This document shows positions 1-64,000 of a DNA stretch of 64,000 nt, piece after piece. The notes under the pieces were generated by a model. That model was not told the DNA's origin, did no database searches, and saw only the letters and a program-made list of their open reading frames with translations. The number at the start of each line of letters is the position of its first letter. The first letter of the stretch is position 1. Both the position numbers and the translations under genes were made by a program. The stretch is from Hydra vulgaris (taxonomy: Eukaryota > Cnidaria > Hydrozoa > Anthoathecata > Hydridae): contig NC_088921.1 of NCBI RefSeq assembly GCF_038396675.1, positions 25,581,001 through 25,645,000 of the forward strand, in the 5' to 3' direction.

Positions 1-6508
<6,508 letters not shown>

Positions 6509-7440
6509 TTTAATTAACTTTTAAATTTTTTTGATAAATACAATATAAATATCAATAAACAAATATTGGTAAATATCCAAAGAACAAGCTTCGTAAGAAA
6601 TTTTCGATTTCAAAAGCACGGTGAAAATTTTTTCGGATGGTGTTGAGACGATCTTTGCGTCATATTTGATTTCAATAAATTTTTCCGTAGTCTGCAAATT
6701 TTAAAATCTATGGCACCTTCTTTTGGTGCATGCTAAAGATCGCTTACCATATTTAACAACGTTCAAGGCAACATTAGAATAGCAAAAGAGATGTTTTACT
6801 TAATTAGAATAGCAAAAGAGATGTTTTTTGTACTAGTTTGAGTTTTAAGGTACATTTCAGATAATAACTAAAAAAATAAAACGGTTGCTATGGCCGTTGC
6901 TAGGCACTAAAATTATACCTACCTCTATAAAATAGTAAATATTGTAAAAAGCATAAACAAACTTAAAAAAAATATATATACCACGAGAAAAAACGTTAAA
7001 TTTTACATTTGAATATTTAATTTGCCAAAAAATCAATTTTTGAAAAAATTTTGACTTTTGATTATGCAGAACCACCTTAATGCTTTCCAAATTTGACAAA
7101 GTTTTTTTTTTCCATTTTCTGAGAAAAAAATTCTTTTTTAACTAAGTTTAACTAATTTAATTATCGTTATTTAATATTTCGATGTTTACATTTCTTGTGT
7201 GAAAAAACTGCGTATTTAAATTATATGATTCCTTTTGTAATGCATAATTTTAATTGCGAATTCAAAATGTAAGCTTTTAAGCCAATTCCCAATCTAAGTC
7301 ATCATAAAATTCTTCTGTTCTTCTGGAAATCTTCTATTCTTCTGGAAATTGAATTTGAATAAGTTAATAATATCAAATTAGTGCATATCATTTGTATGTA
7401 CAAGCAATAATAATGGAATTGATAGATCGTTATACAAATA
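6509..7440. other. Intergenic AT-rich stretch
   Basis: Upstream side of the CaRF-like gene. It holds a short duplicated unit (TTAGAATAGCAAAAGAGATGT, twice near 6773-6822) and a GGTTGCTATGGCCGTTGCTA motif near 6884, which recurs in similar form at 55033. No exon is supported. Confidence 0.6.
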
Positions 7441-7446
7441 ACAATT

Positions 7447-8165
7447 ATTAAATTGAATCCGTGTCAGCATTTATTTTACCATATTTGCTTACATCCGCTT
7501 CTGGAACAACCAGAACCAACTTGTTCACTTTGTTGGCATAAAATACATACAACCGAACAAGTTAAAAGAAAACGTTACGTTTTATCTTCACCGAATGAAA
7601 GAAAAAGAGTTGTTGAATGTGCTGAGCGAAATGAAGATTTAGTGACAACTTTAGGTGTTAAATATAATACAGCTTTTGGGTCAACAAATAACAATTGGGT
7701 TTGGAGTGGAATTTCAGATTTTATTCACAAAGTGGTTTTAAACCAAAAAAATTAACTGAGGATCAAATCGAAGAAATGCATTCATGGATTGAAAGTGATT
7801 GTTAATTGACATTGGTGGCCATCAAAACAAAATTATTAAGGCAATTTAATATTAGCACTAGAACAACAACAATCACCAATTACCTCAAAGGCAGATTTTT
7901 TTTCATTAAAAAAGAGTGTACATGGAGCCTTCAACAATGTATAGAAATGAAATTAAAAAAAGAGAGCTGAATATGTTAGAAACATCAACGAATATATCAC
8001 AACTGGTCATCAGATAGTTTGGTTACATAAAACAAATTTTACCCTTTTACGTAGAAAAACGGAACAGGAAAGAAGAGCAATAATAAAAGTACCTGATTCA
8101 AAAAATGCAAACATTTGATTGCAATTATATCAACAACAAATGTTGTCATGACATAAACTCGCTGT
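7447..8165 (+). pseudogene. Dead Tc1/IS630-type transposase
   Basis: The remnant holds an open piece at 7453-7755 with RKRYVLSSPNERKRVVECAE. A frame change follows to GFKPKKLTEDQIEEMHSWIE, the typical HTH-to-linker region of IS630/Tc1 transposases. Further on, EYITTGHQIVWLHKTNFTLL corresponds to the first catalytic block (W-x-D-E-T-N-F in the family), with Asp-Glu replaced by His-Lys. It then reads RRAIIKVPDSKNAN. Several frameshifts and stops are present, so the copy is dead. The downstream catalytic part was not located with confidence. Confidence 0.7.
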
Positions 8166-8784
8166 GGATCATTTAATTATGATTATTGAAAATTATGTTT
8201 AGGACTAAACCCGTTGGTTTTATTAAACCCGGTTGAAATTATCTGATCCAAAAATGTAATATTAAAAATGTGATTTGCATTTCACCTGTATTTGATGCTG
8301 GGATTGTGGAACAACGAATGCAGTATTAGGGAAGAATTGATACTGCGGGAAAAAATGCAATAATTTGAGGTGATTGTGCACGTGCTGAACAACATACGAT
8401 CATGCATTACGCGTTGATTTTAAATATATACTGAACTGAATATTGCCATGATTTTTAAAGACATTGTTTAAATTCAACTTAAATCATTATATTTTTATGT
8501 AAAATTTGTGTTTTATTAGATTAATCATCTGAATTCTCAATTGAATTTTTTTTACAAACAAACAAACGAAAAAAGCATTTACAGACACCCCATAGAATTT
8601 TTCTAGTTACTGTAAAAACCGCAAATGTCTTTATCTAGACTTTTTTATTTTATAGATAGTATATTTATTATTTATTGAAAACCAACTCATATGGCAACCT
8701 CGGCCAAATAAATAAATTACTAAGTAAACTAAGACAACAAAATTAAAAATGCAAAGAACATTGTTCTGAGAATCTATATTATAA

Positions 8785-8990
8785 ACTTTTTCAATTACAG
8801 CTATTATGTTCTCAATTACATCTTACGATATCTTATTTAAAACTTTTATGTTTTAAATTTCATCTTACGTTTCTTAATTACAACTTCCATGTTCTAAATT
8901 ACATCTTACGTTTCTCACTTACAACTTTCATTTTCTCAATTGCATCTTACGCTTCTTAATTACAACTATGAAGTTCTCAATTACATTTTG
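8785..8990. repeat. 41-bp minisatellite (ATCTTACG-anchored)
   Basis: About five diverged units, each starting near ATCTTACG and followed by TTCTTAATTACAACT and TGTTCTCAATTAC segments. Spacing between successive ATCTTACG anchors is about 41 bp. Confidence 0.8.
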
Positions 8991-9028
8991 AACACTTACA
9001 AGTGTCGTCTTTTTAAGTGGAGCAAATT

Positions 9029-9178
9029 TATGTCACGGTAACGGTAAACTTATGTCACGGTAACGGTAACGGTAAACTTATGTCACGGTAACGGTAACGG
9101 TAAACTTATGTCACGGTAACGGTAACGGTAAACTTATGTCACGGTAACGGTAAATTTATGTCACGGTAACGGTAAACC
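9029..9178. repeat. GGTAAC minisatellite, 22/28-bp units
   Basis: Units of ACTTATGTCACGGTAACGGTAA repeat about seven times. They differ by insertion of one extra ACGGTA hexamer, which gives 22- and 28-bp versions. The units are nearly identical, which suggests recent expansion. Confidence 0.93.
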
Positions 9179-9179
9179 C

Positions 9180-10340
9180 CTCATCAGGCCGGGCTGAATT
9201 TAGGACCTACGGTTTACTACTATTTTTCACAACCAGTCTACATTTTCTCTATCATTTAGTTTACCATTTTTACAGGTATTAGTTTTCTTTTAATCAATTG
9301 AAATGATATTCATGAGTGATTTTTAATATGTTTTAATTATTATATGTCATATCGAAAAAAGTTTTTGTTATTTAAAAGTATGTTTGCAAATTATTGTTCG
9401 ATTTTTTTTTTGATTAAAATAAAAGTTCTCCCAAGTATCTGATATGTTTTTTATTTAAAACTTATATATTTCAAAAATAATTTCGAAACTAAATCTCCAA
9501 ACGATATTAATTTAAAAACTTATTTTCTTGAAATTTGAATCAATATGTTTTTGTTTTTTTGAAGAAAACTTAATGAAGCTCTAGCGTTTGTCTCTTCTTT
9601 AACTAAGTTTATCAAAGGCATCAAAAATATAAATGTATATATTATATGTATATATAGCCTATATATTTTTTTCTCGCTACCTATATTAAAGGTAGCAAGA
9701 AACTCTGAATCCATTGGCTAGAATAATGTTTCTATATTGTTGTACAGTTATAAAATGTGTATAAAAAAGAATACAAATGTATTTGTAAACATAAGCTTTG
9801 GATACTGTATTTTTCCATTAAAATGAATAGTATACATTATGAATTATATTACTTGAGTGTTCGAAAAAGTTGATCAAATAATAACAAGTTTGTCATGAAA
9901 AAGTAAACTTCCAGTTACCATTTACAATTAGAAATATTTAAATATCAGTTAATTTTGAAACATGGGTCAGAAATATAGGTAGCAGAAATGCATTAACAAC
10001 TTTCATGGTTTGAACAAAATAAAAAACTGTAAGTTGCTTATAATAATTTGTTCTCCTATAACTACAATGTTTAAGTTGCTATTATATTATTTACAAAACA
10101 CTATTATTTTATAGTTTTTGTTTGGTAGTTTGAATTACCTATCCTTTCAAATTATTTTATTATATTTCTTTCAACAAAATCATAAGTTTAAATGGATTTG
10201 TATTCAATAAAATAAGTTGGTTCTCCTAAAACAACAATGTTTAAGTTGCGATTTTGTTATTTATAAGAAAACAATAATTTTATAGTTTTTGTTTTATAGT
10301 TTTAGTTTTAAAATTATCTTAAATTATTTTAAACAACTTT
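9180..10340. other. Intergenic AT-rich stretch
   Basis: No supported exon. It contains two related copies of a GGTTCTCCTAAAACAACAAT / TTCTCCTATAACTACAATGT type block near 10050 and 10219, each followed by TTTAAGTTGC, upstream of the GATA-like gene. Confidence 0.55.
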
Positions 10341-10343
10341 TAG

Positions 10344-10352
10344 AACAAGTCT
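10344..10352 (+). promoter_or_regulatory. Candidate spliced-leader (or cis) 3' splice acceptor just before the start codon
   Basis: The sequence ACAACTTTTAG ends at 10343, nine bases before the ATG at 10353. Hydra adds spliced leaders to many mRNAs, usually close to the start codon. The site fits that use, but an ordinary upstream noncoding exon would look the same. Confidence 0.45.
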
Positions 10353-13300
10353 ATGGAATCTATACGTAAAAGTCAAAGACCCAAAAAAATTCCTGGTCAC
10401 TTCTTGGAACTTGCACCTCATGCAAGTAATGCTGCTCCTAGAAGAAATATTAAAAATCCAATTCGTCCAAATCCACTTCCTGATTTTTGTTGTGATAATT
10501 GTGGTTCACGATATGTTGTGAATCCAATGAGAAGAGGTAATAAAGCTGCTGCTACTCCAAGATACAAGCCAGCACCTCGCCACAAAATAGACCCAGCTAC
10601 ACAAAAGATTCTAACATTATGCAATGCTTGTGGTAAATTAATTTTTAGTTTGTATATAAAATTCTAGTTGCTTATCTGTTTAATTGTCATAGTTAAGAAA
10701 AAGCATAAAATTGTATAGAAAAAAACTAAAAAATAAGTTTGTATAGTTAAATAAGAAAGTTAACTTACATAACTATGTTTTTCCCTATTTCATTTTAATT
10801 ATAATTTCATAAATGTTTAGGATTGAAATTTAAGCGAAAAAAAAAAGACAAACCAGATAAAGTACAGTTAACAGAGGAAGAAAAGAAAGCTTTTAATGAT
10901 GAAGGAGAAGCTTTTGCAAAAGGATTAGCAAATAAGTTAAACAGTGATTTAGGTATAAACAGTATTTTTGCATCTGTGTTTGCTTTTTTTTTTTTTTACA
11001 ATTATGTGAAAGTTCTTTCTGGAGTTAATTTATTTTGCATATTAGAAAACTGTTTAAACAATAAATAATTTAGTAATTGGTATACATATAGCAATAATAT
11101 TAACAATTAAAACTGAGTATTATTATTGTTGTAGATATTATAGTATGTTATATATGATATAGTATATTTTATAAAATATATTCTATAGAGTATATTAAAA
11201 TCTGACGCAATAATAAACTGACATTTAAAAAAAAATAATGGTCAAAATCCATTTTAACTTTTTGCATATCGCAAGACCCTCTTATGTATATACATGTATA
11301 CAGAGGTAAAAAATAACAAATTATATTTACTCGCGTTACTCTAATTGAGTAGTTTTTTTTTGAATTTTTGCTTTCTAATTATTTTTTTAAATGTGTACTT
11401 TTACTTTTGCTATTTTTAAGTACTTTTTTAAAGTACATTTTATATACATTTTAATTCATATACGTTACTGAGTAAAATATTTTTATTAATTAGTAATTAA
11501 TTTCACAGAAAGTATAAATTAATTTTTTTAGTCGATAAAAATTATTGCCTGTTTTATAAAGTTGTTTGCATATATTTTTCAGTGATGTTTTAAGTGAAGT
11601 TATGAAAACAATAAAAACGTGCCTCACTAAAGTTTCCAATTTTAATCTTTCTTTTAGAATTTTAAAAGAAAATTTAAAACAAAGACTTACTATGTTTACA
11701 TTTTACACAAAGTGCTAAGAAAAAATATGAAAAATAACTTGTTATTTTTAATTAATTATATATCCTAGTTATAAATTACTGGCTTTATTTTGAAGATGTT
11801 CCATTTTAGATGTTTCTTGTTATAAGAAAAAAAAAATTTATTCAAAGTATTTTTTACACATATGCATAGTGCGCATATCTTCACAAAATATAATGAAAAA
11901 TTTCCCACTACTATGTTTTTGCAAACAAAGAGAAAAAAAAAATGCTTTAACTGATAAAATGAGTGTTAAATTATGACAAATTTTAATATAGTATTTTTTA
12001 TATTAAAAAGCACACACTTAAAAATATTACTTAAATATAATAATTGTAAATATATACTGAAAAGAATTAACCACATTGTTTAAGTGTTTTATTCATCAGG
12101 TCTGTTACCTGAGAATGTTTACTCTGAGTACATTTTTAATGAACCACTTTTTACTTTTTACTTGAGTAAACATTTTGAACGGTAACGTTTACCTGTACTT
12201 GAGTATAAATTCACTCAAGTTACAGTACTTTTACTTGAGTAAAAATTTTGTTACTTTTTCCACGTATTTCCATGTATATGACAGTAGCTTAAAAAAAAAT
12301 GTTGTTATTGTTATTGAGTTTATTCTCCTTTATAAGTGGTCTTGGTGGAAGTTTTACAAAGTATGTTGTATAACTACCAGTAATTGATTAATTTTTCTTT
12401 TTTGATTATTATTATTACTGCTAATTAATTGTTATTGTTATTACTGTTAGTTAAAGTTTATAAGTATAATGATTTTTATTTCTAAATTAAGTTTGCAACC
12501 TCAATGAGAGGTCATATAATTTTATATGGATTTGAATTAATATCATAATCTTTTTTAAAGCAAGTCGATTATATTGCTCAAATGTGAAGAAAACTGCTTG
12601 TGGTTGCATTCAAAAGTTTATTTGTGGATCAGGTAATTAATCAAATCAGTTTATGATCTATCCAGTTTAAATAATTTATTAATAATAAATTATTCACTCA
12701 GTATTTTAAAACAAAAAACACTATTTTTCATTACATTAAAAAGGTTTAAAGTAAAAAAATTCTAATGTTACAAGTAAAAAGTTTAAGTTGTGCAGGTAAA
12801 AGAATATTTTTTGTTTTACTTATAAAAAGACCTTTTAGTATTAACTAGTGAAGTGAATTTCATTTCATTTAAACTGTGGTTATTAAAATACTGATTCAGG
12901 TACAGGTCCCCCTTAAGTAGCACTTGTAACAATAATTAATATAACAATATTGACTATACATATGTCTTAGTGATCATGTGTATTTACATGAGAAAAAATT
13001 GTTAAATAATATAAATTATTTTAGCAAATATTTAACATGACTACAAATATAAAAAAAAAAGTGTCCCTTTGAATGGCATACGTTAACAACAGAGGAAAAA
13101 TCTTTTTGACTTGGATTGCATTGGAGATCCATTGCATTGGAGCAAAATTATTTTGAGTATTCTCAGTAAAAAATCAATTTATTTCAAAAGACTTGGAACT
13201 CATGACATATTTTATGTTAAATAGGTTTAAATTCCTTTCATAACATATTTCATCTTAAATAACTGTGAATTCCTTTTGATAATGGCTAAAGATACTGTAT

Positions 13301-16300
13301 TTACTAATTACAGATTATTAAACTAAGTCTTACTACTGTAAGACTTAGTTTAATAATTTGCGGTCGTAGCGCAGTGGTTAGAGCGCTTGCTTTATAAGCA
13401 GGAGATCCAGGTTCGAAATATGCTTTGAACATATTTTCTCATCACAGTAAGAAAGGAGGCGCGAACTTCCCAGTTAAATGCACTTCCGCAGTGCTCTGTG
13501 ACAAGACCATTAGGACTTCTTAAGGCACCCAAATAACAAAAAAAAACTGGTTCTGAGGCTGGTAGTATGTTTTTAAGAACTCTATTAACATTCAGAAAGG
13601 CTCACTCTATCATCAACTATAAAATGTTAGATTATTAAAACAGTACTATATTGTGCATGGTGTCTCTGTTGGCAATTTTGATTTTGCAAAGATGAGGCAT
13701 AATGAAGCCTTGTGTGATTTTGAGTGCTAACTACTTTTTGCATTTGAGTAAAACTTATTTTATGCTTTAAATAATTATTTAAATAATTGTAAATAATTTT
13801 AAATTTAGATAATTGTAGTAACTAGAATTATTAAACATCAAAATTAAAATCATCTGGTTGTTTTAATCGTCCAATCTTTAATGTAACTTTTCTTCCATCA
13901 AATCTTATCTCTTTAAAAATTCACAAGATGTTTATTTCTAAGAGATTTAAGTGTTGATGGTTATTATCTTATACACAAAGACTCCAATAGTCACATGTTT
14001 AATCCGGACATATAATTATTAATTCTATAGTTGCCATGGAGTCAGTTCTAAAGATTCTGACTATTTTTTTAAATGTTACTTAGCAACACATTACTTGTTT
14101 TTACATTTCTTTTCTTTTTTTTTTGTTTATTATTTTTTCAAAATTTCTCATAAAATTTCTCATCTGTGTTTAATGACTTTAATGGTTATTATTTAATTTA
14201 ACATTGTGCAAAATGATCGTTTTGTATTTAAATTTGTTTTTAAATTTAACACAAATAAAATATATCAAAACAATTGAATTAGTTTCCTCGTCTATTTTAA
14301 TGGCTTTAAGCGTGCTTATATTGTCAATTTTAACTGTTTATTATTTATATTAGTTAACTATGTTTTTAAATGTCAATTTTATTTATCGATCAGCCAACAG
14401 TCATTTTTTAACAATTGCAGCATACTTATACTAGGAAGTATAGATTAATTTATTTCAAAACTAAATAATTTATTTTTTTACATTTGAATACATTTTTAAA
14501 CATGTCCCTCCATTTTTCATTATCTTTTAAATAATAATTTAAAAAATACCAACTTTTAACTTGTCTAATTTAATCATTTTTGAAGTTCTTTAAATTAATT
14601 CTAAAATGATTTAGTTTCCAGTTGTATTAAAATTTCTGATTATAGTTACCATTTTGTTTTTCGCTATTGATCAACATCAAAGTTGTTCTCAAGCTTTCAA
14701 TCCTTTTGTGTGAGTTACACTGGAATTACTGTGTCAGCTTTTAAGTATGGTGAATGTTAAAAGTGTAAAACACATTTTGTCTATTAGTGACACAGAAATG
14801 CCCTGTGTCACTCACGGACAAACAAAATATATATTATATTTTGTTATATACTAGCCTACTTCAAAAAAAGAAGTGAAGAATTGCATATACATTGCCACAG
14901 TACTTTAAAGCAAAGTGTACAGGTTTATCATATTAGTTTATATAAGGAAAAAAAAAGTGTAGTGCTTGGTGTAAATAATGTTAAAATCATTGCTTCATGA
15001 GCACTAGGTTTTTTTGCAGAAATAAAATATTTATCATAAAATTTAAGCTGAGTATTGCCAATTGTAATCAATTTCCCTTTTTTATTTTTATTAGTCAAAT
15101 TCTTGTAAGAAAAATTTTTATTTTACCAAGAGGTTGTTGCAAAAGGTATTGTCTAATGCTATAGTTCATTCTTAGATTATTAAATCTCAAAATTTCTTTA
15201 AAAAAATCTTTTATTATTTAATCTTTTATTATATTGTAACTTAAGGTAAGTAAAATATTTTATCTTATTAGCAGGGGGTGGATCTTATTAGCTTTCCCAA
15301 ATTTAAGAATAAAATTTTACAGGTAACTTTTACTTTTTGTTATTTTTCCTTAATTTTAATGAGCTTGTGCTTCCTGATATCTTTGACAAACAGGTTAATC
15401 ATTTCTATAGTTTTTTAATAAGTCCTGCTTATGTAGCTATTGTTATTTCCTACACAGATTCTTCTACCATTTGTGGTCTAGTCAACATTTTTGTCACAGT
15501 CTTTTAAAAGTATTTGGAACTCTGCTTTGTATTTTTAAAACTATTTTATTATTAAGAGCAACTTAGTCTTTTAGTCAAAACTCTTAAACATGTTCTTGAG
15601 AAACTAACAAAAGCCTAAAGAGGAAATTTTTTATGATGAAATTTGAAAAAGTGAAGTCAGTCCCTGTATGTATCCAAACAATACTGCACAACTTAACTAA
15701 CAGCTTTAGATCTCAGCTTGCTAAACCTAACTTGACGTCTAATCTTGCTATCAAAAACAAGAAACCAAAAATTTCAAGGAGCCAATAATAAGTTAGAAAA
15801 AGTAAAACATGATCTCATTTGTGAAGTTCTGACAAGTAGTTTTTATTTTATAAATCAATCATGAAATTTCATGTACAGTCATTTCATGTACTGTTGACAT
15901 GGCATCTCATGACATTTCATGTTCTGTTAATCGGTTTTTTACAGGCAGTCAAAGGGTTAAAGTGGTTTAAAATTGTCAAAAAAAATTTTATATTTTATGT
16001 ATTGATTATTATTATTTTTTTTTCACCTGTTGATCCACTGTGTATTCAAGGATCCACCTCAACATCCACAGTGTTTTTAAAGATCCACCTTAATATCCAC
16101 TCAAGAAAATTCATTTTTGTACAACTCATGGTTCTGGCAAATCATTTTACAAGGAAATATCTTTCATGTTCAAAAAAATTTTTTTCTGCGAATATCAGTG
16201 CTTAAGAAATTTATTTCTCAGTAATTCCTTTATAGTAATAAGTAATAGTTCAGTAATAACTTTATCAGCAACAACTTTATAATGGCTGCCTGAGTTTTTT

Positions 16301-19300
16301 AAATTTTATGTAGCAATTTTAGAGCAAGTTTATTTTACATATAGTTTTATTCTTTGTTTACAAAGAATGTATATAGTGTGCATATAAAATGTATATAATG
16401 TATACAAAACAGAATGTATATAGACATGTATGCATAGTGACATTTACGTAAAAGTTAATTTAAATCTAAAACATTTATATCAATTAGAAAAATATGCAAC
16501 ATAGGCATTAGTTTTATAATAAACAAATAAAGCAAAAAACATTTATTCTAGCAATAAAAAAAAATCTTGGTACTTTTATATTGGTCCTGGATGATAATGC
16601 GCATGTGGCATTTGCATCTACTTTGAAATGAAATTATCTTAGCTGATCATCTAACATGAACATTACACTCTTAAAGCTCTTTTAATCTCTATTGATTGTT
16701 TCTAACCCATCAAGAGTTAAATAATGTTTTGACATAGTGCAAGTTATTATAATTATAATAATTTCCACTATGCAATAAATAAAGCATAATATGTTTTATT
16801 TATTACTACACTGAGTGTTTATTAAACATATTAAGCCATTGATGAGCTCAAGACAACTTAAACATCTTAATAAAGCTAAGATATTTGAGAAATAATTTAA
16901 CTGTATAAAGTAAATTTAAAATTTTAAATATTTATATTTTTGTTATTCTAATTTAAATATCCCTATATTAAAAAAGAAAAAATTTTGTTTCCTTTTTACT
17001 CTATTTAATAAAATAATAAATTTGTTTTAGAAAGTACAAGTGTTGAAGATATTCTTAGTCGAGCTAAGCTTCTTCTTGATATTCTCACGGTGGCAACAGA
17101 GTTGCGAAAACTCAAGTGCTATGATATTAACAATTTGGAAGAAAAACCATTTAAAAAAAAGTGAGATTTTTTATTTAAATATTAATTTATTTAAATAGTA
17201 TTTAGATAAAACTAAATATTTTTTTGTAAATAAAATAAATAGTAAAAAAAGTCTTTATTTACTTAGAAATGGAAAAATAGGCTTAGGTAATGGTCATAGA
17301 AAATCAAAAGAGTATGAAGACTATGTTTTGCAAAAAAGGGAATTTCTAAAAGGCACTATGAAACTCTGTGAGAAAGGAGTTCAAAAGATTTTGTCCTACT
17401 CAAATAATTTTTTACATAAACGAATGAAAACAGACCCAGAGGTAATTATTGTTACTATTTTGAATATTGGTAACCTAAGTTTTTTCATAACTTAATGGAA
17501 AAAAATAAATAATAAAAATAAGATGCATTTTTAAAATAATTTATAATTGAAATCATTTATGATTAAATGGAAAATATTGATATGGATGTAATATCTACGA
17601 TCTATTTATTTTAACTGTATTACTTTTTATTTAGTTTTATGCTGTTTTTTTTTTGTAATATGAAATAGTATTTAAATACTTAATATTAACTTTTTTGTTT
17701 TATTTTACAATGTTTGGTTTTTTAATATCAAATATGTTATTTGATTTTTATTTTTAATAAAATGTGTTTTCAATATGCAATCTGATTATTGACTTTATTT
17801 AATGTCTTTTAAAATGTCTTTTAAAAAGAAAGGTATACGAATTGAGCGACAAAAAGGCAAAGCTGCAATGGGTACACTGAAACCAATATGTGATCTTCCT
17901 CTTGAATCTTGCTGTATTGATAATTGTGTTAGAGTAAGATTCTTATAATTGTTATTTGCATTTAATACTAATAACATGTTTTATATTTATAATTTTATTA
18001 TTTTAAAATTGGGTTTAATGCAAACCAGTGTCTACAATACATGCTTGTTGTTTATTTGTTGTTCGCTTACCCTATAAATATTCATTATTTTATTTGCTTT
18101 TAAAAAAAACAATACTTTACCAAATAATTTAAAACTTCAACTTTACTTTCAGCTATACTTTTAGATTTTTATTAGTTCGAACTTTTTATTGAAGTTTTTA
18201 TTAGTTTGAACTTTTTAGTGTGAATTAAAGTATCAGTTTTACGCACTAATATTAGCTAACATTAGTTTTTTGCTAATAATTATAAAAAGTACTTTATAAA
18301 CCGTCCTTACTTTTTAAAATGCACAACTGGTAGGCTTGTAGTGTTGGTACTTTGTAGACTTGTAGTGTTGGTGCCATGTAGGCTTGTAGTGATGGTACCT
18401 TGTAGGCTTGTAGTGATGGTACCATGTAGGTTTCTAGTGTTGGTACCTTGTAGGCTTGTAGTGTTGATACCTTGTAGGTTTGTAGTGTTGGTACCGTGTA
18501 GGCTTGTAGTGTTGGTACCATGTAGACTTCTAATGTTAGTACCATGTTACAGTTGAAGGCTTGTAGTGATGGTACAGTTGTAGCCTTGTTGTGATGGTAC
18601 AGTTGATACATACAGTTGGTACAGATGGTACATACAGTTATAGACTTGTAGTGATGGTACCTTGTATCCTTGTAGTGTTGGTATCGTATAGGCTTGCAGA
18701 GTTGGTACCATGTAGGCATCTAGTGTTGGTACCTTATAGGCTTTATAGCTGGTAATCAGGGTTCCTGTTTAACTAATTTGCTACCAGCCGTTTTGACAAA
18801 AAAAATTCGCAACAAACTAGATATTAATAGAAAGGTAAACAAGTGATTTTTTTAATAATATAGGTTTTGTAAAGCTTACTCTAATGAAATTAATGAAAGA
18901 GTTAATAAAATATTTTTTTACGTGATTTTAAAAATATATATAATTGCTTTTTATACTTTAGGAAATATTACATGAAAATGGAGCTGCAGGTTGAAAATTA
19001 CACTTGTAGAGGCAAAAAAAGGTAGAAAAAACCAGCAAAATCAAGCTCAAACGCGACTTCTTTAGAATGTCTAATTCTTTAAAACTCTGCAATTTCCAAA
19101 GAATTAGAAGGTGCTAGAATAAGTTTAACTGAAAAAGAATTTGACACAATATCTAATGATGTAGAAAAGATATCTGAAAATATGTTGATAAAGTCTTCAA
19201 AGAATTCAAGTTATAGAAAGTCTGTTACTGAAGAATAAGAAAATGGGGTCAGATATTGATGACGAAAACAAAACTTGGTTTAAAAAAAAATTGAGAATGG

Positions 19301-20608
19301 TCTTGGTGAGCAATTGATGCGTTCATGGTTTGTTTATTCACCTTCCAAAAAGTCTGCCTTTTGTAATTGTTGTCTTCTTTTTTTCTCGGTTCGATAACCA
19401 ATCTAGTTTGGAGCAAGAAAGCGGATTTGAATAATAAAAAGCACCTGAGAGAATGATTGTTCATGAAAATTCCAACAATCATCGACAATGCTTTACTCAG
19501 TGGTAAGAATTGGAAAAAAATTTGCTTAACAGCAGAGGGATAATTGATGCAGAACCTCAAGAGCGAATTCAAAGTGAAAGTCAGAAATGGTGTGATATTT
19601 TGAAAATACACACAATAACTAATTTTACACTGCATCATATACTTTGCGATTTTTGACAAAACCTGACTTTGCGAGACCAGAGAGAACCACTTCAGTCAGA
19701 TTTTAATACAGGAAATTTGCTTGGTTTGTTGAAACTAATTTCTAATTTTGACCCTGTCTTAAAAGATCACATTAGATTTGCTGAGAGCAAGCCTGAATCC
19801 ACTTCATATCTTACACCAAAAATTCAAAACGAGTTTTTGGAAAAATTCATTTTTAATTCATGGAATCCGGTATTTGTGATAGTATGCTAGAAGGAATACG
19901 TAAAGCAAATTATTATGGATTAATGTTTAACTCCACTCAAGATCATTGTGTCTGAGGTAGTATTTATCTTGACATGAATGTTAAGGAAAAAACTGTCATG
20001 ATTATATGATCATTTCTCGGTTCAAGAAATATTGAAGCAGTTAGAGAAAGATTATGAATTTACAAGATTGAAGGTAACAGTACTATAATAATGGTGCTGT
20101 TATGGCTGGATACAATTCTGATGTTCATCAAAGAATCCTGAATGAAAAAAACATGGCAATATTTGTGAATTGTGATAATCATTCACTTAATTTCGTAGGC
20201 GTGCATGCAGCCAAAGAAGAAGTAATGATGACAATTTTTTTTCGGAACCATCGATGCACTTTATGTTTTCTTCTCTCGCTCAACCTAGCGCTCGGGAAAG
20301 CTTCAAGCTGTTGGAGTTCGTAGTCTGACTCCACTACCAGGTGGAGCGCAAAAACGGAATCAATAAAACCTTTAAATATATATCACGAGGAAATGGTGTA
20401 AGTTCTCCTAAACATAATGACGATGGAAGCGTGACTAGGGAAATCAAAAGTGACGCAAAGCAATTGTTTAACCGAATATTAACATATGATTTTATAACGT
20501 TGCTAAAGTTTTTGAAAAAGATTTTAGTTCGTATTCACATATATAAAAAAACTTTGGACTTTAGAACGCTGCTAATAAGCAGTGCCGAAAAAATTTTAAT
20601 CCCAGAAC

Positions 20609-20697
<89 letters not shown>

Positions 20698-21070
20698 CAT
20701 ACATACATACATATATATATAGATATATAGATATTTTTTAATATTTTACCTCCCCAAGGCCCAGAAGGCCACTACAGATGAGGAGGCTACTTAATTGTGG
20801 TTATAACCCTCTCTCAACTCTATAACTCCGAAACACGAACCTTGACGAACAAGACCGCTGCGCGGAGAAACAAGTTGAGCGCGGTACTACCAGGGACGTG
20901 GTGGGGATCGAACTCGGAACCTCTCGCTTATGAAGCGAGCGCTCTACCACTACACCACTACCGCATTTCTCTACCGCTACACCACTACCGCATATATATA
21001 TAGCGTTCTACCACTACACCACTACATAGCGCCACTACACCACACATAGCGCTCTACCACTACACCACTA

Positions 21071-21130
<60 letters not shown>

Positions 21131-21133
21131 ATT

Positions 21134-21206
<73 letters not shown>

Positions 21207-21966
21207 TGTAAATGTTAAATACTATCTTAAATTACTATTTACCATTTGTAAATTTAGTCAACTTAGTTTGTAAATTTAATCAACTTGAATCAACTCAGAA
21301 ACACAAACCTTGCTCGGCAAGGTTCGTGTTTCTGAGTTAAAGAGTTGAGAGAGGGTTGCACCACAAATATCAACTTTAAAAAAAAAAAAAAGAGTAGCCT
21401 CCTCAACTGTAGTGGCCCCCTCGGGCCTTGGGGAGGTGAATAATCTCAAAAAAAAAAAAAATTTAAATTTGTTATGTTAAAATAATAAGAATAGTTTTTT
21501 TAGAATTTGTTATTTTATTTGAAATTTACAGTTTATTCATAGCATTTTTATGTTTGTACAAATATGCAGCTTTCAAACTGTCACTTGCTTTGTTTTGTCA
21601 AGTGCATTCAAGTAATTTTGAATGAGTGCAATTAAATAATAGTTTTTTGAACTGTGTACATTTATAGATGGCGTTGACACACAGTCGGCTATTAGAGTCA
21701 TGGCGTGAACGATCAATCTCTAGTCAAGTTGAAGCTAGACGTGTTTTAGCTGAAATGCTCACACCTTCCGGTGGTAACCGTGCTAATTGTTACAAGTTTA
21801 TTGCAGCTGTTACTGGTTGCAGTAACACAACGATCGGGAAAGTCAATGAACAGATGAGAAATACAGGTTTTATTTGCAATTATATTTGTTACAATTACAG
21901 ATATGCTGTCATTTACTTCAAAAAAATATATATTATAAATATTATATTTATATATATTATAAATAG

Positions 21967-22061
<95 letters not shown>

Positions 22062-23555
22062 AAAAACAATATTGTCAATCACATTTACTTCAAACAAATT
22101 ATTAGGTGGGGATCGCGAACCTCCTGAGCATGGCCTAAAAAGATATTGGAAAGAAAAGCCTAAATCCGATAGCTCAGTTGAAGTATCTTCTGGATTCGTT
22201 CCATCTTATAAAATTCTTCAAACTGCTGCTAGTTCGGCAGGCTTGTCATCTGTTATGCAAAATATTGACAAAGACTCAACACCTAAAAGACAGAAACGTC
22301 AGCAATCAATAAATGAAGCGCGGAAAAAAGAGTATTTATCACCAAATAATCGTTTTATTACGATACTTGCTGATACCAATGACGCAGCATCCTCATTAAG
22401 TTTGTGCTTATTAATTAATTTTAATAGTTATTGTTAAGACCGATATTTTTATACATTTCTAACATAATTTTAAGTTTTGAAATTATGTTAGTAATGTTTT
22501 ATAAATTACTTTTAGGTAATATTCAAAGTATTCCAGCCACAATGTTATCGTTAAATACAAATAATCAATATGGCGGCTTTATCTCTATTCCGACAGGTTT
22601 GACATCATCTAATGTAAGTATTTCAAACAGTTTGTCGCTTCAAACATTTCAACAACATTTGCAACATCAACAACAACTACAGTTACAAATTCAAATATTA
22701 CAGCAACAGTTGCAAAATACTCAAGCTGCTGTTTTAAATCAAACTGATATTCAACAAAACCATAGCAATGCCTACATGGTAACGGTTTCGAATCATTTAG
22801 AAAATGTTAATTCTGTGGGTACTCCTATAGTTATGCGAGGACTGTCTACACAGCAACCATTAATTCAGAATGTTATATCTCAGTCATTTATGCCAAATCT
22901 TGTAAGCAGTGAATCTATACCTTCATTTGCCGGACATTCAAGTGGGGCTATCAATTTTATGTCAACAAATGTTGATGTTTCTCATAGCAACCATGTCTCA
23001 CTTATTACATCGCCTATTTCAAGTCGTTGTGATTTAAATATTGTAGTGCCAAACAATGCCATTATATCCCAAGAAAGTAACGTCAATGGGAATTTGAATA
23101 ACCGGAACAGATCATCAAGACAAATAAGCAATTTCAGTCATTTGCATTTAATAAGTTCTCAACCGCCAACAATGACATTAGGTCAACACCCAGTTACTAT
23201 ATCATTACAAAATCCCGATATAACTAATTTGCCTACCATGTTATTAACTCAGACTTCCTCAAATTGTCCAGTAACACCAGGTCAATTGGTTCTTCATCAG
23301 GTATCTGCGTCATTACCTTCGTCAGGCTTGGTCATTCATCCGCCATTATCTGTTCAGGCCTCCTCAGATCAACTTAGTGTTCAATCTGTCTCTACTTCTC
23401 AGTCACTTATAGAATCTTCACTGGCAATATCGAACCCAATTTTACCTCCCATTACTTCATTTAATGCTGATGCTTTCTTGACAAGTGGAGCTGGTACTTA
23501 TACAGTCTTAAATGCAAACATAGATTCCCCAACCCATTCATTGCCATCGGTATAA
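10353..23555 (+). CDS. GATA-like zinc-finger protein with Gln-rich C-terminus, nine exons, 808 residues
   Basis: Exons: 10353-10632, 10821-10952, 12561-12632, 17031-17160, 17267-17441, 17829-17933, 21668-21866, 22106-22399, 22516-23555 (stop TAA). All junctions are GT-AG and in phase, and the sum is 2,427 nt. The N-terminus is basic ([15 protein letters not shown]). A zinc finger CDNC-X39-CNAC followed by GLKFKRKKK spans exons 1-2. It looks like a GATA finger, but the loop is about 39 residues instead of the usual 17-18. Exon 3 is Cys-rich ([18 protein letters not shown]). Exons 5-6 carry [33 protein letters not shown] and [10 protein letters not shown]. Exons 7-8 carry [32 protein letters not shown] and [14 protein letters not shown]. 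Exon 9 is Gln-, Ser- and Thr-rich ([19 protein letters not shown]), like an activation domain. A nuclear regulator is inferred. I know no named homologue. Confidence 0.8.
11301..12270. mobile_element. Non-autonomous hAT-type MITE, ~970 bp, with 8-bp target duplication
   Basis: The left end starts CAGAGGTAAAAAATAAC, the usual hAT terminus style. The right end, read inverted, gives GTGGAAAAAGTAACAAAAT followed by TTTACTCAAGTA. The two ends are imperfect inverted repeats of about 50 bp rich in ACTCAAGTA. CATGTATA flanks both sides (11293-11300 and 12271-12278), an 8-bp target-site duplication as expected for hAT. No transposase is inside. The element lies in intron 2 of the GATA-like gene. Confidence 0.75.
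13314..13357. repeat. Perfect 20-bp-stem hairpin
   Basis: ATTATTAAACTAAGTCTTAC at 13314-13333 is followed by the loop TACT and its exact reverse complement at 13338-13357. It ends exactly where a SINE begins. Confidence 0.9.
13358..13552 (+). mobile_element. SINE family A (tRNA-derived head)
   Basis: The head looks like a tRNA with A box (TAGCGCAGTGGTTAGAGCGC), an anticodon arm CTTGC-TTTATAA-GCAGG (UAU loop) and B box (GGTTCGAAA). It lacks a paired acceptor end. The tail contains AGTAAGAAAGGAGGCGCGAA, CCAGTTAAATGC, CTCTGTGACAAGACCATTAG and GACTTCTTAAGGCACC, then an A-run. The same tail occurs at 25541, 37747 and 46762. Confidence 0.85.
13553..17030. other. Remainder of intron 3 of the GATA-like gene
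   Basis: AT-rich with no supported exon. It includes a hairpin at 14786-14812 (AGTGACACAG / CTGTGTCACT, 7-nt loop) and a short direct repeat of GGATCCACCTCAACATCCAC type near 16049 and 16082. The open frame at 15861-16205 looks non-coding. Confidence 0.6.
18325..18745. repeat. 24-bp minisatellite
   Basis: About 16 units of GTGTTGGTACCATGTAGGCT plus TGTA. The period is a multiple of three, so long open frames appear on both strands (VPTLQAYK-type octapeptides on minus). These are by-products. It lies in intron 6 of the GATA-like gene. Confidence 0.95.
18962..20600 (+). pseudogene. Dead hAT / ZMYM1-like transposase
   Basis: Frames are broken many times, but the order of motifs is that of ZMYM1-like hAT transposases (TTF-type zinc finger plus DUF4371). 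These are [12 protein letters not shown] and a CLLF-like run near 19340, [20 protein letters not shown] at 19669, and [16 protein letters not shown]. They are followed by [35 protein letters not shown] at 20150, [14 protein letters not shown] in another frame, and [19 protein letters not shown] near 20450. The relic ends in a (TA)n tract. It lies in intron 6 of the GATA-like gene, same strand. Confidence 0.8.
20611..20720. repeat. (TA)n / (TACA)n microsatellite
   Basis: An alternating TA run followed by TACATACATACATACATACA, at the 3' edge of the hAT relic. Confidence 0.95.
20750..20964 (-). mobile_element. SINE family B (tRNA-derived head, minus)
   Basis: Read on the minus strand the head is tRNA-like: GTAGTGGTGTAGTGGTAGAG (A box), anticodon arm CTCGC-TTCATAA-GCGAG (CAU loop), and GAGTTCGATCCCC (B box). 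The body contains CGCGCAGCGGTC, GTTCGTGTTTCGGAGTTA and AGAGTTGAGAGAGGG. It ends CCTTCTGGGCCTTGGGGAGG. Related copies lie at 21293, 38391 and 61858. Confidence 0.85.
20965..21073 (-). repeat. Tandem copies of the SINE-B 5' head
   Basis: The segment GCTCTACCACTACACCACTA recurs about four times with TATATA or CATAGC spacers, next to the full SINE-B copy. Only the first ~30 bp of the tRNA-like head is repeated. Confidence 0.8.
21074..21200. repeat. (TA)n microsatellite
   Basis: An alternating TA tract with a few TTTATA interruptions, between two SINE-B pieces. Confidence 0.95.
21293..21437 (+). mobile_element. Truncated SINE family B with internal fold-back
   Basis: The 3' part of SINE-B on the plus strand (GTTTCTGAGTTAAAGAGTTG to GGGCCTTGGGGAGGTG). 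Its 5' end is replaced by a hairpin: AACTCAGAAACACAAACCTT and its complement ending CGTGTTTCTGAGTT, loop about 6 nt. Confidence 0.75.
21969..22058. repeat. (TA)n microsatellite in intron 7
   Basis: A pure alternating TA tract about 47 bp before the acceptor of exon 8 of the GATA-like gene. Confidence 0.95.
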
Positions 23556-24890
23556 GATGCTCCGTATATTGTTTGAATTTTTTTTCTTATTTAAAATTAA
23601 TAGCTTATATTCATTTTTATATATATATATATAGATAATACAATAGAGAATATTTTCTTGAAACTTATTTTTATTCTTTACAATTTTAAATGAAGCATGA
23701 GTTCTCCATTTATTGCCATCGGTTCAAGTAGCTTTTTTGTCTGCAATAAGTATATTTTTTTTTATTTTTTACGTTCGTAAAAATTAATAAGTTATTTTCA
23801 CAAACGCCCGCACGCACACATATACATTCACTCTTGCATGTTAGCCAGAAAGTTAAAAACAAAACCGGAATAAAAATGAAAGATGCCGTGGCGCAGTGGT
23901 TAGCAGCCGTGGTTTGCTGTAGCGAACCACGCAGTGTGAAATGATATTTAGCTGTTTCTTAGTAAACTACTAAACAGGATTTATAGATTACTCTGTGTGG
24001 TTTTTTCTTTTACTGCAGTAAAAAAAAACTTATTTTTTTCTTGCTATTTATTACAAGGTTGCCTGCCCAAATAAAAACCTTTTGATGATACATGAACATT
24101 CCACTACGTCTGTGTTTATATTAGTCGACGACTTGATAAAAATTAAATACGACTTAATAAAAATTAAACTACGCCTGTGTTTATATTAGTCAACGACTTA
24201 GTATAAACTAAAATAAATCAAAAAATATAAAAAATTTGTCATTAAAATTATTAACCTCTTTCCCAAAGCATAATTTTTTTAAAGCATTAAGAACAAAAAA
24301 ACTTTTATGTAATTCGATTTGACTCTGTTACATAGCATATTGATATTTTAAACATAGCATATTGATATTTTAAACTTGTGAAAATCGATGCTTTTCTTAA
24401 AAAAAAATCACGTGAAATAGAACACGAGAGATGGTCAAACCTACGTATTCGCTGTTTTTTTTTCTTTTTTCTTTGTACGTTTTGGGGTAACACTCTCCCC
24501 CGTAGTTTCATGCATACTTTACGGAAGACCCCAAAATAAAAGAAGTAAATAAGATTAAGTCTTAAATTATTTCATCTATCCTTCTTTTATTCTATGACTT
24601 TTTACAAAAAAACGTTTGTTTTTTTTCACGGTTTTTTAGAAAATATTTATGTGTGGATGTTTTATAAAGTACGATTATTATTTTTAAGATATTTATATAA
24701 TTTTGAGACACAGGATGACTTTTACGTCTAATTTTGATAACTTACCACTTTAGTTTCCCTAGCTAATGATCAACAAAATTGATGTAAAAAAAAACCAATT
24801 TAAGAAAAACCCTACAAATAATTTTAATAGGAAAATTTTGTTTGAGAAACCACATTTTGCACATCGAAAAGAAAATCTCCAAGTCAATCA
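23556..24890. other. 3' flank of the GATA-like gene, no gene seen
   Basis: AT-rich sequence. A SINE-A head fragment (GATGCCGTGGCGCAGTGGTT) is at 23883-23940 without the usual tail. Two related copies of ACTACGCCTGTGTTTATATT type sequence lie near 24110 and 24169. No exon supported. Confidence 0.55.
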
Positions 24891-24894
24891 ACAG

Positions 24895-25313
24895 TGCATA
24901 AATTAGGCAAAAATAAAACTTGCTTTAAAATATGTAACTCGTTCATTTGCAGTTACATCAACTATTGCAATATTGTTTGGGCAAGCACTTGCGCATCAGC
25001 ACAAAAGAAAATATACATAAAACAAAGCAATCGCGTCAAATAGTATGCAATATGTTAGCATATCCCATACCATTAATCGGGGAAATAGAATTATAATATT
25101 AATAAATTGAATCTTTCTTTTCGCAACTTAGTATTTATGTTTCTATCGCAAATTAACTTGCTACCAAAATACTCTATAAATAAAATTTTCATCATTGATC
25201 ACCAGTATCCAACAAAGTACTTAATTCACAGCTTTAAACTTCCGAAAATTTTAATTCAAAAAGCTGACTTTTCCATTTTATTGCGCGGATTGCGACTAAA
25301 ATTTAATTCATAA
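24895..25313 (+). pseudogene. LINE reverse-transcriptase C-terminal relic
   Basis: SYINYCNIVWASTCASAQKK near 24957 is the typical C-terminal motif of cnidarian non-LTR reverse transcriptases (YINYGN-x-V-W-x-S-T). After a break, the open piece 25107-25313 reads LNLSFRNLVFMFLSQINLLP and HQYPTKYLIHSFKLPKILIQ, then the LLRGLRL end. This matches the usual ending with a YRGP-like motif. It is 5'-truncated and broken. Confidence 0.7.
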
Positions 25314-25540
25314 ATGGAAATAAAAAAACATAAAATCATCAAATTCTTTTAATGTAACAATTGAACAGTACTTATTTGACTTAACTGACGCCTTTTTTTG
25401 AAAAGTAAATCAATAATAACAATCTGATTAACAATAATTAATATAATAATAATTGCATTTGGCACCATAGTGGATGCAAATAATTTTAATACTATAATAA
25501 TAATTTTATTCTATACTCATTTTATTCTATACTCATTCGT

Positions 25541-25712
25541 TGAGCAGCCGTTGCACAGTGGTTAGAGTTCTGGCTCAGAACCCAGAGGTCCCGGGTTTGA
25601 TCCCGGCTTTAGCCCAATAAGCGACATTGGTAAGTAAGGAGGTGTGAACCTCTAGTTATATGCTCCCCGATAAGACCGTAAGGACTTCTGGGAGCACCTA
25701 AAAAATGAAAAT
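25541..25712 (+). mobile_element. SINE family A copy
   Basis: The tRNA-like head AGCAGCCGTTGCACAGTGGT with a B box GGGTTTGATCCCGGC. The tail has AGTAAGGAGGTGTGAACCTC, TATGCTCCCCGATAAGACCG and GGACTTCTGGGAGCACC, then an A-rich end. Confidence 0.88.
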
Positions 25713-26288
25713 AAAAAAATTTAAGAGATCGTAATGAATATGGTTTTTTCGATTTTTTTTTAGTGTTTTTTTTTATTAATTTATACATTCATCTCTCGTA
25801 AAAACTTATTGAAAATGTCTTCTATATGATCCTGTCATCGTTTTAAATTTAATTTATAAATTTATACGTGGATATATTTACATTTATAAGTGTATTAAAG
25901 CTATATAATATGTAAAATTTTTATATAGTAGCGAAATAAAAATTATATCATTAAATGGCTTTTATTCTAAGTTTTTTAGTTACATTAGGTACATTGCACA
26001 ATAGCGTAATAAAATTGCACAATAGCGTAGCAACATAAAATGCACCAGTGCGAAATTTCAATGCAAATTGGTCTGTAAAATTTTTTCAATTTAATTGAGC
26101 TGCTATTTCTTTAATAGCTAATAGGTTTAGCGCAGATATCTTTCGCAATCGTTTTCCTTAAAAGTGTTTTAATTCTTTTTATTGTGCTAGAGGATCTTTT
26201 TACAGTCGCAACGCAAACGGCTTTATGTCAAATATAAAAAAAAATACTGCGATTATATTAGTGAATGCGCAACTTACAATACAATATG

Positions 26289-26830
26289 TTATTGTGGACA
26301 CAGGTAAAGTGCGGTAATGCGGAAATTTTGAATGTGTAAAATGCAGGAATAAAGTGCAGCAATACCGCAGGGACCCTTTGCTACATTACTGACAGTAGTA
26401 GTACTTTTAAGCCAGTCTAAATATGTGGTCTTAATACCGTAACTTTCAAATTTTTTTAAAAGAATGTTATGGTCTACTGTTTCAAAAACTTTGCTAAAAG
26501 CTATAAAAACTCCGAGCGTAAAATTATTTGTGTCAAATGCTTTAAATATATTGTGAACCATACTAATAATAACATGGTCAGTTGTATTACCTGCCTGGAA
26601 TCCAAAATGTTTATTATATTATTATTATTATTTAGAATAGTCCAAAGTCTGATTATACAATATTCACTCTAAGATTTTAGAGAAGCATGGGAAAATTGAA
26701 ATTGGTCTGTAATTTTCAGAATTACAGATGTTTTCTGATTTGAAAATAGCTATGATCCTCGTCATTTTAAGTTTCTCAATAACTCCTTGTTTTAAAGATA
26801 TATTAAAAATATGTAAAAGAGGGATTGTTA
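26289..26830 (-). pseudogene. LINE reverse-transcriptase relic
   Basis: On the minus strand: IFKSENICNSENYRPISIFP near 26730 (the NYRPIS motif), then FGFQAGNTTDHVIISMVHNI and TLGVFIAFSKVFETVDHNIL (normally DLSKAFDTVDH). It continues YGIKTTYLDWL. The coding stops near 26394 and unrelated sequence follows. This is the finger/palm part of a Jockey/CR1-like reverse transcriptase with the first catalytic Asp motif changed to IAFSKVF. Several frame breaks are present. Confidence 0.78.
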
Positions 26831-26944
26831 AGTATTTTATCAATTTTTAAACTAAATTACTACTAATATTATCAACTCTTTTTTTTTTGTTTTAAAAGAT
26901 ATACTACATCTAATAGTTCCTTTTCAGCGATTTCATAGTTATTG

Positions 26945-27060
26945 ATTTTAGAGATTAGGATTTTTAGAGATTAGGATTTTTAGAGATTAGAATTTTTAGA
27001 GATTAGGATTTTTAGAGATTAGGATTTTTAGAGATTAGAATTTTTAGAGATTAGGATTTG
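26945..27060. repeat. 16-bp tandem repeat
   Basis: About seven units of AGAGATTAGGATTTTT, two of them with AGAATTTTT. Confidence 0.95.
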
Positions 27061-27679
27061 AAGATCTTTAAAAATAGTAATAACTAAAATTTTTAACTTT
27101 TTTTGGTAAAACAACAAAAATTAAATTTGGTAAAATAACACATTTTGGATTTACTTATTTCTTTAAAGTTATGATAATTTTTAAAATAAAATTGCCAATT
27201 AAGTTTATTGAAAATTTAAATCAAAATAAAACAAGAAATGTTTCATTTTGATTTAAAATGTTTTTGCTTAGATGTGTATAACTTAAATCTTAACAATATT
27301 ATGCATAATCCTTAACCTCAAATCTAGCGGTTGGCCATGTCAGCATGTTCAAGTAAAACTCTTCTTTTTTTTTTTTGGCATGTATGTGGTATGCATGTTA
27401 GCCATTTTATCGCGTAGAACACGCATTAGATGCGTATAAAGACAGGTATACAACACGACGCCTACTGAGTATCAGACTTGCATGTAAACACGTATAAAAC
27501 ACGATAACCAGAGAATATTCAATACAATTTTAATAACTAATATGAATTCATAACATAATGATAATGACTAGCAGTAAGCAACCCGTAATACGGGGTATGA
27601 GTTATTAAATCATTAATAACAATAAAAACACATTAATAACTTGATATATTATCTAAAAAATTAAATACAAATTTATCTA

Positions 27680-28900
27680 TAAATATTTCAACTTTGGCTC
27701 CCTATCAGCAACGTCTTTGCTTATAGTTAACGACATAAAGACCGCATTAACATCAGTTGAGTTCTTTTTAAAATCTGTCACAACACAGGTACCAGAAAAG
27801 GAAAGTCAAGTAAAGCCTGCAAATACCTAAAAAAAGATATGAAAAAAAAAATTGCAATTTTTAATTACAAAAGTACTATTTGCATTTTATTGTTAGTAGA
27901 ATTAGGATAATAATAACAGAAAATATATATTCTGTGTCTACAGAATAATTAAAAAAGATTATAAAAAGGCTAGACAACACAATGTAGTAACACTGGCAAA
28001 TAACACCACAACTTAATAAGATTTTTTATTAACTTAAATACTTGGACTAAAAAGATTTTATTTTTTACAATATTTTAACAATAAAGGGACAATAATAGTT
28101 AAACAATTTGAGAAACTATATCATAAAATAGCAAGCAACTCGTAAAATATTTCTTATAAATGGTCATTATCATTTGTGGTATTAGGAAATACATAAAAGG
28201 TCAGTAATTAAATAAGTTTTATTAAATCTCCCTCTCATTTAAGAGAGAGAGAGAGAGAGAGGTAGGTAGGTGTTTCCAAAGCAGCATGTTAACAAAAGTA
28301 AAAAAACACGGAATAAATAGTAGTAATTGGTTTTATTATGTTACCAGTAAACAAAATTATTTTTACCTTGATTAAAAGCTCATTTCCAGCATTTCATAAT
28401 TAAGCTCCAGCTTCTCTCTAACTGTTGACTAATGATTAATAGAGTAAATTTCATACCATACTAAATTTACAAAAATTAAAACCATTTTTCAACAGTAAGC
28501 TAACTAATCAAGAGATGACAAAGGGAAGACAAACTAAAAAAAATATGAAAAAATGAACATAATTACGATAGAAATTATAAAAAAACAATTTAAATTTAAA
28601 AGTGTTAACTGTTACCATAAATAGTTAAACTCATACTTTGCTTTGTTCTAAAGTGTCTAAAGTAAAATCAAATTAACAGACATTACCCGAATTCTGTCAA
28701 GTAAGCTTTCTGCTCGCCGAGCAGCTTTTCTTACATTTCAACAACGATTAATTTCATCCTGCCTAGATCTATTTTTTTCATTTGACAACTATTTTCAAGT
28801 TGCCTATTAGCATTTACATTAATAACTTCGTTGAGCCTAATACTATCTATTTCAATTTCACTATTATCATTAAACATATTACAATTTATCTTATTATTGT
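27680..28900 (-). pseudogene. Possible broken minus-strand gene, family unknown
   Basis: Three pieces have coding character and splice-like borders. At about 28890-28688 one frame reads MFNDNSEIEIDSIRLNEVIN and another ends AARRAESLLDRIR before GTAATG. A stop and a frame change separate them. At about 28420-28372 one frame reads REKLELNYEMLEMSF with a stop. At about 27800-27683 a frame reads DFKKNSTDVNAVFMSL then TISKDVADREPKLKYL. I cannot name the family. It may be chance. Confidence 0.25.
28243..28262. repeat. (GA)n microsatellite
   Basis: A GAGAGA run followed by GGTAGGTAGG. Confidence 0.9.
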
Positions 28901-29213
28901 TACAACTGAATAAATGAACATAAAAGAATCTTACAAATTGTGATCTTTTCTAATCAAAGACTTTATTTAAACTTAAGATTTATTGAAATCCATATATGCT
29001 TATATACATAAGTCTATCAAGAATATTAAACAATATTTATTTATGTTTATTAAAATTATTAAACAATATTTATTTACATCAATTATTTTTAATTTAACAA
29101 AGAATCTAGACTACAATGCACAAAATTATTTTTACCTTAATGCAAAAAATAATAAATGCACAATCTTGTATAAAAAATTGAAGCAATTTCAGTCAGTATA
29201 TTTTACTCTAAAG

Positions 29214-29216
<3 letters not shown>

Positions 29217-29260
<44 letters not shown>
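29217..29260. repeat. (TA)n microsatellite
   Basis: An alternating TA run. Flanking sequence at 28900-31350 is AT-rich with no supported gene. Confidence 0.93.
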
Positions 29261-29263
<3 letters not shown>

Positions 29264-31355
29264 AATACCTTTAAAAAGTGGTATAATACAATGAAATATG
29301 AAAAAACATCATCATTTTTTTCAACTACTTTCAAAAAGAATTTATTTATTTTTTCTAAGAAAGAATATTTATATAGATACAGAGAAATATAAAATATACT
29401 GAAATATAGGCAGATTTAAGTTTATAAACTTTCGTGTCAACAAATTACAGTCAGTTTTCCATGTTAAATACATAAAATATATATCTAATATAATATATAT
29501 CAAATATAAAATAAATCCAATATAAAATAAAACAAAATAGTAAACTTACTCAAACCAGTATCAGTTACACCATGTGAAGTAACTAAAAAACACTTCAGTT
29601 CTTTTCAATTGCTCTAAAAAATAACTTTCAGCTCTTTCCAATAGCACTAAAAAATAAAACAAAACTTGCTTAGCCAAGTTGCCTAATTTATGAGAATCTG
29701 AAAACAAGTAAAAAACCAAGAACAAACAAACATTTATTTGTTATAACTACTATATTTAAACAAATTAATTAAACAAAGAATAACGCCAATTCTCCTTAAA
29801 AGCTAAAAAAAATTTTCAGCTTAAATTTGCTTGCAGACCTTGCTTGTAAAACCAAGTGAATAAGAAACACATTTAGAAAAGCCTAGAAACTACTTAAAAA
29901 TGACATATGCAACATTGAACATTGACTATACTAATTATTAGCAGATGTTTTTAAAAAATTCATAAAAATTTACATACATTCATTCTTTTATATCGCATAA
30001 ATCCATCATATGATAAATCTGAAATGAAAAAATGTAACGGATAAGTAAATACAAAGAAAAACATCATATATGAATCGAAAATCAATATATCTGATAGAGA
30101 TAAGATGTCATGATAAGAGAGTAGTAGTTGTTAAATATTGTTATTTCATGTTAGCTTTTAGAAAACAAATCATGTTGGTACATCATGGTTCTAAAAATTC
30201 AAACTGAGATGTATATACGGCAATGTGATTTTTCTTGAGTGGCTTTTAGTGAATGATTAAAAGCAGTGAGTTTCAATAATAAAACCACTTATAATTTTTA
30301 ACATTAAGCACCAACATAAAGGTAAGCCAAATGTAACAACATTAGTAACATAACAACTTTATGCAAAATCTTGCTCAACACGTTTGCCACGTCACACACT
30401 TTGAAAACATTGAAACAACATAATATAAACATATATAATAACTATAAAACACAATACATTTATTTAACTTTATATAACATATATAAACACCTCATATAAT
30501 ATTTATATACACAATAGATACATTTTATACTATTTTAATGACACATTTATAAAACAATTACATAACACATATTATCACATACATATATTTATCAAAAACT
30601 TTTTAACTTTGAACATAATATAAACATATATGCAAACTATAAACATATATAACTTGAATTGCGCGAACAAAAAATTTAAAAATAACTTGCAAAAATCTAA
30701 AAAGATTCACATATATTCATATATAAAAACATATACCTTGTAATAAAATATCAAATTATAATCATATTTAATTTAAATCAAATACTTATTGAATAAAGAG
30801 CAAAAAACAGATAGAAGAACTGCATACCTTAAAACAAAATTTAACGTTTAGCAACAATAAAATGTCAGTGGTGGCTCGAAATTTTAACTTATTTTTCTAA
30901 ATTTTCTAAAACAGTTCAAAAAAAAGGTAATAGCATAACAGAAACGTCCATAAAATAATAATCAACATAATAAAATAAGCAAGATATGAAATGATAGGAT
31001 TTAAAATATATTTGAATTATATTAATTTAGGACTTCATAAAACTAAATAAATAAATTTAAAAGTAGTAATAAATATTTTTATGATAAAGTTTTAGTAACT
31101 CTTTTAGTACAAAAAAGTACTGTAACTGTATTGGAGATATGTGATACTGCTTTAGCAGAACGATATCTCTTCATACAACTTTTCATGTATTCCTGACTAT
31201 TCCTTTTCATTCCATACAAACTTTTTACTAAATTTCTCAAGAAAAGCCTTGATAATTTAAATTTACCTTTCGCAATTTCAATTTAAGCATGCGCTTTTAA
31301 GCAAAGATTTTCGTTTTTCCGTTATACGTTGATATTTGATCAAAATCGGGTAGCA

Positions 31356-31430
31356 TATTTTGAAACCCTATACAGGCTCAGAATAGGCAGAAAAATGAGC
31401 AATCTGATTCGCTGATTTTGAAAGAGAGGC
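31356..31430 (+). repeat. 75-bp inverted-repeat arm, left
   Basis: It contains ATTTTGAAACCCTATACAGG and AATCTGATTCGCTGATTTTG, ending GAAAGAGAGGC. The same sequence with a few changes is found inverted at 34459-34533. Confidence 0.88.
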
Positions 31431-31730
31431 AAGTGCGATTTTGTTGAAAAATATAATTAAAATCAAAACAAACAGATTTTTGAAATAAATTTCAATGTAA
31501 TGATATACTAAGTTTATCAATACAAATCATGTGTTACTATTAACACAGGAAATTCATTTTTTTTTAGTACTCTTCAGAGTATTTAAAATGTATAAAAATC
31601 TAATGGTACAAGAGAATTTTCACTCGTAAAAATTTCAATAAAGTTTATCTTGGTGATGAAGATTTTATCTATTGTTAATTTTAAGAAACGAAAAAAAAAA
31701 TGTGTTAAAGTAAATTTTAAAAAATCTACA

Positions 31731-33160
31731 AATGTGTTTCTCTTAAAATATGCCCTTGGCCTTAAAGCATCCTCAAATACATAGTTTATATAAGTATGTT
31801 GTGCGAGACTAATAGTGAAGCACTTTAGCATACAAAGTTTTTATGCAGTTTTACGTGACTACTGGTGAAGAACTTTATTTATAAACTGATTTACATGTTT
31901 ATTATAAAGAGTTGAAAATTAGAGTTTTTTAAAAAAGAAAATTTGTACTAATTGCAAAACTAGCTTAAATGTTCCATGTCAATATATGAGCTCTGAGGAG
32001 ATTTTGTTTTCATGCTTTGTTTCAACCATAGTTTGGAGGAGGTTGATATATTTTTTTATTACGTAGCTTTAATAAAACATCGTGTTAAACCATTAAAAAC
32101 TTTTTTAAAATTTATAAAAATTTTGGCAGGCTGCATTAAGTTATAAAATATTTGAAAATTTAACAAAAGAAGTGATATTTATGTTTGTCTACAGAACAGT
32201 AATTTTTGTACAGTTTCATATAAACACTGACATTAAAAGCAAGAAAAAGTATTGAAGTCAAATAATTTAATCAAATAAAAGTGGACTATGGCATAAATAA
32301 AAGTGGATTATGGCAAATGGTTGTGGCATTTTTTGTATTGCAGTAATTGAAAAAAAAAAAGATTTAAAAAACTAAACTAAGTGGTTAAAATCAATCAATT
32401 TAATGAAAAAAGAGTAAAAAAAAAGAAAAGAAAATTATCAAAAAAAAGAACAAAATAAGTTGTCATGCTATGAATATTTTTTCTATTATAAAATGTGTTT
32501 TGTATGTATAAACTCTTGAAATATTTCACTTGAATTTGCATGTGTGCAGTTTAACAAGATTTCTAAATGTGTTTCTCATGAAATATAATGCCCGTTTTCT
32601 ATAAAGCATGCTCGATACAAAATTTATATGCAATTGCACCAGACTACTGGTAAAGTACTTAAAATATGAAAAGTATAAATTCTAAGCTGAGGTAGAGGTT
32701 GTTCTAAGCTCGTTACTGCATCTTTATACCAACTTGTTAATTATAAACAGTTTAACATTTAAAATTTTGGTAAAAGAAAATTTTTACAGATGTTTTGCCA
32801 AACTAGCTTACATGTTCCATATAAATCTACGAACCCTGAAGAAGTCACTGTTCAACCTAAATTTTGAGAAGGCTGATAAAGCGTACATCAATATTTTTCT
32901 TTATATATATTATATAGGATGAAAATTGGATATTAATCTAATGGAAATAGTTTGAATAATAAATTGGATAATAATCTATTGGAAAATTTAACAAAAAAAG
33001 TGATATTTGTTTTTTCACTGAACATTAAAACTTTACTGAGTATTAAAGTCAAAAAATAATTAAAGTCAAAATAATTAAAATCAAAAAATAATTAAAGTCA
33101 AAAATAATTAAAGTCAAAAAATTTAACCAAAGGTGAATTATGGCAATTTTTGTAATAATA
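31731..33160. repeat. Tandem duplication, ~830-bp unit, two diverged copies
   Basis: Matching landmarks sit about 830 bp apart: AATGTGTTTCTC (31731 and 32565), AAACTAGCTTA(A/C)ATGTTCCAT (31960 and 32802), and AACAAAA(G/A)AAGTGATATTT (32162 and 32990). A TGG(A/-)TTATGGCA block follows (32305 and 33133). No coding capacity was seen. It lies between the inverted-repeat arms. Confidence 0.72.
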
Positions 33161-34458
33161 ATAACTTCATCAAAATTAGCTTTTACATTTGAAGAAGCAA
33201 GTTTTCACAAAAATTATTAATATTACATCAAAATAAAACATAACACATCTCTGTTTTTATATTAATAAACAAGAGATATTCACAGAATCTTAAAAAAAGG
33301 AACACTTGTTTTTATTGGTTATATTAAAAATTACATAATAAAACTATGAATAAAATTTGTAAATATGAAGTACATTTTATATAAGATTTTTTTTCTAATT
33401 TTTTTAGAGCAGACATATTTTCTTTTTCTTCTGGAGTATATAATGTAAAATAAATTATTAGCATTATAAATATATAAAATTTATCAAAGTTTGCTGCTTT
33501 TTTAATATTATATACCATCAGTTGCTATTGAAGGATACACATTTTATATTAATTATAGAATACAATAACGAGTATTGTTCAGGTTAAAAGCTATATATCA
33601 ATAAACATGTATTGAGTTTTGAAATTGAAATAAACAACAACATGAACTTGCGTGTTTGCAATCTTTCTTGTTTCTACCTTTTTACACTTAGTTTTTCATA
33701 AAGGTGTGTTAAGTTGAGATTTATTGCTTTTGGTAATCAGTTTACTATATCAAAACACACTTGTGGGCATCAGGTTATAGATTTTTTCTAACAGCTTATT
33801 ATGCTACAATGCTTTGTGATCTTTTATTACTATACATTACCAAAGGATATCTAAATTTGCTCTTGCTTACAATTGCTTTTGATTTAAGAGTTGCAAATCA
33901 TCTGGGTTAGCTATAACAACCAATAAGCAATATTCTTAAACTTTTTTAGTGTTGTATATAATTTATATATGCGAGTAATAAGTGTAAAGTTCTAAAAAGA
34001 AATTAGGCTATTTTTTCAAAATACTTTTCTTCCTAAATGATTGGATAAATGGGAACATAATTTGAAAAAAAATTATACCAAGTTAATAATAGTCTATTGA
34101 TATTAGTAGGTAAATTTTAAAACTGTTTTAAAAAATCTATCGTATGAGAATCACAGCATAGTCAAGTTTCACCATCTGGTTTATAGTTTGTTACAATGGT
34201 TGTCTTTTTTATATTTAAGAATTATAAAAACAAACTAATTTTTTTAAATCTTTATTTTTAAAAAAAAATTCTGAAAACCGCGGATGTTTGAGTTGTGAGG
34301 GTTTGTATAAGTATTTGTATTATATTGCAAAAAATTGGATAGAAAAATCATAATTTTTTTTGCTATTATTATTTGGTTTTTTATGAAATTACTCAAATTC
34401 ACTTTTATTATTCAATACGTTTTTTGACATTTGTTTCGATTTAAACATACGCGCAAAA

Positions 34459-34533
34459 GCCTCTCTTTCAGAATCAGCGAATCAGATTGCGCATATTTCT
34501 GCCTATTCTGAGCCTGTATAGGGTTTCAAAATT
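34459..34533 (-). repeat. 75-bp inverted-repeat arm, right
   Basis: The inverted partner of 31356-31430, with about four differences. Together they could be the ends of a ~3.2-kb non-autonomous element. Confidence 0.88.
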
Positions 34534-35789
34534 TGCCGGCGGTATGTTATACATGACCAATACTCCGAGTATTTTCAATACTAGATATGCCGACTGGGAG
34601 TAGACTTGTCATTGTCAATTGGCTTGTTTGAGGTGTATCATTCTTGCAATGCAGTTAACATTACCATTCAGCGTTGTAATTTTTTTTCATGCTAAGTTTC
34701 TTGTCCACTAAAGATATTAGTTTGCAATATTAACTTAGTTACTATTATAATACTTCTTTTAGAAATCAAACTTCACTTTTTCAGCATGCTCAGGTTGCCT
34801 GGTACGAAATATTTTATGCATTATCTTGAAATTATTTAAAAAATATGGTATCTAAGTACTTATTACAGCGTTCAAAATAAAATTAAAACTTGTCTGCATG
34901 CTTTTTTTTCTATCAATTATTTGATATTCAAACAAAATTCATAAAATCTCGTTTTACTCTATTTATAAAAAACTGTAGTTTTACCACTCTTTTTGCGTTC
35001 ATTATATACGCTTTATAGTTATCCATGTTTTTTGCCTAAAATAATATTTTTATTTTCAAGATTTAAAATGACTTTCTATCTTCTTGACAGCAAGAGCAAA
35101 AGACAAGTAGTAGACAAATAAAACCTAATGATCTATGAATAGGGGAAAGGCGCCTATGATGACCTAATAAAAACAACATAATTATTAGTGAAGTAACAAG
35201 AAATTTTTACTTTACTAAAAAAATTTTGGTTCAAAAAACACAGAAAACGCAATATCTCTTATGTGCATGCGCGAAATTCTACGCTGCTGCTATGTAGCAC
35301 GAAAGGGTTAATTAAGATGATTACGCGTATTTTCTGGCATTTCTAAGGGAAGACTCTAAGGTCAAATGAAGTTGTCAAGTTTCCCTTGATTCTAACCAGA
35401 CTCATCCTCCCCTATGCCATCATAGAAGCAGTAGTTGCCTATGATAGCATACTTGTGCTTTTTTTTTTTTTTTAAATAAAAATAACTAATAAAAAAATAA
35501 TCCTGATGAAAGCCGCTAGGGTTATTATTGTTCTACATGTAATAAAGAGTGTATACATATCAAAACTTTAGTTCTTGGTCTTCAGGATACTGAATAATGA
35601 AAAAAAACGTTTTTTTTACCTTAAAAATGGTCTACGTTCAAAGGTAACGTTTTTATTATAACTGAAAGTATTTTTGATCTATTCACTTTTTCTTACATTT
35701 CAATTATAGTTTTTAAGAACACTAGTTTAATATTTGATAATTAAATATATTTTATAGAATTATAACCTAATAAAACTACATCAAACTAG

Positions 35790-35873
35790 AGGTACGAGGT
35801 TTGGTACGAGATTTGGAACGATATTTTGTACGAGCTTTGGTACTAGAGGTACGAGTTTTAGAACGAGGTAACA
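35790..35873. repeat. 12-bp minisatellite GGTACGAGNTTT
   Basis: About six units of GGTACGAGGTTT with base changes and one short unit. In one plus frame they encode a GTRF-type tetrapeptide repeat, with no evidence of expression. Confidence 0.8.
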
Positions 35874-36094
35874 ACAGTTTGGAGTGGTTAACTTTCTATA
35901 TATAAGTATAGTTCATCATTAATAAGATAAATATGCAAAAATTCCAAACTGGGTTTACTTTTAAAAAGTAGAAATTAGTATATATAAAATATAAAACATG
36001 CTCAAAGTAACTAACAAAATATTCAAATCTATGCAAGTTTAAAAAAACTAACAGTTTTCAAACTAACGTTTAAATTTTAAAAAGGCTACGACTG

Positions 36095-37471
36095 TCATTC
36101 TATGTTTGAAGCTTCCGTTGTAGTTGCCGGAGATATATTTATGAGGGGGTTGTTTCTTGAACTTTTTAGTTCTTCGTTGTATTTTATTTTGGCTTTCGTT
36201 ATGACGTCTTTAACAATAGCATCTGCTTGATTTTTTAAATATATTTCTGATAAAACCTCACGTTTCTGGTCTTCTCCATCGGTGTTGTTTGATTCAGTTT
36301 TATATTTAAGTTCATTCGACTTGCCAATATCATTTGAGGAGCTGAAATTTCTGCCAGACGAAGAGGAACTAACTAAACATCAAAGATATACATGTGTATT
36401 GCATAACATTATTAAAGTATAGATAAGTTTATCATACAAGAAAAGTCTTACAGAAAAATTTCAAGAGTTGAATTTTGAAATAAAAATTATAATTAACATT
36501 AAATTAAAATAAATAATTTATATAAAAATTTCTGTTAAACGTATCATTTTTGATGAATAGAAACTATATAATTCCTATACACCCTTTATATTGACACTAA
36601 TTATACTAATTTTACACTAATTATATACACATATACACTGTATATCCTATACACTTTTTTAAAGATAGGTTTATTTTTTAGGAGAAATACACATGATTAA
36701 CAATCATTGTCAAAAGTGAATAATATTTCTGTTACTTAGTCGCATTGTTTTAAGGATGAATATATTACTGCATTATGGGAATTCCCATGCATTCCCATAA
36801 TACAGTAATATATTCATCCTTAAAACGTATATATGTATATATATATGTATGTATATATATATGTATGTATATATATATATGTATGTATATATATATGAAT
36901 GTATATATATATGTATGTATAAGATATATGTGTGAATATAAAATATGATAAAACCAACACTTAAGTCATTTTGTTTAACAAAATGAATTAAGTGTTAAGA
37001 CAACTTTTAAAAATGGATTTTCCCTAATAAACAAAGAAAAGAGAACTTTTTTTTAGTTTGTTATTTTGTTAGTTACTTTTTTGTTAGTTGTTACTAATTT
37101 GTTTAGTTTTGAGCTTCACATAAGAAAAGCTTCACAAGACACTACCTCTATATTTACTTTGCGCAACTTTATCAACTTCATACGAAAATTGTTCATTTAA
37201 TTTTGATAGTCTTGCTTTACTGTCCTCTTCACGCTTATGACGAGCATCAATCATTGACACGCGATCACCTCGAATTTGACTCTTTGTCTTGTTTCCATTT
37301 ATTTGTATTTGAGGAACTGAAAAGATTATGAAAACATAATGTATCATGTACTACCAAATCTGCTGAATTGATAAAAAGCGAACCTATAGAAGATAAACAA
37401 GTTAAATAGTTAGCACTTCTTGTACATCCTACTGTTACTTTGATATTAGTCAAATCTGTCTGCCAAATCAT
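36095..37471 (-). CDS. Three-exon gene of unknown family with a coiled coil and an AKAP-type amphipathic helix
   Basis: Exons: 37471-37384, 37316-37146 and 36372-36095 (stop TGA), all phase 1 and GT-AG. With the ATG at 37471 it gives 178 residues. Exon 2 begins PQIQINGNKTKSQIRGDR and continues with a charged helical stretch (ARHKREEDSKARLSKLNEQF). Exon 3 starts Ser-rich and acidic. It contains QADAIVKDVITKAKI, which fits the type-II PKA regulatory subunit binding pattern A-x-x-I-V-x-x-V-I-x-x-A, and ends in a Thr/Ser-rich tail. The ATG may be internal: an acceptor-like GATTAG lies five bases before it, and the frame is open through it. The exons look real; the AKAP role is only inferred from the pattern. 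Confidence 0.62.
36747..36826. repeat. 35-bp-arm palindrome
   Basis: GTTTTAAGGATGAATATATT onward at 36747-36781 is matched by its reverse complement at 36792-36826, with one mismatch. The loop is 10 bp. It is followed by TATGTATA repeats at 36827-36920. It lies in intron 2 of the neighbouring minus-strand gene. Confidence 0.9.
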
Positions 37472-37746
37472 TTTTACTAATCTTAATTGAGTCTAACCAT
37501 AAAGCAAAATTTGAGTAATTTTCTTTGCATAATGAATGTATGAATTTCTTTTTTCTTTTATTACATGGAGCTTAATCATCGAAAAATTTTTTGTTTTCAT
37601 TTTCTCTCTCGCTCAGTCTTAAAAAATTAAACTTAAAAAATGAAAAAAATCTTTTTTAAAAATAAATTTGCAATGTATGTGATTTACAATAGTTTCATTT
37701 ATATATAACCAAATTGTTACTCCTATTATTATTGGCAATATTTTAA

Positions 37747-37920
37747 GCAGCCGTGGTGCAGTGGTTCTAAAGATCCTAAAGATCCAAGGATTAATGCCGG
37801 CTGCGGCCAAATTTGTAAGGAAGGAGATGTGAAGTTCCTGGTTAAATGCTTTTTCACAATACTCTGAGATAAAACCATAAGTACTTCTTGGAGTATCCAC
37901 ACACACACACACACACACAC
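37747..37920 (+). mobile_element. SINE family A copy ending in (CA)n
   Basis: Head AGCAGCCGTGGTGCAGTGGT, partly rearranged (AAAGATCCTAAAGATCC). Tail GTAAGGAAGGAGATGTGAAG, CCTGGTTAAATGC and GTACTTCTTGGAGTATCC. It ends in a CA dinucleotide run at 37896-37920. Confidence 0.85.
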
Positions 37921-38390
37921 AAAATAAAAAAAAAATTACTGTTAAACTAAAAAGAACTGTTAAAATTCAACACATACTGTTGTTGAGCTCAAAATTAAGT
38001 CTTAATTTATTGTTATAACTCACTTCTCTATTTTTGAAATTTCCAGTTGAACTTTTTTTTTCTTTGTTTTTTTTATACAATAAATAGAAACTGATAAAAA
38101 AAAAATTAAAAACAGCATACTTTTTTATTTTTTAAAACTTCTTTGTAAAATTGTAAAACGTTTACAAAATGAGAGCAGGGGCGGATCCGGCATTTTTCTA
38201 AACTAAAGGTTTTTTCATCGATAAATTTTAAATTTCATAGTACAATCTATCAGTATTCAAATCTATCAGCATTCAATCAAATCAAATCTATCAGCAATCA
38301 ATCTATCAGCATTCAAAAATTATTACCATATAAAGCTTATACCCCACTCAATTTAAAGGGTTACAAATTTTATATAAATATTTTTGTTAA

Positions 38391-38611
38391 TTCACCTCCT
38401 CAAGGTCGAGAAGACCACTACAAACAAGGAGGCTACTTATTTGTGGTTTAACCCTCTCTCAACTCTTTAACTCCGAAACATAAACCTTAACAAACTAGGC
38501 CGCTGCGCGGAGAAACGAGTTGAGCATGGTACTACCAGGGACGTGGTGGGGATCGAACTCGGAACCTCTCTCTTTTGAAATGAGAGCTCTAGCACTACAC
38601 CACTATCGCAT
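38391..38611 (-). mobile_element. SINE family B copy (minus)
   Basis: Minus-strand tRNA-like head with TAGTGGTGTAGTGCTAGAGC and GAGTTCGATCCCC. The body has CGCGCAGCGGCC and AGAGTTGAGAGAGGG and ends CCTTGAGGAGGTG. It is close to the 20750 copy. Confidence 0.85.
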
Positions 38612-40925
38612 ATTATATGGTCATAACTTTTGAATGTTAAAAGATTATTGTATGGAAATTAAAATTGTATGAAAATTAAAATATAAAATTTATGAATACA
38701 AGTTTAGTTGAGAAAATTTTAGGGATTTTTTGTTTCAAGACTCCAATCATCGCAATCTTTTGCAAAGCATCCTTATTCGATATGAGTATAAACATATAAA
38801 TGTTTGGTATTTGCTGCATGTCAAGAAGTTAACTCAAACCCCAAAAAATGCTGGTTCCGCCCCATGGAGTGGGTTCTCGTAAGCTTTATATGGCTATATC
38901 TTTTGAGTGCCCAAATATGCTTGAATAAAATTTGAAATTTTTTTTCAAAAATAAGTTTCTATCAACCAAGTGGTTACTGGAGACATTTTTTGAAGGTATT
39001 TATGCTCCTGTGGTGTAACTATTGTGATTTTTTGAAAAATGCTATCACTTTAATAATTACTAGCACAAAATTAATTTAGACATATAAAATACCACAAATT
39101 TTAAACATGTTACAAAAAGATATCGAATTCTTTCAACAAAAATATATTCTTGAAATTTATATAAAATCTTATTGAGCAGTATTCAACAATCATAACTCTT
39201 TATTTCTCACTATAGTGTATTTCTCAGACACAACAAACCTTTTCAGAGTTTGTTTAAATTTTTATGCATAGCTTTGTAAGTTTGTTCTGATAAAAACATT
39301 AATCTTCTGCTTTTCAAAATACTCTGAGACAAAAACTGATTATGAGAAACTTCCATCCTAGTAAAACCTATTTTGCAAATAACTATAGACAGTAATTAAA
39401 TATAAAATCAATTAATAATATCAATCAGTGATATTTTTACATCATATCTGCATATCAAGTTTGTTTTCAAATTTGAACTTTTAAATTCATTTGCTAGTAA
39501 TCTGAAAGTCTTTGAAGCTCATTTTTATCCATTGGATTTCCAGAACATCAAAATGAGTGTTTTCAACCGTAACCCTCCATCTAAATTTTTTTATAGGTAT
39601 TACTCATTTAAAATCTACATTACATCTTAAGTCAAGATATAAAATAAGATACTTACAGATAATCAAAGAATGATGTCGATGAATTTTAGATCAAGGTAAA
39701 CTTCCATGAATAAAAGTTTACCTTTAACGTTTCCAAACCTTTTAACTTGATGACAACCATTAAACTAAAAAAAGTCTCTACAGTGTAATTGGTAGTTTTA
39801 CCTAAATTTAAAATATAGGTTTTTTTTGTAGTTTATACAAATTGCAATCGGATAACTTTTATGTTTAAACTGAATTCAGAGTCCGCAAATCCTCCTCTCA
39901 ATTGAATTAATTAACTAATTTTTATAAAGATAGAAACTTTGTCTCGACAAAACTGTAAAAGATTCATTTCCTATTTACTATATGAAGTCTTACTCTTTGC
40001 AGTTTTTTTTTGAAACCAAACATTTTTTGCAAGTATTTTTATATTGTTTAAATAAATAAAAATTTTATTTGCGGCACTAACCATGTGATTTCAAAACTAA
40101 AACAAAAATACTCTCAAAAAACACACCCAGTAACACCCTTATTAAAGGAAATAAAAAAATGGAAATCAAATGCTTTACCTTTAAAAAAGTCATAATTTAT
40201 AACTAAATTTATAATTTTATTAAAATATATATCAGAATTCAAACGATAAGGCTTTTTAAAGTTGTATATAACCTCCTACCTAGTGAGGGTTGGAAGTCTT
40301 CGTACGTCCGACGGACATCGAGGACGTCTTATGACATCTGATGCCTACTTGCTTCATTTTTTAAAAATTGGTGAAACGAAAAAAAAAGGCAAAAAAAAGT
40401 TTTTGCGTTTACCGAAAATTTATAAAAGTGGATATATGACTTTCCTACTTGAAGGTATAGAAATAAGAGCTTGAATACATAAATCGCATTTTTTTATCAC
40501 AACTTTATATAATTCGTTTTACAGATTTTAACAATAAATATAAAAGAAAAATATCGAAGTATAAAAGTATATAAGATAAAATATAAAAGACAAAAAAACA
40601 AATTTCGAAATAAAAGTAATAAAGAGCAAGTTTGTAAAAAATTAAGATTGCCCTATTATAAACCTGTATTACGTACATATTTTAGGTACATTCAAGATAT
40701 ATAAAATGATAAACAAAAACCTAATTATCAAAGAAGAATATACATAAAAGATATAATAAGAATAAATAATATAAGCTGTGTAATTAAGCATTGATTACTT
40801 CAATTCTGTTCATTGTTAAAATAGATATTTGCAACAATGCGATTTACAGATTTTACACCAATAACTTGATGATCATCATGTAAAATCATCCCATAAGATG
40901 ATCATCCCATAAGAAAGAAGTAGTA
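38612..40925. other. AT-rich stretch without a supported gene
   Basis: No splice-bounded coding segment was found. The open frame at 40262-40474 covers an unusual CpG-containing patch (CGTACGTCCGACGGACATCG) but has no coding support. Confidence 0.5.
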
Positions 40926-40929
40926 CAAT

Positions 40930-41690
40930 CATTTAATCTAAGTACCTGTTCAGCAGCATATCAATCACAAAGAGTTGAGTTTCTTATAAACAAAATGGCA
41001 GTTAAAATACACATTATGTTGCAAATGCTTTTGCAACATAATGTGCAAGATCGATAGCTGGTAAAACCAATTCTTCATGATAAAGTTTTTCTATATAATG
41101 ACATTGTATCTCACCAGATTCAGCTAATAGTAAGATTTTGCAAAAAATTTTCTATTAGCTAAATCTTTGCGATATTAAAAATAATGATACCCTAGTTAAA
41201 TTAAATCATCAATAAGTGAAACTGTGCATCTTAAAGTGGTCCTTAAAGCTTCTGAGGTTTGTTTACTTAATGTAAACTTTCGATAGTTTGAAACTTAAGA
41301 TAATTGTAAATCTTTAATCCATTTAGCTAAGTTCCTCAAAAATAATTGTTTCATGCTACCCAAAACAGCTGCATTTCAAACTCAAAAACTGTTGTTGTTT
41401 TTTTGGTTACTGTTACTTATTGTCCACCATAAATTTACCAACTTTAAAAAACTTGAGACATCTTGAGCCTATCTGTAAAATAACTTTTAATAGCTGCAGA
41501 AGTTATAGGATTAAATACTGCAAGAGCAAATGGTACACTTTGTTTATTATCTCCAGGATGAAGTGATTTATAAGATAATTTGAAACCTTTTTTTAAATTT
41601 GAGTAAAGTAATTGGTCTTTATCATATAAGTTACAAAGCAGTTGGTAAAAATAGTAGACTATGAGTTGCGTTACCACCTAAATTTTGGAG
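40930..41690 (-). pseudogene. Dead P-element/THAP9-like transposase
   Basis: Minus strand. FKLSYKSLHPGDNKQSVPFA then ALAVFNPITSAAIKSYF at 41590-41480, then in other frames FLKLVNLWWTISNSK-like sequence (41450-41410). Next are FTLSKQTSEALRTT, LIDDLI and IAESGEIQCHYIEKLYHEEL-type sequence near 41100. This order is that of P-type transposases (P element, THAP9). Multiple stops and frame changes are present. Confidence 0.72.
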
Positions 41691-41837
41691 AAAACCCAGA
41701 TTTCCCCTCCCAAAAATCCCAGAAATACCCAGATTATGTAAACAATATTAAGTCATTGCAAAAAAATTTTTTTTTTTTCACAATAACTTAATACTGGCAT
41801 TTGCTTGTAATGACCATGGGTTATAGCGGCACTGTTA

Positions 41838-41920
41838 ACCCTAAGCCAAAAATATTATTAACTAAAAGTATACTTTGCCCTAAGCCAAAAATATTATTAA
41901 CTAAAAGTATACTTTGGTAT
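41838..41920. repeat. 39-bp tandem duplication
   Basis: CCCTAAGCCAAAAATATTAT onward is repeated twice head to tail with no differences. Confidence 0.88.
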
Positions 41921-42059
41921 ACTAAATTAACTACAACAACTAAATTAACATACTAAATAACTAAAGAAACTTTATTACAGTTATTTACCATTTAGTTAAT
42001 TTTTATACTCAGAAGTTAAATTGTATTAAAACTGTCTCTTATAAGCGATATCAATAGTA

Positions 42060-42593
42060 TCAATTATCTTTTGGCTGGTTACTTCTGAAGGATTAATGTC
42101 GGCAAGAGTATGATGCTACAATACTTCTTGTTTAATAAAAAGACTAAGAAGGAAACGATACTTGCTGTTGTACAACTTGTGAAGAAGTAAATTTTGAGAA
42201 TTAAATGTTCATGGCATTTACTTTGCCACAAAGAGAAACCTGTGCTTTGTATCAACACTGTTCATTACCTGTACGATTTTGACCGGCACCATCAACTTTA
42301 TCCACTGAAGGTTGAGATTGAAAATACAACTGAAGAGCAACCCATTGTTCAAAATTTCTCTCGATGACCGCTTCTTGGGACAGCCAACGTGTTTTACATA
42401 GCTTCAAAACTTTATATTGCTGGACTTGAACTACGTTTTGTATCAACTGGAACTCATACTTTCTTTTGCTACTACGAGAAAAATAGAAGCAAACATTCTT
42501 TACAAAAACTTCAAGCCATGATGAAAGCCGATTGCTAGCAGCATTTGCACAGAGTGCAAATGATAGGCAAACACAGATGCAATGGCATTTCAA
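42060..42593 (-). pseudogene. Dead hAT-like transposase fragment
   Basis: The open minus-strand piece 42593-42252 reads CVCLSFALCANAASNRLSSW, EVFVKNVCFYFSRSSKRKY, then LKLCKTRWLSQEAVIERNFE and QWVALQLYFQS. This is the middle region of hAT transposases of the ZNF862/KIAA1586-like group (C-H-x-L-x-L near the start, K-x-x-x-T-R-W-L-S). The downstream part down to about 42060 is decayed. It lies next to the P-type relic but is a different superfamily. Confidence 0.68.
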
Positions 42594-42704
42594 TTATTTT
42601 CAATTATTTTCGCTGTTTTTATAATTAGATTTTTATAATTATAAACACAGATGCAATGGCATTTCAATTATTCTCAATTATTTTCGCTGTTTTTATAATT
42701 AGAG
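42570..42704. repeat. ~75-bp tandem duplication
   Basis: ACACAGATGCAATGGCATTT followed by CAATTATT(T/C)TCAATTATTT and CGCTGTTTTTATAATTAGA occurs twice, at 42570 and 42645. Confidence 0.85.
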
Positions 42705-43021
42705 AAAATGGTTTTCCTTATAAAGCATTTTTTAAATTCCATAAATGAATTTAAAAGGGGTTTCGATTCATTTAATGAACTAAAAACCTCTAACCTAAAT
42801 ATGATTTTTTGTATAGAAAATCGACTTTCCGGGAAGAAGACAGAAAAACTTTTCAAAAATCTGCCTATGTCATAATCCTCAGTCGACGTACATTACGATT
42901 TGTCTATAACTAACGATCAGTTGATGTTTATTTCGCTCAGCTCAGTAGTGACCCTAGTCAGGAAGAAATACAATACTGATTTCTTAAACTCGTGGAGTTC
43001 AAAAAAGGAAATAAAGTATTA

Positions 43022-43041
43022 AGAGAGAGAGAGAGAGAGAA
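43022..43041. repeat. (GA)n microsatellite
   Basis: A short GA run directly before the foldback MITE. Confidence 0.9.
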
Positions 43042-43048
43042 ATATTTA

Positions 43049-43214
43049 GGGTGGAATGCAAGAAGCAAACTTGGGTCAAGTTCGACTTGAACTTTACATT
43101 GTAACCAATAGCGGCAGAGTATTTTTTGAGCGGAAAACCCAAACTCTGCCGCTATTGGCTACAATGTAAAGTTCAAGTCGAACTTGACTCAAGTTCGCTT
43201 CTTGCATTCCACCC
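43049..43214. mobile_element. Foldback MITE, TTA target duplication (PIF/Harbinger-like)
   Basis: Arms of 72 bp (43049-43120 and 43143-43214) are inverted copies with three mismatches, separated by a 22-bp spacer. The ends are GGGTGGAATGC / GCATTCCACCC. TTA flanks both sides (43046-43048, 43215-43217). A 3-bp TTA duplication with GG-starting ends is usual for PIF/Harbinger elements. No coding capacity. Confidence 0.85.
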
Positions 43215-43817
43215 TTAATGTCAAACCGCGTACGATCTCGCTATCTTTAAAACCCTTTCCCTTCTTTACATACATTTGTACGTTTTAGGTTAATCACCTT
43301 TCACGTCATAACTGCGTATGTACTTTATGAAAGATCCCTTATGTTGTTGTATGCTCTTAAAGTGCAAGCATGTTCAAAGATTATTAACGCCTAAGTATTT
43401 GTAAACCATTTGTCCTTTGTCTCGTATTCTTAATGATGTTAATTAATATACAAGAAATTCAAACATGTGTAATATAAATAAGTTTTGCAACATAAATCTA
43501 AAAATAAAAAATATAAATGTAAAAAACATGTCACATGTTAAAGATGTGTGTTGGAGTTTTCTTTAATAATTTGCTTAAGCTATACACTAAAGTTCCACTA
43601 TACACTGTGTCCTTAGTATGGTTCTCTACATGTTTCACGTTCTCTGCTGTCAAACAAAATGTCATAAATATACCGAATGTCTCAAAATTATTTAGTTAAA
43701 AAGTTTTAGGAAAATTCTTTCTGTTAAAATAAGGGTAAAAAAAAATAAGTGTACAAATATATGTAAAATGTTTTGTTATGCTATGTCTATCATTTTACTA
43801 AATCTATCTTTGCATCC

Positions 43818-44020
43818 TTTAAAAACTTTTATTCGTCTAGTGTTTTTCCCCGCACTACAACTACTCGGAACTCTGTCCCCTCTTCATATTTTGTCAACCG
43901 TTTCCTTGCTTTTTAACTCTATTCTTTGTTTTTTTTGTAACTCCCATCTTATTGGTGGTTGCTTGCAGCCTTGTTGCATCAATGCTGCGCTCCCATGGGA
44001 GTGAATCATAAAAAAAAAAA
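43818..44020 (+). pseudogene. LINE 3' end with poly(A)
   Basis: In one frame YSSSVFPRTTTTRNSVPSSY matches the C-terminal FPRT-x-x-x-W-N-S-L-P motif of non-LTR reverse transcriptases. The reading then breaks. It ends with an A-run at 44009-44020. It appears to be a 5'-truncated insertion. Confidence 0.65.
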
Positions 44021-45130
44021 AGTTTTTACATCTATAACAGGTTATTTACAAATTTTAAAACACTGCCACTTCAATGCACTTTCGATCTACTGCTTGGAGA
44101 TTAATCTCTCCTTCCCAAGTAGCAAGTGAAGTTTTTTTGTTAGAATTTTAGTTTTCATTAAAAAAAAAAAAGCAATGCGTCAATTTTTTTTTAAATGACT
44201 CTATTACTAAAAAGTTGTTTAAATTATTTGTTGTTAAAGGTATTCTGTATGTTTAAATTTTTTTTCTTTTTGTCTGTTCTTTTTATTCGATTTTAAGGAA
44301 ATTAATGCTTTACAAAATAAGAAATTAATTCATTAAGTATTTTTGTCTGAAACGGGCGTGTTATATGCTAAGTATGTAAGTTTTAATAAACTTACGGTTT
44401 GAAATAATTTTCAAAGTATAGCACGTTGTTTTGTTTTGTTCGAGTTAATTAAAGTTTAAATAATAATGCAGTTTAATAAAAACACGAAATTAAAAGTAAA
44501 AAAAAAAATGCTAGAAGTAATTATCAGTATTTATACCTTTATTTTTTCATCACTAACTACGAGTTTACTTATTTTATCTATTTGTATTGCCTGTTGTATA
44601 ATTACCTAATAATTTCCCGGTTTATTAACCTTACTTGACGCCGTCAGCCGACTATAAATTCGACTAACGGTTGTGCTTTATTAAATTTGTGTGTATTTTG
44701 TTACATAAATAAAGCACTTATTTAAGTGCTTGTTTAAGTGCTTCCTTATCGTTGGATATTTTATGTAATGAACGGTTTTTACGTAAATGATAATTCGCCT
44801 GACTTTTTTTTGCGCGAAGTTCGAGAAGGGGCTTCAGTCAGACAAAAATCGTCTACTTTTTCGTAGTGTTAGGTATATATGTTGTATTCAACATTATATA
44901 TTGTGTTCAGTATATTTTTTGACACAAGTAACATTTTTCTTATTCATTAAAAAATATTTATTAAAAAAAATATCTTGGAGTTATATAACAAGAAATACAA
45001 ACTGATTCGTTGACACAATTTGAAAACAAATTCTCGATTTGTAAAAACCAACTCAAACAGCTTTTCTAATATTGAGTTCTCTAATTTAGTTAAATAACAA
45101 ATTTTTTTTTAAAAACTAAATTCGATTAAC
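44021..45130. other. AT-rich stretch without a supported gene
   Basis: It contains a small palindrome AGCACTTATTTAAGTGCT near 44713 followed by GTTTAAGTGCTTCC. No exon supported. Confidence 0.5.
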
Positions 45131-45578
45131 CAGTTTGCGGACGCAATTCAAAAGAAGATGCTTCAGAGTGAAGATAACTTTCCTTACTTTCTTGGATAAT
45201 TTTTTGCCAAGAAGATTATTGTGTAAAGTTTAAACAAAAATTTCATATGAAATTTTTCGTTGAGAAATGAAAGATTACAAGGTTCTAGTTATTTTTGTTG
45301 TTGCCTGGTAGATTTATTTTGCTTTTAATAAATGCAAAATGGATTTATTTTTGTTTACGTCGTTATAAAATTTTTTTTTCCTCAAATACTGTCTGTTATT
45401 ATAATTATTTTTAAATCCCTTTTTTTATAATTGGTTATGTATTTTAAAAAAATAAAGAAAAATATTATTTAAAACAATATTTATAAACAAATTAAAGTAA
45501 ATGAACTGTTATAATAACTTGGAATATAAATAAATTACCAACACTGGATGGCTTAACAGAGCTTGATCCGCATCCCAT
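45131..45578 (-). CDS. Two putative 5' exons encoding a myristoylation-type N-terminus
   Basis: Exon 1 is 45578-45539: ATG then MGCGSSSVKPSSV, donor G|GTAATT, phase 1. Exon 2 is 45190-45131, acceptor CCAAG (weak), phase 1 in and out. It reads SKESYLHSEASSFELRPQT before a donor G|GTTAAT. MGC-G-S-S is a classic N-myristoylation plus palmitoylation start, so the product would be membrane-anchored. No third exon is certain. The next minus-strand coding exons downstream are 37471-36095, and the phase would allow joining (GATTAG acceptor before 37471). Exon 1 is fairly convincing; exon 2 less so. Confidence 0.42.
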
Positions 45579-48500
45579 TACTTGTGGTTATTCTATATTT
45601 TCTTGTATACATGAACTTAAGGCAAATAAATGTTTCACAACATCTGGAACACAAAAATAGATATTTCGTTCATTCGGCCGACAATATATGTAAGAACCAC
45701 AAATTATCTATCTAATTAACAAAAAAAAGGAAAACAGAGTGGAGCGATCAAATTTAATGAAAAAATATAGATCAGTTTCCGTCGAACTTTTCAATATTTA
45801 TCAATCGTTATTCTATAATTTCGTTATAAACGTCCTTCTATTATATAATTCATTATATAGTTATTTTTATTTACGAAAATATATTTTCATCAATTTGAAA
45901 AAATGAATTACGAAAGACAATAATAAAAATGTATCACCAGGTTTTCATTGCAAATCATAATTTTTGTTCAATGTTTACGTAAAAAAGTTTACATTTAACT
46001 ATAGCAACCTTAAACCGCAAAATCAATATTTCATTCGCAAAACAACAACTTTTAAAATTCACGAAATGCAAAAACAATAGAAATAACCGAACGCCTTATT
46101 TATAAAAAAACCCTTCAAGCTCACTCTTTAAAAAAACGCGCAGGTGATTTTAAAGTAAAGACGAACAAAGAATGGAATATGTTTCGGCAAATATCTTTTT
46201 AGTTTTTTTTTTTACACGATTAAGAAGTTTTAATCATTCAAAAAGTTTATTCACTCAAAATTTCCGTTTTGCACTTCTACTTAGTGACTTAATATTTGTA
46301 CAGAGTTATTTTATTTTATTTAATATAATTTGTCTTGAATAAAATAGTTATTAGCTATTTTTAATTATAATAAAAAAGAGTGTAATAAAAAAGTATTTAG
46401 TATAATTCCCCCATTTCAATTTTTATATTAACTAATGTATAATAATAATCCTTATTTTGCCATTAGCAATCAAAAAATGTGTTCAACTTGACATTAAATA
46501 TTTGATTGACGGTTTCCATTGATAATTTTTGCTGGCGATTTCGGGAGATATAAAATGGAATATAAACATATAATATAAACTACCGTCGGGAAAAATAACG
46601 ACGTCAAATTTCATTTTTTAAATTGTCTAATTAGACATTATAACTTCAGATCCAAAGAAATTAGAGTTTAAATATTGCTGACGATAAAGCGATATTTAAA
46701 CTCTATGATGATGATGAATTTACTGATGATAAAGCATTATTGATTAAAATAAAAAACTGGGAGCCGCCTCATTAAATGCTATTCCCACAACGATTCTCTG
46801 AAATAAAACCATTAAAACTATTAATAAAATTTCCTATTAATAAAAATAATAAGTAATAATAAAGTAAATCAATAAAGTAATAAAAATCCTTCGAAAGTAA
46901 ATAGAAAATGACTCAGGTCAAACTGTTTTTTAGGTTGTTATATAGAGTGTAGTTAATTTATATAGACGCAAAAGTTCTCTGATCATCTTTTTAACCCCCC
47001 ACTCACAAAATCAAAAAGATTTTAAAAAAGGTATTTAAAAACTAACTAATGTTGTTGATAATCTAAGGTTGACGTTAGTATTGAAGTTAAAAAAACATCA
47101 ATTAAAAATGCAGTTTATATTTGCTTCCGGCAATTTATAATTTAGACTTTTTTCCACTATTTTATTAATGACAAGTTAAAATTATCATTTTTTTCTTAAA
47201 GACCAGTATAACACTTCATCACAGTTTTTAACTCTGGTTACGAACCTGAAGCAATGCTTATTTCCCAAAAACCTTCTCGTTTTATTGACCGTAGATCCAA
47301 TTTTATATAAGCAACAAATACACTATTACAAATATTACCAGATATTATAACATATTGAAATGCTTTTCAACATTTTTCACAATACAGTATTTAACAATTA
47401 AATATTACACTTTTATAAAATAATTAACATTTTTATCTTTTTTTAATTTCTTACAATGTATTGAATTGACACTATGTCTAAAAATAACTTCAATTTTCTA
47501 AAATTTATAACATTTTCAGAGCTCTTCAGTATCAAGTGTTATTTTTTAGTCAAATTTTTTTTTAATAATGTTATTCCAGATGTTCGAGAGCATAACAAAT
47601 AATAAACTGAATAATAAGCTGTTATATTTTTGAAAAAATTAAAGTTTTTTTCTCACTGTTATCTTATTTGGCAATTACTATTGAAAAAAAAGGAATATTA
47701 AAAACTTTTATTTCAACTTTACTACTGCCCTACTGTGCTTCGTTAACTCTTCAATTTAAATTTATCATAAAAGCTGCTGTAGCGCTTTTATGTGGGAATA
47801 CAGTGGCGCTGAATATAGCCCTTTTACGTGGGAATACAGTAGCGTAGTATACATTTTCAATATATAAAATATTAGTTATTATTATTCTGTTTAAATAATA
47901 AAGCTAAGGGTTATGCAAAATATTTACAAATATCAATTATAAATTGAAAATCTTTAAAACTGACAATTAACTAATCAGTTAATTAATGAACAAACCCACA
48001 AGCAATGCCTAAAGTTATTAGTACTAAACTGCGTATCTTTCCTAGTATTTTCCAAATAATTTATTATGTTCATTACAGCTATAATGGGTTATCTTCATCT
48101 ACAAAAAACTTGAGGAAAAACTCTGATGTTTGTCTAATTGCGCATCCAAGCAACTAGTGCAACCTCTATCTGCTTTCTCTATTTCTATCTTTCATATTCA
48201 ACTGCTTCTGACTTTAGCTCTAATTTACTTCTACAAACTCACTTACTCTTGGTCTGTCAAAGCGGGTTATGATGCTCATTAGTGAGCTAAACTAGTCTTC
48301 GCAACTTTGGTATGTGGCCTCTATAAAACAATTAGCTGGAGAATGATAAACCACTATATCACCTATGCGCATTGCAAATGTGCTTCACATGAATTTATTT
48401 GCTTTAATCAAAAGTCGAAAAATTTATTTTCTTGATTTCTTAATGTGTACAACAGCTTTTTAACATTCCTCAAAATGAGCCTTATCATGTATTTATTTTT

Positions 48501-48720
48501 CCTTACCATGACGCTTATATGCCAAGAAAAGGCATTTAATCTTTTGATTCTGATGCTACCGATTTTCGGTACAACGCTGTTCGGTCGGTAGCAGGAAAAA
48601 ATCCCCTTTAATTTTTTTTTACAGCGCATAAAAAAAAAAGATATATCAATATAATAGTTATTTGTAATATAAATATTTTATACATACGTACTATAATACA
48701 AATAGAACCTTAATCCTTCA
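45579..48720. other. AT-rich stretch without a supported gene
   Basis: It contains a SINE-A tail remnant at 46762-46822 (CTCATTAAATGCTATTCC, then CTCTGAAATAAAACCATTA). A tandem pair CTTTTATGTGGGAATACAGT and CTTTTACGTGGGAATACAGT lies near 47786 and 47820. No gene seen. Confidence 0.5.
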
Positions 48721-48725
48721 TTTTT

Positions 48726-49750
48726 CATATATCGACTGACAATTAGGTAGAACATACAACAAATGTAGGGGAAGTTGAGGCGCGGTAGGGGAAGTTGAGG
48801 CGCGGTAGGGGAAGTTGAGGCGCATTGGATCGGATTTCTTTATCTTTTAAACTGAGCAAAAATTAAAGCATGTATTTTTTTTTTTAAGGCGAATGTATTG
48901 AAATATATGTCCTTTATGATAAAAAACCACTATAACCCAAATATTTATTATCTAACGGTTCACTGAAAGATTTAAAGTGAGTTTTGTTACCTGATTCAGT
49001 GTGCCCCAGTACTGGGGCACAGTAAATCAATGAATACTGCTGTGAATGAATGATAGTGAATAGGGGCATAGCCAAATAACTTTGAGGCTGAGAGATTAAA
49101 GATACTGTACATTATACTTTTGGTATACTTTTATTAATTAGATTAGTATAAAATTGAAAAAATAGACATTTTGAAAATTGAGAAGAAAAAAAAAGTATTG
49201 ATAACAAAACTTATAAAAATGTTAAAATTTTTTTATTTATAAATCGAAACTAATAAATTCATTTTCGTGTAGTTTATTTGTTAAAAATTGATAAATTTAA
49301 TCATTAAGATCATTAATGAGCTATAGTGAATCAACCTATTCACTGTACCTCGGTTCACTATGCCCCACCCTAACAAATTGAGTTTAAATCTAATTTCTCG
49401 GAACATGAGTGTTGTTAAAGGAAAAGCTAAGCTACTAAAAAGAAATATAAATAATCCGAATGAAAAACCTCGACTTTTAAAGTTTTTTCCCACTATGAAC
49501 TCCATAACAAACATAAGGAAGTTGAGAAAATTTACTTTAGTTAGCTAAAAACAAAAATTACCTACCAAAAGCCGGTAGTCAAAAATTATGTGGTAACAAC
49601 TATAAATAAAGTTTGCTGATATATGAGCACATAAAATAATTACATTATCAAAATTCTAATCTTTGAGAAAATGACTCTTATTCACTGTGCCCTCGATCCA
49701 CTGTATCCCAACTTCCCATATATACACCGACTGACAAATAGGTAGAACAT
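48726..49750. mobile_element. Small TIR element between ~30-bp direct repeats
   Basis: The left end has TAGGGGAAGTTGAGGCGC in three tandem 20-bp copies (48766-48824), then ATTGGATCGG. The right end inverted reads ATGGGAAGTTGGGATACAGT then GGATCGAGGGCACAGTG, an imperfect TIR. A direct repeat (CGACTGACAA-TAGGTAGAACAT with small differences) lies outside both ends at 48726-48754 and 49717-49750. A perfect palindrome GTGCCCCAGTACTGGGGCAC is at 49001-49020. The interior has no clear transposase; the frame at 49360 is weak. Confidence 0.6.
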
Positions 49751-50447
49751 GAAAGGAGTGCTGCTACATTGACTGAGGGTTTTGGTTTGGGCAGGCAATC
49801 TATCAATTTCAAAGCAATATTATTTTGAAAATTTTATTTTTTGCGGGAGATTTTTTTCTAGAACCACGTCATGTACGCAAATTAATTTTTTAGCATGTTA
49901 TCATCAGTAATAAAAACGATGGCATTCACAGTGTTATAAAATGGGTTCTAACCTTGACTTTCTGACCCGAGAAAACCCTTTTGTGGAATGATAGCCCACA
50001 CTATGGGGATCACTTGGATGTAAGTATTAAAATCAGATTACAACGTCCTGGCAAGTTATTGATGTTTAAATTTTCTGAATTTATTGATTACACACACACT
50101 CGAAATGACAGCTTGTTTTGCATTTTTACAGTAAGATATAATTTTAAATTCAAGTAAACAAACATACTGTAGCATAAAGAGCATTATGTTTTATGAAAAC
50201 ATAAAAAAAAGTTGAAAAATTAAAAGATATCAAGAAGGTAAGCTTCCTTTATTACCAAACAAATATAATATTTTTTTATTCTTCTGTTTTTCTGTTTAAC
50301 TTTTCATAAAAATTATTTTTAACTGTGAAAATAAGACAGTTTTTGAATTTCGGGAAAATTTCGGGAAAATAAAAATTTCGGGAAAAGGCATGATTTATTT
50401 ACTTTATTCACGAGAGCAAAACTGCGCACATCTAATTTTACAAAAAA

Positions 50448-52494
50448 ATGCCAAATACAGCAAAAAACCACCAAGACTGCAGGAAAACTGTCTGTTTTCT
50501 TTGCTTCAGTAAATGTCAGAGGGAACTGACACCTTTCCTAAAAGAAAAATGCCAAACAATACTCAATGAGAGGATCGATTTTAGTAATGACAAAGTTCCA
50601 CTTGGAATTTGTGAAAAGTGTCGTTCTTGTTTAAGAAGAAAGGATTCTGGAGAACACATCAATCTCCCATCACTTTACAATTTTGAGGCTATAAAAATTC
50701 GACCTCAAACTAGAGACACACAATGTCACTGTTTGATTTGTTCTGTTGGAAAACTGAGAAATAATGGTCAGCAGAAAACTCAGCTTTTGCAGAGCTCAGC
50801 ACAAAATACTCTTTCTTCAACTGTCCAAAAACAATGCTCTGACTGTTTTTCAATTATTGGAAGAGGATTACCTCATCATTGCACAAAGGGCACTTTGCGA
50901 AATAACCTTGTTGCTGTTGCAACCAAGGATCCTGTTGCATCTGAACGAGTTGCTGCTCTTGTTGTTTCAAGTAAGGATTCTTCTCCACATGGCACTGTTC
51001 GATTGAGTCAACCACAAGGTGGAAGAATGCTTCCAATAATGCCAGGTAAAAGTTTAACTTTCATGAAAAGATATTTTAGAAATTTCGAAATTAAACAATA
51101 TCTGCATTTATTTTAGGTTCCTCATCAGCTAGAAAACTGTTTCCTCCAAACCCATCAATTAGTATAAAAGAACTTGTTCAAGTTCAGGCAAACACAGGGC
51201 TTTCAAACAGTGGCATCAAGAGACTAGCTGCTACAATTAATCAGTCAACTTCACAACGTATTGTTGAGAAAAACTATGCTGTAAAATTTGATGCAGTTAG
51301 TAAGCAGCTTTCTCACCATTTCGCGAGTTCATTGATTAAAGATCATGCTGGATGTGGAAGGACTGTCATTCATTGCAAGGACTTCAAAGAGCTTAAAAAT
51401 GAACTCATTTCTATGAGAAGCACATCAAACAATCATATTGTGAAAGTTGGAATTGACGGTGGGGGAGGATTTCTGAAAGTAAGCCTTGGAATTATTGAAT
51501 TAAATCGTGAACCTAACACTCCCCCAGCAAAACTCAATTGCACAAACAAGTTTTTCAAGGACACTGGAGTTAAGCGGCAACTTATTATTGCTGTCTCTGA
51601 GGACCTGCAAGAAAACTACTCAAATGTGTCTCAAATTTTCGAATTGATCAATATGAGAGACCAAGATTTTGTTTTGTCCTGTGACCTAAAACTGGCAAAT
51701 ATAATTTGTGGTCTCCAAGCACACTCAAGTGCACACCCCTGCACCTGGTGTGAGTCAAGTGCAAAGGACCTTTTAAATCAAGGAAATTAAGAACTTTCCA
51801 ATCTCTTGATCAGAATGTCTCACTTTTCAATGCAGCAGGATCAAACATCAAAAGAGCTCGTGATTACATGAATGTTGTTCATTCTCCTGTATTTGATCTT
51901 GCTGGTGGCACATTAGTTTTGGACTTCATACCACCAATGGAGTTGCATCTCCTTATTGGTGTTTTCAATCATCTCTTTGCTGCCCTACTAAAAGTTTTCC
52001 CTCAAGGAACTCTTTGGACTGATTCACCGCACATTAAACAACAGCCTTATCATGGAGGGCATTTTGCAGGAAATGAGTGCAGGAAGCTGCTAAAAAATAT
52101 TGATCTTCTTCAATCTATTGTCGAGAAACACTCATGCTATGCTGCAATATCATTAGGTAATGTATTTCGAAAATTCAATGCAGTAGTGTCTGCCTGTTTT
52201 GGATGCGTTCTTGATCCAAGTTATGTACAAAAAATTGAAGCTTTCAGAGTGGCTTATGTGGCACTGCAAAATGTTTCTGTGACACCCAAGGTTCATGCTG
52301 TATTTTTTCTTGTGAAAGATTTCATTGACAAACACGACCAAGCTCTCGGACTTTACTCAGAACAAGCAACAGAGGCAATGCATCACAACTTTCAAGTGCA
52401 TTGGCAAAGGTACAAACGACCTAACCATCATCCTGAATACAGTAAAAAGTTGCAATGCTGCCTTGTGGACTTTAATAGTAAACATTGCTTGTGA
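50448..52494 (+). CDS. Chapaev-like DDE transposase, two exons, one frameshift
   Basis: Exon 1 is 50448-51045 (donor G|GTAAAA, phase 1). Exon 2 is 51117-52494 (acceptor TTTTAG). The N-terminus is a Cys-rich zinc domain (VCFLCFSKC, then LGICEKCRSCL about 40 residues on), followed by CHCLIC and a CSDC...HHC pair. It resembles the N-terminal zinc region shared by Chapaev transposases and RAG1. The catalytic core shows VKVGIDGGGGFLKVSLGI (Asp near residue 313), LQAHSSAHPCTWCE, LVLDFIPPMELHLLIG, GHFAGNECRKLL and LGLYSEQATEAMHH. The last piece probably carries the catalytic Glu. Near 51770-51790 the frame changes by one base in an A-run (LLNQGN then stop; the other frame continues LRTFQSLDQNVSLF). 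As it stands the protein is interrupted after about 424 residues. This could be a real mutation or a sequencing error. Confidence 0.8.
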
Positions 52495-52707
52495 AAAGAG
52501 CCATTTTAGAATGACTTTTTCTTGTATTAGAATATTTATTTTAAAGCATAATTTTCATTTTAGATACACGATAAACTCTCAGAATATGTCTTTTTGTTTC
52601 CCTAGTTCATATTTATTGGAATAACCTATATTTTGTACTATATTCTGTCGGTTTTTGACGGAAAACTCGAAAATTATGGTTTATGTCGGTTAAAACTAAA
52701 ATTTGGC

Positions 52708-52710
<3 letters not shown>

Positions 52711-52739
<29 letters not shown>
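52711..52739. repeat. A homopolymer tract
   Basis: An A-run within the Chapaev-like element, followed by a C-run at 52772-52787. Confidence 0.9.
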
Positions 52740-52743
<4 letters not shown>

Positions 52744-53027
52744 GTTGGTAAAATTTGTTTTTTTCATTTTCACCCCCCCCCCCCCCTACGTCTTTGTCGT
52801 TCGGTACGGCCCTGTCAATAACTTGCCAGGACGTTGTAATCTGATTTTAATACTTATATCCAAGTGATCCCCATAGTGTGGGCTATCATTCTACAAAAGG
52901 GTTTTCTCGGGTCAGAAAGTCAAGGTTAGAACCCATTTTATAACACTGTGCATTATTAAAGACGGAAATGTGTTGATTGTTTTTAAAAACTAGATTACTT
53001 TAAAACATTAATTACTCCCTTTCTTCC

Positions 53028-53190
53028 GACTTGCATTCAACGTAAAGAATAATTAAAAAATTATTATGTTATATTTTATTTAAAAAATATATAAAATTTT
53101 ATTTAAAAAATATATAAAATTTTATTTAAAAAATAAAAAAATTAACAACTAAATTTTTTTTTCAATAATTCTTTACGTTGAATGCAAATC
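53028..53190. mobile_element. Small AT-rich foldback MITE
   Basis: Arms TTGCATTCAACGTAAAGAAT (53031-53050) and ATTCTTTACGTTGAATGCAA (53168-53187) are inverted. Between them are three tandem copies of an ATTTAAAAAATATATAAAAT unit. Target duplication not determined. Confidence 0.65.
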
Positions 53191-53831
53191 GTAACAGAAT
53201 TTTGGAACGGAAAGAGTTTCATAAAGCAATCTTTGTATTTTAAAACTCGTATGACTTTTTTCATTTTTAGACTTAAAACTTGTATGACTTCTAATTTTTT
53301 TTTTCAAATGCTCATGTTTTAAAAATAAAAATGTTTATTGCGAACCAACTGTTTTCAACTATATACATTTTAAACCTTTTTGGGTTATTTTTGCCGTATC
53401 GGATATTATAAATTTAAGAGAAGTTAAGGAAGAAACCCCCTCTAATTTTAAAATCAATTTTTAGAAAAAAAAAAATTTGTCAGATCAATAGCATATATAA
53501 AAAAAATAAGAAAAAAGTACAAAAAAAAAATAGAATGGTAACATGTTGCTATGGAAACCATACAAAATTACCAAAAAACAGCAAATACAGGTTTCACGCC
53601 GGCCAATATTGTGGGCAGGGAGCAAAACAACCCTAGTTGAAATTTTTATATGGTGTTTATATAGAGTAGAAGAGTGTTGTAAGTTGAACAGAATTTTATA
53701 ATTAATATAAAATTAGCAATATTCAATAATATGGAACTAAAACAGCATAAACAGCTGATGTAAAAAAAAAAAAAAAAAACTATTCAACTTAAAACACTCT
53801 ATACCAGTTAATAAACAACCACTGAAAAATT

Positions 53832-55000
53832 TTAGAAATGGCTCTTGAATGGACCTGGACCCGGTTTGTAAGTATTGGTTTTATTTGCTTTATCAAAGTT
53901 GAACTTGCACCAACTATTGATGTCAGTAGGACAGTGAGGAAAGTGCAAGTTATTTGTTTTGGAAGATGCAACATGAAATAATGTAGCCAATACGCTTGCC
54001 TTCATACCTGCTAAGTTTCCAGCATTTTGCCTAATAGCAACACCAAAGAAATTTTGCAGACGATCGATTACTGCATCTGTAAGACAATCACGCCCACCAA
54101 GACTTTTTTCTTTTTTCTTTAAATTTCGTAGTCGTGTACCAACACGTTTTTGATAGTGTCCCACACATTCTAACTTATTAACTTGAATGCCAGGGTAAGT
54201 ATCTATGCATTAATGAAACTTTTACTGTCCCCGTCTCCTAAAAAATTCACATATCGCAGTTTGTACTTGTCAATAGATTTTAAAAACACACGTTTTGCAC
54301 CAGTGCTCTCCATACCACTTGCAGATCCTTTGTAATTGTATTTAAAAATATGAGAGTTCTTTCATTGGGCATAGGCTGTAGGGTTTGTTTTTAAAAGATC
54401 TTTCTTTAAAAAGCAACCTTTGCAGAACCTGCACATTGGTTCGACATTCAAAACCTTTCCAGTGTCCATTGATAATGCAGAAAAGACACTGTTTAATGAT
54501 GTAAAGCCTCTTCTCTGCCAAGTACCATCACACGACACACCAATATCAAAAACTTCATCATTAGCAACATGTTTATGCAATTCTCCTATTTTCACAGCTA
54601 ACTTATCATAATTATTTTGAGTCATTGGTTGTGGCATATTTATTAAAGTAGTGAATATTTTTATACCAGAATGTCCCTGTCCAAGTGCACGCATTGCGTA
54701 AATTGTTCTACAATTAATATCATATCCTCTGTTACATTGTTTTGAAGTATAAAACTCATTTTCATATGAGGCAAGTCCTTTTTTGTCTTGCATTTTTTCG
54801 GACAATGACAAAGATGAACACTCGCCACATTGAGGGCATACTAAAGCACTAAATATGTCAGATAATATAGAGCAATCTATAATCCTATATCCAGATATTT
54901 TTATTCTTGTAAAACCTCTGGAACATTCAATTGGCTTTACCTTCTTTGCAGCTGGATAAGTAAAGAAGCCAAACCAAGCATTTTACTGCAGCTATTTAAA
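53832..55000 (-). pseudogene. Dead Mutator-like transposase
   Basis: Minus strand, two open pieces and broken links. CSLSEKMQ-like zinc region near 54820 (VCPQCGECSS), KQCNRGYDINCRTIYAMRAL, and MPQPMTQNNYDKLAVKIGEL. VFDIGVSCDGTWQRRGFTSL is the first catalytic Asp block. LGDGDSKSF lies near 54215, and VGHYQKRVGTRLRNLKK, LTDAVIDRLQNFFGVAIRQN, LATLFHVASSK and YKPGPGP end the region. This is the order of the Mutator-like transposase family common in arthropods and Hydra. Two frame changes lie near 54165-54360 and upstream of 54811. Confidence 0.85.
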
Positions 55001-55019
55001 AATAAACATAAGTTATGAG

Positions 55020-55660
55020 GATTTTTTATAAGGTGCTACACCGTTGCTATGGGCGTTGCTATGATATAAATTTTAAGGTACCTTAAAAAAAAGCTAAACT
55101 TGAAGGATTTAATGATTAAAATTAGTAAACAAACAACTAATTTTGAATTCTGCATACATTAAAATGCATAAATAAATAAAAGTGTTTTTTATAAAATTTG
55201 GGTAAATTTAAAGGGGGTTTCCCCCTTAAAAGAGGGATGAAAATAATTTTTTTTGAGTAGTTTTACAATATTAGATGATATCTGTGCTAAATTTCAGCTT
55301 TAAATAATTTTTATCTGGGTAGAAGCGCTTAACAGTTGGACTAATTAAAACGTTTTAACTTTAAGTCTTTTGACTAGGTCGAAAGGTTCGAGGTAAATAA
55401 AAGATAGTTTTTTTTTCTAGAACTTTTTTAGAACTTTTTTTATAACACAGGTCTGCGACATAAAAATTGTTTCAAATTTAATAAGTGACTTTTATAGTAC
55501 TTTCAACGCTGATTTCGGGGAAAATAGTGAAAAACTGCTTGTCTAGTTTTAGCTTTTTCGACATTTTTTATAAATAGTTCAGTACTCTAGTAATTTTGAA
55601 TTTTGGTTTTTAAGATCTCCACAAACTGTTATTTAGCCTAAAATACAAGTTATTTTATGG
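55020..55660. other. Intergenic AT-rich stretch
   Basis: No exon supported. It has a CCGTTGCTATGGGCGTTGCT motif at 55033, similar to one near 6884. Confidence 0.5.
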
Positions 55661-55663
55661 ACA

Positions 55664-56620
55664 ATGGCTACCTTAGGATATATAAACTCACCAGATTGCT
55701 TCTGCTACATTTGTGGTAACTATACCATTAAAAAGCGACAAAGAAACATCTCCGATTTTGTTCAAAAGGTATATTTTGCCTATTTTGGTATAAAGCTAGG
55801 CGATCAAGATAGGTCTTCGCACAAAATTTGTTCAATGTGTTGAAGAACTGAGGTAATGGTTTCAAGATAAAAGCAGTCTTTATGTTATGGAATACCAATG
55901 GTTTGGAGGGAGCCCAAAAATCATAGTAATGAATGTTATTTTTGTTCCTGCAACGTACAAGGTTTCAATTTGAAAAACAAAAAGGATATTTCTTACCCTA
56001 ACATTCAATCAGCCATTCGCCCTATTCCTCATGGACCTGAAGTACCAATACCCTCTCCTCCAGAATCTTTGGATAATATTTTAGATGAGACATTGGCTCA
56101 GCAAGGTGAAAGTGAAGAAGACAGTGAAGTGATTGCTACGATACTGGCACAACTGATTCCATTCCATTCTCACAATCTGAACTGAAGGATTTAGTTAGAG
56201 ACCTAGGTCTTCCTAAAGACTCGGCAGAAGTATTAGGATTTAGATTGAAAGATAAAAATATGTTGGCTCTGGGTACATCCTTTTCTTGGTATCGATTAAG
56301 GGAAAAGGAATTTGTATCTTTCTTCTCTCAAGAACGTGACCTGGTATTTTGCAGTGATGTTCCTGGAGTTATGGCATGCTTTAAAATATATAATATGCTT
56401 CTGATGAGTGGAGACTTTTTATCGATTCATCAAAAATAAGCCTTAAAGCAGTACTTCTGCTTAATGGCAATAAGTATGCTTCTATGCCAGTTGGACACTC
56501 AGTGCACTTTACAGAATGTTACGAAAACCTTGAACTGGTTGTAAACAAACTCAGCTATTCAGACCAAATGGACACTGTGCGAAGATGCAAATATTTTTTT
56601 GCAGACCTGTGTAATTTTTA
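55664..56620 (+). pseudogene. Unclassified repeat-encoded protein, broken and 3'-truncated
   Basis: An ATG at 55664 starts ATLGYINSPDCFCYICGNYT, a zinc-like beginning, then KLGDQDRSSHKICSMC and a stop. The piece 55898-56185 reads MVWREPKNHSNECYFCSCNV, SYPNIQSAIRPIPHGPEVPI and PSPPESLDNI. Other frames continue LGLPKDSAEVLG, LALGTSFSWYRLREKEFVSF, DLVFCSDVPGVMACF, EWRLFIDSSK and PVGHSVHFTECYENLELVVN. I recognise this order from proteins repeated many times in aphid and Hydra genomes. It probably belongs to a mobile element, but I cannot place it in a superfamily. It ends near a (TA)n tract. Confidence 0.7.
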
Positions 56621-56676
56621 TTTTAGAATTTCTAAAATAAACGTTTTCTTTTTTTAAATCCATCAAATAACATATT

Positions 56677-58236
<1,560 letters not shown>

Positions 58237-58239
58237 AGT

Positions 58240-58278
58240 ATTGTATATATATATATATATACACACATATATATAATA
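58240..58278. repeat. (TA)n/(CA)n microsatellite
   Basis: A short TA and CACACA run at the right end of the Tc1-like element. Confidence 0.88.
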
Positions 58279-58648
58279 TTTAAACTTTAGTTTTTAATAG
58301 TAAAACCATGACCAAAGCCAAAAACATTCAAATTTATACAGATATATTTTGTCACGAATTGCTGAAAACTGAATATTGAGGTGTTCTACTATTATAACCA
58401 AATTGATGACGTATTGATTAACGATAAAACACTGGTAAAACAGATCGTTTAAAAGCAACAAATCATTTAGTTATCTATTGCAAAATATGATTTTTTTGAA
58501 AATCATGTAAAGTTTTCATGTAATTACAAGAAGGCGTCTTCTTAAACAATCATCAGTTTAAAAATAAGTCGTGTATTGGCAAACAAGCTTGCAAGACAAA
58601 CTGCATATTGGCGGCAGAGGATTTTACAGTAAAAACAGCAATATAGAA

Positions 58649-58908
58649 TTAAACCGAACATTCACCAAGAAACCTGCGATAAGAATGACCAAGTATCGCC
58701 ATGTTTCGTAGAAATACAATTTTTATTGCTGTACGAAGGGGATGAAATAATTCTAAAATAAAATTTGAATAAAATGTCAACGCAAAGCGTAAATACCGAC
58801 AAAAAGATTATCATTATTTTCAGCTTACCAGGATGAACCGGGAGGTGAGGTCTCCCTAATTGATCTCTATCTATGACCTTTTCAGGCGCAAAGCTGCAAA
58901 CCTATAAA

Positions 58909-58997
<89 letters not shown>

Positions 58998-60686
58998 TTC
59001 CAACAAGGCTTTTAAATAATTCTTTTAAATTTTCTCTTTCAAATAAAAAAGTGAAGATTTAAAAAGGATTACAAATGGGTTCCATTTGTATTAATCGGAA
59101 TAGGTATTTTAAGCATTAAATACAAATGGAATTGTAAATCTTTAGGAAACATAATACTTTTGAAAACTTTAGTTAAAATCAGAAAATTAGTTTATTTACT
59201 TATTTTCTGTCAATAGTGATTTTTTCAGTCAATACTTTATTTTCTTATTTGCAGATGATGCTTCTTGCTTTTTAATACAAAACACCCTGAACCTATACTT
59301 TTTTTTTAGATTTCTCATTTACATTAAATAAATTTTTTCATATACCTGAAGATACTTCCAAATTGCACTCAGTATTTCAAAAATTTCTTTTGGCTTTATT
59401 AAAGGGAAGATATCTGAAATATTTTCAAACTCAGTTGGTAACCATCCAGCCTAAAGAACAAGAGTATGAAGTTAAACGATAATTTAAATATTTTAAAAAT
59501 AAATAACAAAAACAAAATAAAATAAAAATTATTGTCAGAGAACATTTTACAAATAACATTTATAACTGTAAATGTTTAAACCTGTTTTATTATAACGATT
59601 ATTCTAATAACATTTTTTAATTCCTTTTCACAGCTTTTGGATGAATCTTGACGATTGGTTAACCAAAATTTCAAGCTCATTCCTAACAAACTTTGAACAA
59701 CTACTGAACAATGGAACAACGATGGACGTGCTAATTAGATATAAATATTTATAAACAAGTCACAGTATTTTTAAAGCAAAAAGAACAAAAAACAACAAAA
59801 AAACAAAACAACAAAAAAAATATTACCAGAAGATATAAGTTCCAAAATATCCCACAATACAGGGGTGTTATCAAAAGCTCGTTTGATCTTTAAATCTCTT
59901 TAAAATATGTGAAAATATGTGAAAATATGTGAAAATCAGTGAAAATATGTGAAACGAAACAAACGTAAACTACAAAAAGTAAAGTAAAATGTGAAGTCAT
60001 GAGAAATGATAGAAATAATCACCTTTCAATAGTATATTTTAAAAAGTCTTCTTCTGGCCATGGTGAGACTGGAACGAGTTCAGGACATACAAATTCAACA
60101 AGTAGATTTGCTGTATATGCATAAGCACTGGGAAATAACCTTGAAAACTTGTTCTCACCCCAGGCTTTAAGAAAACTTCTCTCTTTTTTGTCAATATCTC
60201 GAGATAAATCAATTGGGGAAAATGCGGAAGGGACAGCTAGAAGTTTTGACAGAGTTATTACTTTCATGTGGTGAGCAAATCTCTAAACAAAATAATTATA
60301 AAACCAAAAATGTGCAAAAATTTTTTTTTTTGAAATAAAGAAAATGAATGCAATAAAATATAAATGTAAATAAAGAAAAAGAATCAAACAAAGTATAAAT
60401 GTAAAAAAAAATGTAACAAAAATATAAAAAGTAAAAAAAAAAAGGTATGTAAGAAAATATGCAATAAATGATATACAACGCAATAAAATTTGAAAAAAAA
60501 CACAATTGATATTAATCAACAATAGCTATACATTATTTTGAGTATGTGAAAACTCCATTTTGCGTTTATTTATTTTAAGTCCATCTTGAAAAGAAACAGC
60601 AGTTGCATTATTACTGTAACGATTGTTATTGACCAAAGTGTAATTCTTTTGCAATAACTCAACTCTTATTAAACTTTCCTCAGGTA
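58649..60686 (-). CDS. INTS2: Integrator complex subunit 2-like, last seven exons (5' part outside or not found)
   Basis: Exons: 60686-60532, 60282-60023, 59897-59827, 59730-59582, 59450-59346, 58901-58829, 58752-58649 (stop TAA). Phases 0,2,1,0,0,1 fit throughout and all borders are GT-AG. The first visible exon has an in-frame 5' acceptor (TGTTAG). Key residues: FQDGLKINKRK, FAHHMKVITLSKLLAVP, SPWPEEDFLKYTIERDLKIK, FDNTPVLWDILELISSARPS, GWLPTEFENISDIFPLIKP, FEILSAIWKYLQ and a C-terminal LGHSYRRFLGECSV. The order TIERDL, then LWDLLE, then RP, then CSV, then WLP, then W-x-Y is what I recall of the INTS2 C-terminal half. Integrator is the nuclear complex that cleaves snRNA and other nascent RNAs at Pol II. 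One donor is CAG|GTTTAA. Exon structure is strong; the name rests on memory. Confidence 0.75.
58911..58993. repeat. (TA)n microsatellite in an INTS2-like intron
   Basis: An alternating TA tract just upstream (minus sense) of the acceptor at 58902. Confidence 0.95.
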
Positions 60687-60769
60687 CTAACATAAATACA
60701 AAATAAAAATTAATATAATAATTAAACAAATAATGCTGATTTTTATATTCTTGAACTTTTCATGTATCA

Positions 60770-60877
60770 TGAAAACTGAAGACTTAAATGTATCATGAGA
60801 ACTGAAGACTTAAATGTATCATAAAAGCTGAAGACTTAAATGTATCATAAAAACTGAAGACCCCCCCCCCCCCCCAA
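60770..60877. repeat. 27-bp tandem repeat ending in a C-run
   Basis: About four units of AACTGAAGACTTAAATGTAT plus CATGAG/CATAAA, followed by a C homopolymer at 60861-60877. Confidence 0.9.
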
Positions 60878-61054
60878 TATTCAAACTAAAAAAACGTAAG
60901 TGCTTCCACTTATAGAAAAATAAAACAAAAACAAAACTTTTTTTTAAATGAACTTTTAACATTTTTCTTTTATAAACTCTAAATAAATTAAAACTCTTTA
61001 TGATTATAAACTTTTCAAAATCTTTTTTTTAGTTTTTTCAAATTTTTTAATAAA

Positions 61055-61205
61055 TTTTTTTTTTTAAAATGGATCTTCATTAAAATCTTTAAAATTATAA
61101 CACAATTTTCTTTTTTTTAATGGATCTTCATTAATATCTTTACTTATTTTTTATAAAAATAATTTTTTTATTTATTAAATGGATTTTCATTAATTTCTTT
61201 ACTAA
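61055..61205. repeat. ~60-bp degenerate tandem repeat
   Basis: Three copies of a TAAATGGATCTTCATTAATA(T)-type block with T-rich spacers. The rest of 60880-61850 shows no gene. Confidence 0.7.
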
Positions 61206-61857
61206 AAAAAATGAATAAAATAGTATTAATCAAATATTCAAATTAAAATTAATTAGTTTTAATTAAAAAGTTTAAAATTAAGTATAAAAGTGTAACAAAA
61301 GTAACAACTTAGCAATTTAGTTAGAATTAATAAAAAACCAGAGTTTAATGCAACTATTGCACATCCAAAATGCTTATTTGTTTAAAGTTATTTATGCATA
61401 ATCTTTTGAGAAAAGTTCAAAAATGAATTTAACCTATGCATTTTTTTGTTAGTCTTATAATTTTATTTCTTAAAATTTCAATTAAGCTAAATTGTTAAAT
61501 AATATAAAAAAAAATTTCTGCAGCAGTTTTAATATGCAATTTCAAAGTATGTAAAGTTATGAAACTGTTTCGTTAATTATGCATTTTATATTAAAACAAG
61601 ACTTTGCAGACCAACTGCAAGTGACTTTAAAATGGGAGTTAACAGAAAATAAAGAGAACCACTAAGTGCAAGAAATTACTAATTAAGTGGAACAGATGTT
61701 AAACAAGATAAGTGAAAACTAAAGAGCAAGCAACATGAAACTTATAAAGCTGTAAACTGTTTGAGCTGTACGCTGTTTGAGTCAGGAAAACATGAAAACT
61801 GGAGGAGAATTAAAAAGCACGAATGTTTTAGGAAAAACTTTTTTCAAGTTAATTGAC

Positions 61858-62068
61858 CTTCCCAAGGCCGAGAAGGCCACTAGAGTCGAGGCTACTATAA
61901 CTGGTTACAACCCTCTCTCAACTCTATAACTCCAAAACACAAACCTTGATGAGCAAGGCCAATGCGTGGAGAAACAAGTTAAGCAAGTTATTACCAGCAA
62001 CGTGGGGATCCAACTCGGAACTTCTTGCTGACGAGACAAGCGCTCTACCACTACACCACTACTGCATA
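61858..62068 (-). mobile_element. SINE family B copy (minus, diverged)
   Basis: Minus-strand head GCAGTAGTGGTGTAGTGGTA, B box GAGTTGGATCCCC, body AGAGTTGAGAGAGGG, end CGGCCTTGGGAAGG. It is more diverged than the other copies. Confidence 0.82.
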
Positions 62069-62142
62069 TTAAAATTTTGATGAATAAAATTTGACCACGA
62101 AAGAACAGTTAGAATAAAAGATGAACTTTGCAGAATAAAAAG

Positions 62143-63060
62143 TTATGCGAGATTTGGTTTTAGCAGATGCGACAAGTGATAAAAACTTGCCTGAGCAACA
62201 AGGTACCTTGTTGATGGGATCAAGCTCCGAGGATCAAGCTCGGCAGCTAGAACAGGTCCAAAAACATTTACAATGTGCTTATGGATCTTGACTAAAATAG
62301 GAAGGGCCTCATTAGAAAAACAAACTAAAATATGACAATCATATTCCATACAAGGATGAATAGGAGATTTATTGTGGCAGAAAACTGAGTTAAGAGTATA
62401 ATAAGAGGCCAGAAGTGAACAATAATCCTTGGAAACATTAGGCAGTAAGAGTACTCAGAAAGAGTGTCGCCATTCATCAATATAAAAATATCAACTTTAA
62501 TTCAGTGGTTAGAAAAGTACCATTAAATAATTTAAAAACTTTTACAGATACACCAAGAAAATGCCTTATAAAAAAAAAACAGCTTACCAGATTTTTTTTC
62601 ATCAAGGTTTGATAAGTAAAAAGAAATAGCCCTTGCTTCAATGCTTCTGTCTAACAAGTTAGCAATAAAAAAATCAAAATTTGTAACATTTTTTAACAGC
62701 TACTAAGGCAACAGTATAATGACAGTATTAAAATTCGATTGTCAAAGAGTAAGTTGTTAGACTCAAGATGAAGTTTGTTAATTAAAAATTTAAAGACTTT
62801 GCAAATAATTTTAAGAAAACTGATAGGATAATAGTTAGAGTGGTCTCTAAAGATTTTGAAAAATTGGAACCACAGATAACATTTTCTAGCAAGCAGAAAA
62901 ATGAGATTTAGATAATTAGTTAAATAAACTCGTTAAATAGTTTAGAGAGTAATTAAGAGTGTAGAACATTGAACAAAATTCTGGAGAATATTGAACAAAA
63001 TTCTGGAGAATATTGAACAAAGTTCTGGAAAGTCTTGAACAAAGTTCTGGAAAACACTTT
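62143..63060 (-). pseudogene. LINE reverse-transcriptase relic (minus)
   Basis: Minus strand. VVPIFKNFRDHSNYYPISFL-like sequence near 62860-62800 (normally NYRPIS), then FKFLINKLHLESNNLLF, LLDRSIEARAISFYLS (62660-62600). In the open piece 62349-62143, MEYDCHILVCFSNEALPILV is the C-terminal MEYC-x-H-x-W region. It continues NVFGPVLAAELDP. The interior motifs YADD-type were not seen; large parts are deleted. Confidence 0.75.
62968..63057. repeat. 22-bp tandem repeat
   Basis: Four units of TTGAACAAA(A/G)TTCTGGA(G)AAT in a row. Confidence 0.88.
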
Positions 63061-63409
63061 TGTAAGACTGCACCTTCAGCTTACTTATTTTTTAAGACAA
63101 TTATTTTTTTGTCTGCAACAATTGCTCCAAAGACAACAGCAAATATTGTAAATAAAAATATAATAACATTGAAAAGGTTAAAATAAGCTTGGGATAAATT
63201 CAAAAAAAATTCAAATCAACTAATAAACTAGCTTGCCTAGTTACTCTAATGATGTTAGCAGATTTTGGAACTCAAACCATTTTACCAATTTTCTGAAAAA
63301 TAAAAGTTTATGCCACACATTCTGAATTCCATAGCAAGATGCATGCAAGCTTATCTAATGATCAAAAAAAGATTACTGCTCAGTAGTCATAGAAACAGTT
63401 TTTTTCTAA

Positions 63410-63535
63410 ATTCTCTTGAGGATTCTTAATCCTGAACTCTAAAAAAGTCAAATTCTCTCGAGGATTCCTAATCCTGAACTCTAAAAAAGATAAATTCTCT
63501 TGAGGATTCTTAATCCTGAACTCTAAAAAAGTCAA
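63410..63535. repeat. ~43-bp tandem repeat, three units
   Basis: Units contain TTCTCTTGAGGATTCTTAAT then CCTGAACTCTAAAAAAGTCA; the second has CTCGAGGATTCC. Confidence 0.92.
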
Positions 63536-63593
63536 AAAACCTTAGAGAAAGCAGAGAAACATAATGAGTGCAGCTCTTCCAGAGACAGGGTTC

Positions 63594-63609
63594 TACAACA
63601 ACAACAACA

Positions 63610-63670
<61 letters not shown>
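63594..63670. repeat. (ACA)n(CTA)n trinucleotide microsatellite
   Basis: ACA units followed by about 20 CTA units. A poly-Val open frame on minus comes only from this repeat. Confidence 0.96.
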
Positions 63671-64000
63671 ATACTGGCAAATGCAACTCAACGAAAGCAA
63701 GTGTAAAGTAATGCATTTCTAGGGAGTTCTAATTTACTAAAATTTGATTACTATATAAATGACCTTAGCACACATCAGAGAATTAAGCTTGAAGTAACAA
63801 CAACTGAACAAGATTTAGGTATAGTATTTTCATCTGATCTTAAATTTCACGATCAAGTAACAAAAGCATCATATAAAGCTAATCGCATGCTTGGAATTCT
63901 AAAAAATACATTTATATCTAGAAATGTTACTATATGGAGTAAACTTTATAAAGTTTATGTGCGATCACATTTAGAGTATGCAGTGTCAATATAGCCGCCT
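63670..64000 (+). pseudogene. LINE reverse-transcriptase C-terminal fragment, runs off the window
   Basis: Plus strand: WQMQLNESKCKVMHF, then a stop, then in the same frame family LEVTTTEQDLGIVFSSDLKF, HDQVTKASYKANRMLGILKN, TFISRNVTIWSKLYKVYVRS and HLEYAVSI followed by a stop. This is the thumb/C-terminal region (NESKCKVMH, E-x-DLG, LEYA) of Jockey/CR1-like elements. It faces the minus-strand relic at 62143 and is a separate insertion. Confidence 0.85.

Follow-up and report, generated by a model that had tools for sequence, protein, structure and literature searches.

We asked what kind of mobile element lies at this locus of Hydra vulgaris, whether its family can still move, and how the transposase it encodes relates to RAG1. 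The window, by which we mean the whole 64-kb stretch of DNA that was analysed, has a G+C content of 28%. A preliminary description of the element had reported terminal inverted repeats (TIRs) of 136 nt with two mismatches and CATT on both flanks, and we found these again at the same positions. The features that we could place are collected in Table 1.

Table 1. Features of the element in the window; residue numbers refer to the unbroken copy L034.
Feature	Position	Strand	Basis or remark
Left target-site duplication, CATT	49923..49926	.	read directly
Left TIR, 136 bp, start CACAGTG	49927..50062	+	sequence, genome copies
Exon 1, Cys-rich N-terminus	50448..51045	+	predicted; open frames, splice signals
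Intron, GT..AG	51046..51116	+	predicted; GT in 30/30 copies, AG in 28/30
Exon 2, catalytic core, one frame change inside	51117..52494	+	predicted; open frames, splice signals
First catalytic Asp, D313	51455..51457	+	predicted; invariant in 7 cores
Second catalytic Asp, D389	51683..51685	+	predicted; invariant in 7 cores
CxxC zinc ligands, C408 and C411	51740..51751	+	predicted; 19 and 22 residues past D389
Frame-change region	51780..51790	+	private to window copy among 30
HxxxxH zinc ligands, H593 and H598	52294..52311	+	predicted; second His is Leu in window copy
Catalytic Glu, E619	52372..52374	+	predicted; invariant in 7 cores
Right TIR, 136 bp	52815..52950	-	sequence
Right target-site duplication, CATT	52951..52954	.	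read directly

We searched the host genome (911,502,276 bases in 15 contigs) for further copies, as the preliminary description had recommended. The TIR yielded 235 first-look candidates, and every one of the 40 that were scored matches at 99-100%. The coding stretch yielded 488; among the 40 scored, 37 are full-length and one is two bases short (95-100% identity, window copy counted in), and the last two span 1-1448 only. Since copies of both the TIR and the coding stretch occur across the genome, the element is not a product of chance. No other copy was found within the window at E 1e-3. Three other elements lie to its right: (i) a short inverted-repeat element at 53024-53194, about 70 bp from the transposon, with arms of 37 nt that are 89% complementary; (ii) a Mutator-like transposase (PF20700) split between two open pieces at 53832-54982 (-); and (iii) an uninterrupted Tc1-type transposase frame of 342 residues (HTH_Tnp_Tc3_2, DDE_3) at 56952-57977 (+).

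For all comparisons within the family we used the 30 best-scoring copies (L031-L060, of which L031 is the window copy). In 25 of them both ends could be located, and 24 were testable once a copy with withheld letters at one end had been left out. A perfect 4-bp duplication, varied in sequence, flanks 22 of these 24, the window copy included; of the remaining two, one has a perfect 5-bp duplication and one has no perfect duplication. As a control, mispaired left and right flanks were compared, and 6 of 552 such combinations agree. The heptamer CACAGTG stands at 45 of the 48 ends and CAC at 46. CACAGTG is also the consensus RSS heptamer (PMC9723617), and the full start of the TIR, CACAGTGTT, appears in the upper part of Table 1 of that paper, among the top-quartile spacers. 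Because a CAC start is already known for Chapaev ends, as a passage of PMC4079192 states, the coincidence with the RSS heptamer comes down to four further letters only.

The two-exon transposase frame with a single frame change, as first described, was recovered, and the change falls in an A-rich run near 51.78 kb. Copies free of it had also been suggested as a check, and the other 29 copies of the sample all lack it. The frame change had been taken for the sole lesion, which it is not: Leu at 52309-52311 replaces a predicted zinc-ligand His that is present in 7 of 7 aligned cores from this family and its sisters, the window copy being outside that set. The frame is without a stop in five of the 30 copies, two of which also keep GT-AG and show no length change, giving a clean frame of 658 residues; the other 25 have at least one stop in frame. 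A second long frame inside the element was looked for and not found.

A protein search of the host genome gave 96 matches from 92 of the 8101 candidates scored and brought up sister families, with 22 matches at 51-54% identity that are nearly full length, 15 of them without a stop. In one sister copy, L073, exon 1 (L073:277-690, -) and the core (L073:1279-2664, +) lie on opposite strands, an apparent inversion inside the element. We aligned two cores from the element's own family, other than the window copy, with five from sister families. Seven residues, the D, D, E and C, C, H, H listed in Table 1, are invariant in all seven. Their local spacing resembles that of mouse RAG1, for which a passage of PMC4914335 gives D600, D708 and E962 together with C727, C730, H937 and H942. 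C727 and C730 follow D708 at the same distances as C408 and C411 follow D389 here; the His pair of RAG1 stands 25 and 20 residues before its Glu, whereas H593 and H598 stand 26 and 21 ahead of E619. The ordered pattern D-x18-CxxC plus HxxxxH-x19-21-E was reached in a fraction of 0.0002 of 20000 core shuffles, a figure that serves as a guide rather than a test, the pattern having been chosen with RAG1 in mind after the sequence had been viewed. We regard the invariance as the stronger evidence that these are the predicted catalytic and zinc-binding residues.

Direct searches did not connect the core to RAG1. Pfam and PDB searches with the core, whether as a single sequence or as a profile, gave no significant match and did not retrieve RAG1; the best Pfam score, to DUF1280 in two sister copies, was below threshold (15.3 bits vs 25). 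The RAG1 core model PF12940 had no hit in the unbroken copy even at E values as high as 10. In the host genome the same model was found at 68 places (68 of 130 candidates scored), and none of those listed coincides, compared by eye, with the family's loci. Three PF12940 loci that we fetched carry the model at 2e-8 to 4e-12, and the PDB hits of L085 include entry 6pqn, which we take to be the Transib transposase (1.7e-21), one chain of RAG1L (4e-9) and chains of RAG1.

Profile-profile comparison was more informative. Aligned by hhalign to four Hydra Transib-type cores, the seven-core profile scored 39.7 (E 4e-4, probability 34%), a score that none of 400 column shuffles reached (best 28.4); control comparisons gave 15.4 with P-like cores, 14.0 with Tc1 and 15.8 with the reversed profile. 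The alignment sets C408, C411, H593, H598 and E619 onto the Transib-type CxxC, HxxxxH and Glu, and D313 lies outside the aligned range. In L085 the Asp aligned to D389 precedes the CxxC by 15 residues, and the Asp with RAG1-like spacing stands three residues further towards the N-terminus. The partner of D389 in the Transib-type core appears ambiguous, and for this reason our confidence in the Chapaev reading is slightly lowered. Judged by motif and profile, the transposase appears to be remotely related to RAG1, the recombinase by which antibody genes are put together.

With these results we conclude that this Hydra vulgaris element is very probably a cut-and-paste DNA transposon of Chapaev type (CMC group), present here as a decayed copy. 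The preliminary description had named the same superfamily, and the 4-bp duplications, the CAC/GTG ends and the predicted DDE-type core with RAG1-type zinc ligands agree with it. Chapaev, placed in the CMC group (Kapitonov and Jurka 2007, as cited in passages of PMC4079192 and PMC4411706), is described in the same two sources as having CAC ends and target-site duplications of 3 to 4 bp, and it has in common with our element the 4-bp duplications, CAC..GTG ends, a DDE-type core and a Cys-rich N-terminus. The assignment is one by features (duplication length, CAC ends, and a DDE core recognised by motif, invariance and profile alignment). Hydra magnipapillata appears in a tree legend of PMC4411706. 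Chapaev3, of the same superfamily and with CAC ends like those found here, was considered and rejected: a passage of PMC4079192 gives it 3-bp TWA duplications, whereas those of our family are 4 bp long and varied.

A Transib or RAG-like transposon would share with the element the terminal heptamer CACAGTG, the order and local spacing of D, C, C, H, H and E, a core that aligns with ours by profile, and the 5-bp duplication seen in one of the 24 testable copies. We consider this identification very improbable. Transib and RAG1 make 5-bp duplications, whereas 22 of the 24 are 4 bp long; PF12940, found elsewhere in this genome, is missing from the family's loci as listed and from the unbroken copy; and the element has neither a second long frame nor an RSS nonamer 12 or 23 bp in (6 and 7 of 9 positions mismatched, respectively). 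Under the Chapaev reading, we propose that unbroken copies would express the two-exon gene as a 658-residue transposase, whose Cys-rich N-terminus, probably zinc-binding, may bind the TIRs. Like the cores of Transib and RAG1, its core would adopt an RNase-H-like D,D,E fold, with the CxxC/HxxxxH zinc site as a brace. A cut adjoining CACAGTG at each end would excise the element, and insertion through a 4-bp staggered cut would leave the CATT repeat. The window copy is unable to make the enzyme and could be mobile only with transposase supplied by another copy.

The preliminary description had taken the element for young and had expected active relatives elsewhere in the genome. Relatives there are, by the hundreds of first-look candidates; activity is another matter. 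The coding sequences of L052 and L053 are identical, and L052 was dropped from the divergence set. These two are oppositely oriented, roughly 8 kb from each other, and share 99.9% identity over 3731 bases; because the identity continues beyond the element, they seem to represent a single insertion carried by a segment that was duplicated in inverted orientation, or else an assembly artefact. Pairwise difference among the other 29 copies averages 1.57% (smallest 0.81%, largest 2.48%). They carry 364 variants seen once and 42 that are shared; the once-seen variants are spread over all codon positions (136:130:98) and comprise 296 non-synonymous and 68 synonymous changes, about 3:1 being expected without selection. 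For these best-scoring copies the history is a star, that is, one past burst followed by neutral decay, a pattern that argues against current activity within this set. A family that still moves, with the frame change as an assembly error, seems to us unlikely, if somewhat less so than a Transib identity. The change does fall where the sequence is rich in A, no other copy of the sample shares it, and two copies retain a clean frame with GT-AG. Against this stand the second lesion at the predicted zinc ligand, the stops in 25 of the 30 copies, and a minimum distance of 0.8% among the 29, the one identical pair being the duplicated segment. Searches reaching close relatives only found none in viral contigs or prokaryote genomes, and none was found among phages.

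We turned to the N-terminus, which the preliminary description had likened to the zinc region of RAG1. Exon 1 of L034 contains CxxC pairs at residues 16/19, 55/58, 95/98 and 130/133, followed by H143 and C145; nine Cys/His from residue 55 on are invariant in seven rows, three of which are partial at the start. In passages of the literature, the zinc-binding CND of RAG1 is given conserved Cys at 110/113, 175/178 and 210/213 (PMC3124419), and the Chapa zinc-finger domain of Chapaev is described as common to the RAG1 N-terminus (PMC4411706). Direct searches did not bear the likeness out: neither PF12560 (the Pfam RAG1 N-terminal model) nor PDB gave a match with window pieces, the unbroken copy or profiles, and exon 1 was absent among the matches listed for an HMM built from seven RAG1-N-type domains, all of which were shuffles. 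AlphaFold gave no confident fold for exon 1 (pLDDT 37), and we noticed no RING pattern in it. Profile-profile comparison was modestly favourable. Set against seven PF12560-type domains from Hydra by hhalign, the profile scored 26.7 over its first 110 columns (E 4e-4, probability 35%), which none of 500 shuffles reached (best 22.7) and which compares with 10.5 for the reversed profile. Against the four domains linked to P-like cores (L070 being judged P-like by eye) the score was 31.6 (probability 66%), and against the three non-P-linked domains 20.9.

The best Pfam score for the N-terminus was to zf-AD (ZAD, PF07776), in one sister copy (18.9 bits vs a cut-off of 28). Two CxxC pairs of this model align over the start of exon 1, and it stays below the Pfam cut-off both in the scanned proteins and at all 146 places listed in the host genome. 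Of 33 zf-AD rows picked by eye, six overlap PF12560 places and four lie just upstream of Chapaev-type cores. There is nearly an even chance that the module is a generic zinc finger whose likeness to RAG1 arose by convergence. The failed PF12560, PDB and HMM searches, the sub-threshold zf-AD score and the low score against the non-P-linked domains all point that way; the score above every shuffle and the higher one for the P-linked subset point to kinship. A relation between this N-terminus and the RAG1 N-terminal domain is plausible but unproven.

PF12560 is by itself common in this genome: scoring 137 of 219 candidates gave 145 matches, the best at 46 bits (cut-off 23.3), and by eye none of the matches listed falls at the loci of the element's family. 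In a single 617-residue frame at L061:216-2066 (-), PF12560 (1.4e-10) occurs together with the TNP-like RNase H domain PF21787 (9e-23), which we take to mark a P-element-like transposase, and the same pair of domains recurs at L062:415-2499 (-) and L065:215-1801 (+). Copies of the L061 coding stretch lie on several chromosomes, and one of them, on a different chromosome, is 100% identical (rounded) over 1851 bases. In that pair homology continues for at least 865 bases further, to the edges of the two fetched copies, and a segmental duplication could be its source.

A literature search found no published report of a RAG1 N-terminal domain fused to a P-element-like transposase, and a passage of PMC4411706 states that Chapa and RING domains occur in no other known transposable elements. 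We tentatively suggest, at somewhat less than even odds, that this one Hydra genome holds a RAG1-N-type module ahead of two unrelated cores, in diverged form on Chapaev and in clear form on P-element-like transposases. If so, the RAG1 N-terminus would be an exchangeable DNA-binding transposon cassette rather than a sign of Chapaev/Transib descent alone, and its presence on P-like transposases would bear on how RAG1 gained it. The element itself is ordinary in kind and useful in detail. It adds, for a cnidarian kept in the laboratory, a Chapaev family of multiple copies whose ends can be read, and it connects Chapaev cores with Transib/RAG1 cores at the level of motifs; the fusion of PF12560 to P-like transposases is the more surprising observation. 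Three further loci, L066:167-1159 (+), L067:319-1011 (-) and L072:382-954 (-), carry a RAG1-N-type Cys module, a RING-like Cys/His pattern (recognised by eye), or both.
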